Source: Arthrobacter russicus
GTDB lineage: Bacteria; Actinomycetota; Actinomycetes; Actinomycetales; Micrococcaceae
Assembly (NCBI RefSeq): GCF_031454135.1
Contig: NZ_JAVDQF010000001.1
Location: 2,356,001-2,420,000, forward strand
Direction of reading: 5' to 3'
DNA: 64,000 nt
The position numbers and the translations under genes were made by a program. Below are positions 1-64,000 of the stretch, one piece after another. Numbering within the stretch: the stretch's first letter is position 1; each line of letters starts with the position of its first letter. The notes beneath the pieces were generated by a model. The model saw nothing but the letters and a program-made list of their open reading frames with translations. It ran no database searches and was not told the DNA's origin.

Positions 1-140
1 TGCTTGCCGCGAATCTCGGGGTGAACTCGAACTACATCGCCTTCGCCTTCGGCGCCGGAGTGGCCGCGATCGCGTTGGGCTATCTGTTCGTCCGGTTGCG
101 CCGTTCGGCGCAGTCGGCTGGAGCGGTCAGCGCGCGCTGA
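1..140 (+). CDS. C-terminal end of a membrane protein (partial)
   Basis: The reading frame open from the left edge ends at the TGA at 138-140. The visible 45 residues hold one hydrophobic helix (about YIAFAFGAGVAAIALGYLFV) followed by a positively charged tail (RLRR), as at the last transmembrane segment of an MFS or other multi-pass permease. The family cannot be named from so little. Its stop overlaps the 3' end of the convergent aminotransferase gene by 14 bases. Confidence 0.6.
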   Translation, partial: LAANLGVNSNYIAFAFGAGVAAIALGYLFVRLRRSAQSAGAVSAR

Positions 141-1362
141 TCGCTTTGGCTAGAACCGGCGCGAGCCGGCGGACGCCTTCCCGGATGCTTTCGGAGTTGA
201 CCGCGCTGAACGCGAGCCGCAGCGAGTTGCTGTGCTCCGCGCCGGTGAAGGCCGCACCGGGCACGAAGACCACGCCGGCTTCGATCCCTTCGTGCAGCAA
301 GGGGTAGGTGTCGATGCCCTCCGGCAAAGTCAGCCAGATGAAAAAGCCGCCGGACGGCCGATTCCAGCTGACTCCGGCAGGCATGTGCTCGTCGAGTGCT
401 TCCAACATGGTTTCGCAGCGCTCGCGGTACAGCGAGCGGTAGTGCGCCACTTGGCCGAGCCAGTCGTAATCGCGCAGGTAGGCGGAAACCAGCATTTGGT
501 TGAACGACGGTGGGCACAGGGTCACCGCCTCGCTGGCCAGGTAGAAGCGCTGTTTCAGTGCGGTCGGGACCAGGGCCCAGCCGATCCGCAGGCCCGGGGC
601 GAAGATTTTGGAGAACGAGCCGAGGTAGAGCACCTGCTCGCTGTCCCGGGCCCGCAACGGCGCCAACGGCTCGCCGTCGAACTTGAGCAATCCGTAAGGA
701 TTGTCTTCCAGGATCAGGACGTGTTCTTCGCGGCAGATGTCGATCACCACCTGGCGGCGGTCTTCGGCCAGCATGGCGCCTGAGGGGTTGTTGAAGTTGG
801 GGATCGTGTAGAGCAGTTTCACCCGTTTGCCGGCGGCGCGGAGCCGGGCCAATTGGGCGCGGAGTGCTTCCGGGACCAAGCCGTCGCCGTCGACCGCCAC
901 CGGGATGACCTCCACCTGGTAGGCCTCGAAGGTATTCAGTGCCCCGACATAGGTGGGATCTTCCACGAGCACCACGTCGCCCGGATCGCAGAAGACCTTC
1001 GCCGCGACGTCCTGTGCCGATTGCGAACCCGCGGTGATCACCACATTGTCCGGGTCGGCGTCGAGGATGCCTTCGGCCGCCATCACCTGGCAGATCTGCT
1101 CGCGCAGCTCGAGAGTGCCTTGGCCGCCGCCGTACTGGAGCGCTTCCAAGCCTTGTTCGGCGATGATCGCGGCGGCCGTGGCGCCGAGCTTTTCCAGCGG
1201 CAGCGACTGCAGGTAGGGGTTTCCGCCGGCCAGCGAAATCAGCCCCGGGCGCATCGAGATTTCGAAAACGTCGCGCACTGCGGATTGCTTGATGTTTGCG
1301 GCGCGGGCTGAGAACAGGTCGGTCAGCGGGCCGTCCATGAGGGAAGTCACGTTTTCCAGCAT
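127..1362 (-). CDS. PLP-dependent aminotransferase, LysN/2-aminoadipate type
   Basis: Fold-type I aminotransferase of 411 residues resembling the LysN/MocR-derived group that transaminates 2-aminoadipate, aromatic or branched-chain amino acids in the cytoplasm. Visible signatures: LISLAGGNP near residue 42, QYGGGQGTLELRE near 76, the NNPSG motif near 191, EDNPYG near 219 (Asp220 would pair with the pyridine nitrogen) and SFSKIFAPGLRIGW with Lys252 as the expected PLP Schiff-base lysine. There is no N-terminal GntR helix-turn-helix, so it is an enzyme and not a MocR regulator. The ATG at 1362 has AGGAGG about 13 bases upstream. The gene stands alone; substrate specificity cannot be read from the sequence. 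Confidence 0.88.
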   Translation of the reverse strand: MLENVTSLMDGPLTDLFSARAANIKQSAVRDVFEISMRPGLISLAGGNPYLQSLPLEKLGATAAAIIAEQGLEALQYGGGQGTLELREQICQVMAAEGILDADPDNVVITAGSQSAQDVAAKVFCDPGDVVLVEDPTYVGALNTFEAYQVEVIPVAVDGDGLVPEALRAQLARLRAAGKRVKLLYTIPNFNNPSGAMLAEDRRQVVIDICREEHVLILEDNPYGLLKFDGEPLAPLRARDSEQVLYLGSFSKIFAPGLRIGWALVPTALKQRFYLASEAVTLCPPSFNQMLVSAYLRDYDWLGQVAHYRSLYRERCETMLEALDEHMPAGVSWNRPSGGFFIWLTLPEGIDTYPLLHEGIEAGVVFVPGAAFTGAEHSNSLRLAFSAVNSESIREGVRRLAPVLAKAISAR

Positions 1363-1855
1363 AAACCCCTAGGTTGCCTCCTGATCAACAGAGGTTGCAT
1401 GGCAGGTATTTCCGCTGTGAATGTTGGGTAACGTTTTTGTAACGAGTAAACGGTTTTAGTTAGTTGCTTTTGGACTCCAATGGCGTTCATCGCTGTATTT
1501 TTTGCACAGCAAGCAGAGTTTTGAGCGCTATTCGACGGGTTTTGCAGACAGGTTGTTGCTGAGCGCTGTCTGTTTCCGACAGATGTCGGCCGGTTACTGC
1601 TGTGGGTTCGCACGGTCAACCGGGTGAAATCCCTGTGCTAGATTCGGTCCAATGTGATGCGCGGCACATGGGTTGGGCTGTTTGTCGAATAGCCCGGCGC
1701 GGTGCTCACCAGAGCCAACGGGGGTTGTGGCGGAAAACGCGCATCGACGACGAACCAGTCGGGAGGACTGATACAGGTGTCATTGAAAAGCTGGGGGATG
1801 TTGGATGTCGGGTGCGTTGGATTGACCACGTCGGAGCCGCGCCAGTAACCGTCCC
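1363..1855. other. 493-bp intergenic region with divergent promoters
   Basis: This gap separates the leftward aminotransferase from the rightward ABC operon and should carry both promoters. On the aminotransferase side there is a direct repeat of CGTTAC spaced 11 bases (about 1429-1445). Near the operon a good Shine-Dalgarno GGGAGG (about 1761-1766) precedes a GTG that opens a 23-codon frame ending about 11 bases before the first permease ATG. No riboswitch class or RNA gene was recognised. Confidence 0.4.
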
Positions 1856-2839
1856 ATGCTTGTATATCTGCTCAAACGAGCCGCCACCTATCTAGTCATG
1901 ATTTTCCTGACGACGTCCGCCACCTATTTTTTGGCCGTATCTACCATGCGGCCGACTTTGCTGGAACAGGAACGGACTCCCCGGCCGAGCCCGGAACAAG
2001 TGCAGGCGAACTTCGCCAGTCTGGGGTTGGACCCGACCAAGAATCCGATTGAACGCTACGGCGATTGGCTGCTCGGCGTGGTCACCCGCTGGGACTGGGG
2101 GCGTAGCCCCAATGGCTCATATGTGAATGCCGAGTTCGGCGACCGGGTCTGGGTCTCCACCCGGTTGTACATCACCGCCATGGTGCTCACGATCCTGATC
2201 GGAGTGGCCCTGGGCGTGTATTCCGCCGCCCGGCAGTACAAATTTTCCGACCGGATCATCACCGGTTACAGCTACCTGGTCTACATCCTGCCGGCGCCGA
2301 TCGGCTACTTCCTGGTCCAGCTCGGCGCGATCAAGATCAACGAAATGGCCGGCTCGCAGATCTTCTTCGTGACCGGGATATCCACCGTGGGCATAGCTCC
2401 GGGCTTCCCCGCCTTCCTGGATCTGCTGGCGCACTACGTGGTGCCGACCTTCGCGCTCACCATCTTCGGTTGGCAGACCTTCCAAATCGCGCAGCGGCAG
2501 TATTTGCTGGACAACGTCAATGCCGATTTCGTGCGCACTGCACGGGCCAAAGGACTGACGAGGAATCAAGCGATCCGGCGGCACGGCCTCCGAGTGTCCT
2601 TCATCCCAGTGGCGCAGTCGATCGCGTTCCACATCCCGGCCGTGTTCACCGGAGCATTTTTCGCGGAGATGATCTTCGCCTGGCCGGGCATCGGTTTGTG
2701 GTCGATCCAAGCGATTACGACGGCGGACGTCAATGGCACCGTGATGACGGTCGCCTTCGGTTCCCTGGTCTTCGCGGTCGGCGCGATCCTGGCTGATCTG
2801 GCGACTAGCATCGTCGACCCGAGAGTGAGGGTTTCATGA
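1856..2839 (+). CDS. Peptide/oligopeptide ABC transporter permease (DppB/OppB family)
   Basis: First inner-membrane permease of a peptide-type ABC importer, 327 residues. It starts MLVYLLKRAATYLVMIFL, the classic DppB N-terminus with one helix, then a large extracytoplasmic loop (about 30-95) and five further membrane segments. The EAA coupling motif lies near residues 224-245 (DFVRTARAKGLTRNQAIRRHGLR). An in-frame TGA 33 bases upstream leaves ATG 1856 as the only sensible start, yet it has no clear Shine-Dalgarno, so translation may be leaderless or coupled to the short upstream frame. Its stop overlaps the next gene by ATGA. Confidence 0.93.
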   Translation: MLVYLLKRAATYLVMIFLTTSATYFLAVSTMRPTLLEQERTPRPSPEQVQANFASLGLDPTKNPIERYGDWLLGVVTRWDWGRSPNGSYVNAEFGDRVWVSTRLYITAMVLTILIGVALGVYSAARQYKFSDRIITGYSYLVYILPAPIGYFLVQLGAIKINEMAGSQIFFVTGISTVGIAPGFPAFLDLLAHYVVPTFALTIFGWQTFQIAQRQYLLDNVNADFVRTARAKGLTRNQAIRRHGLRVSFIPVAQSIAFHIPAVFTGAFFAEMIFAWPGIGLWSIQAITTADVNGTVMTVAFGSLVFAVGAILADLATSIVDPRVRVS

Positions 2840-3792
2840 GCGTCGTCAACAGCGCGCCGGGGCCGAGCGAGGAGCATCTCGAGGAGGCCCTCGAATCGGG
2901 CGACGAGCAGGTGATGGGCAAAGCCCAGATCATCTTCCGCAGGTTCCTGCGCAATAAGACCGCGGTGGCCGGTCTGGTCATCTTCTTACTGCTGTGCTTG
3001 TTCTCCACGGCCGGGGTTTTCCTGCAGCAGTGGGACAAGACCACGATCGATCCGCTCAATATCGGCACCGGCCCGTCCGCCACGCATTGGTTCGGCACCA
3101 GCCAGGGCGGCCGCGATTTGTTCGCCCAGATGGTGGAGGGCATCCGCACCTCGATCGTGATCGGCCTCGTGGTCGGCATCGGCAGTGCGTTGTTCGCGGC
3201 GATTTACGGCTGCACCATGGCCTACTTCGGCGGCCGGCTGGAGCGGATCATGTTGTTCATCCTGGAAGCGCTGATCATGGTGCCCTCAATCCTGATCGTG
3301 GCCATCGTGACCAGCGGTGGCGGCGGATTGCAGAGCAGCCTGCCCGGCTGGATCCTGCTGACCATCGTGATCCTGATTTTCGGCTGGATGGGCGCAGCCC
3401 GGCTGATCCGTTCGCTGGGCAAGTCGTTGATGAGCCGGGACTTCGTGAAAGCCGCGCAATTCATGGGGGTGCATCCGTTCAAAATTGTCTGGCGGCACCT
3501 GGTGCCGAACATCGGCTCGCTGCTGGTCCTGGACATCACCCGCGGCGTGACTGCCGCGATCCTCGCGGAAATCGCCTTCTCCTTCATCGGCATCGGGATC
3601 AAGGACCCGGACATCAGCCTGGGCGTCCTGATCGGCCAAGCCAGCTCCCAGGTGAGCTCCTATCCCTGGATGTTCTGGTATCCCTTGCTGGCGATGTTCT
3701 TCCTGACCGGTTCGCTGTCCATGCTCAACGACGGCCTGCGTGATGCGTTCGACCCCAGCTCCACTTCAGTAGGCAAGGCGAAGAAGAAATGA
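2836..3792 (+). CDS. Peptide/oligopeptide ABC transporter permease (DppC/OppC family)
   Basis: Second permease subunit, 318 residues. A hydrophilic N-terminal tail of about 40 residues precedes the OppC-type first helix (VAGLVIFLLLCLFSTAGVF). The motif THWFGTSQGGRDLFAQM (about 83-99) is the family signature and SRDFVKAAQFMGVHPFKIVWRHLVPN (near 204) is the EAA loop that docks on the ATPase. Start and stop both overlap neighbours by ATGA, so the three genes are translationally coupled. It would pair with the preceding DppB-like protein to form the channel. Confidence 0.93.
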   Translation: MSVVNSAPGPSEEHLEEALESGDEQVMGKAQIIFRRFLRNKTAVAGLVIFLLLCLFSTAGVFLQQWDKTTIDPLNIGTGPSATHWFGTSQGGRDLFAQMVEGIRTSIVIGLVVGIGSALFAAIYGCTMAYFGGRLERIMLFILEALIMVPSILIVAIVTSGGGGLQSSLPGWILLTIVILIFGWMGAARLIRSLGKSLMSRDFVKAAQFMGVHPFKIVWRHLVPNIGSLLVLDITRGVTAAILAEIAFSFIGIGIKDPDISLGVLIGQASSQVSSYPWMFWYPLLAMFFLTGSLSMLNDGLRDAFDPSSTSVGKAKKK

Positions 3793-5951
3793 CGATCAAT
3801 CTGGGTCCGGAAGAAATCGGACTGCCGGCAGGTTCCGGCCTCGCGGTTCCCTCCGATGCCGTGCTGAGCGTGCGTGACCTCAACGTCAGATTCAACACCG
3901 AGAACGGCATCAACCATGCGGTCCGCGGGATCGACTTCGACCTGCGGCCAGGGCAGACCCTGGGCATCGTCGGCGAGTCGGGTTCCGGCAAGTCGGTGTC
4001 TTCGATGGCCGTAATGGGCCTGCTGCCGGAAACCGCGGACATCACCGGTTCGGTGCAGTATCGCGGTCAGGAGCTGCTGGGGCTGAGCGACAAAGCGATG
4101 TCCAAGTACCGTGGCAAGGACATCTCCATGGTCTTCCAGGACCCCTTGTCCTCGCTGACTCCGGTGCTGACCATCGGGCAGCAGATCATCGAGACGTTGA
4201 CCATCCACAATCCGGGCATGAGCAAACAGGCCAAAGAAGCCCGGACCGTTGAACTCTTGGGGCTGGTGGGCATTCCCAGCCCCAAGGATCGTCTGCGGGC
4301 CTTCCCGCACGAATTCTCGGGCGGCATGCGGCAGCGGGTGATGATCGCGATCGCGATCGCGAACGACCCCGCAGTGCTGTTCGCGGATGAGTGCACCACC
4401 GCCCTGGACGTGACCATCCAGGCCCAGGTGCTCGAAGTCCTGAAGGCCGCGCAGCAGGAGACCGGTGCCGCGGTGGTGATGATCACGCACGATTTGGGCG
4501 TGGTGGCCGGCATGGCGGACGAAATCATGGTGATGTACGCCGGCCGCGCAGTGGAACGGGGACCGGTGGAGAGCATCTACGTCGGCCCGCGGATGCCGTA
4601 CACCCTGGGGTTGCTCGGCGCGATCCCACGGGTGGACACCTCGTCGAAGAATTCGCTGGTCCCGATCAAGGGCACCCCGCCGAACTTGATTTCACCACCG
4701 CCGGGTTGCGCTTTCGCGCCGCGTTGCCCCTTGGCTTCGGAGGAATGCCGCACCGGGGAGATCCCGATGGTCACCATCGGTGCGGCCGGCCCGGAGCATG
4801 GATTCGCGCACCAGGCTGCGTGCATCAAAACCGGGCAGCTGGTCGGAGTCAATGCGCACGACGTCTTCGAAGCGCCGGAGTTGACCGGATCACCGCTGGA
4901 ACGACTGCCCCGGCTGGAGCGCACCGCGGTGCTCCGGGTGGCGGATTTGACCAAGCACTTCCCGTTGCTCAAGGGCGCGTTGTTCAAGCGCCGGATCGGC
5001 ACAGTCAAAGCCGTCGACGGGGTCAGCTTCGATATCCGGGAAGGCGAGTGCTTCTCGATCGTCGGGGAGTCCGGCTGCGGCAAGACCACGACTTTGCTGG
5101 AGATCATGGAGTTCGAGCGCGGCCAGCCCGGGCTGATCCAAATCGGCGAGGCGAAGAACTCCGAGGCGAAAAGCGTCGATGTGCGCAAGGTGGTCCGCAG
5201 GGATTTGCAAATGGTGTTCCAAGATCCCACCGGGGCCCTGGACCCGCGCTTCACGGTTTTCGAGGCGCTTTCCGAACCGCTGGAGAACCGCGGCATGTCC
5301 AAGGCGGAGATCAAGCAGCGGATCCTGGAATTGATGAGGCTGGTGGGACTGCAGCCGGATTTCGTCAACCGGTTCCCGAACCAGTTCTCCGGCGGCCAAC
5401 GGCAACGCATCGGCATTGCCCGGGCGCTCGCGACGAACCCCAAATTGGTGGCGCTCGATGAGCCGGTTTCCGCGCTGGACGTCTCAGTGCAGGCCGGCGT
5501 GATCAACCTGCTGGAGCAACTCAAGGCCGAGCTCGGGTTGAGCTATCTCATGGTGTCCCATGATCTGTCCGTGGTCCGGCACATTTCCAATCGGGTCGCG
5601 GTGATGTACCTGGGCAAGATCGTGGAGATCGGTGACGTGGAGCAGGTCTTCGACGATCCGAAACACCCGTACACCAAGGCGCTGCTGTCCGCGATCCCGA
5701 TTCCGGACCCGGCCATCGAGCGCAGCCGGGAACGGATCGTCTTGAAAGGCGATCTGCCGACGCCGTTGGATGCGCCACCGGGCTGCGTGTTCTCCAGCCG
5801 GTGTCCGATTTTCGCGGTACTTCCGGAGCCGAAGCGGGAAAAATGCCGCGGCGCAATGCCGGACTTGGTGCCCGCCGGCGCCGGCGACGACCACCAGCAC
5901 GCTTGCCTGTTCCCGGACCACGAACTGGACCAGGCGGTGTTGGTGAATTGA
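3789..5951 (+). CDS. Fused double ATP-binding subunit of the peptide ABC transporter (DppD-DppF fusion)
   Basis: A 720-residue protein carrying both nucleotide-binding domains that are separate DppD and DppF polypeptides in many bacteria. Domain 1: Walker A GESGSGKS (62-69), signature FSGGMRQRV (about 176-184), Walker B VLFADE (196-201). Domain 2 starts near residue 380, with Walker A GESGCGKTT (about 427) and signature FSGGQRQR. Each domain ends in the oligopeptide-type C-terminal extension with a Cys-containing motif (PPGCAFAPRC; PPGCVFSSRC) that often holds a metal cluster. Domain 1 has ECTTALD where EPTTALD is usual; domain 2 has the usual proline. The gene overlaps the preceding permease by ATGA. 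Confidence 0.94.
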   Translation: MTINLGPEEIGLPAGSGLAVPSDAVLSVRDLNVRFNTENGINHAVRGIDFDLRPGQTLGIVGESGSGKSVSSMAVMGLLPETADITGSVQYRGQELLGLSDKAMSKYRGKDISMVFQDPLSSLTPVLTIGQQIIETLTIHNPGMSKQAKEARTVELLGLVGIPSPKDRLRAFPHEFSGGMRQRVMIAIAIANDPAVLFADECTTALDVTIQAQVLEVLKAAQQETGAAVVMITHDLGVVAGMADEIMVMYAGRAVERGPVESIYVGPRMPYTLGLLGAIPRVDTSSKNSLVPIKGTPPNLISPPPGCAFAPRCPLASEECRTGEIPMVTIGAAGPEHGFAHQAACIKTGQLVGVNAHDVFEAPELTGSPLERLPRLERTAVLRVADLTKHFPLLKGALFKRRIGTVKAVDGVSFDIREGECFSIVGESGCGKTTTLLEIMEFERGQPGLIQIGEAKNSEAKSVDVRKVVRRDLQMVFQDPTGALDPRFTVFEALSEPLENRGMSKAEIKQRILELMRLVGLQPDFVNRFPNQFSGGQRQRIGIARALATNPKLVALDEPVSALDVSVQAGVINLLEQLKAELGLSYLMVSHDLSVVRHISNRVAVMYLGKIVEIGDVEQVFDDPKHPYTKALLSAIPIPDPAIERSRERIVLKGDLPTPLDAPPGCVFSSRCPIFAVLPEPKREKCRGAMPDLVPAGAGDDHQHACLFPDHELDQAVLVN

Positions 5952-6029
5952 TTCCAACCCGAGCGGACTGCCGGCAATGAAGCCGCAAACCACTCGATCC
6001 ATGGCAAGAACCCAGATGAAAGGAAGAGC

Positions 6030-7727
6030 ATGAAAACGAAATTGACGGTAGGCGGAGCCGCTCTGGTGGCTGCCGCACTGGTCATCACCGGTTGCGGTGG
6101 CGGCGGAGGGCAGGGCCAAGGGCCGGCTTCCGGTGCGGCACAGACCGCCGGTGCCGATATCAGCAAGCTGGTCAGTATCAACGCGCAGCCACGGGAAAAC
6201 CTCAAACAGGGTGGCAAAGTGACCATCCCACTGGGCAATATCGGCCCGGATTTCAATACCTCCGGCCAGAATGGCAACAGCGCTGATGGCGCCACGCTGA
6301 TGAGCGCGATGAACTCTGCGGGTTGCTGGGTCTCACAGGCCGACGGGACGCCGAAGCTGGTGACCGATTTCTGCTCCGAGTTCAAGAGCGCCACCGAAAA
6401 TGGCAAGCAGACGATCAAAATCAAGATCAATGACAAGGCCATTTGGAACGACGGGACCCCGATCGCAGCCGATGCCTTCATCAACACCTGGAAGATGCTC
6501 AATGGCGAGAACCCCGAGGTCAACATCGTAACCCCGGGCGCCTATGAGAACATCGAGTCCGTGGTCCAGGGCGCTACGCCCAAGGACGTCACGGTCACCA
6601 TGAAGCAGCCGACCTATCCGTTGGACAACATTTTCGGCACGATCCTGAACCCGAAGGTGAACACGCCGGACGTGTTCAACAATGGCTTCGTGCAGAACAT
6701 GCGCCCGGACTGGGCAGCCGGCCCGTTCAAGCTGGAGAACTACGATTCCGCCGCGAAGACCGTCTCCATGGTGCCGAATGACAAGTGGTGGGGCCAGAAG
6801 CCGGTTCTGGACCAGTTGGTCTTCCGCCAGATGGAAAGCGCGGCGACCATCGCGGCGTTCAAGAACCAGGAAATCGACGTCACCACGGGCAATACGCTCA
6901 ACCGGTACAACCAACTCAAAGATTCGCCGAACACGGATATCCGGCGGGGCCAGCGGTTGTTCGCCGGTGGCATGAACATCAATGCCCAGGCGGCTCCGAT
7001 GACCGATGTCGCGGTGCGCGACGCGGTCTTCACCGCGGTCGACCGCAAGGCGCTCGCTACGGTGCGCTACAACGGCCTGAACTGGGAAGAAACCACGCCT
7101 GGTTCGATGATGCTGCTGCCGTTCTCCAAGTACTACCAGGACAACTACCCGGCGAAGACCACCGGCCCGGATGCGGCCAAGAAGGTGCTGACCGATGCCG
7201 GTTACACCGCGGGCTCCGATGGCATCATGACAAAAGACGGCCAGAAGCTGGCTTTCAAGATCACCAACTTCGGCGACGATCCGACCACTTTGGCCCTGGT
7301 GCAGACCCTGCAGAAGCAGCTGCGCGATGGTGGGATGGATTTGACCATCGACCAGAAGGGTTCTTCCGAGTTCGGCAAGGTCGTCGGCGAGCGCAGCTTC
7401 CAGCTGACCATTTCCGGTTACACCGTCGGCGCGGACGCGACCACTGCGGTGAAGCAGTACTACGACTCGAAGACCAGCAACAACAAGGTCGGCGATGCCG
7501 CACTCGACGAGCGGATCGCCAAGGTCTCGACCATCGAGGACGACGCGGCACGGAACAAGGAGGCCATGGACATCGAGAAGGAGCACATGGCCAAGTACTT
7601 CTCCATGGGCGTCGCGTTCAACGGCCCGGACATCTACTTCGCCCGGACCGGCCTGGCCAACTACGGTGCTAATCTGTTCCAGTCGCTGAGCAGCACCAAC
7701 TGGGTGGACGTCGGCTGGCAGAAGTAG
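6030..7727 (+). CDS. Peptide/oligopeptide ABC transporter substrate-binding lipoprotein (family 5)
   Basis: Extracytoplasmic receptor of 565 residues for the preceding permease/ATPase complex. The N-terminus is a lipoprotein signal with lipobox ITGC, so Cys22 would be lipidated, followed by a Gly-rich linker. The mature part fits solute-binding family 5 (DppA/OppA), for example KIKINDKAIWNDGTPIAADA near residue 132. AAAGGAAG stands just upstream of the ATG. The gene is 78 bases downstream of the ATPase gene, so probably in the same transcript, which ends at the hairpin beginning at 7762. Ligand type (di-, oligopeptide or other) is not readable. Confidence 0.93.
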   Translation: MKTKLTVGGAALVAAALVITGCGGGGGQGQGPASGAAQTAGADISKLVSINAQPRENLKQGGKVTIPLGNIGPDFNTSGQNGNSADGATLMSAMNSAGCWVSQADGTPKLVTDFCSEFKSATENGKQTIKIKINDKAIWNDGTPIAADAFINTWKMLNGENPEVNIVTPGAYENIESVVQGATPKDVTVTMKQPTYPLDNIFGTILNPKVNTPDVFNNGFVQNMRPDWAAGPFKLENYDSAAKTVSMVPNDKWWGQKPVLDQLVFRQMESAATIAAFKNQEIDVTTGNTLNRYNQLKDSPNTDIRRGQRLFAGGMNINAQAAPMTDVAVRDAVFTAVDRKALATVRYNGLNWEETTPGSMMLLPFSKYYQDNYPAKTTGPDAAKKVLTDAGYTAGSDGIMTKDGQKLAFKITNFGDDPTTLALVQTLQKQLRDGGMDLTIDQKGSSEFGKVVGERSFQLTISGYTVGADATTAVKQYYDSKTSNNKVGDAALDERIAKVSTIEDDAARNKEAMDIEKEHMAKYFSMGVAFNGPDIYFARTGLANYGANLFQSLSSTNWVDVGWQK

Positions 7728-7761
7728 TTCCAGCCCGGCTAGCCCTTAGCTGAGCCGCACC

Positions 7762-7804
7762 CGGCAGTGGCCCCGGAGGATCTTCCGGGGCCACTGCCGT
7801 TTTG
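7762..7804 (+). terminator. Rho-independent terminator of the peptide ABC operon
   Basis: A perfect 16-bp stem (7762-7777 with 7784-7799) closes a 6-base loop and is followed by TTTTG. It lies 35 bases after the substrate-binding protein stop codon. Confidence 0.9.
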
Positions 7805-7917
7805 CTGCAACACCCCTGCACAAATAAACAAATAACCAGTCAGCCGGGCCAAGAATCTGTCACATTGGTCGCGCAGGCCACACCAGCACCGCGAATTGTG
7901 CAGAAGCGAAATTCTAA

Positions 7918-8478
7918 CTAGGCGGCGACCTTGCCGCTGCCGAGCAGGGTTTCCAGTGCCTCAGTCACCTGGCCGACCACCTCGGCGTCGTCCTTGGGAT
8001 GCAATTCGGCAAAGCGCACCACGGAGCCCGGGATCGCGACCTTGACGTCCTCGAGCACGGTGGCGCCGGCGATCTTGAGCGACTTGCGGGCGTCGTCGTG
8101 CGCCCAGACTCCGCCGTACTGGCCGTAAGCCGTGCCCAGAACCGCCACTGCTTTGTCCTTGAGTGCGCCGGCGCCGAAAGGCCGGGACAGCCAGTCGATC
8201 GCGTTCTTCAGCACAGCGGTCATGGTGCCGTTGTATTCCGGGGTGAAGAAGAGGATTCCGGCAGCGCCGGCAGCGGCCTCGCGCAGCCGGAGCGCGGCCG
8301 CTGGGACCTGGCCCTCGACATCCAGGTCTTCGTTGTAGAACGGGATCTCGGCGAGGCCGTCGAAGATCACCACGGTGGTGCCTTCGGGGGAGACCTGGGC
8401 GGTCGCCTCGGCGAGCTGGCGGTTGGTGGAGCCGGCGCGCAGGCTGCCGACCAGAGCTAGTACTGTGTTCTCAGACAT
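7918..8478 (-). CDS. NAD(P)H-dependent FMN reductase / flavodoxin-fold oxidoreductase
   Basis: A 186-residue flavodoxin-like protein of the NADPH-dependent FMN reductase family (quinone, chromate or azo-compound reduction, cytoplasmic). Visible: GSLRAGSTNRQLAEA near residue 12, the phosphate-binding loop for FMN, and FFTPEYNGTMTAVLKNAIDWLSRP near 76, the signature of this family. It is divergent from a TetR gene, and the intergenic region holds a perfect 20-bp palindrome, so it is the likely repressed target. The physiological substrate is unknown. Confidence 0.9.
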   Translation of the reverse strand: MSENTVLALVGSLRAGSTNRQLAEATAQVSPEGTTVVIFDGLAEIPFYNEDLDVEGQVPAAALRLREAAAGAAGILFFTPEYNGTMTAVLKNAIDWLSRPFGAGALKDKAVAVLGTAYGQYGGVWAHDDARKSLKIAGATVLEDVKVAIPGSVVRFAELHPKDDAEVVGQVTEALETLLGSGKVAA

Positions 8479-8552
8479 GGAGGAGCTTTCCTGTTATTGG
8501 ACTGGGTAATCATTGGCTGTGCGGTCCGTGGGAGGCGAACAGTTCACCGGTA

Positions 8553-8572
8553 AAACGGACCATGGTCCGTTT
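8553..8572. promoter_or_regulatory. Perfect 20-bp palindromic operator for the adjacent TetR
   Basis: Arms AAACGGACCA and TGGTCCGTTT meet with no spacer between the divergent FMN reductase (start 8478) and TetR (start 8596) genes. A further half-site GGTCCGT lies at 8523-8529. Position and symmetry fit TetR binding that controls both genes. Confidence 0.75.
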
Positions 8573-8595
8573 AGTATTCCCGAGTCGAGGATATT

Positions 8596-9213
8596 TTGCA
8601 GAATTCTTTTCTCCCCGTGACATCGAACCCGCCGTCGCCGCAGACGGAGCGGGGAGATGCAGCGCGCAATCGGGAGAAACTGCTCAACATCGCCGGTCAG
8701 ATCATTGCCGAGCAGGGCATCGACGGGCTCACCATGGATGAGCTCGCGCGCCGCGCGGCTACCGGCAAAGGCACCATTTTCCGGCGCTTCGGCAACCGGG
8801 CCGGGTTGCTCGATTCGCTCTTGAGCCACACGGAAGAGGATTTCCAGCGATCGTTGATTTTCGGTCCGCCTCCGCTCGGACCGGGTGCTACTGCGAAAGA
8901 GCGGCTGCTCGCCTACGGGGTCGCCGCGATCGACCGTTTCGAAGTCACCGGGGAACTGCAGCGGGCCGCCGATGAAGTCGGCGACCGGAGGTTCAACTCG
9001 CGGGTTGCCGAGTTCCACCGGATGCACGTGTCGATGCTGTTGCGCGCCGGAAAGGTCGCCGTTGACGCCAGTGCATTGGCCCTGGTGCTGTTGAGCGCAT
9101 TGCACCCGAGCCTGCTCGAGTACCAAAGAAAAACGGCCGGCATGGATGCCGGCCGCCAAAAAGCGTTGTGGGAGTTCCTCGTGGAACGGGTAGTGGGTGA
9201 CCCGGCTGCGTGA
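8596..9213 (+). CDS. TetR/AcrR family transcriptional regulator
   Basis: A 205-residue repressor with an N-terminal TetR helix-turn-helix: REKLLNIAGQIIAEQGIDGLTMDELARRAATGKGTIFRRFGNRAGLL (about 23-70). The C-terminal ligand-binding part contains SLLSHTEEDFQRSL near 75. The TTG start at 8596 is chosen because GAGG lies 5 bases upstream. Divergent from the FMN reductase gene and separated by the palindrome at 8553-8572, so it probably represses that gene and itself until an electrophile or quinone-like ligand binds. The ligand is inference. Confidence 0.9.
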   Translation: MQNSFLPVTSNPPSPQTERGDAARNREKLLNIAGQIIAEQGIDGLTMDELARRAATGKGTIFRRFGNRAGLLDSLLSHTEEDFQRSLIFGPPPLGPGATAKERLLAYGVAAIDRFEVTGELQRAADEVGDRRFNSRVAEFHRMHVSMLLRAGKVAVDASALALVLLSALHPSLLEYQRKTAGMDAGRQKALWEFLVERVVGDPAA

Positions 9214-9261
9214 CGGCGCAGTGCGCATTGGGGGATCGCACTGATCCGCCACGCAGCCGGG
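9201..9261. terminator. Two-tier bidirectional hairpin between convergent genes
   Basis: Outer 12-bp arms (9201-9212 and 9250-9261) enclose an inner AGTGCG/CGCACT stem (9220-9225 with 9237-9242). It sits between the end of the TetR gene, whose stop codon it overlaps, and the end of ald. There is no U-tract. Confidence 0.65.
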
Positions 9262-9268
9262 AGTCGAA

Positions 9269-10381
9269 TCAGACCAGCGCGTGCCAGTCTTCGGAGAGCT
9301 CCAGGCCGTGGGCCAGGGCTACCGACTGATTGGTGACCTTGCCGCCGGCCACGTTCAGGCCGGCCGCGAGGGCCGGGATGCTTTCCAATGCCGCTTTGGC
9401 GCCGAGGTTGGCCAGCGCGGTCGCGTAGCGCAGCGTGACGTTGGTCAGGGCGTAGGTCGACGTGTTGGGCACCGCGCCCGGCATATTGGCGACGCAGTAG
9501 AACAGCGAATTGTGCACCATGAAGGTCGGGTTCTCGTGCGTGGTCGGGTGGCTGTCTTCGAAGCAGCCGCCCTGGTCCACCGCGATGTCCACGAGTACCG
9601 AGCCCGGCTTCATCCGGGCGACCAGTGCATTGGTGACCAACTTCGGTGCCTTGGCGCCGGGAATCAATACCGATCCGATAACCAGATCTGCATCGAGCAG
9701 CGACTTTTCGATTTCCAGGGCATTCGAAGCGATGGTCTTCAAGCGGCCTTGGTAGATCGCGTCGAGCTCGCGCAACCGGTTGATGTTGATGTCCAGAATG
9801 CTCACGTCGGCGCCGAGGCCCAGCGCCATTGCGGCGGCGTTGGTGCCCGCTACACCGGCACCCAGCACGATGACTTTGGCGGGGCGCACACCGGGGACGC
9901 CGCCGAGCAGCACGCCTTTTCCGCCCGCCGGGGCCATCAAGGACTGTGCGCCGACCTGTACCGAGAGCCGCCCGGCGACCTCGGACATGGGAGCCAGCAG
10001 CGGCAGGGCGCGGCCTTCTTGGACGGTTTCGTAGGCGATCGCCGTGACGCCGGATTTGATCAGCTCTGCGGTCAGTTCGGGCTCGGCGGCCAAGTGCAGG
10101 TAGGTGAACAGCACCAGGCCCTCGCGGAACCGGTGGTACTCGGCCGCGATCGGCTCTTTGACTTTCATCACCATGTCGGCCCGGGCCCAGAGCTCATCCG
10201 CGGAGTCGACCAACTCGGCGCCGGCCACAGCGTATTCGTCGTCGGAAATCGAGGAGCCGACGCCCGCGCCGCGCTCGATCAGGACGGTGTGACCGTGGCT
10301 GATGAACTCGTGCACGCCGGAAGCCGTAATGGCGACGCGGAATTCGTTGTTCTTGATTTCCTTGGGAACGCCGATGATCAT
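9269..10381 (-). CDS. ald: Alanine dehydrogenase
   Basis: NAD-dependent L-alanine dehydrogenase (alanine to pyruvate plus ammonia), 370 residues from the ATG at 10381. The conserved N-terminus [17 protein letters not shown] shows this start is right; the frame remains open 8 codons further upstream but without family similarity. The pyruvate/NAD region [20 protein letters not shown] and the Rossmann motif [12 protein letters not shown] are clear. GGAG lies about 8 bases before the start. The gene is divergent from a PucR-type regulator, with a symmetric site between them, matching the ald/AdeR arrangement known in Actinobacteria where alanine induces the dehydrogenase. Confidence 0.95.
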
Positions 10382-10510
10382 CGAAAAACTCCGTCTTAGG
10401 GGCAACGTCTAACTCCATCAGCTTAAGACCGGATGTGAGGTGGCGGACAGCCGCCGAGTTCGGGCGCGCTGCCGAAATCCGCGTAATTTCAAGGATTTTC
10501 CGGAACCAGA

Positions 10511-10526
10511 TTCGACATTTGTCGAA
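10511..10526. promoter_or_regulatory. Palindromic operator between ald and its PucR-type regulator
   Basis: TTCGACA (10511-10517) and TGTCGAA (10520-10526) form a perfect 7-bp inverted repeat with a 2-base spacer. TGTCG recurs at 10542 and 10552, so several half-sites are stacked towards the regulator start. It is the likely binding site of the adjacent activator. Confidence 0.65.
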
Positions 10527-10540
10527 CCTAGGCACGTCAA

Positions 10541-11770
10541 GTGTCGTATCCTGTCGATATGCAGAGTCACGACGTAGAGGGACTGGTGGAAGAGGTGGCG
10601 GCGGTGCTCGGCCGCGGGCTGTCGCTCGAAGACGTCGATGGCTTGCTGCTGGCTTACAGCTCCAACCAGCCGCACGCCGACAAGGTGCGGGTCAACTTCC
10701 TGCTGAGCAAACGGGTTCCGGCCGACGTCAGCGCCTGGCAGCTGGCGCATGGCATCGCCGTCGCGGTCCGGCCCGTGGCCCTGCCGGCGAACGAACAGCT
10801 GGGCATGCTCGGGCGGGTGTGCGTACCGCTGCTGGTCCGCGGGTACCGGGTCGGTTACTTGTGGGTGCAGCAGGAGGAGTCGGAGGAATCGGCGACCGCG
10901 ATCTTGGCCCAACTGCCCCGGGTGCGCAACCAGTTGGACCTCTTGGCCTCCTTGCTGTTGGATTCCAACACCGCCGAATCCGAGTTCCGGCGCGGCCGAG
11001 AACAGGAGTTCCTGGCAGCATGTTCGGGCGAGGCCGGAGCGCTGGCCGCGGTGGCGGGCTGGAGCGAAGTGCACAACCGGGGGCCGTGGCAATTGGTGAC
11101 CGCTTTCGAGATCGCCGAGGCCCATGCGGCTTCGGCCGATGACCCGATCGCGGCGACGCTGACCCACCGCAGTGCCGCTCTGCAGGCGACCATCGGACTC
11201 GATGCCGCGTTGTTCAGCGCCGGAACCGGAACCCATGCGGTGATGTTGTTCCGGGATTCGGTCGGCCGGGCCAACCACGCCGCGGTGCTGGTGCGTTACC
11301 AGATGGAATTGAGCAAGCGGTTGGGCCGGGCTTCGGACCGGATGGTCTTGGGGATCAGCGAGCCGTTCGGCAATCTCGGGCTCCTTCCCGAGGCTTACGC
11401 GCAATCCAAGGTCGCGGCGCAAGCCGGAGCGGTGGATCCGGAATTGGGCGAACTGGTCGACTGCCGGGCCACCGGGATCTACCAACTGCTGGCGGGCGGG
11501 CGCTGGGGCCGGATCAGCTCCGTGAACTACCGTCGGCTGGCCGAGGCGGACCGGAACGCGGAATTGCTGCCGATGTTGGAATTGATCTACGACAACGACG
11601 GCTCGGTCCAGGACGTGGCGGACAAATTGCATCTGCACCGCAGCTCGATCTACAACCGGCTGGCCAGGATTCGGTCGGTTTTGGCCGCGGAACCGCTCAA
11701 CGGAATGGTCAGGCTGGAGTTGCACGCGGCGATCAAAGCCGAGCGATGGGCCGCCAGGCCGCGTCTGTAA
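10541..11770 (+). CDS. PucR-family transcriptional regulator (AdeR-like activator of ald)
   Basis: A 409-residue regulator with the PucR layout: a long N-terminal sensing region, a GGDEF-like central part, and a C-terminal helix-turn-helix (YDNDGSVQDVADKLHLHRSS, about residues 349-368). Divergent orientation from ald supports the role of AdeR, the alanine-responsive activator. The start is uncertain: GTG 10541 gives 409 residues without a good Shine-Dalgarno, whereas ATG 10559 lies 6 bases after TATCCT, a possible -10 box for a leaderless transcript, and would give 403 residues. Confidence 0.85.
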   Translation: MSYPVDMQSHDVEGLVEEVAAVLGRGLSLEDVDGLLLAYSSNQPHADKVRVNFLLSKRVPADVSAWQLAHGIAVAVRPVALPANEQLGMLGRVCVPLLVRGYRVGYLWVQQEESEESATAILAQLPRVRNQLDLLASLLLDSNTAESEFRRGREQEFLAACSGEAGALAAVAGWSEVHNRGPWQLVTAFEIAEAHAASADDPIAATLTHRSAALQATIGLDAALFSAGTGTHAVMLFRDSVGRANHAAVLVRYQMELSKRLGRASDRMVLGISEPFGNLGLLPEAYAQSKVAAQAGAVDPELGELVDCRATGIYQLLAGGRWGRISSVNYRRLAEADRNAELLPMLELIYDNDGSVQDVADKLHLHRSSIYNRLARIRSVLAAEPLNGMVRLELHAAIKAERWAARPRL

Positions 11771-11924
11771 CCGAACCTGGTAGCAAACAATTGCCCTTTC
11801 GGGCAGGTCCGACGGCGGATTGTGGTTGCCGGATTGTGGTCATCGACGGCAACCGCCAGGCTCAACTATGGTGGGGTACTGGGGGAGATCCGCACCGGTC
11901 AATTTTTCGAATTGAGGTCCCTTC

Positions 11925-13094
11925 ATGGCGAATTTCGGCGACTATCAAATGGGTATTTACCTGGCCGGAGCGGCGGGCCGGAAACCGGCATTGCCGATTG
12001 CCTTCGAGGGGCTCGAAGCCGCAGCCCACCAAGTGCTGGATCCGGAGCTGTTGGGTTATGTGGCCGGCGGCGCCGGCGATGAACGGACGCAACGGCTCAA
12101 CGTCGAAGCCTTCGCGCAATGGGGGCTGATGCCCAGGATGCTCGTCGGCGCTGCGCAGCGCGACCTGTCCGTGGAGCTGTTCGGCCAACGGTTCCCGAGC
12201 CCGATCTTCATGAGTCCGGTGGGGGTGCTCGGCGCGTGCCGGGAAGACGGCGACCTGGCGGTGGCCCGGGCCTCGGCGGTCACCGGGGTTCCGATGTTCG
12301 CTTCCACGCTCTCCGCGGCGACCTTGGAGCAGGTCCGTTTGGCGCAAGGCGCGACGCCGGGCTTCTTCCAGTTGTATCCGCCCAACGACCCCGAGTTGTC
12401 GCAGAGCCTGGTCAGCCGGGCCGAAGCGGCCGGGTACGCCGGAATCGTGGTCACCGTGGACACCTGGGTCAATGGCTGGCGGCCGCGGGACCTGTCCAGC
12501 GGCTATATTCCGATGCTCCGCGGCCTGTGCTTGGAAAACTATCGCAGCGACCCCAGGTTCCAAGAGCTGGTGGCCGCGCAACCGGCCGGCCAGGCCGGTG
12601 CGGTCGAACTGACCTGGGCCGGGATATTCGGTCGGCCCACGCTTAACTGGTCGGATATCGACGCCTTGCGCGAAGCCACCTCGTTGCCGCTGATCATCAA
12701 GGGCATCTGCGCCCCGGAAGACGCCAAGAAAGCGCAAGACCATGGTGCCGACGGCATCATCTGCTCGAATCACGGCGGGCGGCAGGCCAATGGCGGGCTT
12801 TCCGCATTGCAGTGCTTGCCGGCGGTGGTCGGGGCCACCGGACTCCCGGTGCTCTTCGATTCCGGAGTGCGCAGCGGCACCGATGTGGTGAAAGCGCTGG
12901 CCCTGGGCGCGCGTGCGGTGGGCATCGGCCGGCCCTATGTCTACGGACTCACCGTGGCGGGGGCGGCCGGCGTCGAACAGGTATTGCGCGGGATCCTGGC
13001 CGAGGCCGACTTGCTGATGGCGGTGGACGGCTATGCCGCGATCGCCGATCTGGTCCCTGAAGCCCTGCACCGGGTGGCCGGGCCGGCCGCGTGA
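11925..13094 (+). CDS. Lactate 2-monooxygenase (FMN-dependent alpha-hydroxy acid oxidase family)
   Basis: A 389-residue flavoprotein matching the family that converts L-lactate and O2 to acetate, CO2 and water. The N-terminus (MANFGDYQMGIYLAGAAG) and YVAGGAGDERTQRLNVEAF resemble mycobacterial lactate monooxygenase more than plain lactate oxidase or cytochrome-linked lactate dehydrogenase. The catalytic SNHGGRQ with His283 is present, as is the FMN phosphate region LFDSGVRSGTDVVKAL. GAGG stands 7 bases before the ATG. It overlaps the next gene by GTGA. Lactate dehydrogenase or oxidase activity is an alternative that sequence alone cannot exclude. Confidence 0.88.
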   Translation: MANFGDYQMGIYLAGAAGRKPALPIAFEGLEAAAHQVLDPELLGYVAGGAGDERTQRLNVEAFAQWGLMPRMLVGAAQRDLSVELFGQRFPSPIFMSPVGVLGACREDGDLAVARASAVTGVPMFASTLSAATLEQVRLAQGATPGFFQLYPPNDPELSQSLVSRAEAAGYAGIVVTVDTWVNGWRPRDLSSGYIPMLRGLCLENYRSDPRFQELVAAQPAGQAGAVELTWAGIFGRPTLNWSDIDALREATSLPLIIKGICAPEDAKKAQDHGADGIICSNHGGRQANGGLSALQCLPAVVGATGLPVLFDSGVRSGTDVVKALALGARAVGIGRPYVYGLTVAGAAGVEQVLRGILAEADLLMAVDGYAAIADLVPEALHRVAGPAA

Positions 13095-14104
13095 TCCGGG
13101 TCGCCGTCGTCGGCTTCGGCTTGGCCGGAAGCGTCTTCCACGCCCCCGCGATCCAGGCCGATCCGGCGCTGTCGCTGGCTGCGATTGTCACCGCGGATCC
13201 GGCCCGCCGGGCGCACGCGGAGCAAAACTACCCAAGCACCCGGGTGGTCGGCGGGTTCGGGGAGCTGCCTTTCGGCGAACTCGACGCAGTAGTCGTAGCG
13301 ACGCCGCCGGGCAGTCACGTGGCACTGGGCCACGCCGCATTGGACGCCGGGCTCGCAGTAGTGGTGGACAAACCGTTCGCGCCCAGCAGCGCCGAGGCGC
13401 TCGAATTGATCGCGCACGCGGAACAAGCTGGCAGATTGCTCACCGTCTATCAGAACCGGCGCTGGGACGGCGAGTTCCAGACCGTGCAGGAACTCTTGCG
13501 GCAGGGCGCGTTCGGTGAAGTGACCCGGTTCGAGTCCCGGATGGAGCGCTGGGCGCCGGAGATCAGCAAACCCTGGAAAGCCTCGGCCGGGCCGGGCCAC
13601 GGGGTGCTGTTCGACTTGGGCGCGCACTTGATCGACCAGGCCCTGCAATTGTTCGGACCGGTGCAACGGGTGTACGGCGAGCTCGACGCCCGTCGGGCCC
13701 AAGAGCCGAGCGACGACGATGTTTTCCTTGCGTTGCAGCACGCCTCCGGAGTGCGCTCGCATTTGGCGATGAATCTGACTTCGGCGCAATTCGCGCCCCG
13801 GATCCGGGTGCTCGGTACCGCGGGCGGCTATCTGAAGCAGCACGGAGACCTGCAAGAAGCCCAGATCCAAGCCGGAATCCTGCCTGGTGATGACCGGTAC
13901 GGAGTGGATCCGGAGCCGCATTGGGGGTGGTTCGGCCAAGGCGACCAGTTGCGGGCCGTGCCCACGGTGCGCGGTGATTATCCACGCTTCTACGCATTGC
14001 TGGCCGCCGCGCTCAACGGATCAGGGCCGCCGCCGGTCGATCCCCTCGACGCGGTGGCGGCCCTGCGGATCATTGAAGAAGTCCGGACGCAAAACGGCCT
14101 TTAG
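13091..14104 (+). CDS. Gfo/Idh/MocA family NAD(P)-dependent oxidoreductase
   Basis: A 337-residue dehydrogenase with N-terminal Rossmann fold (VAVVGFGLAGSVFHAPAIQ, residues 3-21) and the family motif VVVDKPFAPS near residue 94, whose Lys-Pro pair contacts cofactor and substrate. The C-terminal domain starts around 120. It begins with a GTG overlapping the stop of the lactate monooxygenase gene, so both are translated together, although a shared pathway is not obvious; substrates in this family are sugars, inositols or related polyols. It ends in a 4-base stop-to-stop overlap with the convergent MFS gene. Confidence 0.9.
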   Translation: MIRVAVVGFGLAGSVFHAPAIQADPALSLAAIVTADPARRAHAEQNYPSTRVVGGFGELPFGELDAVVVATPPGSHVALGHAALDAGLAVVVDKPFAPSSAEALELIAHAEQAGRLLTVYQNRRWDGEFQTVQELLRQGAFGEVTRFESRMERWAPEISKPWKASAGPGHGVLFDLGAHLIDQALQLFGPVQRVYGELDARRAQEPSDDDVFLALQHASGVRSHLAMNLTSAQFAPRIRVLGTAGGYLKQHGDLQEAQIQAGILPGDDRYGVDPEPHWGWFGQGDQLRAVPTVRGDYPRFYALLAAALNGSGPPPVDPLDAVAALRIIEEVRTQNGL

Positions 14105-15792
14105 AGCGCTGCGACTGCTTCCTCTTTGGCTGCTGCGGCTTCCTTGGGGTCGGTGATTTTCTTCTTCGGCAGGAAGAAAGTCACCAGGAAGGCCACGGCC
14201 ACCAGGGCCGCAGCACTGAGCATCACCACGTCGATCGACTGGGCGAAGCCATTGCGGATCGGCTCGGTCAGAGCTTTGTTCGCCTCACGCAGCCACGAAG
14301 TGTCGTTCAGGTTGCTGCTGCCGCCGTTCTGGGCATTCTGCAGGAAGTCCAGGAAGCCCTTGTTGTCCGGATTGCCGACGATCGCCGGGTCCTTGAACAT
14401 CGCGGCATAACTGGGGTTCTTCATCGCGTCGGCCAAGAGCGTGGCGATCTTGTCCTGCGCGGTGGCGAAGAGCATCGAGATGAAGACCGCGGTGCCCACG
14501 GTGCCGCCCATGGAGCGGAAGAAGGTCGCCGAAGAGGTGGCGACGCCCATGTCCTTCGGCGGTACCGCGAACTGCATCGACAGGGTCAGCGGCTGCATGC
14601 AGAAGCCCAGGCCCAAGCCGAAGGCGATCGCAATGCCGCCCGGGACCAGGAGCGAGGTGTCCACGCCGAGCGACAAGCCCATGGCCAGTGCCGAAGCACC
14701 CAGGATGAAGGTTCCGACGATCGGGAAGATCCGGTAGGTCCCGGTCCGGGAAATCACCTGGCCGCTGGTGATCGAGCCGATCAGAATGCCCACCGTGAAG
14801 GTGATCATCAGCAGGCCGGCTTCGGTCGGCGTCAGCCCGGCGACCAGCTGCAAGTACATCGGCAGCATCGCGATGGCGCCGAACATGCCGATGCCGATGA
14901 TGAAGTTCAACAGCGCGGAGACGCCGAAGGCCGGGATCTTGAAGAAGCGCAATGGGATCAAGGCGGCATCTCCGGCCATCCGCTCGGCCAGGATGAAGGC
15001 GATGATGCCGATCGCGCCCAAGGCGTAGCAGAGGAATGCGGCGCCGGACGTCCAGCCCCATTCCCGGCCCTGCTCGGCGACGATCAGCAGCGGCACCAGC
15101 GCCAAGGTGATGCTCGCGGCGCCCCAGTAGTCGACCTTTTGCCGGATGCCTTCTTTTTTGGGCAGGTGCAGGAACATCCAGACCACGATCAGCGCGCCGA
15201 TCGCGATCGGCACATTGATCAGGAACACCCAGCGCCAACCGGTGATCCACAGGATCTGCGAGGAGCCGGCGAAGAAGCCGCCAACCACCGGGCCGAGCAC
15301 CGAGGAAATGCCGAAGACCGACATGAAGTAACCCTGGTATTTGCCGCGGTCTTTCAGCGGGACGATGTCGCCGATGATGGCCAGGCCCAAGGACATCAGA
15401 CCGCCGGCGCCGAGTCCCTGGATGCCGCGGGCCACTGCCAGCTCGCCCATCGACTGCACGAACCCGGAGTAGATCGAGCCGATGAGGAAAATCGAGATCG
15501 CGATCACGTAGAGCGGACGCCGGCCGAAGATGTCGGAGAGTTTCCCGTACAGCGGGGTGCTCACCGTGGAGGTGATCAGGTAGGCGGTGGTGGCCCAGGC
15601 CTGCAACGAGAGCCCGTTGAGGTCGTTGGAAATGGTGTAGATGGAACTTGAAACGATGGTTTGGTCGAGTGCGGCCAAGAACATGCCGAGCAGCAGGCCC
15701 ACCAGGACCGTCATGATCTGACGGTGGGTGTAGGCCTGCCCGGGTTCTGGAATCCGGCGGTTCCGGTTGTTTGCTGTCATCGTGTGTGACAC
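14101..15792 (-). CDS. MFS multidrug efflux transporter, DHA2 (EmrB/QacA) family
   Basis: A 563-residue drug:proton antiporter with about 14 transmembrane segments. Visible: LAALDQTIVSSSIYTISNDL (D1 motif in helix 1), LYGKLSDIFGRRPLY (motif A), GIQGLGAGGLMSL (motif B region) and GPVVGGFF (motif C). A long extracytoplasmic loop precedes the last helix (about 455-520), followed by a Lys/Glu-rich cytoplasmic tail. GTG 15792 is preceded by GGAG at a 6-base spacing, which favours it over the ATG four codons later. No regulator gene is adjacent; the upstream region has a weak inverted repeat near 15844-15860. Confidence 0.92.
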   Translation of the reverse strand: MSHTMTANNRNRRIPEPGQAYTHRQIMTVLVGLLLGMFLAALDQTIVSSSIYTISNDLNGLSLQAWATTAYLITSTVSTPLYGKLSDIFGRRPLYVIAISIFLIGSIYSGFVQSMGELAVARGIQGLGAGGLMSLGLAIIGDIVPLKDRGKYQGYFMSVFGISSVLGPVVGGFFAGSSQILWITGWRWVFLINVPIAIGALIVVWMFLHLPKKEGIRQKVDYWGAASITLALVPLLIVAEQGREWGWTSGAAFLCYALGAIGIIAFILAERMAGDAALIPLRFFKIPAFGVSALLNFIIGIGMFGAIAMLPMYLQLVAGLTPTEAGLLMITFTVGILIGSITSGQVISRTGTYRIFPIVGTFILGASALAMGLSLGVDTSLLVPGGIAIAFGLGLGFCMQPLTLSMQFAVPPKDMGVATSSATFFRSMGGTVGTAVFISMLFATAQDKIATLLADAMKNPSYAAMFKDPAIVGNPDNKGFLDFLQNAQNGGSSNLNDTSWLREANKALTEPIRNGFAQSIDVVMLSAAALVAVAFLVTFFLPKKKITDPKEAAAAKEEAVAAL

Positions 15793-16033
15793 GTCGTGCT
15801 CCGATGTCTGAGCTCAGGGGTGCCCTGGGTACCCGTAAAAATAGTTGCTTTCGTGAAACAAGTATATCCCCGGACTGACGGATTGTCGTTAAAATCTTGG
15901 TGACCTGCGTCGCAGCAAGCCGGTTGCCTGGGCAGACCCGACGGACTCGTGGGCTGGCGTAGCCGGTTCCTGGCTGAAACCGGCGGCGAGTCCGTCACGG
16001 CTGCCCGGAGCTCCGGCTTGAATCTGCGGGTGC

Positions 16034-16864
16034 TCAGCCGGTTTTCGGTGCCGGGGCGGCGGGCGCCGGCAACGGCCAGAGCCAGCCCGGGCCGTCGGTG
16101 CTCTTCTGCGAGAGCACCAAGGATCCGGCGTCGATCGGCGAATCCAGGACTACCAGGCCGCGGATTTTCTGCCCCGGCAGGACCCGGGCCGGAAGCCCCA
16201 GTCCGTTGTCCAAACAGACATGCCCGGCCCGGGTATCCAAAGACTGGCTGACTTTGCGCCCGTCCGGGCCCTGGAGGTCGAAGTCTTTGGGGCTCACGCT
16301 GAAGAACGGGTCTTTCGAGGCGGCCAAACCGGGCAGCGCCTCGATCCACAGCTCGACTGCGATGAAATGGCCGTTCGTGGGTTTGATTGCGGTTCCGGTC
16401 TGGCAGCTGTAATCGACCGTGATCGAAGCCACGGTGAAGTTGACCAGCCGTTTGTTGCTTCCGTCGGCAGTCACCACGCCGGACAGTTCGCCGAGCCGCT
16501 TCTGCAGCAGCCCGCGTTGATCGGGTCGCGGCGTGCCGCCGGCGTCGGGCAGTTGGAAGTCGCTCCGCGGATCGACCGGTGAATTGTCCGTGCCCTGGCG
16601 GTCGCGTTGTTCGTGCCTCGGAGCGGGGCCGGACGACGGCGGCGCGGTCCGGTTGCCAGGACCTGGCGTTGCGGGGGCCGGAGCCGCGGGATTTTGCCCG
16701 ACCGGGTTCTGGCCGCTTTGGCCACCCGCCGAGCAGCCGCTCAGAACCAGCATTGCGGCGCAGGCCAAAGCAAGCGGGGCCAGAGCGGGCTGGGTCAGCA
16801 CGGCGCGGCGCGTAGCGCGCGGTCTCCCGGCAGGTGTCCCCGGGGGGCGGTTCCAAGGCTGCAT
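16034..16864 (-). CDS. Secreted lipoprotein with a DUF4352-like domain
   Basis: About 276 residues from ATG 16864. An Arg-rich N-terminus leads into a hydrophobic stretch ending in LVLSGC, a lipobox, then a Pro/Gly/Gln-rich linker of about 80 residues. The C-terminal globular part (GHFIAVELWIEALPG... and LPGQKIRGLVVLDSP) has the immunoglobulin-like pattern of DUF4352/telomeric-repeat-binding-like extracellular domains. The frame is open upstream to a TTG at 16912, but the start at 16864 gives a normal signal length and leaves room for promoters of the divergent MFS gene. Function unknown; surface anchoring is inferred from the lipobox. Confidence 0.78.
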   Translation of the reverse strand: MQPWNRPPGTPAGRPRATRRAVLTQPALAPLALACAAMLVLSGCSAGGQSGQNPVGQNPAAPAPATPGPGNRTAPPSSGPAPRHEQRDRQGTDNSPVDPRSDFQLPDAGGTPRPDQRGLLQKRLGELSGVVTADGSNKRLVNFTVASITVDYSCQTGTAIKPTNGHFIAVELWIEALPGLAASKDPFFSVSPKDFDLQGPDGRKVSQSLDTRAGHVCLDNGLGLPARVLPGQKIRGLVVLDSPIDAGSLVLSQKSTDGPGWLWPLPAPAAPAPKTG

Positions 16865-16929
16865 TGAATATTCCGGAGGGTAGGCTGATCCAAGGTTACC
16901 GGGCATGAGCAATCTTTTGGAGGCACGCA

Positions 16930-18198
16930 GTGGCGCAGGAGCGAATCGGGGCGGCTGCTCCGGGTGTCCCGTCGGCGCTCGCCGAGCCCACTGAGCGGGT
17001 CAAGCCGCTCTGGGTGAGCTCGGTGGTGCTGGTCAACATCGGCATAAATGCGGCCTTCTTCGGTCCGATCCAGGTTTTGCTGGGCAACCAGGCGATCTCC
17101 TTCGACGAAGGCCAGAAGGAGGCAATCCTGGCTTTGGTCACCGGTTGCGGAGCCGCGGTCTCCTTGGTGGCGAACCCCCTGTTCGGCGCGTTCTCCGACC
17201 GGACCACTTCGCGTTTCGGCCGCCGGGTGCCCTGGGTGTTCATTGGCGCGGTATTGGGTACCATCGCCTTGCTGGGGCTCTCCGTCGCGCCGAGCGTTGC
17301 CGCGATGGCGGCCTTGTGGTGTTTGGTCCAGCTGGGCTGCAACGGCACGCTGGCAGCGATCACCGCGGCGATTCCGGACCGGGTGCCGGTGCAACAACGC
17401 GGTCTGGTGGGCGGTGTGGCCTCGATGGGCACCGTGATCGGGATCTTGATCGGGGCGGGCATCGGCGCAGTCGCCGCGAAGAATTTCGCCCTCGGCTACT
17501 GGCTCTGCGCTGCGGCGCTGCTGGCCGGCATCGTGCTCTACCTGTTTCGCGGCAACGACCAGCCGCTGACTGCCGCGGAACGACCGGCGCTTTCCTTCCG
17601 CGGATTCCTGCAAGGATTCTGGATCAGCCCGCGCAAACATCCGGATTTCGGCTGGGCTTGGTTGAGCCGCTTCCTGGTGCAATTCGGCGTGCAGATCTGC
17701 ATCGTGTACTTGTTGTTCTTCCTGCGGGACAAAGTCGGTTACGAAGCACCGGAGTTCGGGGTGCTGATCCTGACCGGGATATACGCCCTGCTGACCATGG
17801 CGACTGCGGGCATCGGCGGAGTCTGGACCGACCGGGTGGGGCGGCGCAAGCCGTTCGTCATGGTGTCCTCGGCAATCATCGCGCTGGCGGCGTTGATTCT
17901 GGCGTTTTTCCCGACCTGGCCCGGTGCGCTGCTCGGCGCGGCGGTGCTGGGCATCGGCAACGGCACCTACTTGGCGGTCGATCTGGCGCTGCTCACCCAG
18001 GTCCTGCCGCAGGCGATGAACCGCGGCAAGGACCTGGGCGTGATCAATGTGGCCAACTCGCTTCCGCAGGTCCTCGCCGCGCCCACCGCATTCCTCTTCG
18101 TGACCATGCTGGGCGGCTATGTGAGCCTCTACGTCCTGGCTGCGGCGATCGGATTGCTGGGGGCCGCCGCCGTGCTCATGATCAAAGGCGTGCGCTGA
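16930..18198 (+). CDS. MFS transporter, sugar:cation symporter-like
   Basis: A 422-residue, 12-helix MFS protein. NPLFGAFSDRTTSRFGRRVPWV (about residues 80-101) is the motif A variant seen in GPH/SLC45-like sugar symporters, and IGGVWTDRVGRRKPFV is its repeat in the second half. TTTTGGAGG precedes the GTG start by 7 bases. It is transcribed divergently from the lipoprotein gene and ends 5 bases from the convergent VOC gene. Substrate unknown; a sugar or glycoside is the best guess from family resemblance. Confidence 0.85.
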   Translation: MAQERIGAAAPGVPSALAEPTERVKPLWVSSVVLVNIGINAAFFGPIQVLLGNQAISFDEGQKEAILALVTGCGAAVSLVANPLFGAFSDRTTSRFGRRVPWVFIGAVLGTIALLGLSVAPSVAAMAALWCLVQLGCNGTLAAITAAIPDRVPVQQRGLVGGVASMGTVIGILIGAGIGAVAAKNFALGYWLCAAALLAGIVLYLFRGNDQPLTAAERPALSFRGFLQGFWISPRKHPDFGWAWLSRFLVQFGVQICIVYLLFFLRDKVGYEAPEFGVLILTGIYALLTMATAGIGGVWTDRVGRRKPFVMVSSAIIALAALILAFFPTWPGALLGAAVLGIGNGTYLAVDLALLTQVLPQAMNRGKDLGVINVANSLPQVLAAPTAFLFVTMLGGYVSLYVLAAAIGLLGAAAVLMIKGVR

Positions 18199-18203
18199 TC
18201 CGG

Positions 18204-18629
18204 TCAGGCCGCCTCGTAGGCCGCTGCGACATCGAGCACCCAGACCACGCCGTAGGCGTCTTTGAGCATCCCGTAGGCCGGTGAGAACTGGGCCGGAGCG
18301 AGGTCTTCGATGATCGTCGAATCTTCGGCCAACCGGCCCCAGAGCTCGGTGACCTCGGGGACCGAGTCGCCCCGCACCGAAACGAAGAACGATTTCTCGC
18401 CCTGCTCGTAGCTGTTGCTCGCCGGTACGTCGAAGGCCATGATCTGGAACCCGTTCCCGCCGATGACCTGGCCGAATTTGATCTGCTGGGCTTCTTCGGC
18501 GCGTTCCACGCTGAAGGCATCGGCGTTGCTGACCAAAATCAGTTGACCGCCGAAGACCGAATGGTAGAACTCGAGCGCGGCTCTGGCTTCGCCGCGGAAA
18601 TTCAGATGCGGGGTGGTGAGGACTGTCAT
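18204..18629 (-). CDS. VOC superfamily protein, PhnB-like
   Basis: A 141-residue glyoxalase-fold protein of the PhnB-like type. Recognisable: LNFRGEARAALEFYHSVFGGQL at the N-terminus, IMAFDVPAS in the middle, and the C-terminal SPAYGMLKDAYGVVWVLDV, the usual end of PhnB proteins (commonly FG.L.D.FGV.W). These proteins are often annotated without known substrate. It is divergent from the WYL regulator with a 105-bp gap and may be its target. Confidence 0.88.
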   Translation of the reverse strand: MTVLTTPHLNFRGEARAALEFYHSVFGGQLILVSNADAFSVERAEEAQQIKFGQVIGGNGFQIMAFDVPASNSYEQGEKSFFVSVRGDSVPEVTELWGRLAEDSTIIEDLAPAQFSPAYGMLKDAYGVVWVLDVAAAYEAA

Positions 18630-18734
18630 GTCTGCTCCTGGAAGTAGCTGAAAGTGGCCGGCTTTCCCGGTCGAAAACCACTTTCGCAGCAGTAGCGGAC
18701 AGATTCGGTCCTACACTCGACGTACTCTGGGAAA

Positions 18735-19754
18735 ATGATTTCGACCACTTCACGGCTCTTCCAGTTGTTGTCCTTGCTGCAACTGCGCCGGGACTGGCCC
18801 GGCCAGGTCCTCGCCGAGCGGCTCGGCATCAGCCACCGCACCGTGCGCCGGGATGTCGACCGGCTTCGGGACCTGGGCTATCGGATCCAGGCCGTGATGG
18901 GGCCCGACGGCGGGTACCGGCTGGACGCCGGAAGCGAACTCCCACCGCTGATCTTCGACGACGAGCAGGCGGTCGCTTTGGCGGTGGCGCTCCGGGCTGC
19001 GGCCAGCTCCGGGGCCGGCGTCGGGGAAGCCGCGGTGCGGGCGCTGGGCACGGTGCGCCAAGTGCTGCCCGCCCGGTTGCGGCACCGGCTCGATGCCCTT
19101 GACTTCACGGCAGTCCCCAGCCGGCGCGATGCCGGCAGCGTCGCGCCCGAAGTGCTCCTGGCGATATCCGGCGCGGTTCGGAACCGCGAGGTGTTGCGCT
19201 TCGATTACGACAGCAGCGAGGATCGGCCCCGCGCGGAGCCAGCCGGCGCGGTCGCCGAGTTGCCGCCGGTCCGCCGGGCGGAACCGCATCATCTGGCGCT
19301 CCGGGACGGGCGTTGGTATCTGATCGCTTGGGATCTCGGGCGCGCTGATTGGCGCATTTTCCGGGCCGACCGGATCACCCCGCGGATTCCTTCCGGTCCC
19401 CGGTTCACGCCGCGGGCGCTTCCCGGGGAAGGTGTCGGCGAGTTTCTATCGGCAAGGTTCAAGGGTTCCGCAGCGGGAACCGCCTGGCCCTGTTCCGGCA
19501 AGGTCATCATCGAGCTGCCGGCCCGGGAGGTCAGTCCGTTCGCCGGTGATGGCACGGTCGAAGACCTGGGTCCGGACCGGTGCAGTTTGGAAGCCGGGTC
19601 TTGGTCGTGGACCGCACTGGCTGCCTGGTTCGGCAGATTCGATGCCGGGATCGACGTGGTCGGCCCGCCGGAACTCGCCGCAGAGTTCGGCCGGCTTGCG
19701 GCACGTTACACGGCTGCGGCCGGTCGATTCCGGCCGCAGCCGGTGCACCACTGA
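18735..19754 (+). CDS. WYL-domain helix-turn-helix regulator (YafY type)
   Basis: A 339-residue regulator. The N-terminal winged helix is clear: SRLFQLLSLLQLRRDWPGQVLAERLGISHRTVRRDVDRLRDLGY (6-49), then a DGGYRL wing. The WYL module begins near residue 140 (AVRNREVLRFDYDS) and has HHLALRDGRWYLIAWDLGRADWRIFRADRI (about 182-211), carrying the WYL-type Trp-Tyr-Leu triad. The C-terminal WCX extension follows. Genes of this kind often regulate the divergent neighbour, here the PhnB-like gene; WYL domains may sense nucleic acids or small molecules. Confidence 0.92.
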   Translation: MISTTSRLFQLLSLLQLRRDWPGQVLAERLGISHRTVRRDVDRLRDLGYRIQAVMGPDGGYRLDAGSELPPLIFDDEQAVALAVALRAAASSGAGVGEAAVRALGTVRQVLPARLRHRLDALDFTAVPSRRDAGSVAPEVLLAISGAVRNREVLRFDYDSSEDRPRAEPAGAVAELPPVRRAEPHHLALRDGRWYLIAWDLGRADWRIFRADRITPRIPSGPRFTPRALPGEGVGEFLSARFKGSAAGTAWPCSGKVIIELPAREVSPFAGDGTVEDLGPDRCSLEAGSWSWTALAAWFGRFDAGIDVVGPPELAAEFGRLAARYTAAAGRFRPQPVHH

Positions 19755-19818
19755 CGGCCGCGCTCCGGTTCCGGCATACTGGGAGCACGGTCACCAACCA
19801 CCCTGCAGAAGGAACCCG

Positions 19819-20091
19819 ATGCCTGCTGAATCAGACGTCCGAAACACTGTGCTCACCGCGGCCCGTGGCGGAATCATGACCGATGAGGTCGGGGTGATCA
19901 CCGGCGATGTCGAAATCGAATCTTCTTGGGCGTCTCCGGGTCATGCGGCGGCCCGGTGCCGGTATGACGGGGCGGACGAGTGGTATGCGATCACCGACGC
20001 GGCGCGCGAACTGGCTGCCGGTACTGCCGAGGAGTTGACCCGTTTCCATGAGGCTCTCGTGCAACGGTACCGGCAATCAGACCCGGTGTGA
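19819..20091 (+). CDS. Small conserved-type hypothetical protein, 90 residues
   Basis: The frame has ATG 19819 with AAGGA 6 bases upstream and gives an acidic soluble protein with EVGVITGDVEIESSWASPGH in its first half and DAARELAAGTAEELTRFHEA in its second. No signal peptide, membrane helix or catalytic motif is visible. I do not recognise the family. Its last 15 bases overlap the 3' end of the convergent monooxygenase gene. The pattern (beta-rich start, helical end) suggests a small single-domain protein. Confidence 0.7.
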   Translation: MPAESDVRNTVLTAARGGIMTDEVGVITGDVEIESSWASPGHAAARCRYDGADEWYAITDAARELAAGTAEELTRFHEALVQRYRQSDPV

Positions 20092-21291
20092 CGAGGCGCC
20101 GGAGGCCGCCCGGCGGTAGTCTTTCAGCCGGTATCCGTTGACCGTGGCTTCAAAGGCCGCTGCGTGCCCGGCCAGGGCAGCCGCGGCGGCCGGATCAGCG
20201 TCCGCGGCCGGCGCGGTGTGCGCTTCGGAGTTCCGGAAGGCCAGTTGCTGGTTCTGCGCCACCCATGCCCGCAGCTCGCCGTGGTAGGCCGCAAAAGCGG
20301 CCGGATCGCCGTCGTGCTCGGCCAGTTTCCCGGCCAGCACATAGGCTCCGACCAGGGCGATCGAAGTTCCCTGTCCGGAGAGCGGCGAGGGGCAGTACGC
20401 GGCATCGCCGACCAAGCCGACCCGGCCCCGGTGCCATTCGTCCAGGTGGATCTGCCCGACCGAATCGAAATAGAAATCCGGGGCGGCGTCCATCGCATCG
20501 AGCAGCTCGGGAATCCGCCAGCCGAGGTGGCTGAACGCCGCGCGGACCAGGGCCTTCTGCCGGGCAGTGTCCCGGTAGTCGAGGTCGTCCGGCAGCGGCC
20601 CGCCGAAGCCGAGCATGGCACGTACCGCGGTATTGCCGCGGGCGCTGTAGAAAATCCCCATGGTGCCCTGCTCCGGAGCCGCCGGGTCGAAGAGCTGCTG
20701 GATGACTTGCCAATGGTCCAAGCCGAGCAGATTGGGCGTGCTGAAGATGCCCAAGTGGGTGTGCATCGGGGTGAAACAGTCGGACTCGGGTCCGAACGCC
20801 AGGGCGCGGGTCCGGGAATGCAGGCCGTCGGCGCCGATCACCAGATCGAATTCCCTGGTGGTCCCGCTTTCGAAGCGCACCGTGACCCCGTCCGCGTGTT
20901 CGGCGAGTGCGGAGATCGAATCGCCGAAAATGTAGTCGACGCCGGCGGTCGCCTGGACGATGAGTCCGGCGAGTTCGTCGCGCAGGATTTCCACGTCCGG
21001 GCTGTCGATCGCGCCGCCGGTCATGGTGCGTTCCGAGGTGCGCATCAGTTCTGCGCCGGCTGCGTCCACCATGGTCATGCCGCGCATCGCGGTACGCCGC
21101 TCGTAGACCGCTCCGCGCAGGCCCATCCGGTCCAGCACATCCAGTGCCGGGCCGCGGACGTCGATCGGCTGGCCGCCGCGACGGGGTCCGCCGGGATTGC
21201 GTTCGACGACGGTGGGGGTGAACCCGAAGTGGCGCAACCACCAGGCGAGGGTAGGGCCGGCGACGCTGGCGCCGGAAATCAAAATGTCCAT
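20077..21291 (-). CDS. FAD-dependent monooxygenase (PHBH fold)
   Basis: A 404-residue class A flavoprotein monooxygenase. MDILISGASVAGPTLAWWL is the N-terminal Rossmann GxGxxG variant, DLVIGADGLHSRTR (near 155) the DG motif for NADPH and FAD, and GRVGLVGDAAYCPSPLSGQGTSIAL (near 275) the GD motif for the FAD ribose. ATG 21291 is supported by GGAGGA 6 bases upstream; the open frame continues 12 codons further but would cover the promoter repeats. Such enzymes hydroxylate aromatics or, as in TetX relatives, inactivate drugs. Two tandem palindromes (21311-21352) suggest tight repression. Confidence 0.9.
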   Translation of the reverse strand: MDILISGASVAGPTLAWWLRHFGFTPTVVERNPGGPRRGGQPIDVRGPALDVLDRMGLRGAVYERRTAMRGMTMVDAAGAELMRTSERTMTGGAIDSPDVEILRDELAGLIVQATAGVDYIFGDSISALAEHADGVTVRFESGTTREFDLVIGADGLHSRTRALAFGPESDCFTPMHTHLGIFSTPNLLGLDHWQVIQQLFDPAAPEQGTMGIFYSARGNTAVRAMLGFGGPLPDDLDYRDTARQKALVRAAFSHLGWRIPELLDAMDAAPDFYFDSVGQIHLDEWHRGRVGLVGDAAYCPSPLSGQGTSIALVGAYVLAGKLAEHDGDPAAFAAYHGELRAWVAQNQQLAFRNSEAHTAPAADADPAAAAALAGHAAAFEATVNGYRLKDYRRAASGASSHRV

Positions 21292-21310
21292 CGGTCCTCC
21301 AGAAAGTTTT

Positions 21311-21352
21311 GTGTACGCAGTAAACATAAACTTATATGTGTACTTTGTAAAC
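21311..21352. promoter_or_regulatory. Tandem operator pair upstream of the FAD monooxygenase gene
   Basis: GTGTACgcaGTAAAC (21311-21325) and GTGTACtttGTAAAC (21338-21352) are direct copies with a 27-bp period, and each is itself a palindrome with one mismatch. They lie 20-60 bases upstream of the monooxygenase start, typical for a TetR-like repressor. No regulator gene is next to it. Confidence 0.65.
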
Positions 21353-21398
21353 AGTTACTTTCACCGGCCTGGGTGACTCGGGGAGGGCCGGTCGGATG

Positions 21399-22841
21399 CT
21401 ATTTGCCGACGAAGGCCGCGAGTGCAGTCAACTGGTTGATTCGGCACTGCGGGTTCAGGTACATCATGTGTCCGGCCTCGTGATAGTGGTGGCTGAACCT
21501 GGACCGGGCTTCGTCGCTGATGTTCAAGTGCGCCCAGACGTATTCGGCGGCGAAATGCGGGGTAGCGCCGTCGTGGTACCCGTAGTCCACATGCACCCGC
21601 AGCGCCGGATTGTCATTGAGCAGCCGTTCCAGATCCGAGGCCACTTCGACCGGCTGGCCTTCGAAGGTCTTGTAGCTCCATGGCTGCACCCGTCCAGTGA
21701 GGATTTCATAGGGCAGGTCGTTCTCGTAGCCCAGTTCGGCGCGGAGGTAGTGGTTGACGGCGGCCGCATAGGGGCCGCTGATCGCCTTCATCGACGGGTC
21801 GTCCCAGTTGACCGAAGCCTGGCCGCGCAGGTTTTTCTGCGTGAACCGGCCATCGATCCGGCCCACAGTCAGACCCTCGGCGCGCAGCAGTTCAGCGGAG
21901 AATTCCGAATAATCCCAGCGCAGATTGCTCCGCCGGACGAAATCCTCGCCCAGGGTGGTGATCGCGGCGAGCCGGGCGACGACGACGTCGTACTCGTCGG
22001 AACTGAGCCGGGAGCCTTGGCTGAGCGCGTAGCCGAAGTCCTTGGCGGCGAAGGCCTCGGCCTCGGCGACCACGTCGGCCAGGCTGCGGCCGGGGTGCCT
22101 GCCGTGGAAGTGCGCGATCGCGGCATAGGTGGGCACGTGCAGCGGGTACGGGGTGTCGCTGCCGGGGAAGAACCGGAGCGTGGACATGTTCAGCACCGTG
22201 GAAATCAAGCCGAGGCCGTTGACCGCCATGCCGTAGGCGTCGAAGAGCCGGGCCGCGACGGCGACCGCACGCAGCGTGCCGTAGGACTCACCGATCAAAT
22301 ACTTCGGCGAGAGCCAGCGGTTGTTGCGGGTGGTCCAGAGCCGGATCACTTCAGCCACCAGGTCCCGGTCCTCGACGAAGGCGTGGAACTCGTCGGCTTT
22401 GCCGCCTTTGACCACCCGGGAGAAGCCGGTGCTGACCGGATCGATCATCACCAGATCCGCGTGTTCCAAGATGCTGTGCGGATTGTCCAGCAGGCCGTAG
22501 GGCGCCGGGGTGAGTGCGCCGACGTCGCCGCTGTCCACCAAGCGCGGGCCGAGCAGTCCCATATGCAGCCAGACCGAACTGGAACCGGGGCCGCCGTTGA
22601 ACGCAAAGACCACCGGGCGGTCCGCAGCCTCGGCCTCCACGGTGTACGAGGTCAGGAAGATCTCCGCTTTGGCCTTGAAGCCCTGGTTCTTGCCGTCCTT
22701 GCGCTCCTCTTTCCGCAGGACCAGCCGGCCGGCCGTGGAGGTGTAACGCAAACCATTGCGTTCCTGGGCGCGGGTGACGAAGTCGTCGCTGACCTCGGGT
22801 TCTGACGATTCGGTCTCGGGGGAGGAGGTGTCGTCAGTCAT
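21399..22841 (-). CDS. S10 family serine carboxypeptidase-like peptidase
   Basis: A 480-residue alpha/beta hydrolase of peptidase family S10. AFNGGPGSSSVWLHMGLLGP gives the oxyanion-hole region, LIGESYGTLRAVAVAARL the nucleophile Ser in GESYG, and YGYHDGATPHFAAEYVW plus a His-rich C-terminus (HHYHEAGHMMYL) supply Asp and His. The ATG at 22841 (MTDDTSSPETESSEPE) is the likely start; no secretion signal follows, so a cytoplasmic location is suggested. The gap to the divergent thioesterase gene is 66 bp. Substrate unknown. Confidence 0.9.
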   Translation of the reverse strand: MTDDTSSPETESSEPEVSDDFVTRAQERNGLRYTSTAGRLVLRKEERKDGKNQGFKAKAEIFLTSYTVEAEAADRPVVFAFNGGPGSSSVWLHMGLLGPRLVDSGDVGALTPAPYGLLDNPHSILEHADLVMIDPVSTGFSRVVKGGKADEFHAFVEDRDLVAEVIRLWTTRNNRWLSPKYLIGESYGTLRAVAVAARLFDAYGMAVNGLGLISTVLNMSTLRFFPGSDTPYPLHVPTYAAIAHFHGRHPGRSLADVVAEAEAFAAKDFGYALSQGSRLSSDEYDVVVARLAAITTLGEDFVRRSNLRWDYSEFSAELLRAEGLTVGRIDGRFTQKNLRGQASVNWDDPSMKAISGPYAAAVNHYLRAELGYENDLPYEILTGRVQPWSYKTFEGQPVEVASDLERLLNDNPALRVHVDYGYHDGATPHFAAEYVWAHLNISDEARSRFSHHYHEAGHMMYLNPQCRINQLTALAAFVGK

Positions 22842-22907
22842 GCTTCCGAGCCTATTGCAGAAAATGTATCCGGGACGAGGGAAAACGTTGCCGAACTCCC
22901 CAGTAAC

Positions 22908-23465
22908 ATGAAAAACATGCACCTGTTACTGCGGACCATCTGGCATTTTTTCGTTTCGTCGCGCCAAGCCGCGACCAGCCTGTGGGCGCACACTTCGGTG
23001 CGGATGCGGGCTTGGCCGACGGATATCGACATTGCCGGGCACATCAACAACGGCATGTACTTTTCGCTCATGGACCTGGGCCGGTTCGACCTGATGATGC
23101 GCTCCGGGATGTGGAAAGCGATCCGGGCCCGGAAATGGACGCCGGTGATGAGTGCGGAAACCATCTCCTTCCGCAAATCGATTGAGCTCTGGCAGAAGTA
23201 CACGATGGAAACCCGGGTGATCGGCTTCGACGAGCGGGCGATGTATTTCGAGCAGTGCATGGTGGTCGACGGCGATGTCTACGTCCGGGCGTTCATGGCG
23301 ATGCGGTTGGTGCACAAGGGCAAGCCGGTGAGCAACGCGGAGCTTTTCGCGCTGGTCGGCGAGCCTCCGGCGGATTTGGTGTTGCCGGACTGGATCCACA
23401 CCTGGCGGGCCGACGTCGCCTTGCCGGGTGCCCGCAAACCTGCGCCGTTCAGCTGGAGCCGTTAG
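22908..23465 (+). CDS. Acyl-CoA thioesterase-like hotdog protein (THEM6/4HBT type)
   Basis: A 185-residue protein with the hotdog-fold signature DIDIAGHINNGMYFSLMDLGRF (near 39-60), where the Asp and the N..Y helix are typical of 4HBT-like thioesterases, then METRVIGFDERAMYFEQCMV. An N-terminal helix (MHLLLRTIWHFFVSS) may associate with the membrane, as in THEM6-like proteins. Start is ATG 22908, or ATG 22917 three codons later. It precedes the C-S lyase gene by 16 bases, so the two may form a transcript. Confidence 0.85.
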   Translation: MKNMHLLLRTIWHFFVSSRQAATSLWAHTSVRMRAWPTDIDIAGHINNGMYFSLMDLGRFDLMMRSGMWKAIRARKWTPVMSAETISFRKSIELWQKYTMETRVIGFDERAMYFEQCMVVDGDVYVRAFMAMRLVHKGKPVSNAELFALVGEPPADLVLPDWIHTWRADVALPGARKPAPFSWSR

Positions 23466-23481
23466 CGCGTAGCATGGCGCT

Positions 23482-24666
23482 GTGAATCCAGAGCCAGCGA
23501 GTTTCGATTTCAGTTCGCCCACAGCCCGGACGCTGCGCGCCCGGCAGGGGATCAAATGGAATCTCCACCCGGAGGACGTGCTGCCGCTCTGGGTCGCGGA
23601 GATGGATTTCGCCACCGCTCCGGTGATCGTCGACGAACTCCACCGGGCGGTACAGGAAGAATCCTTCGGCTACGCCTCGCCACGGCAGCCGGCGTTGGCG
23701 GCGGCCCTGGCCGAATTCAGTGCCGCCCGCTATGACTGGTCCTTCGAGCCCGAGGCGATGCGGATCCTGCCGGAAGTGCTCACCGGGGTCCGGTGGGGGA
23801 TCGACGCGTTCAGCAAGCCCGGCAGTGCCGTGATCCTGCCGGTGCCCGCCTACATGCCCTTCTTCGAACTGGTCCGTTCGATGGGCCGGGAAATCATCGA
23901 GGTCCGGTTCATCGAAGCGGGCGGGCGTTGGGTCCTGGATTTGGCCGGCGTCGAACAGGCTCTGCGGGCCGGGGCGGGCACATTGCTGCTGACGAATCCG
24001 CACAATCCGCTCGGCAAGACCTTCAGCAGCGCCGAGTCCGCGGCCATTGCCGGGCTCGTGGACCGGTATGGCGCCCGGGTGGTTTCGGACGAGATCCACG
24101 GCCCGTTGACTTACGACCGGGTGCACGTGCCGTATGCCTCGGTCAATGACACTGCTTTTGCGCACACGCTGACCTTGGTATCGACCTCGAAAGCCTGGAA
24201 TCTGCCCGGTTTGTGCGCGGCCCAGGCGATTGTGGGCAGCGCCGCGGACCGGACCGCCTGGGATGCCTGGACCCTTGGCGAGACCCACGGGGTATCCCCG
24301 CTCGGAGTGCGGGCTTCGACGGCGGCCTACCGGAATGGCGTGCCCTGGTTGGACGGCTTGCTCGGCCAACTGCGAACCAACCGGCAATTCCTGTTCGAGC
24401 GTCTGGCCGAGGTTCCGGGGCTGCAAGCGATCACCCCGGAAGCGACGTATCTGGCCTGGCTCGACTTCACCGAGGTGGAGCTCGGCGCGCGCTACCAGGC
24501 CGGTGAGGGGCCGGCGTCGTACTTTTTGCGCGAGGCGAAACTGGCCTTTGTGCCGGGAAGTTCCTGCGGCGCGGACAGCCTGAATTGCCTGCGGCTCAAT
24601 TTCGGTACAACGCCGGGCATCCTGGAACAAGCCATGGACGCCATGCTGGCCGCGTTGCCCGCTTAG
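23482..24666 (+). CDS. PLP-dependent C-S lyase, MalY/PatB type
   Basis: A 394-residue fold-type I enzyme of the MalY/PatB cystathionine beta-lyase group. WNLHPEDVLPLWVAEMDFATAPVI (25-48) is the family N-terminus; LLLTNPHNPLGKTFS and VVSDEIHGPLTY supply the PLP-binding Asn and Asp, and STSKAWNLPGLCAAQAI contains the Schiff-base Lys. It would cleave cystathionine or cysteine conjugates to thiols, pyruvate and ammonia. Starts with GTG and ends before a large palindromic terminator. Confidence 0.92.
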   Translation: MNPEPASFDFSSPTARTLRARQGIKWNLHPEDVLPLWVAEMDFATAPVIVDELHRAVQEESFGYASPRQPALAAALAEFSAARYDWSFEPEAMRILPEVLTGVRWGIDAFSKPGSAVILPVPAYMPFFELVRSMGREIIEVRFIEAGGRWVLDLAGVEQALRAGAGTLLLTNPHNPLGKTFSSAESAAIAGLVDRYGARVVSDEIHGPLTYDRVHVPYASVNDTAFAHTLTLVSTSKAWNLPGLCAAQAIVGSAADRTAWDAWTLGETHGVSPLGVRASTAAYRNGVPWLDGLLGQLRTNRQFLFERLAEVPGLQAITPEATYLAWLDFTEVELGARYQAGEGPASYFLREAKLAFVPGSSCGADSLNCLRLNFGTTPGILEQAMDAMLAALPA

Positions 24667-24681
24667 CCGCCCGGGGCCTGC

Positions 24682-24761
24682 CCGCAGGCCCGTCCCAAGG
24701 ACGCGTGCCGTGGGCTGGGACGTCCCAGCCCACGGCAGTCCCGGATTGGACGGGCCTGCGG
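24682..24761. terminator. Nested palindrome, bidirectional terminator
   Basis: An outer pair of perfect 14-base arms (24682-24695 and 24748-24761) encloses a perfect 30-bp palindrome with no spacer (24707-24721 with 24722-24736). It lies between two convergent genes. There is no U-tract; the RNA would fold the same way from either strand. Confidence 0.75.
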
Positions 24762-24765
24762 TGGA

Positions 24766-25257
24766 TCAGCCGGTTACCCGGGCCACGAACTTCGCGGTGC
24801 GTTCGGTGAGCGCCTCGATCTGCAGCGCCCGGGTGGTATCCCAGTCGGCGTGCCGTCGACTGGCCGACACCTCGGCCCGGACATTGCGCGAACACCGGAA
24901 ATCGGAACAGATCAGGGTTCCCACAGTGTTGCCATCCCGGCCGGCATGACCGGCGCGGCGGGCGACGTAGAGGTAGACGTCGGTTTCGGAACGGACATCG
25001 CGGCACAGATCGCAGATGATTTTGCGGATCTTGCCGCTGCCGCCTTCGGGTGCCCGCAAGGCGATGCCGACCAGGCCGGTGTCCGCAGGGAAGACCAAGT
25101 AGCCGCGCTGCGGCATCTTGGGGTCTCGCCAGCCCAGATAATCGAGTTGTTCCCAATCGAACTGGTCGAAATCGGCCGGGAAGTTGATGGCTTTGACTTC
25201 GCTGCGCGAGGCATTGACGAAGCTGCGACGGATGTCGTCGACGGAAAATTTTTGCAT
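24766..25257 (-). CDS. FBP-domain protein with C-terminal treble-clef zinc finger (FusB-like, EF-G-binding type)
   Basis: A 163-residue protein from ATG 25257 (MQKFSVDDIRRSFVNASRSE). It ends in a four-cysteine zinc finger: C-x2-C in IICDLCRDV and C-x4-C in LICSDFRCSRNVR, about residues 96-139, with YLYVARRAGHAGRDGNTVGT between. This is the layout of the FBP_C treble-clef domain, found in FusB/FusC proteins that bind elongation factor G and rescue it from fusidic acid. Family membership is from motif recognition. The upstream region is open for 94 more codons but overlaps the alcohol dehydrogenase promoter and is not coding in style. Confidence 0.8.
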   Translation of the reverse strand: MQKFSVDDIRRSFVNASRSEVKAINFPADFDQFDWEQLDYLGWRDPKMPQRGYLVFPADTGLVGIALRAPEGGSGKIRKIICDLCRDVRSETDVYLYVARRAGHAGRDGNTVGTLICSDFRCSRNVRAEVSASRRHADWDTTRALQIEALTERTAKFVARVTG

Positions 25258-25513
25258 TGGAATGACCCTGTCTTCGGAAATTTCGGGTGCAAGCGGCGAA
25301 CCAGGCGCGGGCATGGCAAAAGCGCCGACTTGCACTGAATTGCTCAAAGCGCCGAAGGCCGGGGGAGCTATGTCGGAAAGCTCAGCCGTGCCTCGACGCG
25401 GAGCCCGAAGCGATGCAGGCCGATGCGGCCGCCTCGCTTCCGATGGCTGCGAATCGCATACCGTTTCCTTAGAAAACTTCACGGGGTTACCGCTACAGAG
25501 TAGCATCCACCCC

Positions 25514-26638
25514 ATGATGCAATCTGCGGTGCTGACCACCTCCGAGGCCGGGCGTCCCTATGCGCGCAGCCTGCCGTTGCAGCTCCTTGAGCTGGAGATT
25601 CCGCAGCCGCGGGCCGGTGAAGTCCTGGTCCGGATCGAACGGGCGAGCTTGTGCCATTCGGACCTTTCCGTGGTCAACGGATCCCGGCTGCGGCCGCTGC
25701 CGATGGCGTTGGGGCACGAAGCGGCGGGGGTGGTGGCCGGCCTCGGCGACGGGGTTTCTGATCTGCAGCTGGGGCAAGCCGTGGTGATGGTCTTCGTGCC
25801 GGCCTGCGGGAGTTGCCGGGCATGTTCGGCCGGCCGGCCGGCGCTCTGCTACCGGGGCGCCGAGGCCAACGGCAGCGGGGATTTGTTGCACGGGGAGGCG
25901 CTTTTGCGCACCCGGTCCGGCGAGCGGATCAATCACCATTTGGGCATCTCGGCCTTTGCGGAGTTCGCCGTTGTGGCGCGCGAGTCGTTGGTGCCGTTGG
26001 ACGAGGACGTGCCGCTCGACGTCGCCGCGCTGTTCGGCTGCGCGGCGTTGACCGGGGTGGGTGCAGTGCTCAATACCGCAGAGGTGCAGCCGGGGCAGTC
26101 GGTGATCGTCTTCGGGTTGGGAGCGGTCGGGCTGATGGCGGTGATGGCGGCGGCGCAGATCGACGGGGTCGCGGTGATCGCGATCGATCCGCTGGAGTCC
26201 AAGCAAGAACTGGCGCTGCGCTGCGGGGCGAAACTCGCCGGCAGCCCCGAGGCTGCAGCCGGGTTGGCCGCCGACCACCTCGACGGCGGCGCCGACGTCG
26301 TGATCGAAGCCGTCGGCAGCGCGAACGTGATGGCGGCCGGTTTGGGCTTGTTGGCCCGCGGCGGTGCCTTGGTCTCGGTGGGGCTGTCGCACCCCGATCA
26401 GCAATTGACGGTTCAGGCGCTTCAGTTCGCGGGCACCGGTAAACGGTTGCTGGGGTCTTACATGGGCGACGCGGCGCCATCGCGGGACATTCCGCGATAC
26501 CTGCAATTGTGGCAGGACGGCCGCTTGCCGGTGGAGCTGCTGCACACCGACACCAGGCCGCTCAGCGCCGTCAATGAAAGCTTGGACGCGCTCGCCGACG
26601 GCGCCGTGGTGCGCCGGTTGCTCGTGCCGGGGAGCTGA
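25514..26638 (+). CDS. Zinc-dependent alcohol dehydrogenase (MDR family)
   Basis: A 374-residue medium-chain dehydrogenase/reductase. SLCHSDLSVVNG gives the catalytic-zinc Cys, LGHEAAGVV the His-Glu pair, and CGSCRACSAGRPALC the four cysteines of the structural zinc. The Rossmann motif GLGAVGLMAV binds NAD(P). The ATG pair at 25514/25517 are alternative starts; neither has a clear Shine-Dalgarno. The long sequence between zinc lobe and Rossmann fold (HGEALLRTRSGERINHHLG) is typical of class III-like enzymes. Substrate alcohol is not evident. Confidence 0.9.
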   Translation: MMQSAVLTTSEAGRPYARSLPLQLLELEIPQPRAGEVLVRIERASLCHSDLSVVNGSRLRPLPMALGHEAAGVVAGLGDGVSDLQLGQAVVMVFVPACGSCRACSAGRPALCYRGAEANGSGDLLHGEALLRTRSGERINHHLGISAFAEFAVVARESLVPLDEDVPLDVAALFGCAALTGVGAVLNTAEVQPGQSVIVFGLGAVGLMAVMAAAQIDGVAVIAIDPLESKQELALRCGAKLAGSPEAAAGLAADHLDGGADVVIEAVGSANVMAAGLGLLARGGALVSVGLSHPDQQLTVQALQFAGTGKRLLGSYMGDAAPSRDIPRYLQLWQDGRLPVELLHTDTRPLSAVNESLDALADGAVVRRLLVPGS

Positions 26639-26842
26639 GTGAGGTCTGCTGCGGCGTTTCGAAATCCAGGGCCTGCGGTACGGGGTAAAAGTGTCGCAGG
26701 ATAACCATTCTGCTGTGCGGAAATAAGGTGATTTTGAGCCCGGTGGGGTCAAGACTTTCGTAACGGAGATTTTCAGTTTCCGCCCGGGATGAATCCATGT
26801 TGGGAATTCATCCGAATTTAGTCTTCTGAGGATGTGCTCACT

Positions 26843-28210
26843 ATGAAACCTACTCGTCGAAATCTCATACAATCGGTGCCTGCTGTCTCGTCATTTGGTC
26901 TGTTCGCAGCTTCAGCGCCGGGCCCGGCCGCTGCTTCGGTTCTGCGGGGGGCTGCCGGAGGGGATGGTCCATCCGGTTCCGCAAACACTACTGCTAGTCA
27001 GAGCAATGGATCGGCTGGGCGCACGAAGGCACTCGCTGCGAATTATGCTCAGGAAATGGTCGCGCTCCGACGGGAGCTGCACCAGAACCCGGAGGTGGGC
27101 CTGAATTTGCCGCAGACCAGACGTCGGGTGCTGGCGGCTCTGGAGCCGCTGGGTTTGGAAATCAGGACGAGCAATGAAACAAGTTCGTTTACCGCGGTGC
27201 TCCGGGGACGGGGGACTCCAGTGGGTGAACGTCAAGTCGTGTTGCTGCGTGCTGATATGGACGCCCTCCCGATCACTGAGTTGGTGGATGTCCCGTACAA
27301 GTCCACCAACGGTGCCATGCATGCCTGTGGCCACGATTTGCATACGGCCTGGCTGGTCGGGGTAGCGAAAATTCTCAGCGATCTTCGGGGCGAACTGGCC
27401 GGGGACGTTGTTTTCATGTTCCAAGCTGGTGAAGAAAGTCTCGGTGGTGCGCGGTTGATGGTCGAGGACGGTTTGCTCGATGTTGCGGGTTCGCGGGTGA
27501 ACGCCGCCTTCGGTTTGCACGCCTTGACCACTGTGGCGCCGCGCGGAGTGGTTACCGGAAAACCGCAGACCATATTATCCGGATCAGCAATACTGCGGGC
27601 TAAGTTCACCGGTCTGGGCGGGCATGGGGCGACTCCTTATTTGAGTATCGATCCGATTCCGCCACTTTCGACCGGAATTTTGGCCTTGCAATCCATGGTT
27701 ACTCGTCGGTTCAATATCTTTGACCCGGTGGTGGTTACGGTGGGGCAGGTTCGAGCCGGCAGTGCGCCGAACGTGATTCCGGACAGCGCCGAGTTCGCTG
27801 CGACGGTCCGAACCTTCAGTGCGGAAAATCGGCAGAAGATCGAAGAGCTCAGCGTTCCGTTGCTGCAGAAAATCGCCGAAGCCAATGGGCTCACTTCAGA
27901 GGTGACGTTCACCCCCGGCTATCCGGAGACTGTGAACAACGCGACCGAATTCGCCTTGGTGCAGACCGTAGCAGGCGAACTCTTCGGCTCGGACCGGTTC
28001 ACTTTGCTGCAGAACCCGCTCGCCAACAGTGACGACATCGCGTATGTTCTGCAGCAAGTCCCGGGAGCGTTCGTTTTCATGGGAGCGTCGACCTCAGACG
28101 ATCCGAGCACGGCTGAGCCGAATCATTCGCCCCGGGCCGAATTCGACGATTCCGTGCTGCCCGACGCCGCTGCACTCCTTGCCGAATTGGCCTTCCGCCG
28201 GGCTGCTTAG
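26843..28210 (+). CDS. M20-family amidohydrolase with Tat-like signal peptide
   Basis: A 455-residue metallo-aminoacylase/peptidase of the M20D group (hippurate or N-acyl-amino-acid hydrolase-like). Residues 3-9 (TRRNLIQ) form a twin-arginine motif followed by a hydrophobic stretch and Ala-rich cleavage region, so it is predicted to be exported folded. LRADMDALP, ACGHDLHTA, FQAGEESLGGA and GLHALTT carry the metal and catalytic residues. GAGG at 26828-26831 favours the ATG at 26843 over GTG 26834. Its codon use is less GC-biased than the flanking genes (compare 26840-27100), so recent acquisition is possible. Confidence 0.85.
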   Translation: MKPTRRNLIQSVPAVSSFGLFAASAPGPAAASVLRGAAGGDGPSGSANTTASQSNGSAGRTKALAANYAQEMVALRRELHQNPEVGLNLPQTRRRVLAALEPLGLEIRTSNETSSFTAVLRGRGTPVGERQVVLLRADMDALPITELVDVPYKSTNGAMHACGHDLHTAWLVGVAKILSDLRGELAGDVVFMFQAGEESLGGARLMVEDGLLDVAGSRVNAAFGLHALTTVAPRGVVTGKPQTILSGSAILRAKFTGLGGHGATPYLSIDPIPPLSTGILALQSMVTRRFNIFDPVVVTVGQVRAGSAPNVIPDSAEFAATVRTFSAENRQKIEELSVPLLQKIAEANGLTSEVTFTPGYPETVNNATEFALVQTVAGELFGSDRFTLLQNPLANSDDIAYVLQQVPGAFVFMGASTSDDPSTAEPNHSPRAEFDDSVLPDAAALLAELAFRRAA

Positions 28211-28342
28211 CGGCATCTCTCCTTCACTCGGCACGAATCGTCAGGCGAATAGCCCATTCGCCGCAGCGACCTCCAGGGTCAGTGCAGCTTCGCCGGTCGC
28301 CGTGACGCGAGCCTGATCTGCGCAGCGCGATAGCGTAGCTTC

Positions 28343-28807
28343 ATGGAACAAAATCGGATTGCCCTGCGGATCCCCATGCGGTGGGGTGATATGGACGCCT
28401 ACGGCCACATCAACAACGTTGAGATCGTACGAATCCTCGAAGAAGCCCGGGTGCATGCTTTCGGGCAGCCGGCCGGTACCGGATTGCCGGGCGACGAAGT
28501 GGCGATTCCGGTGTTCAATGATTTGCCGGCCGGGGTGCAGATTCTGGTGGTGGAACACCGGATCAAGTACCTTGCTCCGCTGAATTACCGGAACATCCCG
28601 GCGCGCGTAGAGCTCTGGGTCAGCTCGCTCAAGGGTGCCAGCATCACGTTGGCCTATGCGATCTACGACCCTGCCGCGGGCACCAAGTGCGTGATCGCCG
28701 AGACTGTGCTGGCATTCTTCGACGCGCCAGCAGCCAAACTCCTCCGGGTGGCGCCGCAGCACCGCGAACGGCTGGCCGCACTGGTCGGTGAGCCGGCCTT
28801 CCGCTAG
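28343..28807 (+). CDS. Acyl-CoA thioesterase, YbgC/FcbC-like hotdog fold
   Basis: A 154-residue hotdog protein with the 4HBT signature MRWGDMDAYGHINNVEIVRILEEAR (12-36), including the catalytic Asp and the conserved GHxNN, and YLAPLNYRNIPARVELWV in the second strand region. It would hydrolyse acyl-CoA or acyl-ACP thioesters in the cytoplasm. It shares a domain architecture, but little sequence, with the longer hotdog protein at 22908. The next gene starts 55 bases downstream on the same strand. Confidence 0.9.
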   Translation: MEQNRIALRIPMRWGDMDAYGHINNVEIVRILEEARVHAFGQPAGTGLPGDEVAIPVFNDLPAGVQILVVEHRIKYLAPLNYRNIPARVELWVSSLKGASITLAYAIYDPAAGTKCVIAETVLAFFDAPAAKLLRVAPQHRERLAALVGEPAFR

Positions 28808-28862
28808 GCCGCCTGGCCAGTCGTCATAGGGCACTCTCAGGCGGCGGTGAAAGGATCGAGCC

Positions 28863-29597
28863 ATGGCTGAAATGATTACTTTGAGCAACGGTATTGAGGC
28901 GTATTTGGCGACCCCGGAGGGCGAGGCCAAGGGTGCGCTGATCGTGATCCACGAGATCTGGGGACTGGTCCCGCAGACCAAGGATGTGGCGGACCGCTTC
29001 GCTGCGGAAGGCTACCTGGTGCTGGCCCCGAGCCTCTTGGCGGAAACCGGGATCGCACCCGAACGGGTGGCCGAATTCGAGCGCTTGCTTTTCGATCCGG
29101 AGGCGGATCCTGAGGAGAGGCACAACCAGCAGACCGCGTTCCGGGCGTTGCTCGCCCCGATCCGTTCGCCGGAACACGCTGCCAAAACCTTGGCGCGGGT
29201 CAGGTTCTGCTTCGATTACTTGGCTGAGCGGGCGGCCGGCAAAGTGGCCATCACGGGATTCTGCTTCGGCGGGACCAGCGCCTTCTCGCTCGCGGTCCAC
29301 GAACCGCGGTTGAAAGCCGCAGTCCCGTTCTACGGCCACGCGAACTTCAGCGTCGCGGAACTCGAAAAGATCCAGGCGCCGGTGCTCGCGTTCTACGGCG
29401 AAACAGACCAAGCCCTGATCGAAGGCCTGCCGGAACTCACCGAAAAGATGCGGGCGGCGGGTGTCGATTTCGATGCGGTGGTGTACCCGGGCGCCGGACA
29501 TGCCTTTTTCAACGACGGCAACCCCTGGGCGTTCAACCAGGATGCGGCGAGCGATGCCTGGGCCAGGACACTGGACTTTCTGGCTGCCAGGCTCTGA
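28863..29597 (+). CDS. Dienelactone hydrolase family protein
   Basis: A 244-residue alpha/beta hydrolase. The family features are visible: VIHEIWGLVPQTKDVADRFAAEGYLVLAP (28-56) with the Glu that activates the nucleophile, GFCFGGTSAF with the nucleophilic Cys in place of Ser, a following acidic region (YGETDQALIEG), and GAGHAFFND with the catalytic His. Substrates range from dienelactones to other esters or amides. AAAGGA precedes the ATG by about 8 bases. It ends 9 bases from the convergent TetR gene. Confidence 0.92.
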   Translation: MAEMITLSNGIEAYLATPEGEAKGALIVIHEIWGLVPQTKDVADRFAAEGYLVLAPSLLAETGIAPERVAEFERLLFDPEADPEERHNQQTAFRALLAPIRSPEHAAKTLARVRFCFDYLAERAAGKVAITGFCFGGTSAFSLAVHEPRLKAAVPFYGHANFSVAELEKIQAPVLAFYGETDQALIEGLPELTEKMRAAGVDFDAVVYPGAGHAFFNDGNPWAFNQDAASDAWARTLDFLAARL

Positions 29598-29606
29598 ACT
29601 GCCGGA

Positions 29607-30125
29607 TCAACCGTCGATGACCTGTTGCAGCAGACTGCCGTAGCGCTGGACCAGGTCATCGGCGGGTTCCTGGGCGAACAGCCCCAAGCTCCGCATCCCG
29701 CTGCCGAATCCGATCAGCATGGCCATCAAAGTCTCCGCCCGTCCGTCCGGGCCCGCGCCGAGTTGTTCCTGCAGCCAGCCCAGGTACTTCTCCCGGATCT
29801 CCTCGCGGGCCGCGGCCTTGTCCGGGGCGTCATGGACCCGGACCAGCGCCATCGCCCAGGGCTCGGATTCCTGCCGCTCGCGGCGGTCGACCAGGCGGCG
29901 CGCCAGCTGGAAACCCAGTGGCTCGGCAGTGAACGCGGCGCCGTCGCCGGCAGGCGCCGTCGGCGTGGCCGCGGCGTACAGCTCGGCCTTGCTGCCCATC
30001 ACTTTCATCACCATGGCTGGGGAGTACCCGGCATGACTGGCCACGTCCTTGATCGTCACCGCGGTATAGCCTTCGGCGCCGAACAGCTCGCGGGCCGCGG
30101 TGATGATCGCTTCCCGGGCGTTCAC
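29607..30125 (-). CDS. TetR-family repressor of the MFS-fusion operon
   Basis: A 172-residue TetR protein with HTH AARELFGAEGYTAVTIKDVASHAGYSPAMVMKVMGSKAELY (10-50). It begins with GTG overlapping the TGA of the upstream MFS gene, so both are one operon, and the first palindrome upstream of that operon (32167-32192) is its probable autoregulatory operator. The C-terminal effector domain is unlike the other TetR at 8596. No helix-turn-helix residue appears missing. Confidence 0.9.
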   Translation of the reverse strand: MNAREAIITAARELFGAEGYTAVTIKDVASHAGYSPAMVMKVMGSKAELYAAATPTAPAGDGAAFTAEPLGFQLARRLVDRRERQESEPWAMALVRVHDAPDKAAAREEIREKYLGWLQEQLGAGPDGRAETLMAMLIGFGSGMRSLGLFAQEPADDLVQRYGSLLQQVIDG

Positions 30126-32161
30126 CGGCTCACCAGCTCGGGCAGCGGCAGATCTTCGAAATCCACCACCGAAGACTGCCCGGGGAGCAGGATCTGCCGG
30201 GCAATCGCCTGCAGCGCGCCGGCGGCCAGCACGGAGACGATGTACCGCCCGGTTTGCGGCAGCGGCATTTCATAATTGCCCGCCACGTCGGTGCGGGCCG
30301 AGCCCACGAATTCCCCGGTCGGCTTGGTCAGCGTGACCAAGGCGTTTTCCACCCGCCGGCCTCCGGAGCGAACCGTACCACTGAGCCCGAAGCGCTCCGA
30401 CAAGCTGATCACCCGGCTCTTCTCGCCGGCGGCGAACTCGGCGACTTCCGAGCTGGGCGCCCAGCCTTCGGCGCTGGAAACCACCAGATAGCGTCCTTCG
30501 CCGGGCAGGGCCAGCGTGTACCGCCCTTCATTGTCGGCGCGCGACCAGTCGGCCGGCTCGCCGTCCAGGTCCAGCACGGTCACCACGGCGTTGCGTACTG
30601 GCTTCCCGGCCGGGCCGACGACGACGCCGCGCACCACGATCTCGTCGTCGTCGGACACCAGCGCCTGGCTTGCCGTCTTGGCGGCCGCCGGGTTCGGCAC
30701 CCCTGGGACGACTCGGATGGCTCCGGTCGCCGTGGCGATTTCCTTGGCTCCCGGGATGAACACCGCGACCGCGATCGCGGCCAGGGCGGCGACCGCGGCA
30801 AGCCAGAAGATCGTGGTGAAGGCGCTCAGCGTGGGCAAGGTGATCGAGCCTTGCCGGCTGACGAAGGAGGTCAGGATCGCGGCGATGGCGGCACTCGCGG
30901 TCGAGGTGCCCACCGCACGGAGCAAGGAGTTGAGGCCATTGGCGGAAGCGGTTTCGGTGATCGGGACCGCGCGCATGATCAGGGTCGGCATGGCTGCGTA
31001 GGCGATCGCGGTGCCCACGCTGACCGCGGTGGCGCCCAGAATGATCATCCAGACTTCACCGGTGAGGAAAACCCTCGCGATGTAGGCGCCGGCCAGCACC
31101 GCGGCGCCGACGATCAGGGTGGTTTTCGCGCCGAATTTCTTGGTCAGGCTGGCTGAAATCGGAGCGAAAGCAACCATGGCCAGCCCGGAGGGCACCATGC
31201 ACAAGCCGGCCACGGTGACCGCGAGGCCGAAGCCGAATCCGCTGATCTGCGGCAGTTGCAGCTGCTGCGTGGTGGCGAGCATGTTCGCATACATCGAAAA
31301 ACCCACGAGCAGGGAAGCCAGGTTGGTCAGCAGCACCGGCCGCCGGCTGGAGGTGCGCAGATCCACCATCGGTTGGCTGACCCGGAGTTCGTAAGGCACC
31401 CAGGCGGCCAGGAAGACCGCCGCGGTAATGAAAAGCAAGATCACCGGTTCGGAGGACCAGCCCCAATTCCCGCCCTTGGAGATCGCCAGGAGCAATGCTG
31501 TCAAGGCGATCGAGAGCAGCACTGCGCCGAGGAAATCGAAGCGGCCCTTGGTGCGCAGCTCCGACTCGGGGACCGTCGAGAGCACCGCGACGATCAAAAG
31601 GACGCCGACCACGGTACTGAGCCAAAAGATGGCTTCCCAGCCGAGCGATTCGTAGATCAGGCCGGAAAGCGGCAAGCCCAGCGCGCTGCCGATGCCCAAA
31701 GTCGCGCTCATCAACGCCACCGCGGAGGCGACGCGCTCCTTCGGCAGCTCATCGCGCATGATCGAGATGCCCACCGGGATCAACGAAGCGGCGAAACCTT
31801 GGAACGCGCGGCCGATCACGAGCATGGTGAACGACTCGCCGACCGCGCAGATGACCGAGCCGATCACCATCATGACCATGGCCACGATCATCATCCGCCG
31901 TTTGCCGTACATGTCGGCCAGTTTCGACACGATCGGGGTCGCCACCGCAGCGGTGAGCAGCGTCGCGGTCACGAGCCAGGATACGTCGTCCGGCGAAGTG
32001 TGCAGGATCTTCGGGAAGTCCGGCAGCAGCGGTACCATCAGCGTCTGCTGGAGCGCGACCACGGTGCCGGCCAGGCAGAGGATCGTGACGATCAGCCAGG
32101 TCGGCCGTCGCGTGCTGGTTTTGAGCTTTTCCAAGTGCGCAGGCACGGGCGTTCCTTGCAT
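30122..32161 (-). CDS. MFS drug transporter fused to two carboxypeptidase-regulatory-like domains
   Basis: A 679-residue protein from ATG 32161. Residues 20-490 form a 14-helix DHA2-type efflux transporter: VALQQTLMVPLLPDFPKI, SKLADMYGKRRMMI (motif A) and GSALGLPLSGLIYESLG (motif C). After the last helix come two beta-sandwich repeats (about 515-590 and 595-670): VVRGVVVGPAGKPVRNAVVTV...DNEGRYTLALPGEGRYLVVSS and LSGTVRSGGRRVENALVTL...AGNYEMPLPQTGRYIVSVLA. They match the CarboxypepD_reg/prealbumin-like pattern usually extracellular in peptidases and surface proteins. An even helix number would put this tail in the cytoplasm. The frame opens 16 codons earlier, but that would overlap the operator. 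Confidence 0.85.
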   Translation of the reverse strand: MQGTPVPAHLEKLKTSTRRPTWLIVTILCLAGTVVALQQTLMVPLLPDFPKILHTSPDDVSWLVTATLLTAAVATPIVSKLADMYGKRRMMIVAMVMMVIGSVICAVGESFTMLVIGRAFQGFAASLIPVGISIMRDELPKERVASAVALMSATLGIGSALGLPLSGLIYESLGWEAIFWLSTVVGVLLIVAVLSTVPESELRTKGRFDFLGAVLLSIALTALLLAISKGGNWGWSSEPVILLFITAAVFLAAWVPYELRVSQPMVDLRTSSRRPVLLTNLASLLVGFSMYANMLATTQQLQLPQISGFGFGLAVTVAGLCMVPSGLAMVAFAPISASLTKKFGAKTTLIVGAAVLAGAYIARVFLTGEVWMIILGATAVSVGTAIAYAAMPTLIMRAVPITETASANGLNSLLRAVGTSTASAAIAAILTSFVSRQGSITLPTLSAFTTIFWLAAVAALAAIAVAVFIPGAKEIATATGAIRVVPGVPNPAAAKTASQALVSDDDEIVVRGVVVGPAGKPVRNAVVTVLDLDGEPADWSRADNEGRYTLALPGEGRYLVVSSAEGWAPSSEVAEFAAGEKSRVISLSERFGLSGTVRSGGRRVENALVTLTKPTGEFVGSARTDVAGNYEMPLPQTGRYIVSVLAAGALQAIARQILLPGQSSVVDFEDLPLPELVSR

Positions 32162-32166
32162 GAGGC

Positions 32167-32210
32167 GGATGGTGAACGAACGTTCACCATCCAGTGAACC
32201 ACCATTCACT
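32167..32210. promoter_or_regulatory. Tandem palindromic operators of the MFS-TetR operon
   Basis: A perfect 12-bp inverted repeat with a 2-base centre (GGATGGTGAACG at 32167-32178, CGTTCACCATCC at 32181-32192) is followed by a second, 6-bp one with 6-base centre (AGTGAA/TTCACT, 32193-32210). They lie directly upstream of the MFS start, where a TetR autorepressor would bind. Confidence 0.75.
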
Positions 32211-32275
32211 TGCCCATGGCAACCAATTTGCCTGTTGCAATCGTCACACCACGGCTGCGGGCGGCGGCATTTCGG

Positions 32276-32851
32276 TCACGGTTTGCCGCGCAGTGCGGTG
32301 AGCACGCCGCCCAGCAGGACGATCGCACCGAAGCAGCCGAAAACCAGGCCGAAGATGTTGCCTCCGTTCCAGCCGGCATTTGCCTGCGCATCGAGCTGGC
32401 TCGCCAACTCGACGACGGGCGGATCGGCCGAATAGCGGACTTCCTGGCCCACGATCTGCGGCTTGGTGTCGAAGTCCGAGTACCAGCCGTCTTTGTCGTA
32501 GATGCTGAGATCGATTTTCGGGTAATGCAGGGTGATGCCGGTCCGGCTGCTGCCATCGGCTCCGCGGTAGGTCAGCTCCAGCTCGCGGGCGGTGGGCGGG
32601 GTCGCGGGCCCGTCCGAGAAGTCCAAGGCGATGAAGATCCGGGCGTCGGTCACGGTTCCGCTGAGCCCGGATTGCTGCAAACCCATCGCCTGGTTCTTCC
32701 CGCTGGAGCTGCTGTTGAACACGGTGATCCCGACCAGCAGTACGATCAGGCCGAACACCGCCACGATGATTCCGAGCACCCGGCCTCCTCGTTTCTTGCC
32801 GGTTCCGGTCTGCTCGGGCGGCAGCGGCGGGGGCGCCGGAAAGTTAGCCAT
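32276..32851 (-). CDS. Two-helix membrane protein, DUF3592-like
   Basis: A 191-residue protein with a Pro-rich N-terminus, a basic patch (KKRGGR), a first transmembrane helix (VLGIIVAVFGLIVLLVGITVF, about 25-45), an extracytoplasmic domain of about 110 residues (IDLSIYDKDGWYSDFDTKPQIVGQEVRYSADPP) and a second helix near the C-terminus (IFGLVFGCFGAIVLLGGVLTAL). The pattern, with GxxVxVxYxxxDP-like strand before the last helix, resembles DUF3592. Function unknown. It is separated from the divergent GST-like gene by 53 bp. Confidence 0.75.
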   Translation of the reverse strand: MANFPAPPPLPPEQTGTGKKRGGRVLGIIVAVFGLIVLLVGITVFNSSSSGKNQAMGLQQSGLSGTVTDARIFIALDFSDGPATPPTARELELTYRGADGSSRTGITLHYPKIDLSIYDKDGWYSDFDTKPQIVGQEVRYSADPPVVELASQLDAQANAGWNGGNIFGLVFGCFGAIVLLGGVLTALRGKP

Positions 32852-32904
32852 GGACTTAGCCTAAAGGCAAGCCGCAGGCGGATGCACGGGGTTAGGCTGG
32901 AGCC

Positions 32905-33930
32905 ATGGACGGCATCGACCAATTCAGCACCAGCGGCGCCTATGTGCACGCCGGTGAAGAGTTCACCCGGGACACCAACTACATCGAAGACCGGATCACC
33001 CGTGACGGCGTGCCAGGGGCCAAGGGCGAACCGGGCTGGCGGGTTGAACCCGACCGGTACCGGCTGGTGGTGGCCAGGGCTTGCCCCTGGGCGCACCGCG
33101 CTACGATCGTGCGCCGTTTGCTGGGTTTGGAGGATGTGATTTCGCTCGGCATCTGCGGGCCCACCCATGATGTGCGCAGCTGGACCTTCGACCTCGACGA
33201 GGGCGGCAAAGACCCGGTGTTGGGCATCGAGCGGCTGCAGCAGGCCTACTTCACCAGGTTTCCGGACTACCCGCGCGGCATCACGGTTCCGGCAATCGTC
33301 GACGTGCCCAGCGGCGCCGTAGTGACCAACAACTTCCCGCAGATCACCTTGGACTTCAGCACCGAGTGGACCGATTTTCACCGGGCTGGCGCCCCGGACC
33401 TCTACCCGGAGGCGCTCCGGGATGAGATCGACACGGTGAACAAGCGGGTCTTCACCGAGGTCAACAACGGGGTCTACCGTTGCGGATTCGCCGGTTCGCA
33501 GGCGGCCTACGATGCGGCTTACGAGCGGCTGTTCACGGCATTGGATTGGCTCAGCGAGCGGTTGGCGGTACAACGTTACTTGGTCGGTGACAGCATTACC
33601 GAGGCGGACATCCGCCTGTTCACCACCTTGGTCCGGTTCGACGCGGTGTACCACGGGCACTTCAAGTGCAACCGCGCCAAACTCACCGAGATGCCGGTGC
33701 TCTGGGCCTACGCCCGGGACTTGTTCCAGACGCCTGGATTCGGCGACACGGTCAATTTCGGGCAGATCAAGCAGCACTATTACATCGTGCACACGGATCT
33801 GAACCCGACGCAGATCGTGCCCGACGGACCCGATGAAAGCGGCTGGAGCACTGCGCACCACCGGGAAGGCCTGGGCGGCCGGCCTTTCGGGGCGGGCACC
33901 GCGCCGTCGCGTCCGGCGACCGAAGGCTGA
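32905..33930 (+). CDS. Glutathionyl-hydroquinone reductase-like protein (ECM4/YqjG family)
   Basis: A 341-residue Xi-class GST-like enzyme. RACPWAHRATIVRRLLGLED (near 55) carries the catalytic Cys of the CPWAHR motif and the family tail NPTQIVPDGPDESGW is close. Xi-class enzymes reduce glutathionyl-hydroquinones; this organism probably uses mycothiol, so the actual adduct may be mycothionyl. It is single and has a normal family length. Conserved WTFDLDEGGKDPVLGIERLQQAYF and RYLVGDSITEADIRLFTTLVRFD sequences fit the thioredoxin and alpha-helical domains. Confidence 0.9.
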   Translation: MDGIDQFSTSGAYVHAGEEFTRDTNYIEDRITRDGVPGAKGEPGWRVEPDRYRLVVARACPWAHRATIVRRLLGLEDVISLGICGPTHDVRSWTFDLDEGGKDPVLGIERLQQAYFTRFPDYPRGITVPAIVDVPSGAVVTNNFPQITLDFSTEWTDFHRAGAPDLYPEALRDEIDTVNKRVFTEVNNGVYRCGFAGSQAAYDAAYERLFTALDWLSERLAVQRYLVGDSITEADIRLFTTLVRFDAVYHGHFKCNRAKLTEMPVLWAYARDLFQTPGFGDTVNFGQIKQHYYIVHTDLNPTQIVPDGPDESGWSTAHHREGLGGRPFGAGTAPSRPATEG

Positions 33931-34078
33931 ATCCGGCCGGCCTTGACGGCCGTGGCCGGGTCGGCGCCTCCTGGGCTGGGGCGGGTATCGGTTGCCGGAG
34001 TCAAGGGTTCGGCAATCAGTAGTGTTCCGTTCACGTCCAATTGGGGTGCCGCTCATCGGCCCTCAATAGGCTGTTGCC

Positions 34079-34930
34079 GTGACTGAGGCTCAGTATCGGC
34101 CTGGACGACGGCCGCGGATATTCGTTGCTTTGGGTGATTCCTTCACCGAAGGAGTCGGCGATGAGGCGGCGGCGCTACCGAACGGCGTCCGCGGTTGGGC
34201 GGACCGGGTGGCCGAACAGTTGGAGTTGCACGATTCCAGTTGGCGCTACGCGAACCTGGCGATCCGGGGCAAGCGATTGGTCCACGTGCTCGAAGAGCAA
34301 CTGGCAGTGGCGATTGCCATGAAGCCGGATCTGGTCAGCATCTACGCCGGCGGCAATGATCTTCTGGGGTTCCGGACCGATGTCCCGTCGCTCATGGCGA
34401 TCTATGCGGAAATCGTTGCCGAGTTGCGTTCGCACGGCAGCCAGGTATTGCTCTTCACCGGCTACCCCGTGCCGATTTCGCCCTTGCTCGAGCCGTTGAA
34501 AATCCGCAATGCGGCGTACAACCAGGCAGTCCGGCGGATTGCCTCGGAACAGGACGCCTTGCTGGTGGACTATTGGTGTTTCGAAAAGTTCCAAGACCAG
34601 CGGATGTGGGCGGACGACCGGCTGCACATGTCCACCAGGGGTCACATTTACATGGCGAAGAAGGTGCTGGAAGTACTGCACGCACCGCACGTGATCGACC
34701 CGGCACCGCTGGGCATGCCGCCGCACTACAGCAGGAGCCAGCGCTTGCGCGGCAGCCTCGATTGGACGCAGCGGCATTTCGGACCCTGGCTGGGCCGGCG
34801 AATCCGCCGGGTCTCCAGTGGCGACGGTCTGAGCCCGCGGTATCCGGAGCCGGTCAGCATCCTGCAAAGCCAGGCGCTGAAGGCTAGTGCAATTCACAAT
34901 CAACCCGAAGCCGCCGCAGCGCGGGGCTGA
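34079..34930 (+). CDS. SGNH/GDSL hydrolase, paralogue 1
   Basis: A 283-residue SGNH hydrolase. Block I ALGDSFTEGVGD holds the nucleophilic Ser; block III GGNDL gives the Asn, and block V DRLHMSTRGH the Asp-His pair. Over its first 240 residues it is close to the 253-residue SGNH protein at 43618, sharing GDSFTEGVGD, LPNGVRGWADR, YANLAIRG and a C-terminal DW/EWTQ-R-H-GPW-GRR region. It has a longer C-terminal tail (QSQALKASAIHNQPEAAAARG). No signal peptide, so esterase action on intracellular or surface lipids is not settled. Confidence 0.9.
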   Translation: MTEAQYRPGRRPRIFVALGDSFTEGVGDEAAALPNGVRGWADRVAEQLELHDSSWRYANLAIRGKRLVHVLEEQLAVAIAMKPDLVSIYAGGNDLLGFRTDVPSLMAIYAEIVAELRSHGSQVLLFTGYPVPISPLLEPLKIRNAAYNQAVRRIASEQDALLVDYWCFEKFQDQRMWADDRLHMSTRGHIYMAKKVLEVLHAPHVIDPAPLGMPPHYSRSQRLRGSLDWTQRHFGPWLGRRIRRVSSGDGLSPRYPEPVSILQSQALKASAIHNQPEAAAARG

Positions 34931-34994
34931 GCAGGCCAGATTACTCCGGATCTGCGGCCATCGGCAGGCATTCGCAGCACGCGAACCGTTCCAA

Positions 34995-35062
34995 TTAGGT
35001 CATACCTATGTTTTCTAATTGAGTTTCCCTGCGCTAGCCTTAGTTAGGTTTGGTTTGCCTTA
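34995..35062 (+). promoter_or_regulatory. Iron box region (DtxR/IdeR type) of the siderophore operon
   Basis: TTAGGTTTGGTTTGCCTTA at 35044-35062 agrees at 13 of 19 positions with the actinobacterial iron box TTAGGTTAGCCTAACCTAA. Just upstream lie TAGGT-CAT-ACCTA (34996-35008, perfect inverted repeat) and GCTAGCCTTAG (35032-35042). The cluster sits 57-124 bases before the receptor gene start, so iron-loaded repressor should block the operon. Confidence 0.8.
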
Positions 35063-35118
35063 CTCGCGGGCACCGGCCATCAGTACATCTGAGGTTGAAA
35101 GAATTTAGGGGAATCATT

Positions 35119-36183
35119 GTGAAGCTCACTCGTCGCCGTCGAATCATCGTCGGTTTCACGGCCACTGCGGCCGCCATCGGCCTTGCCTTGACCGGCTGCT
35201 CGACCGGATCCGTCGCCGGGAGCGACCAATCCGGATCGAGCAGCGCGGCAAGCGACGCCTTCCCGGTCACGGTCAAAAGCGTCTTCGGCGATACCGTGAT
35301 CCAGAAGCAGCCGCAGCGCGTCGCGACGGTTTCCTGGGTGAACGACGACGTCGTAATGGGTCTCGGAATTGTTCCGGTGGGCATGCCGAAAGTCGAATGG
35401 GGTGGCGATGGCCAAGGGCTCACGCCGTGGAAACAGGAGGCCTTGAGCAAGCTGAATGCGGCACCGGGAACAGCGAACACACCGGTGCTTTATTCGGAGG
35501 CCGATGGCATCAACTTCACTGAAATCGCCAAAACGAGCCCGGACGTCATCATTGCCTCTTACTCCGGTTTGACCCGGGAGGATTTTGACAAGCTCGGCAA
35601 GATCGCTCCCGTGGTCGCCTACAACGACGCCGCTTACGGCACCCCGTGGCAGGACGTCACGCGGCAGATCGGCACCGCACTGGGCAAAAAAGACCAGGCG
35701 GACAAGCTGGTCGCGGACACTGAGCAAAACCTTGCCGACAAGGCGGCGCAGTACCCGCAGATCAAAGACAAGACCTTCATCGCCGGGTCGTACCAGGCCT
35801 CGCCTTCCGGGCTGAACCTCTTCACCGGTACGGACAACCGGCCGCGGTTGATGGCCGAATTGGGCATGAAAATGGCACCGGTGGCCGAAGCCGCCACCAA
35901 GGACTCCAAGGAATTCTTCGTTCCGTGGTCCGCGGAGCGGAGCAATGAGCTGGTTTCCGATATTTTCGTCGCCTGGGCGGATTCCCCCAGCGATGCCGAA
36001 GCAATGCGCACCGATCCGCTGCTCAGCCAGATTCCGGCCACCAAGGCCGGCGCCCTGGTGGTGGAGACGGATCGCACGGTGACGTTGTCCTTCTCGGCGA
36101 TTTCGCCGTTGGGCCTGAGCTGGGGAATTGACAAAATCCTGCCGAAAATCGCCGCGGCAGCAGACGCCAGCGCCAAGAAGTAA
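35119..36183 (+). CDS. Iron-siderophore ABC transporter substrate-binding lipoprotein
   Basis: A 354-residue periplasmic-binding-fold receptor (FepB/FecB, TroA-like superfamily). The GTG at 35119 has AGGGGA 6-7 bases upstream and gives a lipoprotein signal with lipobox ALTGC (Cys27). WVNDDVVMGLGIVPVGMP and ADGINFTEIAKTSPDVIIASYSGLTREDFDKLGKIAPVVAY are typical for ferric siderophore receptors. The genes that follow complete the importer. The siderophore class cannot be read, though the neighbouring SIP protein indicates ferric-siderophore reduction inside the cell. Confidence 0.93.
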   Translation: MKLTRRRRIIVGFTATAAAIGLALTGCSTGSVAGSDQSGSSSAASDAFPVTVKSVFGDTVIQKQPQRVATVSWVNDDVVMGLGIVPVGMPKVEWGGDGQGLTPWKQEALSKLNAAPGTANTPVLYSEADGINFTEIAKTSPDVIIASYSGLTREDFDKLGKIAPVVAYNDAAYGTPWQDVTRQIGTALGKKDQADKLVADTEQNLADKAAQYPQIKDKTFIAGSYQASPSGLNLFTGTDNRPRLMAELGMKMAPVAEAATKDSKEFFVPWSAERSNELVSDIFVAWADSPSDAEAMRTDPLLSQIPATKAGALVVETDRTVTLSFSAISPLGLSWGIDKILPKIAAAADASAKK

Positions 36184-36321
36184 GCGGAGAACCGTGCCGT
36201 CTGTGCGCCCTGTTCCGCAAGCCTCCGGGTTGGCCGTCATCGGCAACCCGGAGCCTGTGCGGAGCGCCTGGCACACCGGCTCGGCGGATCCGGACTGCAG
36301 AGCAACTCTGGGGCGATCTGG

Positions 36322-37389
36322 ATGACGGCACTCTTGTCGCGCTCCGGGAGCCCGGCTGTCGATTCCGGGAAGAGCCGGTCCCGAAAGCTGGCCGTGTTGC
36401 TCATCCTGGCGGTTTCCCTCCTGCTGGTTGCGCTCGCCTCGGTGGCGATCGGCGCCCGGGGCATCACCTTGGGCACCGTTTTCGAAGCGTTGGGCCACCT
36501 GGACCAGATCGGCAAACCCGGAGTGGATCCGAGCGGTGATTGGGCCGTCGTGCAGACCCGGGTGCCACGCACCGTGGCCGGAATCCTGGTCGGCGCCTGC
36601 CTGGGCCTCGCCGGCACCGCGATGCAGGGCGTGGCCCGAAATCCGTTGGCCGATCCGGGCATCCTCGGCGTCAATGCCGGAGCGGCGCTGTCCGTGATCG
36701 TCGCCGTCGTGCTGTTCGGCGTGGGCGCCGCCTCCGGTTATGTTTGGTTCGCCTTCGTCGGCGCCGCGGCGGCCGCGGTGGTGGTTTACGCGGTGGCCAG
36801 CCTGGGCCGGGAGGGCGCGACGCCGGTCAAGCTCGCTCTGGCCGGCGCGGCCATCTCGGCTGGCTTGGCCTCGCTGCTGCAGGCATTGCTGATCACCAAC
36901 CAGGGTGCGCTGAACGCTTTCCGCAACTGGCAGGTCGGTTCGGTGGCCGGCAAGAACTGGGACCAGGTGCTGGCCGTATTGCCCTTCATGCTCGTCGGCA
37001 TCGGCATCGTGCTCTTCACCGGCCGCTGGCTGAACGGACTGGCGCTCGGCGACGATCTGGCCCGGGGCCTGGGGCAGAATCCCGCGTTGGCCCGCGGGGT
37101 CACCGCCGTCGGCATCGTGCTGCTGTGCGGCGCGGCCACCGCGCTGGCCGGCCCGGTCGGCTTCATCGGACTCGTGGTACCGCACCTGCTGCGGGCGCTG
37201 ATCGGCACCGACTACCGTTGGTTGTTGCCCTATTCCGTGCTGACCGCGCCGATCATCCTGGTGTCCGCGGACGTGGTCGGCCGGGTGATCCTGCTGCCCG
37301 GCGAAGTGGCCGCCGGGGTCATTTCGGTATTCGTCGGCGCTCCGGTGTTCATCTGGTTGGTCCGCAAGCGCAAGGCGGTGTCCCTGTGA
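36322..37389 (+). CDS. FecCD-family siderophore permease, subunit 1
   Basis: A 355-residue polytopic permease of the BtuC/FecCD type, about ten helices. RVPRTVAGILVGACLGLAGTAMQGVARNPLADPGILGVNAGAAL (about 72-115) is the family hallmark, and GPVGFIGLVVPHLLRALIGTDYRWLLP (about 279-305) the coupling region to the ATPase. It stops in a GTGA overlap with the second permease, which would be its dimer partner. Start ATG 36322 follows 138 bases after the receptor gene. Confidence 0.94.
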   Translation: MTALLSRSGSPAVDSGKSRSRKLAVLLILAVSLLLVALASVAIGARGITLGTVFEALGHLDQIGKPGVDPSGDWAVVQTRVPRTVAGILVGACLGLAGTAMQGVARNPLADPGILGVNAGAALSVIVAVVLFGVGAASGYVWFAFVGAAAAAVVVYAVASLGREGATPVKLALAGAAISAGLASLLQALLITNQGALNAFRNWQVGSVAGKNWDQVLAVLPFMLVGIGIVLFTGRWLNGLALGDDLARGLGQNPALARGVTAVGIVLLCGAATALAGPVGFIGLVVPHLLRALIGTDYRWLLPYSVLTAPIILVSADVVGRVILLPGEVAAGVISVFVGAPVFIWLVRKRKAVSL

Positions 37390-38480
37390 ATCCGCACCGA
37401 CCAGGCAGTGTGCTTCCGCCAGCCGCAGTGGGCGCTGCCGCGACCCGGCAAACCCCGAATCCGGGGGTGCGGCTGCTGCGCGGGCAGCGGCACCGGATTG
37501 CGCGCAAAACGGCTCTGGTCTGCGGAATCCTCGGATTGATCGTTTTCGGATTGTTCAGCGCGAACGTCCTGCTCGGCAGTTTCACGGTGACCGTCCCGGA
37601 CTTCTTCGCGATGCTGTTCGGCAAGACCATCCCCGGCGCCAGCTTCATCGTGATGGAGAACAAACTGCCGCGCGCCGTGCTGGGCCTGCTGGTCGGCGGG
37701 GCCTTCGGAGTCGCCGGCGCGGTGTTCCAAACGCTGCTGCGGAACCCGTTGGCCAGCCCGGACATCATCGGGATCTCCGGCGGGGCCAGCGCCAGCGCGG
37801 TTGCCGCGATCATTTTCTTTTCCGCCGGTGGCATGACGGTTTCGGTCATCTCGATCGTCGGTGCGGTGCTGGTCGCCCTGTTGATCAGCGGACTTGCCGG
37901 TCGGGACGCCGGCGGCCGGCTGATCCTGATCGGCATCGGGGTCGCCGCGATGGCCAATGCATTCGTGGCCTTCGTGCTGCAGCGAGCTGAGATCAGCCGG
38001 GCCCAGGACGCGCTCATCTGGCTCACCGGCTCGCTCAACTCCGCCAACTGGGATCGGATTTCGGCCTTGGTGGTCGGTTTGCTGGTCGCGACGCCGTTCG
38101 TGCTGTACTTCGCTGCCCGGTTGGCCGGGCTGCAGCTCGGCGAAGACACCGCTGCCGGCCTGGGAATTTCGGTGGGCCGCAGCCGGACCGGCCTGATCGT
38201 GGTCGGTGTGGTGTTGGCAGCGCTGGCTACCGCGGCTGCCGGGCCGATCGCCTTCGTCTCCTTCCTGGCCGGGCCGATTGCCCGCAGGCTGCTCCGCGGC
38301 CGGGTATCGCTGCTCGCCGCCGCACTGGTCGGTGCGGCCATCGTGCTTGCCGCCGATTACATCGCGGCCTACCTGATCCCGGGTGCGGCGCTGCCGGTGG
38401 GCGTAGTGACCGGCGCCGCCGGCGCGCCATTTCTGATCTGGCTGCTGATCAGCCGCAACCGGCAAGGGAACGGTGGCTGA
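37386..38480 (+). CDS. FecCD-family siderophore permease, subunit 2
   Basis: A 364-residue partner permease starting with the GTG that overlaps the preceding stop. It has the same motif set: KLPRAVLGLLVGGAFGVAGAVFQTLLRNPLASPDIIGISGGASASAV (about 96-142) and AAGPIAFVSFLAGPIARRLLRGR near 283. A heterodimeric channel with the preceding protein is expected. A Pro-rich cytoplasmic N-terminus of about 40 residues precedes the first helix. Confidence 0.94.
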   Translation: MNPHRPGSVLPPAAVGAAATRQTPNPGVRLLRGQRHRIARKTALVCGILGLIVFGLFSANVLLGSFTVTVPDFFAMLFGKTIPGASFIVMENKLPRAVLGLLVGGAFGVAGAVFQTLLRNPLASPDIIGISGGASASAVAAIIFFSAGGMTVSVISIVGAVLVALLISGLAGRDAGGRLILIGIGVAAMANAFVAFVLQRAEISRAQDALIWLTGSLNSANWDRISALVVGLLVATPFVLYFAARLAGLQLGEDTAAGLGISVGRSRTGLIVVGVVLAALATAAAGPIAFVSFLAGPIARRLLRGRVSLLAAALVGAAIVLAADYIAAYLIPGAALPVGVVTGAAGAPFLIWLLISRNRQGNGG

Positions 38481-38548
38481 TGGCGATCCCAGCACCGGAA
38501 AACACCGCACGCACCGAAGATCGAAAGCATCATATGGAGGAACACCGG

Positions 38549-39451
38549 ATGAGCGCTGGGCCGAATCCCGGATCGAACCCGCCGTCGTTGGCTGCCGCCG
38601 GGATTTCACTGGCCTACGGCGAGCGGGTGGTCGTCGACGGGCTCAGTGTGGAGTTGCCGCTGGGCCAAGTCACCATGATCGTCGGCGCCAATGCCTGCGG
38701 CAAGTCGACCTTGCTCCGTGGGCTGGCCAGGCTGCTCAAGCCGAATTCCGGCTCAGTGCTCCTGGATGGTGCGGACATCCACAAACTGCCGGCGAAGCAG
38801 GTGGCGCGCCAGCTCGGCTTGTTGCCGCAATCGCCGATCGCCCCGGACGGCATCACGGTCTCCGAGTTGGTGGGCCGCGGGCGCTACCCGCACCAGGGCT
38901 GGTTCCGGAAGTGGAGCAAGGACGACGACGAGGCGGTTGCCGAGGCGCTCGAAGCCACAGACACCCTGGAACTCGCCGAACGGGATCTCGAAGAGCTGTC
39001 CGGCGGGCAGCGCCAACGGGTCTGGATCGCGATGGCGCTGGCCCAGCGAACGCCGTTGCTGCTGCTCGATGAACCGACCACCTTCCTGGATATGGCGCAT
39101 CAGGTCGAGGTGCTGGATCTGGTCACCGAGCTGAACCGGAAACGTGGCACCACGGTGGCCATCGTGCTGCACGAACTCAATCTGGCCGCCCGTTACGGGG
39201 ACCATTTGATCGCCATGAAGCGTGGCTCGATCGTGGCGCAGGGGACGCCTTCCCAGGTGGTCACCGCCGATCTGGTGCGCGAAGTCTTCGGCTTGGAATC
39301 CGTGGTCCTGCCGGATCCGGTGACCGGTGCGCCGATGGTGGTGCCGCAGGGCCGGCACCATTCCAAAACCCTCGGCGCCGTGCCGGACGATACGGCCGGG
39401 CTGAACCGGGGGCAAGCATCCGCAAGTGAATTCGAAGGAGCAGAAGCATGA
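38549..39451 (+). CDS. Siderophore ABC transporter ATP-binding protein
   Basis: A 300-residue FepC/FhuC-type ATPase. Walker A is GANACGKST near residue 45, with the unusual Cys-Gly-Lys seen often in actinobacterial FepC proteins; the signature is ELSGGQRQRVWIAMALAQ and Walker B LLLLDEPTTFLD; the H-loop is VLHELNLAARYGD. ATG 38549 is chosen because GGAGG stands 8 bases upstream; the frame also opens from ATG 38480, which overlaps the permease stop. Stop and next start share ATGA. Confidence 0.94.
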   Translation: MSAGPNPGSNPPSLAAAGISLAYGERVVVDGLSVELPLGQVTMIVGANACGKSTLLRGLARLLKPNSGSVLLDGADIHKLPAKQVARQLGLLPQSPIAPDGITVSELVGRGRYPHQGWFRKWSKDDDEAVAEALEATDTLELAERDLEELSGGQRQRVWIAMALAQRTPLLLLDEPTTFLDMAHQVEVLDLVTELNRKRGTTVAIVLHELNLAARYGDHLIAMKRGSIVAQGTPSQVVTADLVREVFGLESVVLPDPVTGAPMVVPQGRHHSKTLGAVPDDTAGLNRGQASASEFEGAEA

Positions 39452-40404
39452 GTGCCAGTGCCGTAACGGTCCGGCCGATCCGGTCGTTCGACGTCGAGGT
39501 GGTCGGGGTCCAAGCGCTCGGACCGAGCTTCAAACGGATTACCTTCGCCTCCGATGAGGTGCGCTCGATGGGTTGCGGTGCGGACGGCAAGACCTTGGAC
39601 CTGCGGATCAAGGTGATGATTCCGTCGGCCGGGCGCAGCCTGCCGGACTTTTCCGCGTTGATGGAAATGCCGGCCATGACCTGGTACCAGGCGTGGCTCG
39701 ATATGGACGAGGCGAGCCGCGGATTCATGCGGACCTATACGGTGCGCCAGCTGCGCGCCGAATCCGGCGAAGTCGACGTCGACTTCGTCCTGCACCCGCC
39801 GGCCGGCGGCGGCAAGGCCGGGCCGGCGTCCAGTTGGGCCGAGGGCGTGCGGCTAGGCGACCGGGTGGTGTTGATCGGGCCGAATGCGCAGGCCGGACCG
39901 TGCTCCGGGATCGAATTCACGCCGGGAACCTCCCGTCGGATTTTGCTGGTCGGCGATGAGACCGCAGTGCCGGCGATCGCTTCGATCCTGGAATCGCTCG
40001 ATCCGGAGACCGTCGGCCATGCGATCATCGAGGTGCCCCGGGCGGCCGATTTCCAGGATCTGGTGGCGCCGGCCGGCGTCGATATCCAGTGGATCGCCCG
40101 CGGCGGGCGGCCACATGGCGCGCAGCTCGACGCCGCAGTTCGGCTGGCCTGCTTGCCCGGCTCGCATGTCGACCCGCAGGCCGAGGCGGTGGAGCTGGAA
40201 GACGTCGATGTGGACGAAGTGATCCTTTGGGAGACTCCGGCCCAGCAGGGCGTGCAGCCGAACGGGCAGTTGTACGCCTGGATCGCCGGCGAAGCCGCGG
40301 TGATCCGGGAATTGCGCCGCTACTTGGTCCGCGAGGTGGGCATGGACCGTCGGCAAGTGGCCTTCATGGGCTATTGGCGAATCGGCAAGTCCGAAGATGC
40401 CTGA
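39448..40404 (+). CDS. Siderophore-interacting protein (SIP, FAD-binding ferric-siderophore reductase)
   Basis: A 318-residue ViuB/SIP-family flavoprotein. FAD-binding: FMRTYTVRQLRAESGEVDVDFVLH (about 92-115), with the R-x-Y-T signature; NAD(P)-binding: RRILLVGDETAVPAIASILES (about 163-183) and the C-terminal AGEAAVIRELRRYLVREVGMDRRQVAFMGYWRIG. It would reduce imported ferric siderophore and release Fe2+. It overlaps the ATPase gene by ATGA and closes the uptake operon. Confidence 0.95.
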   Translation: MSASAVTVRPIRSFDVEVVGVQALGPSFKRITFASDEVRSMGCGADGKTLDLRIKVMIPSAGRSLPDFSALMEMPAMTWYQAWLDMDEASRGFMRTYTVRQLRAESGEVDVDFVLHPPAGGGKAGPASSWAEGVRLGDRVVLIGPNAQAGPCSGIEFTPGTSRRILLVGDETAVPAIASILESLDPETVGHAIIEVPRAADFQDLVAPAGVDIQWIARGGRPHGAQLDAAVRLACLPGSHVDPQAEAVELEDVDVDEVILWETPAQQGVQPNGQLYAWIAGEAAVIRELRRYLVREVGMDRRQVAFMGYWRIGKSEDA

Positions 40405-40447
40405 GCCAGTCTTCTGATGGCCGGACCTGTTTCGTGCGCCGTGCGCC

Positions 40448-41512
40448 TCAGCGGTGTTCCGCGACGTTCCGGCCGTGGTCGCCGCGGCTTGGATGCTGGG
40501 CCGGCGGGGCGAACTGGAACGCTCCGCTGAGCTGGGCCTCAATCGCGGCTTTTGCATCGCTGAGCCTGGCGGCGGCAGTACCGCGGATTTCCACCCAGGG
40601 CGTGCTCTGGTTGTGCAGCACATCCCGGAAACGTTGTTGCATCCGGCGTCGCGCAGCTTCGTCGTGGCTGCCCTGATGCATCGAGGCATCCTCATCGGCC
40701 AAAAGGTAGATCAGCGGCGGGTGTTCCAACGCGCTCCGGAGGATCGACTGGGCCCGGTTTCCCGGACCCAGCAGGCGTTCGTTCCAGAGCGCCGCGGAGA
40801 GCATGTCCCCGGCGCAGACCACGACCGGTTTCGGCGTGCTGCGCAGTCCGCGTTCCTCAGCGTGAAGCTGTTCCCGGGTGATGAATTCGAATTCTGCGGC
40901 ATGCCAAGGCGCCCACAGCCCGCCCGGACGGACCGACGTCCATTCCTCGCGGAAATCCGGTACGCAGGGCACGCCGAGCTGTTCCGCCAATCGTTTGGCG
41001 AGTTGCCCGGCCCCGGAAGACTCCGAGCCGACCACCACGGCACGCTGTGCGAGTTTCTCCCGGACCGAGGGCGCCAAAGCCCACCAGTATCCGGACAAGT
41101 CATTACGCACGGCGGAGCCGGAAACCGGGGTGTGCCGCCGATCCGGATCGACCTGGATCCAGCGGGCTTTCAGCCGTCGGGCCAGTTCGGCGCCGTGCGC
41201 ATGCGAACTGAAAACGGCGTCCACGGAAGAATCCAGCAAGCCCTTGGCCGCGGCCATGTGCTGGTCCCAGGCGGCGGGGCTGGAAAAGTCGGTTCTGCCG
41301 TCGTCGGTCGCGGACCTGACGATGGCATTCGGGTGCTCACCGCGGATCCAATCGACTCTGGTTTCCAAAGGAATCGACTCGGTGGGGGAGGCGATGACCA
41401 GGACCGTGAGCCGTTCGCAGGAAGCCAGTGCGGTCCGGATCAGGTGGGAATGGCCGGCATGCAGCGGGTAGAACTTGCCGATGATCAGACCGTGCCGGAA
41501 GAACTTCTTCAT
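40448..41512 (-). CDS. NadR-like bifunctional protein (NMN adenylyltransferase plus kinase-type P-loop domain)
   Basis: A 354-residue protein with an N-terminal nucleotidyltransferase domain, GLIIGKFYPLHAGHSHLIRTALASCERL (8-35), containing the HxGH motif, and SGSAVRND (ISSTxxR-like) near 131. The second half is a P-loop domain related to ribosylnicotinamide kinase: VVVGSESSGAGQLAKRLAEQL near 158 and PLIYLLADED later. In classical NadR the motif is GESSGKS; here Ala replaces the Walker A Lys (codon checked on both strands). ATG 41512 overlaps the upstream frame by ATGA. NAD salvage is the likely role, but the kinase half may not act. Confidence 0.85.
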   Translation of the reverse strand: MKKFFRHGLIIGKFYPLHAGHSHLIRTALASCERLTVLVIASPTESIPLETRVDWIRGEHPNAIVRSATDDGRTDFSSPAAWDQHMAAAKGLLDSSVDAVFSSHAHGAELARRLKARWIQVDPDRRHTPVSGSAVRNDLSGYWWALAPSVREKLAQRAVVVGSESSGAGQLAKRLAEQLGVPCVPDFREEWTSVRPGGLWAPWHAAEFEFITREQLHAEERGLRSTPKPVVVCAGDMLSAALWNERLLGPGNRAQSILRSALEHPPLIYLLADEDASMHQGSHDEAARRRMQQRFRDVLHNQSTPWVEIRGTAAARLSDAKAAIEAQLSGAFQFAPPAQHPSRGDHGRNVAEHR

Positions 41513-41655
41513 ACCGTGGCTCCGCGGAACGGCAGACCGGAGACGGGTTCCCCGGTCTGGCCTTCATCGATGAATGCCCGGACGCTGTCCATGTCTGGCA
41601 CTTTACCGGGTCGCCGGTAGATCTCCAGCCAACCCCGGTACGCGCCGCGATTCAG
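41509..41655 (-). pseudogene. Remnant of an unidentified gene coupled to the NadR-like gene
   Basis: A frame that lacks a recognisable beginning ends with TGA overlapping the NadR-like ATG by four bases. Its last 48 residues (LNRGAYRGWLEIYRRPG, then VPDMDSVRAFIDEGQTGEPV and SGLPFRGATV) look like the tail of a globular protein. Upstream the frame runs into the decayed MarR gene. I read it as the leftover end of a deleted gene. A real short protein starting at ATG 41589 (27 residues) is also possible. Confidence 0.35.
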
Positions 41656-41964
41656 GCGTCCGCTTCGCCCCGGTGCGGAAGCCGGTTGAGCACCTCGATG
41701 AAAGCAGGTCCTTGGGAGCCGAAGAATTTCGCATCGCAGCGTTCGACTGCCAGCACGGCCCGGTTGACCAGTTCCTTCGCCTGGGCGGTGGTCTGCAGGG
41801 CTTTGGCTCTGCCGTCTTCCGGATGCGGACGCCGAAGCAGTTGCCCCCGGGTTCCGAGCACCAGCGCTGCCCGGATTTCCGACTGCCAGGCATTGGTGGT
41901 CTGCCAGAGCAGCATCCCGGGCGACTCCGCGGGTCTGGAGAACTTCGTCTACCGGATCATTCAG
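41652..41964 (-). pseudogene. Decayed MarR-family regulator
   Basis: Two pieces of a MarR-like protein are in different frames. NDPVDEVLQTRGVARDA (41962 down to 41911) is followed, after a frameshift, by LLWQTTNAWQSEIRAAL and then directly by RRPHPEDGRAKAL...VERCDAKFFGSQGPAF, which is the wing and C-terminal helix of the family. The central winged-helix segment (about 50-60 residues) is absent. The expected start codon position carries CTG. The gene immediately follows the EVE-domain pseudogene, with overlapping stop and start regions as in an operon. Confidence 0.7.
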
Positions 41965-42373
41965 CCATCATGGCACGTCGGATCAGGATGAAATCGTGTT
42001 CGCTCAGCGGCAGCACGCCGCGACGGAGTTGGTAGCCCTAATTGGGTGGTCGGGTGAGCTCGAGTTTCTGGTCCAAATCGCTCAACGGCACCGGGGCGCC
42101 GTCGTCGTAGTCGACTTTGCGACGCCAGGGTTTGAAGCCGGCTTCGTCGGCTTGCCAAGGCTCGCCGTCGGCGACCCGGCCTACCGCGGTGAACGCCTTC
42201 AGCGGTTCGCCATCCGGATAACTGGTCTTCGGCGAGTAAAAAAAGACCAGTCCGTCGCCCGGGCTCATCCGGCTGATGCCTTGCGGCTTGCCGCGGTTCG
42301 TCTGCGCGATGCCCAGACCGATGCCGTAGTTGACGTGCTCGGCGCTCGCCACGGCCAACCAGTATTTGCTCAT
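41957..42373 (-). pseudogene. EVE-domain protein gene interrupted by a TAG codon
   Basis: ATG 42373 opens a frame for an EVE/PUA-like protein: SKYWLAVASAEHVNYGIGLGIAQ and SPGDGLVFFYSPKTSYPDGEPLKAFTAVGRV are clear. After 111 codons a TAG (42038-42040 on the opposite strand sequence) occurs where the family has Trp in NWGYQLRRG, and the frame then continues GYQLRRGVLPLSEHDFILIRRAMMAE to TGA at 41957. The complete protein would be 138 residues, the usual EVE length. EVE domains bind modified bases in DNA or RNA. A TGG to TAG change is the simplest explanation; readthrough cannot be excluded. Confidence 0.8.
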
Positions 42374-42397
42374 GACCGAAGCCTCTCACGCTATCCG

Positions 42398-42456
42398 CGA
42401 GCGCACATTTGGTGCGGGTGTTTTCCGAAAACACCCGCACCAAATGTGCGCTCGCA
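42398..42456. repeat. 59-bp perfect palindrome (29-bp arms, 1-base centre)
   Basis: Bases 42398-42426 are the exact complement of 42428-42456 around C42427. It lies between the end of the alcohol dehydrogenase gene and the start of the EVE pseudogene, both leftward, so it is a likely terminator of the former. It has no U-tract. Confidence 0.85.
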
Positions 42457-42482
42457 CGTGGTTGCTGTGGCTGGCGCGGTCG

Positions 42483-43529
42483 CTACGGGCGGAGCAGCAC
42501 CTTGATTGCGCGACGCTCGTCCATGGCTCGGTAGGCCTCGGCGGCTTCGCTCAGGGGCAGCTCCAAATCGAAGACCTTGCCCGGCTTGAGCCGGCCGTCC
42601 AAGACCTCGGGCAGCAGTTCCGGGATGTAGGTGTGCGCCGGGGCGATTCCCCCGGCCACGTGGATGTTGGTCTCGAAGAGGTAGCGCAGGGGCAGTTCGG
42701 GTCCGCCCGCAGGGACGCCGACGTAGCCCAGGTGCCCGCCCGGCCGCAGCACATGCAGCGCCTGGTCCATGGATTCTTTGGTGCCCACGCATTCCAGGGC
42801 GCAGTCCGCCAGGCCGCCCAGCAGCTCCTTGATCTTGGCGATGCCCTCCTCGCCGCGTTCGGCGACCACATCCGTGGCGCCGAATTCGACCGCGAGCTTC
42901 TGCCGGTCCTCGTGCCGGGACATGATGATGATCCGTTCGGCGCCCAACCGTGCGGCGGCCAGGACTCCGGAAAGCCCGACGGCGCCGTCGCCCACGACGA
43001 CCACGGACTTGCCTGGGCCGACCTCGGCGGAAACCGCAGCGTGGTGTCCGGTGCACATCACGTCGGCGAGGGTGAGCAGATGCGGTACCAAGTCGTCGGA
43101 AGGCATTTCCGGGGTGGCGATCAAGGTGCCATCGGCATACGGCATCCGGACGAATTGGCTCTGCGCACCGGTGACCGGCAGGCCGAAGCCGTCGTTTCCG
43201 CCGAATCCGGTGCCGTGTTCGCAGGCCTGGGTCCAGCCGTTGCGGCAGTTCACGCAGGTGCCGTCGCTGATCGAGAACGGTGAAATCACGAAGTCGCCCG
43301 GCTTCACGGTTTTCACATCTTCGCCGACCGCTTCGACGACGCCGACCAGTTCGTGGCCGATGCCGTGCGGGGTCTTGGTCGGCCGAACGCCGCGGTACGG
43401 CCAGAGATCGGATCCGCAGACGCAGGCGGCGACCACGCGGACGACGGCGTCGGTGGGGTTGAGGATCTCCGGATGCGGCAACTCCTCGACTCGGATGTCG
43501 CCGGGGGCGTGGATCATGGTGGCAAGCAA
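42483..43529 (-). CDS. Zinc-dependent alcohol dehydrogenase (MDR family), 348 residues
   Basis: Starts at TTG 43529 (then LATMIHAPGDIRVEELPHP), which has GAGGAG six bases upstream; the frame opens 23 codons earlier but without a better site. Motifs: ACVCGSDLWPY catalytic Cys, GIGHELVGVV, four structural-zinc cysteines CVNCRNGWTQAC plus neighbours, and Rossmann VVGDGAVGLSGVLAA. It resembles the group that includes threonine/formaldehyde-type dehydrogenases used in detoxification. It is divergent from the second SGNH gene and has a palindrome at its 3' end. Confidence 0.88.
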   Translation of the reverse strand: MLATMIHAPGDIRVEELPHPEILNPTDAVVRVVAACVCGSDLWPYRGVRPTKTPHGIGHELVGVVEAVGEDVKTVKPGDFVISPFSISDGTCVNCRNGWTQACEHGTGFGGNDGFGLPVTGAQSQFVRMPYADGTLIATPEMPSDDLVPHLLTLADVMCTGHHAAVSAEVGPGKSVVVVGDGAVGLSGVLAAARLGAERIIIMSRHEDRQKLAVEFGATDVVAERGEEGIAKIKELLGGLADCALECVGTKESMDQALHVLRPGGHLGYVGVPAGGPELPLRYLFETNIHVAGGIAPAHTYIPELLPEVLDGRLKPGKVFDLELPLSEAAEAYRAMDERRAIKVLLRP

Positions 43530-43617
43530 AGGGGACTCCTCGGAATGTTCAGTGAACTGCGTACGAATAGTTACTTCGGGCCACGATACTCCCCGCATCT
43601 GTACCTAGGATGAAGGT

Positions 43618-44379
43618 GTGGACTTCTCGAACCGGTACGTGGCCCTCGGCGATTCCTTCACCGAAGGAGTCGGCGACCATGCTCCTGAGCTGCCCAATGG
43701 GGTCCGCGGTTGGGCCGACCGCCTGGCCGCGCACTTGGCCTCCCAGGACGGTGATTGGGGATATGCAAACCTGGCGATCCGGGGCCGCAAGATGGCGCAG
43801 ATCCTGGACGAACAACTGGAGCCGGCGCTGGCCATGCAGCCGACTCTGGTGACCATTTACTCCGGGGTCAACGACCTGATGCGGCCCGCGGTCGACATCG
43901 ATGCCCTGTTGGTCAGCTATGACGAGGCGATCGGCCGGTTGGTCGGCTCCGGGGCGCAAGTGCTGATGTTCACCGGCTTCGATGCCAAGGTCTCCAAAAT
44001 CTTCGCCCGGTTGCGGGGTCGGACTGCGATCTACAACGAATTGGTCCGCGAAATCTCGGACAAACACGGAACGGGCTTGGTCGACTTCTGGCGCTTCCGG
44101 GAATTCGACGACTGGCGGATGTGGGCCGAAGATCGGATCCACATGTCCGCGCCGGGCCATCAGCGGATGGCGCAACGGGTACTGGATGCGCTGGGCCGCC
44201 CGTCCAGCCTGCCGGAGCCGGAGCTGCCGGACCTCGAGGCCAAGTCCGTTGCGGAAAGACTGCGCGAACAAGCCGAATGGACCCGGGACCACGTGGGCCC
44301 CTGGATCGGCCGCCGGGTACGCGGCGCTTCGTCCGGCGACGATCTGGCGCCGCGCTGGCCGCAGTTGCGCCGCCCCTGA
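43618..44379 (+). CDS. SGNH/GDSL hydrolase, paralogue 2
   Basis: A 253-residue protein with the same blocks as the one at 34079: ALGDSFTEGVGD, GVNDLMRPAVD (block III Asn), and DRIHMSAPGH (block V Asp-His). GTG 43618 follows a purine-rich AAGG. It lacks the longer tail of its paralogue. No signal peptide. It ends 42 bases from the convergent Usp gene with a hairpin between. Confidence 0.92.
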   Translation: MDFSNRYVALGDSFTEGVGDHAPELPNGVRGWADRLAAHLASQDGDWGYANLAIRGRKMAQILDEQLEPALAMQPTLVTIYSGVNDLMRPAVDIDALLVSYDEAIGRLVGSGAQVLMFTGFDAKVSKIFARLRGRTAIYNELVREISDKHGTGLVDFWRFREFDDWRMWAEDRIHMSAPGHQRMAQRVLDALGRPSSLPEPELPDLEAKSVAERLREQAEWTRDHVGPWIGRRVRGASSGDDLAPRWPQLRRP

Positions 44380-44384
44380 CCGGG

Positions 44385-44414
44385 CGACGTCGGGCGGCCG
44401 GATGCCCGACGTCG
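44385..44414. terminator. Hairpin between convergent SGNH and Usp genes
   Basis: An 11-bp perfect stem (44385-44395 with 44404-44414) and 8-base loop, directly after the SGNH stop codon and before the Usp stop. It can serve both strands; no U-tract. Confidence 0.6.
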
Positions 44415-44421
44415 GACTGGC

Positions 44422-44808
44422 TCAGTTCCCGCGCACCGTCAGCACCGGGCACTCGGCTTCGAGGATGATCTGCTGCGCCATGGAGCCCAGGAACAGCTTC
44501 ATCACGGGGGAGCGCTTCCGGGTGGCAAGCACGATCAATTCTGCGGCGTAGCCTTCGGCCAGCTCCAGAACCTGGGCGGCTGCATTGTCCCGGGCCAGGA
44601 CCAATTCGAACTCGACGCCGGCTTCCGCCATGGCTCGCGCAATGTCGCTGCGCGCTTCGGGCGAGGAGTAGACCGGCGTCGCGCTGGCATCCCCGGCCGC
44701 GCTGACCGCTACGACCCGGGCTTGGCGCCAGACAGCCTGCTGGACCGCCTCGGCGATCGCCGCAGTTCCTTCTTCGCCTTTCAAATGGGCCAAGATGATG
44801 GTTTTCAT
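44422..44808 (-). CDS. Universal stress protein (UspA family)
   Basis: A 128-residue single-domain UspA protein. KTIILAHLKGEEGTAAIAEAV starts the fold, and the ATP-binding tail is VLATRKRSPVMKLFLGSMAQQIILEAECPVLTV (matching G-x2-G-x9-G-S/T). It lies 43 bases downstream of the citrate transporter gene on the same strand and AGGAGG stands before its ATG, so co-expression is likely, as often seen for permease-Usp pairs. Confidence 0.92.
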   Translation of the reverse strand: MKTIILAHLKGEEGTAAIAEAVQQAVWRQARVVAVSAAGDASATPVYSSPEARSDIARAMAEAGVEFELVLARDNAAAQVLELAEGYAAELIVLATRKRSPVMKLFLGSMAQQIILEAECPVLTVRGN

Positions 44809-44851
44809 GGGTCCTCCTGTGCGTTGGTGGTCGAAGGTGCCGGGCGGCGGG

Positions 44852-46306
44852 TCAACGGCCGAACGGGATCACGCCGACCAATACGCCGACGCCGAGCATG
44901 GCGATGGAGACCACGGCGGCCCGCCAGAGCACCTTCTTGTGGTGATCGCCCAGATCCACATTGGCCAATGACACCAGCAGCAGGATGGCCGGCACCAAGG
45001 GGCTCTGCAGATGGACCGGTTGGCCGGTGATCGAGGCGCGGGCCATCTCGACCGGCTGGATTCCGTAGGTTTCCGCAGTTTTGCTCAGCACCGGCAGGAT
45101 GCCGAAGTAGAACGCGTCGTTGCTCAGGAAGAACGTCGCCGGAATCGAGATCAGGCCGGTGAGCACCGCGGTGTAGGGGCCCATGGACGGCGGGATGATC
45201 TGCACGAGCCATTGCGACATCGCGTCGACCATGCCGGTTCCGCTGAGCACTCCGGTGAGCACTCCGGCGGCCATCACCATGGCGACGACGGCGACCACCG
45301 AAGGGGCGTGCGCGATGAGTTGTTTCGCCTGGTCGTGCACTTTCGGGAAGTTCACCAACAGGGCGATCGCGCTGCCGAGCATGAAGACGTAGGGCAACGG
45401 GATCACGTCGAGCACCAGCATCACCATCACGGCGATGGTCAGGCCCAGGTTGAACCAGATCAGTTTGGGGCGCAGGGTGCTCCGGTTCGGGTCCAGAACG
45501 GTGTCCGCCATGGCGGAATCTGCGGGGTCGGCCTTCACGCTGACCAATTGCCCCGCGTTGCCGAGGGCGTTGCCCAGGCCGCCGCCGAAGGTCTTCTTGT
45601 CGAAACCGGACTTGCCGGAGCGTCCGGGGGCGATGGTTTCGCCGGCGCCGGGCGCCCAGGCGATCGGATCGAGCGCTTGGAGCCGACGGCGCTCGCCGAC
45701 GCCCAGAAACCAGGCGAAGCTCAGGGAAATTGCCAGGCCGGCGAAGAGCGAGGGGAGCATCGGTACGAAGATGTCCGTGGCGGAGACGTTCAGCGCGGTA
45801 GCGGCGCGGATCGTCGGCCCGCCCCAGGGCACGATGTTGAGCGTGCCGTTGGTCAACCCGGCGACGCAGGTGAGCACGACCGGGCTGATGCCCAGCCGGA
45901 GGTAGATGGGCAGCATCGCGGCGGTGGTGATGATGAAGGTGGTGGAGCCGTCGCCGTCCAGCGACACCGCGCCGGAAAGCAGCGCCGTGCCGAGCACGAC
46001 CTTTGCGGGGTCGTTGCCCAGCGCCCGGAGGATGAAGCGGACCAGCGGGTCGAAAAGGCCGACGTCGATCATCAGGCCGAAGAAGATGATCGCGAACATC
46101 AGCAGCGCGGCGGTGGATGCCATGCTCCCGATCGAGGTCATCACCATGTTGCCGAGGTTGTTCTCTTTGGGGCCCCAGAGCAGCCCGCCGGCGAAGAGGC
46201 CGAACACGGTGGGCACGATGATCAGTGCCAAGACCGGGGTCATCCGTTTGGTCATGATCAACACCATGAAGACGGCGATCATCAAGAATCCGAGGATTAC
46301 CAGCAC
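44852..46306 (-). CDS. Citrate/divalent metal transporter, CitMHS family
   Basis: A 484-residue membrane protein with about 12 helices. GTG 46306 is preceded by AGGAG at 7 bases, better than the open frame upstream (24 codons). The family signatures are visible: SGAVSLDGDGSTTFIITTAAMLPIYLRLGISPVVLTCVAGLTNGTLNIVPWGGPT (about 112-166), and FFLSNDAFYFGILPVL near 401. CitMHS proteins import metal-citrate (Mg2+ or Ca2+) with protons. The central cytoplasmic loop (about 230-295) is long. With the Usp gene it forms a probable two-gene operon. Confidence 0.93.
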   Translation of the reverse strand: MLVILGFLMIAVFMVLIMTKRMTPVLALIIVPTVFGLFAGGLLWGPKENNLGNMVMTSIGSMASTAALLMFAIIFFGLMIDVGLFDPLVRFILRALGNDPAKVVLGTALLSGAVSLDGDGSTTFIITTAAMLPIYLRLGISPVVLTCVAGLTNGTLNIVPWGGPTIRAATALNVSATDIFVPMLPSLFAGLAISLSFAWFLGVGERRRLQALDPIAWAPGAGETIAPGRSGKSGFDKKTFGGGLGNALGNAGQLVSVKADPADSAMADTVLDPNRSTLRPKLIWFNLGLTIAVMVMLVLDVIPLPYVFMLGSAIALLVNFPKVHDQAKQLIAHAPSVVAVVAMVMAAGVLTGVLSGTGMVDAMSQWLVQIIPPSMGPYTAVLTGLISIPATFFLSNDAFYFGILPVLSKTAETYGIQPVEMARASITGQPVHLQSPLVPAILLLVSLANVDLGDHHKKVLWRAAVVSIAMLGVGVLVGVIPFGR

Positions 46307-46684
46307 GTTTTTGCTCCTGTTGCGTCCGACGTCGTTGTCAGGGCAGTGCTGATCCGATGATCTCCGATGCCCCCTCAAGGAGCGTAGGGGGTGTCCTGGC
46401 TCACACTGGGAGTTAACTGATATTGACTCTCAATATGCTTTTTATCGCGGGTTTTGCGCATTGTGCTCACGGAGTGGTTCGTTGTTGCCGTTCGTTGTTG
46501 CGCTGAGGGTGGACGGTAGCCTTGGCGTTGAAAGTGATGCTGATCTTGCGGTTGATCGGGTAAAACTGCAGGTCAGGATGGAGTTCCTGCAGGTGCGGGG
46601 ATGAGTCCGCGATCATTCCAAGCGGTTGGGATCGAGGTGTGGCGTCGGCTCGTTTGGGCCGACGCCACACCTATACCGTAGGAA
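46307..46684. other. Intergenic region upstream of the citrate transporter gene
   Basis: About 378 bp of lower GC than the neighbours, with no gene supported. It contains the promoter side of the citrate transporter gene and, at 46635-46672, a stem-loop near the end of the small membrane protein gene. No regulator site was recognised. Confidence 0.4.
46635..46672. terminator. Hairpin after the small membrane protein gene
   Basis: A 15-bp perfect stem (46635-46649 with 46658-46672) with an 8-base loop. Thirteen bases after the leftward gene's stop, so a probable terminator of the two-gene unit. Confidence 0.75.
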
Positions 46685-46879
46685 TCAATCTGTAGACGTA
46701 GCGGCCAGCTCAGTGGATTTCTTCCGGCGTCGGAGCCAGCGAATCCAGAGCACCGTAGCAATCACTGCTGTTGCCACGATCAGAAAATCGTAAAGACTGG
46801 GCGCAAAGAGCATCACGAAAAGGCTGTATGCTCCGAACACCAAAGCAATGGCGACAAGAGCTCCGATGACAATCTTCAT
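46685..46879 (-). CDS. Small two-helix membrane protein, 64 residues
   Basis: ATG 46879 is preceded by GGGAG. Two hydrophobic segments (VIGALVAIALVFGAYSLFVML and YDFLIVATAVIATVLWIRWL) are followed by a basic cytoplasmic stretch RRRKKS. It starts 29 bases after the secreted protein gene and lies on the same strand, ending before a hairpin. Its small size and partner suggest a role related to that protein, for instance anchoring, secretion or protection; this is inference. I do not recognise the family. Confidence 0.65.
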   Translation of the reverse strand: MKIVIGALVAIALVFGAYSLFVMLFAPSLYDFLIVATAVIATVLWIRWLRRRKKSTELAATSTD

Positions 46880-46908
46880 TCTTGGTCTCCCAACTGCTGG
46901 ACGACGGC

Positions 46909-47691
46909 TCAGTTGACACCCTTACTGATCGAAGCAGTATTGTTTCCACGCAATGTGATGTCCATCCAAGGATAGAAGTTTGCCCCACATCCGACAACTG
47001 GCGGGCAGTTCTCAAAGCGCGCCTTCCGGTACGTCTTCAATTCCCAGCCGCCGGTACCATTCGATTGGGACGGATCTGCGCCGCGGTAGTACCACCACGG
47101 AGAAATGTATCCGGGCGCTTCAATATCTCGGTGAAAACTCGTAACGACAGAACCGTTGGCGCACCAATCCACTGTGCGCTTCCATCCGAATTTCTGCACT
47201 ACGCCCCAGGATTGGACTTCGTCGTTGGTGATCCAGCACTGCGCTGCGGCGGCTGCTGCCGGGGAGGTGACCAGGCCGGCCTCGACCATCTTGGCATCCA
47301 ATTCTGCTAAAGCTTTTGTTGTCACCGGAGCTGATGTGGTCACCGATTCGGTGGTTACCACCCGATTATCGGTTGGGTCGAAACTCTCCAATCCGTAATC
47401 CTTTAACGCAGCTCGGTCGGTTGGGGCCAAAGACTCCTTGTTTGCCACTTTGAGCAATGCCTGCTTCGTCTCAACCGGCAGTGCGGTACGTGCGGCGGCC
47501 TGTTCGGGGGAGGGCGGGGTCTCCTGGCTCCAAAAGGCCTGATTCAGCTGTACATCCAGCGCCGTCGACGCTTCGGTATCGGCGGAGTTTGTTTGATTCG
47601 CTGAGGCGGTACCGGCGGCACTCATCAAGGATGCAAAAAGCATCGTCGCCACAGCTCCAGAGGCCAACATTGGGCGAATAAAATTTGTCAA
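46909..47691 (-). CDS. Secreted four-cysteine protein of unknown function, 260 residues
   Basis: TTG 47691 has AAAGGAG 7 bases upstream. A Sec signal (SGAVATMLFASLMSAAGTASA, cleavage near residue 31) is followed by a Ser/Thr/Glu-rich stretch to about 143 and an Ala run (145-150). The C-terminal 110 residues hold Cys152, 177, 229 and 235 plus many aromatic residues (WITNDEVQSWG, ISPWWYYRG, GWELKTYRKARF, NFYPWMDITLRGNN), looking like a disulphide-bonded beta domain released or exposed outside. I do not recognise the family. The region is AT-richer than its surroundings, suggesting transfer. Confidence 0.75.
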   Translation of the reverse strand: MTNFIRPMLASGAVATMLFASLMSAAGTASANQTNSADTEASTALDVQLNQAFWSQETPPSPEQAAARTALPVETKQALLKVANKESLAPTDRAALKDYGLESFDPTDNRVVTTESVTTSAPVTTKALAELDAKMVEAGLVTSPAAAAAAQCWITNDEVQSWGVVQKFGWKRTVDWCANGSVVTSFHRDIEAPGYISPWWYYRGADPSQSNGTGGWELKTYRKARFENCPPVVGCGANFYPWMDITLRGNNTASISKGVN

Positions 47692-48396
47692 ATCTAGCTC
47701 CTTTTGAAATGGAAGATCATCAGCGAATCTCTTGCCGAAAGATCAAAATGACTGATCGGTCGACAGCGGACATTCTCCCCAAAGAATGATTTTACGGAAC
47801 AATCTGGGATGAAGCACAGAGGTCCGTTGCTCTCCATCTTCAGATGCAGAACTTGCATATGTCAAGCGTTGTTATTAAATTTATTTAATATTATCCATCC
47901 GAAAGTAGAACGATGATCTTCAGAGGTTAGAAGGGATGTCATGGTCTAAGCGCGCGGCGACGCCGTCGAGGGATCTACCGCCAGGCCCTCGGCAAGCACA
48001 TTCCAGTCTCCCTTCGGGGAGTATGCGCGGACAGGCTACGGTGGGTGTCCACCGAACCGGGGCTATTGTTCGTGCAATGAGGGCGCCGAGTAACCTGCAT
48101 ACTTTGCCAGTTTGCTCGGCATAGGTGAATTCGGCTCTGGCCTGGCTGATCTCGGCTTTGAATCGGGTCGATCCGCAGATGCATACGATGCCATTCATCG
48201 CTTGACCTTCGATTCTGTCGCTGGGCGCCCTTGCTTGGTGTGCCCTGCCTCTGTTAAGCGTACTCATGCCGCCCTCCGAAGGCAGAAGAACGCGGGGGCG
48301 AAGTTGTCACCCAGATGGGGGCAGTGCACAGCGGGACCATGCGCCTGCGGTGTGCGCTTCAAAGAGGTTCCGCTTGTCGGTGCCTGATGCTTTGAT
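47692..48396. other. AT-richer gap with no intact gene
   Basis: Around 700 bp with A/T runs (near 47870-47900) unlike the rest of the window. It must contain the promoter of the leftward secreted protein gene; a TAAAAT (complement at 47788-47793) is a possible -10. The only gene-like text is a fragment at 48085-48198 described separately. Short rightward frames up to 48387 have no recognisable content. Confidence 0.4.
48085..48198 (-). pseudogene. Fragment similar to the start of an ICGSTRF-motif nucleotide-related protein
   Basis: ATG 48198 begins MNGIVCICGSTRFKAEISQA, the N-terminus of a family (nucleoside 2-deoxyribosyltransferase-like/phage-type) that opens with a strand and CGSTRF. After about 35 codons the text stops resembling it, and no frame continues the family downstream. 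Read as a truncated leftover within the AT-rich patch. The match rests on a short motif only. Confidence 0.35.
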
Positions 48397-49047
48397 ATGA
48401 AGATGAGCAAAGCCGCGAACGCCCGGATTTGGCAGTTGGTCCATCAAGAGCGCTCGGCGCTAGTGGAGGATCTGCGCGGTCTCGGCAGTGAGCAGTGGAA
48501 CGCGCCATCGTTGTGCCGGGGCTGGAGCGTGCACGACGTGCTGGCGCATTTGGTCGACGTGGCCAAAACCACGCGCCTGGGCTTCGCTCGTCGGATGATC
48601 GCGGCCCGGTTCGACTTCGACCGGGACAACCAAGCCGGCGTCGATCGCGAGCGGCGTACCGGTCCGGCGCAGACGCTGGCGGCATTCGAAGCGGTACTGG
48701 GCCGAACCTCCACCCCGCCGGCGGATCTTGCCACCCGGCTGATCGAAGAAATCGCGCACGGTGAGGATATTCGGCGTCCGCTGGGCATCCGTCGGAATTA
48801 CCCGATCGAAGCTGCGACGCCGGCGCTGCCCTACCTGGTGAAAACTTCGAAAAACTTCGGCGGCGGAAAAGAGCGCTGCGCGGGCTTGCGCCTGGTCGCG
48901 ACCGATGCTGATTTCAGCCATGGCGAGGGTCCCGAGGTCCGGGGTGGAGCAGTGACCTTGCTGTTGGCCTTGTCCGGCCGCAAAGTCGACGACGCCGAAC
49001 TCGACGGACCGGGCTCAGTCGAGTTTCTGGGAAGACTGGACGGGTAG
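48397..49047 (+). CDS. Maleylpyruvate isomerase-family protein (mycothiol-dependent DinB-like fold)
   Basis: A 216-residue four-helix protein of the actinobacterial family that includes mycothiol-dependent maleylpyruvate isomerase. LCRGWSVHDVLAHLVD (near 39-54) gives the first metal-ligand His, and RLIEEIAHGEDIRRPLGI (near 112-129) the Glu/His ligands. Mycothiol-dependent thiol transfer is the family function, though many members have unknown substrates. The ATG at 48397 or the one two codons later is the start. It is the first gene after the AT-rich patch and has normal composition. Confidence 0.85.
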   Translation: MKMSKAANARIWQLVHQERSALVEDLRGLGSEQWNAPSLCRGWSVHDVLAHLVDVAKTTRLGFARRMIAARFDFDRDNQAGVDRERRTGPAQTLAAFEAVLGRTSTPPADLATRLIEEIAHGEDIRRPLGIRRNYPIEAATPALPYLVKTSKNFGGGKERCAGLRLVATDADFSHGEGPEVRGGAVTLLLALSGRKVDDAELDGPGSVEFLGRLDG

Positions 49048-49286
49048 CGCCGAGGCTGAACCGGGTGGATTGGCTTTAATCCGCGAACTGCCGGTAAGCT
49101 AGTGGGGCGCTAAGTGGCGTGGAACCCGAGCAATTGCTCCGGTAGCTGTTTGAAGGTGGCTACCGGTAGTTAGGGGCTCAAGTTGCACGGACCCGACGTC
49201 GGCCTGATTCTGGACTCTTTCGAGAAATCTTTTGTATGGCTGGACGCTGCTTTGCGCTCAAACATACACATCAATGGAGGCAGATC

Positions 49287-49523
49287 ATGGCAGCACATTG
49301 CCAAGTGACTGGAGCTGAGCCGGGCTTCGGGCATAGCATTTCGCACTCGCACCGCCGCAACAAGCGTCGGTTCGACCCGAACATTCAGAAGAAGCGCTAC
49401 TGGGTTCCGTCCCTGCGCCGCAACGTCACGCTGCAGGTTTCTGCACGTGGCATCAAGACCATCGACGTCCGTGGCATCGACGCAGTCGTCGCCGAGATCC
49501 TTGCACGTGGGGTGAAGCTCTAA
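49287..49523 (+). CDS. rpmB: Ribosomal protein L28 (cysteine-poor type)
   Basis: A 78-residue L28: [19 protein letters not shown] then [25 protein letters not shown] precedes ATG 49287. It keeps only one Cys (CQVTG where zinc-binding L28 has CxxC), so it cannot form the usual zinc ribbon. It heads a three-gene ribosomal cluster with L33 and S14. In other Actinobacteria such zinc-free copies are paralogues induced by zinc shortage. It overlaps the L33 gene by a single base (TAATG). Confidence 0.95.
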
Positions 49524-49690
49524 TGGCCAAAGACAAGGACGTACGTCCGATCATCAAGCTGAAGAGCACGGCCGGCACCGGCTACACCTACGTGACTCGG
49601 AAGAACCGTCGTAACGATCCGGACCGTTTGGTTCTGAAGAAGTACGACCCCAGGATCCGTCAGCACGTCGAATTCCGAGAGGAGCGCTAA
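49523..49690 (+). CDS. rpmG: Ribosomal protein L33 (cysteine-free type)
   Basis: A 55-residue L33: [55 protein letters not shown]. It has no cysteine, so the zinc ribbon of the C+ form is absent. Its ATG overlaps the L28 stop by one base, and S14 starts 4 bases after its stop. Too short for many automatic calls. Confidence 0.95.
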
Positions 49691-49693
49691 GCC

Positions 49694-49999
49694 ATGGCTA
49701 AGAAGTCAATGATCGCTAAGAACGAGCAGCGCAAAGTCATCGTCGAGCGTTACGCCGAGAAGCGCCTTGCCTTGAAGAAGGCCTTGGTCAACCCGGAGTC
49801 GACCGACGAGCAGCGCGAAGAGGCCCGCTTGGGCCTGCAGAAACTGCCCCGCAACGCTTCACCGGTGCGCTTGCGCAACCGTGACGCCATCGACGGCCGC
49901 CCGCGCGGTACGTTCCAGAAGTTCGGCATCTCCCGTGTCCGCTTCCGCGACATGGCGCACCGTGGCGAACTGCCCGGCATCAAGAAGTCGAGCTGGTAA
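49694..49999 (+). CDS. rpsN: Ribosomal protein S14 (101-residue zinc-free type)
   Basis: The 101-residue S14 has the long form [20 protein letters not shown] with [20 protein letters not shown] and [20 protein letters not shown] at the C-terminus; the CxxC pairs of the 61-residue zinc form are absent. Together with L28 and L33 it makes the set known as C- paralogues. The gene ends before a hairpin with U-tract. Confidence 0.95.
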
Positions 50000-50013
50000 A
50001 ACCTGCTTTCCGG

Positions 50014-50050
50014 AAGGGGTCGATCGCGCAAGCGGTCGGCCCCTTTCACT
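50014..50050 (+). terminator. Rho-independent terminator of the L28-L33-S14 operon
   Basis: A 14-bp stem with two G-U pairs (50014-50027 with 50032-50045), a GCAA tetraloop and a T-rich tail, 14 bases after the S14 stop. Confidence 0.9.
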
Positions 50051-50182
50051 TTGCACCTGCCAAATTGCTAGGAATGGGCCTCCGTTCCGCAACACGTCGT
50101 CTCTTGTTCAGCGGGTGATCACTTCCGGCGGTTAGGTTTTGCTTGAGACAAATCCCGCAACGAAGCGAAATGGACGGCCATT

Positions 50183-50809
50183 GTGAAACGCCTTGCCTCA
50201 GCGATCTTGATCTTTTGCGCCCTGATGCTCTTCATCCCGATCGGCGCCGCGAATGCCGCGTTGCCGGCTTTGCCGTCGAAGTCGGCTTCGCAGACTTCGC
50301 TCAACGGATTGACGGTTGCCGCGAAGGGCCCGATGACCGGGTATTCGCGGGACCAGTTCCCCACCTGGGCCACGGTTTCCGGCACCTGCAACGCCCGTGA
50401 GACCGTGTTGAAGCGCGACGGCAGCAACGTCGTGGTCGGCTCGGACTGCAATCCCACCTCGGGCAGCTGGACCAGCGCGTACGACGGCGTGACCATCACC
50501 GATTCGTCGAAAGTGGACATCGACCATATGGTGCCGTTGGCGGAAGCCTGGAGGTCCGGTGCCGCGGATTGGACCAAGGACGACCGGACCAAGTTCGCCA
50601 ATGACCTGACCCGGCCGCAGCTGCTGGCAGTGTCCGCATCGTCGAACCGGTCCAAGGGCGACCAGACGCCGGCGACCTGGATGCCCACGCAGACCTCGTT
50701 CCGGTGCGATTACACGAAGGCCTGGATCGCGGTGAAGTCGTACTGGAAGCTCTCCGTGGATACCGCGGAGAAGAAAGCACTGCAGAAGGAATTGAACGCC
50801 TGCGCCTAG
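50183..50809 (+). CDS. Secreted HNH nuclease (DUF1524/GmrSD C-terminal type)
   Basis: A 208-residue protein with a Sec signal (MKRLASAILIFCALMLFIPIGAANA, cleavage after about 25). The nuclease core is DIDHMVPLAEAWRSGAADWT (near 112-131), the D-H-x-V-P-L of this HNH group, followed by FANDLTRPQLLAVSASSNRSKGD with the Asn and His/Asn positions. Four cysteines (Cys69, 91, 173, 207) could form two disulphides in the extracellular enzyme. It is a stand-alone gene between S14 and the aldo/keto reductase. Nutritional DNA degradation or competitor damage are possible roles. Confidence 0.9.
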   Translation: MKRLASAILIFCALMLFIPIGAANAALPALPSKSASQTSLNGLTVAAKGPMTGYSRDQFPTWATVSGTCNARETVLKRDGSNVVVGSDCNPTSGSWTSAYDGVTITDSSKVDIDHMVPLAEAWRSGAADWTKDDRTKFANDLTRPQLLAVSASSNRSKGDQTPATWMPTQTSFRCDYTKAWIAVKSYWKLSVDTAEKKALQKELNACA

Positions 50810-50921
50810 CAGATGAGGAGCACGTCAAGGCCAGTAGTTAGCCGTGACGCGGCGGGATGGTGTCCCCCGCCTCCGCGAAGATGAACTCCCGAACCGGTCA
50901 TCGGCGGGGCCACCGCACGCC

Positions 50922-51890
50922 TCACCACGCATAAGCCTCCGGCGCTGGACCACCCGGACCGGGGAAGATCTCGTCCAACCGCGCCAAGTCGGCCTTCTTG
51001 AGGCGCACCTTCAAAGCCTCCAGGGATCCCTCCAGCTGCGCGACGGTCCGCGGGCCCACGATCGGCCCGGTCACGCCGTCCTGCGCCAGCAGCCAGGCCA
51101 GCCCGACGTTCGCCGGGTGGTGCCCCAATTCCTTGCTGAACGCCTCGAATGCCTTGATCTTGTCCCGATTGGCGGCCAACAGGCCCTTCCGGTAATCGTC
51201 CGTGCCGCGCACCGCCGTCTTGCCCTTGGCCAGGACACCGCCCAAGAGGCCACCGGCCAGCGGTGACCACGGGATCACGCCCAGCCCGTAGTGCCGTGCC
51301 GCCGGAAGCACTTCCAGCTCAACGTTCCGATTCATCAGGTTGTAGATCGACTGCTCGCTCACCAGACCCAGGAAATGCCTGGACGCGGCGGCTTCACTGG
51401 CCTGGGCGATATGCCATCCGGCGAAGTTCGACGAGCCGACATAGAGCACTTTCCCCTGCTGGATCAACACATCCATCGCTTGCCAGATCTCGTCCCAGGG
51501 CGTGTTCCGCTGCACGTGGTGGAACTGGTAGAGGTCGATGTAGTCGGTCTGCAGCCGTTTCAGTGAAGCCTCTACCTGACGGCGGATGTGTTTTGCGGAC
51601 AGCCCCTCCGAATTTGGCCCATCGCCCATGGACCCGTACACCTTGGTCGCCAGCACCACGTCTTCGCGCTTGCCGGATGCAGCGAACCAATTGCCGATGA
51701 TGTTCTCCGTGCTGCCCTTTTTGTCCCAGCCGTAGACATTGGCAGTGTCGAAAAAATTGATTCCGACGCCGACTGCCCGGTCCATGATCTGGTGGCTGTC
51801 CGCTTCGGTGGTCACTGGGCCGAAGTTCATGGTGCCCAGAACCAACCGTGAGACCTGGAGGCCGCTTCGACCGAGGTAGGTGTACTCCAT
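50922..51890 (-). CDS. Aldo/keto reductase
   Basis: A 322-residue TIM-barrel NADPH reductase. The catalytic Asp-Tyr-Lys-His set is visible: FFDTANVYGWD, VVLATKVYG and DLYQFHHVQRN. MEYTYLGRSGLQVSRLVLGT is the usual N-terminus and GPIVGPRTVAQLEGSLEAL the NADP-binding tail. It resembles the YajO/YhdN-type group of soluble aldehyde or sugar reductases. Physiological substrate unknown. Confidence 0.93.
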   Translation of the reverse strand: MEYTYLGRSGLQVSRLVLGTMNFGPVTTEADSHQIMDRAVGVGINFFDTANVYGWDKKGSTENIIGNWFAASGKREDVVLATKVYGSMGDGPNSEGLSAKHIRRQVEASLKRLQTDYIDLYQFHHVQRNTPWDEIWQAMDVLIQQGKVLYVGSSNFAGWHIAQASEAAASRHFLGLVSEQSIYNLMNRNVELEVLPAARHYGLGVIPWSPLAGGLLGGVLAKGKTAVRGTDDYRKGLLAANRDKIKAFEAFSKELGHHPANVGLAWLLAQDGVTGPIVGPRTVAQLEGSLEALKVRLKKADLARLDEIFPGPGGPAPEAYAW

Positions 51891-52159
51891 GATTTTCCCG
51901 ATTCGCCGCTCTGAATGCTTGGTCCAGACCGACTCAACTCCGCTTGCCTGAGCCTGTCAAGACGCGCCGCGCCCGGTCGATTCGCTACTCTGAGAGCGAA
52001 ATTTCACCCCAAATACGTCGAAAATCGGGGGAAAACCGCCAATTTCCGGGGAAATCCGGGCGTTTTCACTGGCCAATCCCGGCATAACTGGTATGTTTTC
52101 GAACAGTGGCTAGAACACACCCCGTGTTTTGGCTCGATCCGAGGTCCAGGAGGACATAA

Positions 52160-52477
52160 ATGGCTAAGAACCGTAGTGAGCTCGTCGCTGAAGTTGCTGC
52201 CAAGGCTGAAACCAGCCAGGCTGCTGTGAACAACGTGCTGGACGCGCTGTTCTCGACCTTCGAGAGCTCCGTCGCCGCCGGCGAGAAGATCACCATCCCG
52301 GGCTGGCTCGCCGTTGAGCGTACCGACCGTGCAGCCCGTACCGGCCGCAACCCGCAGACCGGTGAGACCATCCAGATTGCAGCCGGCCACAGCGTCAAGC
52401 TGACCGCCGGCTCCAAGCTGAAGGCTGCTGTCGCGAAGAAGGCTCCCGCGAAGAAGGCTCCGGCCAAGAAGAAGTAA
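52160..52477 (+). CDS. HU-family DNA-binding protein
   Basis: A 105-residue nucleoid protein: the HU fold spans residues 1-90 (MAKNRSELVAEVAAKAETSQ, then the RTGRNPQTGETIQI DNA-contact arm) and the tail KKAPAKKAPAKKK is a short version of the Lys/Ala-rich extension of actinobacterial HupB. AGGAGG precedes the ATG by 6-7 bases. It ends before a clear hairpin. Upstream, 269 bases without a gene hold its promoter. Confidence 0.95.
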   Translation: MAKNRSELVAEVAAKAETSQAAVNNVLDALFSTFESSVAAGEKITIPGWLAVERTDRAARTGRNPQTGETIQIAAGHSVKLTAGSKLKAAVAKKAPAKKAPAKKK

Positions 52478-52500
52478 TTTTTCTTCCCAGCACTTTGGCT

Positions 52501-52530
52501 GAGGGCGGTTCCCATCGGGGAGCCGCCCTC
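52501..52530 (+). terminator. Hairpin terminator after the HU gene
   Basis: A 13-bp stem (52501-52513 with 52518-52530, one G-U pair) and ATCG loop about 24 bases after the HU stop, with a short T-rich tail. Confidence 0.8.
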
Positions 52531-52570
52531 AACTGTTTCCCCGGCCCGGGGACAGGCCCGGGGCCCCGAA

Positions 52571-52649
52571 GCCTGGTCCCACTGAGTAAGCGGGCCCAGT
52601 GGGACAAAACGGCCTGGTCCCACTGAGTTGGCCAACTCAGTGGGACCAG
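52571..52649. repeat. Cluster of inverted GTCCCACTGAGT repeats including a perfect 36-bp palindrome
   Basis: GGTCCCACTGAGT occurs at 52575 and 52616, and in reverse at 52597 (CAGTGGGAC) and 52636. Bases 52614-52631 and 52632-52649 form a perfect palindrome with no spacer, and 52576-52584 pairs with 52597-52605. It lies upstream of the CopD-CtaG gene, after the HU terminator. Confidence 0.75.
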
Positions 52650-52753
52650 ACCGATGCGTTCAAAAGCATCCCTGGCCAATCGAAGCGCCAAGCCTCAAAG
52701 CCGCCAAGCCCCCGGGATTAGCCCAGAATCGGCCGGTACCCGACAATGGAGAA

Positions 52754-54946
52754 GTGCCAGTCGCAGTTGCCAGACCGAACAAGTCCCAAGATGCCGCCAA
52801 ACCCGTACCGGGAATCCGCAATGCTTGGTTGCTGATCGCTGCTCTGGCCTTGGCGCTGGGCCTCACCGGCGCCTTGCTGTTCGGCGGTGCCGCAGCGGCC
52901 CGTGGTCTGCTGGATCCGGGCCCCTTGGTGCGCTGGGGTCTGCCCGGCGCCCTGGCGGTGCACAACGTCGCAGTAGCCGCCGTCGTCGGTGCTTTGATTT
53001 TCGCCGTGGTGATCCTGCCCAAAGACAAAATCGCCAAAGGCCGCAGCAGCAGTAGCAGCAATACCGAGGAGCATCCGGCCTTCGCCAGGGCGATGACGCT
53101 CGCCGCCGTCGCCGCAGTGGTCTGGACCTTCGCCGCGATCTCGGTGTTGATCCTGACCTACCTGGACCAATCGGGTCTGCCGGTCTCGGCGAGTTCGGAC
53201 TTCACCAAAGGCCTGGTCTACTTCATGACCGACATCGACTCCGGGCGGGCCTGGCTGGCGATCTGCATTTTCGCCGCGGTGGTGAGCACGCTCTGCTTCG
53301 GCGTGCGGGCTTTGACCGGCCTCGGACTCACCTTGGTGCTCGCCCTGATCGGCATGGTGCCGCAGGCTTTGATCGGCCATTCGGCCTCCGCCGCGGACCA
53401 CGAAGGAGCGGTCAATTCGCTCCTCCTGCACATCGTCGGAGTGGCGCTCTGGTTCGGCGGGATCACCGCCCTGACCTTCGTTTCGCCCAAGCTTTCGGTT
53501 CCGGAAGCGCTCACCGGCAAGGTGCTGAAACGGTTCTCCGCGCTCGCCCTGTTCGGTTTCACAGTGGTCTTCGCCTCCGGAGTGGTGAATGCTTCGATCC
53601 GGCTGACCAGCTGGGACGCCTTGTTCAATTCGGCTTACGGCCAGTTGATCCTGATTAAAACCGTGGCCACCGTGCTGCTCGGTGCGATCGGCTTCATGCA
53701 CCGGCAATGGATCATCCCGCAGCTGGCCGGCGATCAACCGGCCGGCAGCACCAAGCGCCCGGGCCGCGGCACGATGAGCACCAAGCGGGTGCTCTGGCAG
53801 TTGGTCGCCGTGGAATTGGTGATCATGGCGGCGGTCAGCGGAATCGCCGTCGGCCTGAGCCGTTCCGCGCCACCGCAGCCGACGAGTTACGCACCCAGTA
53901 CGCCGCCTGCGGAAATCCTCTCCGGCTACCCGCTGCCGCCCGAGCTGACGCCGATCCGCTGGATCAGCGAGTGGCGGATCGATTGGCTCTGGCTCAGCTT
54001 CGCCCTGGGCACCGCGGTGGCCTATTTCCTGGCCGTGCGCAAAATCCGCCGTCGCGGCGACAGCTGGCCTTGGCTGCGCACCGCGTCCTGGATGGTGGGC
54101 ATGATTGCCCTGGTCTACATCACCTCCGGCGGCCCCAGCGTCTATGGCCGGGTCCTGTTCAGCGCGCACATGGTCGACCATATGGCGCTGACCATGGTGG
54201 CACCGATCTTCATGGTGCTCGGCGCCCCGGTGAGCCTGGCGCTGAAAGCGCTGCAGGCGCGTGGCGACGGCAGCCGGGGGATCCGGGAATGGATCCTGGT
54301 GATCGTGCACTCCAAATTCGCCGCGGTGGTCACGCACCCGCTTTTCGTCGCAGTGAACTTCGCCGGCAGCATCGTGTTGTTCTACTACTCGCCGCTGTTC
54401 GGCTATGCACTGCGCGACCACGTGGGCCACGAATTGATGATCCTGCACTTCACCATCACCGGCTACCTCTTCGTGCTCTCCATGATCGGCATCGATCCGG
54501 TGCCTCGGCGCTTCCCCTACCCGCTCCGGCTGATCGTGCTGCTGGCCACGATGGCGTTCCACGCCTTCTTCGGTATTGCCATCATGTCCTCCACAACGCT
54601 GTTGCAGGCCTCGTACTTCGGCAATCTCGGCCGTGATTGGGGACTGTCCGCCATTGCGGACCAGCAAATGGGCGGTGCGATCGCCTGGGGCATCGGCGAA
54701 GTGCCCACGGTACTGATCGCAATCGCGGTCGCGGTCATGTGGTCACGCACGGATGCCCGGGAGAGCAAACGGACCGACCGGGCGGCAGACCGGAATAACA
54801 ACGCCGATCTGAATGCTTACAACGACATGTTCGCCCGGCTGGCGAAACGGGATTCCGGTAGCCCGGAAGCCCGCAACGATGCGCCGCGGAAAAACACCGG
54901 CAATGCCGGCTCTGGCAAAAGCTCTGGCAAAACAGGAGAAGAATAA
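52754..54946 (+). CDS. Fused CopD-like / CtaG-like cytochrome c oxidase assembly membrane protein
   Basis: About 730 residues from GTG 52754, the point from which the sequence becomes gene-like; the frame is open upstream through the palindrome cluster. The first half has nine or so helices with the CopD pattern (YLDQSGLPVSASSDFTKGLVYFMTD, HIVGVALWFGGITAL with copper-ligand His). The second half from about 430 matches caa3_CtaG: HMVDHMALTMVAPIFMVLGAPVSLALKAL, HELMILHFTITGYLFVLSMIGIDP and HAFFGIAIMSS with conserved His/Met ligands. It should handle copper delivery to the aa3/caa3 oxidase. It overlaps the next gene by one base (TAATG). Confidence 0.88.
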   Translation: MPVAVARPNKSQDAAKPVPGIRNAWLLIAALALALGLTGALLFGGAAAARGLLDPGPLVRWGLPGALAVHNVAVAAVVGALIFAVVILPKDKIAKGRSSSSSNTEEHPAFARAMTLAAVAAVVWTFAAISVLILTYLDQSGLPVSASSDFTKGLVYFMTDIDSGRAWLAICIFAAVVSTLCFGVRALTGLGLTLVLALIGMVPQALIGHSASAADHEGAVNSLLLHIVGVALWFGGITALTFVSPKLSVPEALTGKVLKRFSALALFGFTVVFASGVVNASIRLTSWDALFNSAYGQLILIKTVATVLLGAIGFMHRQWIIPQLAGDQPAGSTKRPGRGTMSTKRVLWQLVAVELVIMAAVSGIAVGLSRSAPPQPTSYAPSTPPAEILSGYPLPPELTPIRWISEWRIDWLWLSFALGTAVAYFLAVRKIRRRGDSWPWLRTASWMVGMIALVYITSGGPSVYGRVLFSAHMVDHMALTMVAPIFMVLGAPVSLALKALQARGDGSRGIREWILVIVHSKFAAVVTHPLFVAVNFAGSIVLFYYSPLFGYALRDHVGHELMILHFTITGYLFVLSMIGIDPVPRRFPYPLRLIVLLATMAFHAFFGIAIMSSTTLLQASYFGNLGRDWGLSAIADQQMGGAIAWGIGEVPTVLIAIAVAVMWSRTDARESKRTDRAADRNNNADLNAYNDMFARLAKRDSGSPEARNDAPRKNTGNAGSGKSSGKTGEE

Positions 54947-56883
54947 TGGCACAGGACGCCCTCGCCGCACACCACAGCGCCCCGCGGATCCGGGCTTCGG
55001 AGCTGGTGGGCCGCGCCTGGCTCAATACCGGCGGCGAACCGTTGGACCTGGCCAAGCTGCGCGGCAAGATCGTGCTGCTGGACTTCTGGACTTTCTGCTG
55101 CATCAACTGCCTGCACGTGATCGACGAACTGCGGCCGCTCGAGCAGAAGTATGCCGACGTCCTGGTGACCGTTGGCGTGCACTCGCCGAAGTTCGAACAC
55201 GAGGCGGACCCGGTGGCGCTCGCCGCCGCGATCGAACGCTACGAAATCCACCATCCGGTGCTCGACGACCCGGAGCTGGTCACCTGGCAGGCGTATTCGG
55301 CGCGGGCCTGGCCGACTTTAGTGGTCATCGACCCCGAGGGCTACATCGTGGCCAACCTCTCCGGTGAAGGCCACGCCGCCGGCCTGGAGTCGTTCATTCC
55401 GGAACTGATTGCGGTGCACGAGGAAAAGGGCACGCTGCACCGCGGTTCGGGACCTTATGTGGCCCCCGAGCCGCAGGCCGGCACGCTGCGCTTCCCGGGC
55501 AAGGTGCTGCCGCTGCCCGGACAAGCCGGCAGCGAGGGCAGCTTCCTGGTTTCCGACACCGGGCACCACCGCCTGGTGGAATTGGCTCCGGATCTGGAGA
55601 CCGTGCTCCGCAGCTTCGGTTCGGGTACGAAGGGCTTTGCGGACGGTCCGGCGGAAACCGCCCAGTTCAACGAGCCGCAAGGCATGGCCCTGCTGCCCGC
55701 GGAACTCGCCGAGCAGCTCGGTTACGACGTCGTGGTCGCGGATTCGGTGAACCACCGGTTGCGCGGGCTTTCGACCGCGACCGGCCAGGTCCGCAGCTTG
55801 GCCGGGAGCGGCGTGCAGCGGCTTCTGGATGCCGGCCCGAACACCGTCGACGACGCCGGCGAAGGCGCCCTGGGCGAGTTGCCAGGGGATCCGCTCGGCA
55901 TCGCATTGTCCTCGCCGTGGGATCTGATCTACTCGAAAGCGCTCGGCCAGGTCGTGATCGCGATGGCCGGAGTACATCAGATCTTCGGCTACGACCCGGT
56001 GGCGGGGCGCCTCGGCATCCTGGCCGGAACCGGGTTGGAAGGCCTGCTCGACGGCGCTGCGGAGCAGGCTTGGTTCGCGCAGCCCTCGGGCCTCGCCGAG
56101 GACGCCGCCGGTGACATTTGGGTCGCCGACTCGGAAACCTCGGCCGTCCGGGTGCTGCGCATCGCCGAAGGCCGGGTGGCCCGGGTCGAGACCGCGATCG
56201 GCGAAGGGCTTTTCGATTTCGGCTTCCGGGACGGCGCCGCGGAGCAGGCCAGACTGCAACACCCGCTCGGCGTGGCAGCCTTGCCGGATGGTTCGGTCGC
56301 GATTGCGGATACCTACAACGGCGCGGTGCGTCGCTACGATCCCGTGGCGGGAACCGTGAGCACTTTGGCACGAGGCCTGCTGGAGCCCTCCGACGTGCTG
56401 CTGGACGGCGAGCTGCTGATCGTGGTGGAAGCGAACAAACACCAGCTGATCAGGGTGCCGTTGCCCAAGGAGGCGTTGCAGGTCGATGAAGGGGCGGCGC
56501 AGACTCAGCGGCCGGCGACCGAAGTGGCAGCCGGCGAGTTCACGCTCAAGGTCAGGTTCAGTGCGCCCACCGGCCAGAAGCTCGACGACCGATGGGGCGA
56601 TCCGACGCAGCTGAAAATCTCATCGACGCCGCCGGAGCTGTTGCTCGGCGGCGATGGCACCTCGACCGGCTTGAACCGGATCCTGACTCTGAACGGCGAG
56701 ATTCCGGAAGGGATTCTGCACATCACCGCCCGGGCTGCCGCCTGCGACGGGCCGGAAACCGCAGACGGGGAGATCCCGGATCATGCCGCCTGCCATCTGT
56801 ACCAGCAAGACTGGGGCATCCCAGTCCGCTTGAACAGTGCCGGAGACACCGGGCTGGCCCTGGATCTGCGCGGGATGAACTGA
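54946..56883 (+). CDS. Thioredoxin-fold plus NHL-repeat protein (NHLRC2-like)
   Basis: A 645-residue protein. Residues 15-165 form a thioredoxin/TlpA-like domain with DFWTFCCINC (residues 46-55), including CxxC-like CCINC, and a cis-Pro region (ARAWPTLVVIDPEG). From about 170 to 510 five or so NHL/beta-propeller repeats follow (SDTGHHRLVELAP, ADSVNHRLRGLS, ADSETSAVRVL, ADTYNGAVRRY). The tail resembles a beta-sandwich. No signal peptide is seen. Its coupling to the CopD/CtaG gene suggests a link to copper or cytochrome oxidase maturation, which is inference. Confidence 0.9.
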   Translation: MAQDALAAHHSAPRIRASELVGRAWLNTGGEPLDLAKLRGKIVLLDFWTFCCINCLHVIDELRPLEQKYADVLVTVGVHSPKFEHEADPVALAAAIERYEIHHPVLDDPELVTWQAYSARAWPTLVVIDPEGYIVANLSGEGHAAGLESFIPELIAVHEEKGTLHRGSGPYVAPEPQAGTLRFPGKVLPLPGQAGSEGSFLVSDTGHHRLVELAPDLETVLRSFGSGTKGFADGPAETAQFNEPQGMALLPAELAEQLGYDVVVADSVNHRLRGLSTATGQVRSLAGSGVQRLLDAGPNTVDDAGEGALGELPGDPLGIALSSPWDLIYSKALGQVVIAMAGVHQIFGYDPVAGRLGILAGTGLEGLLDGAAEQAWFAQPSGLAEDAAGDIWVADSETSAVRVLRIAEGRVARVETAIGEGLFDFGFRDGAAEQARLQHPLGVAALPDGSVAIADTYNGAVRRYDPVAGTVSTLARGLLEPSDVLLDGELLIVVEANKHQLIRVPLPKEALQVDEGAAQTQRPATEVAAGEFTLKVRFSAPTGQKLDDRWGDPTQLKISSTPPELLLGGDGTSTGLNRILTLNGEIPEGILHITARAAACDGPETADGEIPDHAACHLYQQDWGIPVRLNSAGDTGLALDLRGMN

Positions 56884-56904
56884 GTTTTCCGCAGTCACAA
56901 TGCA

Positions 56905-56965
56905 ATCGAGTGGTCAGGTCTGCACGCTAAACATCGTGTTTGACGTGCAGACCTGACCACTCGAT
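56905..56965. terminator. Long bidirectional hairpin between convergent genes
   Basis: Perfect 22-bp arms (56905-56926 and 56944-56965) enclose a 17-base loop that itself pairs AAACA/TGTTT around TCG, so the stem can extend to about 29 bp. It lies 21 bases after the NHL protein stop and 6 bases from the SnoaL-like gene end. Confidence 0.8.
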
Positions 56966-56971
56966 GTGGGT

Positions 56972-57301
56972 TTAGCCGGCGCTGATCACCATGGACTGGA
57001 TCTTGTCGTCGGCCACCGTGAAGACGAACGGGCTGACTCCGTTGTAGCCGTTGCCTCCGGTCCGAATGCTCACCAAATATTTTCCATGACCCTGGTCTTC
57101 GATCGACAACGCTTCCCAGGTCGCTTGTTTTCCGATGTTGTCGGTTGAGTTCCAACTCGCGACGCCGTCGGACCCGTTGAGTTGTCGCCCCCAGTCGTTG
57201 ATGAAGCCGTCACTGGCGAACGCCGCTACGAACCCGTCGTCGTCCGCCGAGTTGGTGGCGTCGAAGGCCCTCTGGATGGCTGCTGGAAGTTCTACGGTCA
57301 T
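56972..57301 (-). CDS. SnoaL-like/NTF2-fold protein
   Basis: A 109-residue cone-shaped alpha+beta protein: MTVELPAAIQRAFDATNSAD, FVAAFASDGFINDWGRQLNG and SPFVFTVADDKIQSMVISAG. This is the pattern of small NTF2-like/SnoaL proteins, which can be isomerases, cyclases or ligand-binders. No catalytic residues stand out beyond an Asp-rich loop. Flanked by the hairpin at 56905 on its 3' side; its upstream region to 57573 has no gene. Confidence 0.85.
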   Translation of the reverse strand: MTVELPAAIQRAFDATNSADDDGFVAAFASDGFINDWGRQLNGSDGVASWNSTDNIGKQATWEALSIEDQGHGKYLVSIRTGGNGYNGVSPFVFTVADDKIQSMVISAG

Positions 57302-57498
57302 GGTTCCCCCTTGTGTTGACGGACTGACGGACTGACGGAAGCGGCGGGTGCGGGCGCAGCGGCCGCGCTGGAATTGCCGCTTCCCTCAATGCTCGGCACC
57401 GGAAAAAGCGATGGCACCGACAGGAGAAGGCTATTGGGCTTCTTCATTTTGTCACTATACCCAGCATGAATTCGCTGGGAACCATCTGAACATACGAA

Positions 57499-57553
57499 GA
57501 ACGGGCAGTTCGGCAGACCAGACATCGTGTCTGGCCTGCCGAACTGCCCGTTC
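57499..57553. terminator. Long hairpin after the ferritin gene
   Basis: 26-base arms (57499-57524 and 57528-57553) pair at 25 positions with a TCG loop. It lies 21 bases after the stop of the leftward ferritin gene. Loop context ACATCGTGT is shared with the hairpin at 56905. Confidence 0.8.
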
Positions 57554-57573
57554 GGTGATGCGTGGGGCGGTTT

Positions 57574-58098
57574 TTAGAGCGCTCCGCCGGCGGCTTCCGG
57601 GGCGGAGGAGTCCTCGCCGCCGTCGCCGATGGTTTCCCGGGCGATGAAGTTCTCGATGTCGAACAGGCTGTCCGCCCGCTCGGCGATGTTCACCAAGGTG
57701 CTCATCGAGGCGACTTCCTCGACTTGCTCCTTGAGGAACCAGAGCATGAACTGCTCGCCGAGCGCATCGTTCTCATCGCGTGCCGTGGCGAAGAGCTTCT
57801 CGATCTGCGAGGTGACCTGTTTTTCCTGCTCCAAGGCGAGTTTGAGCGGCTCAGTGACATCCTTGAAGTCGTTGACGATATCGCCGATTCCGGGGATCTT
57901 CACGTCCTGGTCCCGGTCCAGCATGTACTGCACCATCATCATGGCGTGGTTGCGCTCTTCGAGCGATTGCTTGTAGAAGTGGGCGGCCAGCTGCGGCAGG
58001 TCCTGGGAATCGAACCAGACAGACACCGCGATGTACTGCTGGGAAGCAGCGAACTCGTGGCCGATTTGCTCTTGCAGGAGTGTGTTGAATTGGCTCAT
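57574..58098 (-). CDS. Ferritin
   Basis: A 174-residue non-haem ferritin of the bacterial Ftn type: MSQFNTLLQEQIGHEFAASQ, KQSLEERNHAMMMVQYML (ferroxidase E-x-x-H) and WFLKEQVEEVASMSTLVN carry the iron ligands Glu17, Glu50/His53, Glu94-like and Gln/Glu130 region, and the C-terminal tail is longer and acidic (ETIGDGGEDSSAPEAAGGAL). It stores iron as a 24-mer. Upstream an iron box suggests control by a DtxR/IdeR regulator, opposite in sense to the siderophore operon. Confidence 0.95.
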   Translation of the reverse strand: MSQFNTLLQEQIGHEFAASQQYIAVSVWFDSQDLPQLAAHFYKQSLEERNHAMMMVQYMLDRDQDVKIPGIGDIVNDFKDVTEPLKLALEQEKQVTSQIEKLFATARDENDALGEQFMLWFLKEQVEEVASMSTLVNIAERADSLFDIENFIARETIGDGGEDSSAPEAAGGAL

Positions 58099-58127
58099 GC
58101 CACTAGCCTAGTTATTCTGAGTGATTC

Positions 58128-58173
58128 GCGATAGCTAGCCTAGGCAATCCTCAGCGAGGCAAAGCAAACCTAA
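58128..58173 (-). promoter_or_regulatory. Iron box region upstream of ferritin
   Basis: On the ferritin coding strand TTAGGTTTGCTTTGCCTCG (complement at 58155-58173) matches the siderophore operon box TTAGGTTTGGTTTGCCTTA at 16 of 19 positions, with 16 of the first 17 identical. A second element TAGCTAGCCTAGGC lies at 58132-58145. They lie 34-75 bases before the ferritin start. Confidence 0.75.
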
Positions 58174-58237
58174 ACCGTGCGGGCCGGCAATGCAGGCGGT
58201 CGGCCCAGGGCAGCAACCACCGGCCGCAACCATCGGC

Positions 58238-59266
58238 TCAGTACTTCACCACCGGGGTCACGGTAACCTGCTCGCCGTTGATCGCCAAGCGCGCGGTGAA
58301 GTAGTGGTCCTGGACTTTCTCGACCGTCGAAATCGCGCCGGTGGCGTAGCTTTTCTCCTGGAACTGCACTTTCGCCTTGAAGGTCAGCGGTGCGATGACC
58401 CAGCTGCCGTTGTACGCCGTGATCGACGCCTTCGGGTACTCCACGATCGACCAGTTGATCTCACTGGTCAGTTGGTTGTTGGTGTCGAAGGTCAGTGGAC
58501 AGCCGCTGGGCTTGAGGACTTTCTGCTGGGCGCATTTGTCCACGAACTGCTTTAACGCGTCGTCGACCTGGCCGATCAGCGCCGGAGTGGGCGCGGTGGC
58601 GAGCGTGATCGGGGTGGGTTTCGACGCCGGGGAATCAACTACCGCAGCACTCGGCTTCGCGGTGAACAACTGGTTTTCGAAACCGGCCTCGTAGCGTCCG
58701 GGGTAGAGCAGCGAGAAGGTGTTTTTGCCCGCCGGCATCGGCACCGCGACGCCGTTCACCGTGGCTTCGGTCTGGTTCACCACCGAGACGTCCATGACCG
58801 GCAGCGATGTCGGCAGGAATTTCCATTTGTGGAAGAACATCCATTGCACCCCGGCCGGTTCCAGGGTGAAGTCGCTGCTGTGCCCTTCGCCGTCCAGCTG
58901 GTAGCTGACCGTGATCCGGACCCGGCCGTCGTCGAGCGTCGTGGGATTGCCCAGGCTGACATCGCTGACGCCCTCCGCGGCAGCCTTCAAGGCCTGCCCG
59001 TCCAGCAAGGCCGGCGAGGCATTGGGCACATTCGCGCCGAGCAGCCCCAAGGCGCGGGCGCCGTCGCCGTTCTGCAGGGCTTGGATGTAGTCGCGCACCG
59101 GTTGTTGCGGGCCGTAGAGGTTGGCGTTCACCCATTGGATCGTGACCACGGTTGCGGCAATGCTCAGCAAAAGGCCGAAAAGCCATAGCGCAGCTACCCG
59201 GATCATGGTGGATCCAGGAGCATCCGGGGCAGTTGCTTCTGCTGCGCTCGAGTGGGTCAAGGGCAA
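58238..59266 (-). CDS. Membrane-anchored secreted protein of unknown function
   Basis: A 342-residue protein with one N-terminal transmembrane helix (VAALWLFGLLLSIAATVVTIQWV, about 24-46) and a large external part. LYGPQQPVRDYIQALQNGDGARALGLLG (50-77) looks like a DUF4878-type start, and later GKNTFSLLYPGRYEAGFENQLFTAKP and QEKSYATGAISTVEKVQDHYFTARL. Two cysteines near 244 and 252 may bridge. The gene lies 3 bases downstream of the HerA-like gene, so it is in the same operon, though a functional link is not apparent. Confidence 0.75.
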   Translation of the reverse strand: MPLTHSSAAEATAPDAPGSTMIRVAALWLFGLLLSIAATVVTIQWVNANLYGPQQPVRDYIQALQNGDGARALGLLGANVPNASPALLDGQALKAAAEGVSDVSLGNPTTLDDGRVRITVSYQLDGEGHSSDFTLEPAGVQWMFFHKWKFLPTSLPVMDVSVVNQTEATVNGVAVPMPAGKNTFSLLYPGRYEAGFENQLFTAKPSAAVVDSPASKPTPITLATAPTPALIGQVDDALKQFVDKCAQQKVLKPSGCPLTFDTNNQLTSEINWSIVEYPKASITAYNGSWVIAPLTFKAKVQFQEKSYATGAISTVEKVQDHYFTARLAINGEQVTVTPVVKY

Positions 59267-59269
59267 AAT

Positions 59270-60868
59270 CTAACGGCGACGGCGACTGGTCGTGCCGAAG
59301 ATGTCGCGCATGATGTTTCGCCCCAGATTGGTGCCCATCGACCGGACCATGGACTGCAGGCCGCCGCCGAGGATCCCGCCGAGCGCACCGGCCACGTCCG
59401 CGCCGAGGCTGCCGCCTTGCTGTTGCGGAATGGGTGCCGGAGGCGGCGGAATCGGCACCGGCGGTGCGGGCATCGGCGGCACCGGATCGCCGACCGAATC
59501 CCCGGTGGGCGGCGCGGCCTTGTTCTGCAGCTTCTCGTAGGCGGAAATCGGATCGACCTCGGTGCCGTATTTGGTCAGCAACGGCGATGCGGCGACGGTG
59601 GATTTGACCACGTCTTCCGCGCTGGCGCCCATCACTGATTCCGGCGCCCGCAGCCGGGTCAGCGCGACCGGCGTCGGCGCGCCCTTTTCATTCATCACGG
59701 TGACCACGGCCTCGCCGATTCCGGCGCTGGTGAGCGTCTTCTCCAAGTCGTAGTCGCTCACCGGGAAGGTGGAGACGGTGGCTTTGAGCGCTTTGGCGTC
59801 ATCCGGGGTGAAGGCGCGCAAGGCGTGCTGCACCCGGTTGGCCAGCTGGGCCAGAACATCCGAGGGCACGTCTTTCGGAGTCTGGGTCACGAAGAAGATT
59901 CCGACGCCTTTGGACCGGATCAGCCGCACCGTCTGGGTGATCGCGGCGAGGAACGCCTTGGTGGCGTCCTTGAAGAGCAAGTGGGCTTCGTCGAGGAAGA
60001 ACACCAGCTTCGGCTTGTCCTGGTCGCCGACCTCGGGCAGGTCCCGGAAGAGGTCGGCGAGCAGCCACATCAGGAAGGTGGAGAAGAGCATCGGCTTGTC
60101 CTGCACATTCGGCAGTTCCAAACAGGTGATCACGCCCCGGCCGTCCGGCGCGGTCCGGATCAGCTCTGCGGTGTCGAACTCCGGCATGCCGAAGAACTTG
60201 GTCATGCCTTGCGCTTCCAAAGTGATCAGCTCGCGCAGGATCACGCCGGCCGTGGCCTTGGACAGTCCGCCGAGCTCGGCGAGGGCGGCTTTGCCGTCGT
60301 CCGAGGTGAGGAACTGGATCACGGCCCGGAGGTCTTTGAGGTCGTACAATTCCAAACCCTGGGTGTCCGCATAGTGGAAGATCAGCTGCAGACTGGATTC
60401 CTGGGTTTCATTCAACTGCAGCACGCGGGAGAGCAGGATCGGGCCGAACGAGGTGATCGAAGCGCGCACCGGAACGCCGTTGCCGTCGCCGCCGAGGGCC
60501 AGGAACTCCACCGGGAAGGCTTTGGCGGCCCATTCCTGGCCCAGGCTCTGGGTCCGCGCGGTGAGCTTGTCGTTGGCCGTTCCGGGCGTCGCCAGGCCGG
60601 ACAGATCGCCCTTGATGTCGGCCATGAAGACCGGCACCCCGGCGGTGGAGAGCTGCTCGGCGATCATGTGCAAGGTGACCGTCTTGCCGGTGCCGGTAGC
60701 GCCGGCCACCAGGCCGTGCCGGTTCATCATGGCAAGCGGCAAGCGGACCTGGGCGTCTTTGTAGACCTGGTCTTCGACGAGTGCCGCGCCCAGCGCGATC
60801 GCCGGAGTGTCGAAGGTGTAGCCCTGAGTGATGTTTGCGACGATCTCCGCCGCGCTCTTGGAAGCCAT
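59270..60868 (-). CDS. HerA-like bipolar ATPase of the DUF853 family
   Basis: A 532-residue P-loop ATPase. Walker A is AGATGTGKTVTL (Lys62), Walker B KLVFFLDEAHLLF, and the motif VGIFFVTQTPKDVPSDVLAQLANRVQHALRAFTP contains the sensor/arginine region. The C-terminal 100 residues are Gly/Pro-rich (GDPVPPMPAPPVPIPPPPAP), followed by a basic tail FGTTSRRRR. The family is a HerA/FtsK relative of uncertain function, perhaps DNA translocation. It is followed by the membrane-anchored protein gene 3 bases away. Confidence 0.92.
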   Translation of the reverse strand: MASKSAAEIVANITQGYTFDTPAIALGAALVEDQVYKDAQVRLPLAMMNRHGLVAGATGTGKTVTLHMIAEQLSTAGVPVFMADIKGDLSGLATPGTANDKLTARTQSLGQEWAAKAFPVEFLALGGDGNGVPVRASITSFGPILLSRVLQLNETQESSLQLIFHYADTQGLELYDLKDLRAVIQFLTSDDGKAALAELGGLSKATAGVILRELITLEAQGMTKFFGMPEFDTAELIRTAPDGRGVITCLELPNVQDKPMLFSTFLMWLLADLFRDLPEVGDQDKPKLVFFLDEAHLLFKDATKAFLAAITQTVRLIRSKGVGIFFVTQTPKDVPSDVLAQLANRVQHALRAFTPDDAKALKATVSTFPVSDYDLEKTLTSAGIGEAVVTVMNEKGAPTPVALTRLRAPESVMGASAEDVVKSTVAASPLLTKYGTEVDPISAYEKLQNKAAPPTGDSVGDPVPPMPAPPVPIPPPPAPIPQQQGGSLGADVAGALGGILGGGLQSMVRSMGTNLGRNIMRDIFGTTSRRRR

Positions 60869-60907
60869 GAGGTTAGAGTACCTGTTCGACTGCCCGATTC
60901 GCTGGCG

Positions 60908-61831
60908 TCACGCCAAAAGGGCCGCGACTACGAGCATCGCCGGCACCGCGATCGCGGTGGTCAGCAACACCGTGTCCTTGGCTTGGGCCACGCCGGATTG
61001 ATACCGTGCCGCGATCACGAAGACGTTTTGCGCGGTGGGCAGCCCGGCGAGCACGACGGCGGCGAACAGCGCGGCGCCGTCGAGCTGGAACAGCGTGGTC
61101 GCGAGCAGGTAGCCGGCAGCCGGTTGCACGACCAGCTTCACGACGGTCGCGGCAATCACCGAAACCCGGCTGGCGGGTTCCTGGAGCGGTTTGGAACCGA
61201 ACAGCGAGATCCCGAAAGCGATCAGTGCGCCGGGCACCGCGGCGCCGCCCACCAGCTCGAAGGGTTGCAGCAAAAGCTCGGGCGGCCGCCAGCTGGAGGC
61301 GGCGACCGCGGTTCCGGCGACCGAGGCGAGCAGCAGCGGATTGCTGATCACGCTCAACAGGATCTTGCCGAGCGAGGCACTGCGGCGTTGCCGGACCAGT
61401 TCGATCAGGATCACGAACAGCGGTTGGTAGACCGCCAGCTGGAAGATCACGATGGGAGCCGCGAGTGCCGCGTTCCCCAGCACGTAGACCGCGATCGGCA
61501 GGCCCAGATTGTTGGCGTTGACATAGGAAGCGCTCATCGTGCCCAGCACCGCCTCCGCCCCGAAGGGCTTGCGCCGCAGCACGGTGAACAGCACGAAGAC
61601 CGCTGCGGCAATCGCCGCGGAGCCGGCGACGATCCAGAACGACGGCCCGAAGACGGTGTGCAGGTCTGCGCGGGAGATGGTTTCGAACAGCAGTGCGGGG
61701 CTGGCGACGAAAAAAGTGAACCGGCTCAGTACCCGCTGTGCACCGTCGCCGAGCACATTGAACCTGCCGAGCAAGTACCCCAGCGCGATCACCGCCCAGA
61801 CCAGGGAGAAGCCGATCAGCACGCCGCCCAT
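60908..61831 (-). CDS. AEC-family auxin efflux carrier-like transporter
   Basis: A 307-residue membrane protein with about ten helices: MGGVLIGFSLVWAVIALGYL, a NANNLGLPIAVYVLG motif (about 103-118), and the last helices GLPTAQNVFVIAARYQSG. These fit the AEC family, in which bacterial members carry malonate, malate or lactate or aminoacids. It begins 4 bases after panD, on the same strand, so they are likely co-transcribed. Confidence 0.9.
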   Translation of the reverse strand: MGGVLIGFSLVWAVIALGYLLGRFNVLGDGAQRVLSRFTFFVASPALLFETISRADLHTVFGPSFWIVAGSAAIAAAVFVLFTVLRRKPFGAEAVLGTMSASYVNANNLGLPIAVYVLGNAALAAPIVIFQLAVYQPLFVILIELVRQRRSASLGKILLSVISNPLLLASVAGTAVAASSWRPPELLLQPFELVGGAAVPGALIAFGISLFGSKPLQEPASRVSVIAATVVKLVVQPAAGYLLATTLFQLDGAALFAAVVLAGLPTAQNVFVIAARYQSGVAQAKDTVLLTTAIAVPAMLVVAALLA

Positions 61832-61835
61832 CGGG

Positions 61836-62252
61836 TCAGTCCTGGACGGCGAACGGCGGGCGTTGGGTGCCCGCTGCGGCTGCCGCCGCCGGGTCGTGGC
61901 CGAGTTCCACGATCCGGTTCTGCCCGTCCACGTGCACGATCGCCGGCCGGTAGGCCTGTGCCTCTTCGGTGGACATCTGCGCGTAGCTGATCAGGATCAC
62001 GGTGTCCCCGATCGCCACCAGATGCGCCGCTGCGCCGTTGATCCCGATCACGCCCGAGCCGCGCTCGCCCAGGATCGTATAGGTCTCCAAGCGCGCGCCA
62101 TTGCTGACGTCGACGATCGCGACCAGTTCCCCGGGCAGGATGTCCGCGGCTTCGAGCAAGTCCTGGTCAACGGTGACCGAACCGACGTAATGCAGGTTGG
62201 CATGGGTCACCGTGGCGCGGTGGATCTTGGATTTGAACATGGTGCGGATCAT
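61836..62252 (-). CDS. panD: Aspartate 1-decarboxylase
   Basis: A 138-residue pyruvoyl-dependent enzyme making beta-alanine for pantothenate and Co[21 protein letters not shown] then [10 protein letters not shown] contains the self-cleavage site Gly24-Ser25, and the expected Lys9, Tyr22 and Arg54-type residues are in place ([10 protein letters not shown] near 50). The start at ATG 62252 matches the family exactly; the frame is open 58 codons further upstream in error-like Arg/Ala-rich sequence that overlaps the LysR gene. AEC follows at 4 bases. Confidence 0.95.
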
Positions 62253-62373
62253 GATTGCCAACTCTAGTCCGATGTAGTGGTGCCGGGCACCCGCGACGGA
62301 CTCGGCCTGGTACTTCGACCGCTGGGTCGGTTCGGCCGCCTTGAGTCCGCCAGCCGCGCCCACTGCGGCCGGC

Positions 62374-63231
62374 TCAACTTCTGGCCGGGTTGAGTTTGCG
62401 GCCCATGATCGCCTGCTCCAAGGCATCGACGACGTCGGTCCTGGCCAGCGGATTGCGCACCAGGGTGAAATCGACCTCGCCCACCGGCGGCAGGTCGAAA
62501 CGCCGGGTGATCGAGACCAGGTCGTCCGGGATCAGGGTCGAAGGCATCACCGTGATCCCGATGCCGGCCCGGACCGCCGCGATCACTCCGTTGATCTCCT
62601 TGGTGTTGCAGGTGACGCGCCAGGTGCGCCCATTTTTCTCCAGCGCATCGATCGCGAGTTTCCGGCTCAGGCTCGGTGCCGGATAGCTGATCAGCGGCAC
62701 CGGAACACCGGGTTCAAGTTGGGTCTGCTCCAGGCCGACCCAGGAGAAGTGGTCATGCCGCACCACGGTGCCTTCTTGGGCGCCGGAGACCCATTTGACG
62801 AAAACCAGGTCCAGCTGGCCCGCTTTGACCCGGCGGTAAAGCTGGTCGCTTTGGCTCACCGTGAGTTCCAAATTGATCTGCGGGTAGAGCTGGCGGAAAT
62901 CACGCAGGATCGTCGGCAGTCTGGTGTAAGCCAGATCGTCGGCGGTGCCGAAGCGCAGTCGGCCGCGCATCGCGGCACCGGAGAAATAGCGCCCAGCATC
63001 GTCTTGGGCGGCGAGGATGTTGCGGGCGAAGCCGGCCATCGCGTCGCCGTTGTCGGTCAACCGGACCGCCCGGGTGTCCCGGAGCACGAGTTGCCGCCCG
63101 GTGGCCTCCTCGAGTTTCTTGATGTGCTGGCTGACTGTCGGTTGGCTCAAACCCAGCCGCTCAGCCGCCCGGGTGAAGTTCAAAGTCTCCGCGACTGCGA
63201 GGAAGCTGCGCAGCTGATCGTTGTCGTACAC
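62374..63231 (-). CDS. LysR-family transcriptional regulator
   Basis: A 285-residue LysR regulator. Helix-turn-helix: [44 protein letters not shown] (5-48). The effector domain shows [16 protein letters not shown] and [17 protein letters not shown] 63231 has GGGAGG 5 bases upstream. It is divergent from an MFS gene and separated by 128 bp containing TATAAT (complement at 63271-63276) as its probable -10. The MFS gene is the most likely target. Confidence 0.92.
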
Positions 63232-63359
63232 CAGGCCCTCCCATTGCGTTTTGTAATCACAGTTAGAGGGATTATATGACTTCAGAATGGGGTTGCACCC
63301 GGATAGCGTTGAACTACGCCCCTTTCCTCACCCTGCGAAGCACTAGTCAAGGATCTACT

Positions 63360-64000
63360 GTGGCATCCCCTGCAACCGCGCAGCTTCCCCTCGTCCACCC
63401 GCAACCGGCAAGCAGAATCCCGAACTCGGCGGTGACTGCGCCGATCAGCATCGTGGCGGCATCGCCGAGCGTCAAAAGCACCTTCGCAGCATTCTCGATC
63501 CGCAACTACCGTTACTTCACCATCGCGCATTTCATCGCGGTGATCGCCCTGTGGATGCAGCGGATCGCCCAGGACTGGATTGTGCTCCAGCTCTCCGGTT
63601 CGGTGACCGCGGTCGGCATCACGGTGGCCCTGCAGTTCGCACCGACGTTGCTTTTGGGCCCCTGGGGCGGCGTGCTGGCCGACCGGTTCTCGAAACGGGC
63701 GTTGTTGATGATCGCCCAATCCGCGGCGGCCCTGCTCGCGGCATTGATGGCGGTTTTGGCGCTCACCGGAACGCTGCAGGTGTGGCATGTCTACCTGGTC
63801 GCACTGGTCCTCGGCCTGGTCACCGTGGTGGACCAGCCGGCGCGGCAGGTTTTCGTGAACGAGCTGGTCGGGCCGGTGCACCTGCGCAATGCGATCAGCA
63901 TCAACTCCTCGATCTTCCAACTCGGCGGAATGATCGGCCCGGCCGTGGCCGGCGTAATGCTGGTGGCAGTGGGCGGCGGCTGGGCGTTCGCCGCGAACGC
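63360..64000 (+). CDS. MFS transporter, N-terminal part (cut by window end)
   Basis: GTG 63360 opens a frame that runs off the right edge after about 213 codons. After a 45-residue Pro/Ser-rich tail comes SIRNYRYFTIAHFIAVIALWMQRIAQDWIVLQLSGSVTAVGI, then QFAPTLLLGPWGGVLADRFSKRALLMIAQ (motif A), VVDQPARQVFVNELVGPVHLRNAISINSS, typical for the MFS_3/EntS-like subfamily. Such members export siderophores or drugs. It is divergent from the LysR gene. The -35/-10 candidates TTGTAA and TATATG lie at 63251 and 63273. Confidence 0.85.
   Translation, partial: MASPATAQLPLVHPQPASRIPNSAVTAPISIVAASPSVKSTFAAFSIRNYRYFTIAHFIAVIALWMQRIAQDWIVLQLSGSVTAVGITVALQFAPTLLLGPWGGVLADRFSKRALLMIAQSAAALLAALMAVLALTGTLQVWHVYLVALVLGLVTVVDQPARQVFVNELVGPVHLRNAISINSSIFQLGGMIGPAVAGVMLVAVGGGWAFAAN

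What the first reader, a model, noticed from the sequence alone, without database searches (positions are those of the whole stretch)
42398..42456. 59-bp perfect palindrome with a single central base
29-bp arms pair without any mismatch. Such a long exact palindrome should be unstable during replication unless selected or recent. It stands 26 bases 3' of the alcohol dehydrogenase gene and 24 bases upstream of a pseudogene. It lacks a U-run, so an ordinary intrinsic terminator is not the only option.
Basis: seen in the sequence. Interest (0 to 1): 0.55.

Follow-up and report, generated by a model that had tools for sequence, protein, structure and literature searches.

The report
Long symmetric hairpin at gene end
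A perfect 59-base palindrome after a dehydrogenase gene is one copy of a widespread, self-mirroring hairpin family that sits at gene ends in this bacterial family and most likely helps end transcription on both strands.

Summary
The palindrome is real: 29-bp perfect arms around one base, at 42397-42455 (one base left of the stated coordinates). It is not unique. The host genome (same species as Renibacterium sp. RGIG571) holds 27 related hairpins, all intergenic; 24 of 27 lie next to a gene 3' end. Relatives occur in 53 of 395 genomes of the family (own included), with very different arm letters but intact pairing. Of 72 relative copies 49 lie between convergent genes, against 5 of 84 other gaps. 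At one orthologous site (VKOR/ndk, one genus) 57 of 59 species have a long hairpin just after ndk; 19 of 24 pairs show two-sided changes, changes that break pairing are fewer, and loops occur in both orientations. I read the family as bidirectional 3'-end hairpins (terminators, mostly without a U-run), kept perfect by selection plus template-switch copying of one arm from the other. In this species they also form modular, dispersed, unstable repeats. A RAYT-type REP is not supported: no Y1 transposase gene. Termination itself is inferred; there are no RNA data here. At the window's own site the hairpin is lineage-specific: the conspecific genome lacks it.

The parts
42397..42425 (.). left arm of the palindrome, 29 bp
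42426..42426 (.). single central base
42427..42455 (.). right arm, 29 bp, perfect reverse complement of the left arm
42483..43517 (-). zinc-binding alcohol dehydrogenase gene whose 3' end faces the hairpin, 27 bases away (the ORF can also start at 43598)
42038..42373 (-). EVE-domain gene, start codon 23 bases from the hairpin; in-frame stop near its 3' end, intact copies in G121 and G002

Best explanation
The palindrome is a gene-end hairpin. Transcribed from ADH (minus strand) it folds into a 28-29 bp RNA stem 27 nt after the stop codon; because it is symmetric it would do the same to transcripts from the other side. Its likely job is to end transcription and define the mRNA 3' end, with little or no U-run, perhaps helped by NusG/NusA or Rho. 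The family keeps perfect pairing while its letters change, because (a) unpaired versions are selected against over long times and (b) replication template switching can rewrite one arm from the other and invert the loop. In this species the family has also multiplied as modular units (short hairpin + 41-bp linker, 0-2 repeats, then the long hairpin) and changes quickly between strains. Shown: symmetry, family, gene-end position, two-sided changes, loops in both orientations, modules, strain differences. Inferred: termination, template switching as the cause, the way copies spread.
For: Position: 27 of 27 own copies intergenic, 13 convergent, 11 tandem (10 of 11 nearer the 3' end), 3 divergent; own null 27 convergent of 161 gaps, Fisher p 7e-4. 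72 relative copies: 49 convergent, 19 tandem (19 of 19 nearer the 3' end), 1 divergent, 2 at contig edge, 1 overlapping a predicted ORF; null 5 convergent of 84 (p 4e-18). The 23 strong hairpins in 221 kb of this genome, of mostly unrelated sequences, all lie outside genes as far as judged (9 convergent, 12 tandem, 1 divergent, 1 at a stretch edge); hairpins of score 10 or more stand after 18 of 66 convergent gene ends, 12 of 84 tandem ends with gap 30 or more, 0 of 48 operon-like ends, 0 in shuffles. Pairing: A1, 25 two-sided cells against 9.3 in shuffles. VKOR/ndk site: 57 of 59 species with hairpin score 16 or more, 0 of 60 in 500-nt coding controls reach 14; 150 two-sided cells against 40.7 in shuffles, 95.3% paired. 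Parsimony on an ndk tree: 88 WC-to-WC double switches against 39 single changes away from a WC pair; inner 19 pairs 60 against 13; 51 of 88 have no G-U path; 5 reverse-complement loop pairs among 31 distinct loops, null 1.08, 1 of 2000. T exceeds A about 2:1 just 3' of the hairpins.
Against: No RNA data. No U-run in this copy; of 35 gene-end hairpins of score 8 or more in this genome only 3 have 5 or more T in the next 8 bases, and a title in a reference list (Czyz 2014, seen, paper not read) says mycobacterial RNA polymerase needs a U-tract. At this site a comparable hairpin is absent from G121, G002, G004 and G005. Between the two conspecific genomes changes in 16 orthologous copies are mostly one-sided (46 against 2 compensated), so pairing is not strictly held in the short term. 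Selfish repeats also accumulate at gene ends.
Confidence: 0.62

Rival explanations
1. A selfish or passively spread palindromic repeat (MITE/REP-like): an unknown enzyme copies the hairpin units; gene ends are simply where insertions do least harm.
For: 27 copies at unrelated gene pairs in one genome; composite units with a shared 41-bp linker at 92-100% identity; many strain differences between conspecifics, including exact presence/absence of a 35-nt hairpin tip and four sites without the copy.
Against: No Y1 transposase/RAYT in own or conspecific genome, 2 of 38 genomes in all; no clean target duplication seen; a long hairpin persists at one orthologous site in 57 of 59 species; unrelated hairpins occupy the same kind of place.
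Confidence: 0.2
2. An mRNA 3'-end stabiliser or RNase III processing hairpin rather than a terminator: transcription ends further on by Rho and the 28-bp stem blocks or is cut by RNases.
For: Very long perfect RNA stem, -63.7 kcal/mol; gene-end position; no U-run.
Against: Strong preference for convergent pairs and a mild T excess downstream fit termination better.
Confidence: 0.13
3. A DNA-level site: the palindrome is bound by a protein or extruded as a cruciform.
For: Outer motif of the type CGARYGNNCA partly conserved across genera (by eye).
Against: Nearly every position of the arm changes symmetrically, not only a motif; unrelated hairpin sequences fill the same kind of place in the same genome.
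Confidence: 0.05

Closest known systems
Bidirectional intrinsic (Rho-independent) terminators; compensatory evolution shown in Bacillus cereus (PMC5381666, abstract and passages read)
   Same: Hairpins at gene ends, some shared by convergent genes; paired bases change together.
   Different: Stems here are 16-31 bp and near-perfect, mostly without a U-tract; double switches outnumber single ones; loops appear in both orientations.
Template-switch-maintained hairpins (PMC8794818, abstract and introduction read)
   Same: Multibase compensatory changes restoring perfect stems.
   Different: There RNA and rRNA genes; here short gene-end hairpins in one bacterial family.
REP sequences of RAYT/Y1 transposases (definition recalled)
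   Same: Repeated, extragenic, palindromic, at gene 3' ends.
   Different: No Y1 transposase gene in the genome; near-perfect instead of imperfect hairpins.
Pneumococcal BOX elements (boxA-boxB(n)-boxC; structure recalled, PMC3049150 seen in a search listing only)
   Same: Modular intergenic repeat with a variable number of middle units.
   Different: Here the units are short hairpin plus 41-bp linker, ending in the long palindrome; sequences were not compared.

Membership tests
Intrinsic (Rho-independent) terminator | stable GC-rich hairpin soon after a stop codon | tested here: met
   27 nt after the ADH stop, -63.7 kcal/mol
Intrinsic (Rho-independent) terminator | U-tract directly after the stem | tested here: not met
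   no U-run on either side of this copy; family only mildly T-rich. The scan matches only an inner 5-bp stem
Intrinsic (Rho-independent) terminator | RNA 3' ends at the hairpin | not testable with these tools
   needs Term-seq
Bidirectional terminator | enriched between convergent genes, hairpin usable on both strands | tested here: met
   for the family; this copy lies between two genes of the same strand
REP / RAYT-mobilised repeat | Y1 transposase (PF01797) in the genome | tested here: not met
   0 in G000 and G121; 2 of 38 genomes
REP-like repeat (loose sense) | repeated, extragenic, palindromic | tested here: met
   27 copies, all intergenic
MITE | target-site duplication at filled against empty sites | tested here: inconclusive
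   four sites without the copy in G121 show deletions or unrelated sequence, no clean duplication
Any Rfam family | match at gathering score | tested here: not met
   0 matches in the window

The most novel reading that the evidence does not exclude
In this actinobacterial family gene-end hairpins are a self-renewing class: replication template switching repeatedly rewrites one arm from the other and flips the loop, so that long U-less terminators stay perfect while their letters turn over, and these ready-made hairpins then seed dispersed repeat families. This would give a natural, densely sampled system for testing how perfect hairpins arise and persist.
Probability: 0.35. Interest if true: 0.7.

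Novelty: new variant of a known kind. Interest (0 to 1): 0.45.

Why it matters
If right, a puzzling perfect palindrome is explained as part of a hairpin system at gene ends, and the VKOR/ndk site in about 60 species becomes a direct data set on how stems evolve: double switches in one step against stepwise compensation through G-U. It also asks how high-GC actinobacteria terminate transcription when U-runs are rare.

Tried and rejected
RAYT REP: rejected, no Y1 transposase. Rfam family: none. Phage or plasmid origin: the core pattern (24 fixed bases, one free) gave 0 hits in viral contigs, no match in plasmids. Literature: core and arm strings occur in 9 papers, none listed with a bacterial repeat as its subject (listing only); word searches showed no description of this family. 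Clean insertion sites with target duplications were looked for and not found. DNA-uptake words were considered (recalled from terminator literature): the outer motif lies mostly in these repeats (54 hits in all against 10 for the reversed pattern), so I set the idea aside without a further test.

Rows dropped. From the model search (55 matches at E up to 1 on both strands) I counted 27 places; 1127860 and 3813452 were dropped as parts of composite copies already counted, while 3574778 was kept at E 0.18. The ndk set: 61 genomes searched, one without a match (G433), one with N in the gap (L413), leaving 59; 17 of these were left out of alignment A2 by eye because their arms did not align well, leaving 42. 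Each ndk hairpin is the best one found in the 900 nt after the match, so high pairing is partly by construction; that one is found at all is tested by the coding control. Three of 59 gave negative distances to the stop because the matched stretch holds the ndk stop itself. The 72 relative copies are top-scoring ones and partly orthologous to each other, so p-values overstate independence. Gene contexts rest on my own simple codon-usage gene caller, trained on the window. In one search the operon-like ends were searched over at most 50 nt, too short for the longest hairpins. Part of the output was cut, so for some pairs only the counts were seen.

Full report
Observation. The window holds a 59-bp palindrome at 42397-42455: two 29-bp arms, perfect, around one base. 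It stands 27 bases after the stop of a minus-strand zinc alcohol dehydrogenase gene and 23 bases before the start of an EVE-domain gene on the same strand. As RNA it folds at -63.7 kcal/mol, z -10.

The genome. The window is part of a single 3.82-Mb contig. The length 3155250 of the contig of congener G002 is, from recall, that of R. salmoninarum ATCC 33209.

A repeat family. DNA search found 14 copies; a covariance model found 27 places, counting short and diverged forms (rows dropped are told in Tried and rejected). The copies differ in letters but pair: 25 two-sided cells against a shuffle mean of 9.3. The same model matched 53 of 395 genomes of the family, own included, in 10 of 32 genera. 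In the relatives shown (one copy per genome) the arms read very differently, yet 26 to 32 of the 32 inner positions pair.

Modules. In this genome some copies are composite: a short hairpin plus a 41-bp linker, repeated with a 64-bp period once or twice, then the long hairpin. The linker unit has nine near-full matches in the own genome; a partial match of the linker, which I read by eye as a hairpin itself, occurs in G001, G012 and G034 (3 of 58 other genomes). At 648665 the conspecific has the same outer palindrome without the inner 35-nt tip; at 1803216, 2713820 and 1080694 the short form stands in the own genome.

Strain comparison. Of 27 own copies 22 have a family member at the same place in G121, some in another form or with one flank only; four places lack it (the window's own, 139426, 115631, 3632800) and one (3574778) was not located. 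At the window's site G121 has a gene of about 400 bp (an SRPBCC-like protein, judged by eye) and a degraded linker remnant instead of the palindrome. In 16 aligned orthologous copies 46 changes are one-sided, 2 compensated, 5 two-sided without pairing. So over short times copies decay and rearrange.

Position. All 27 own copies are intergenic: 13 convergent, 11 tandem, 3 divergent; 10 of the 11 tandem ones are nearer the 3' end, the window's copy being the exception by four bases. Of 161 gaps in 221 kb of the same genome 27 are convergent (p 7e-4). In 72 relative copies the count is 49 convergent, 19 tandem (all nearer the 3' end), 1 divergent, 2 at an edge, 1 overlapping a predicted ORF, against 5 convergent of 84 other gaps (p 4e-18). 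Many of these copies are orthologous to each other, so the p-value is too small.

The class is wider than the repeat. In the same 221 kb there are 23 hairpins of score 14 or more, two of them members of this family (window 42397 and 648665), the rest of other sequences; none was placed inside a gene and one lies at a stretch edge. Most gene-end hairpins have no U-run. At the ADH 3' end congener G001 has an unrelated hairpin of 61 nt, 16 bases after the stop, while G121, G002, G004 and G005 have none of comparable strength.

One orthologous site in depth. In one genus the convergent pair VKOR/ndk carries such a hairpin (gene names judged by eye from the proteins). An ndk search in 61 genomes, made without regard to the hairpin, gave 59 readable sites; 57 have a hairpin of score 16 or more, the two others 14, and 0 of 60 coding controls reach 14. 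On 42 alignable ones 19 of 24 pairs have two-sided changes, 150 cells against 40.7 in shuffles. On an ndk tree I count 88 Watson-Crick-to-Watson-Crick double switches, 29 single changes to a mismatch and 10 to G-U; 51 of the 88 are of a type that has no G-U path; 36 branches carry double switches, up to 10 on one branch. Five loop sequences occur together with their exact reverse complement, against 1.08 expected (1 of 2000). The tree rests on 411 nt and parsimony can merge two steps, so this supports template switching without proving it. Replacement of whole hairpins by recombination is another way to get many changes on one branch.

Reading. Gene-end position, preference for convergent pairs, absence from genes and maintained pairing fit bidirectional transcription terminators or 3'-end hairpins. 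The missing U-run is a real difference; a title seen in a reference list (Czyz 2014, in PMC8355165) claims that mycobacterial RNA polymerase needs a U-tract.

Noticed in passing
window 52573-52653: Three copies of one arm (GGTCCCACTGAGT type) allow two overlapping alternative hairpins.
   Followed up: no
window 56905-56965 and 57499-57553: Two more long hairpins (93% and 96% complementary) of unrelated sequence at gene ends; same class as the finding.
   Followed up: partly
window 42038-42373: EVE-domain gene with an in-frame stop near its 3' end; intact copies in G121 and G002.
   Followed up: partly
L167 (G121 C14, about 90460-90960): A gene of about 400 bp (SRPBCC-like by eye) stands between EVE and ADH in the conspecific and is missing in the window.
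   Followed up: partly
L076, L079, L096, L366, L370 after the main hairpin; also G000 1080694 and 115631: A third arm (TTAAGTGTCCGTTCGCGC type), a direct repeat of the right arm, follows the hairpin and by eye tracks its GAGCG/GAACG variant.
   Followed up: no
L452, L453, L454, L463: The 41-bp linker resembles a separate intergenic hairpin in three other genomes and once more in the own genome.
   Followed up: no
G000 3712448 against L148: This imperfect hairpin is identical in both conspecific genomes although other copies differ strongly.
   Followed up: no
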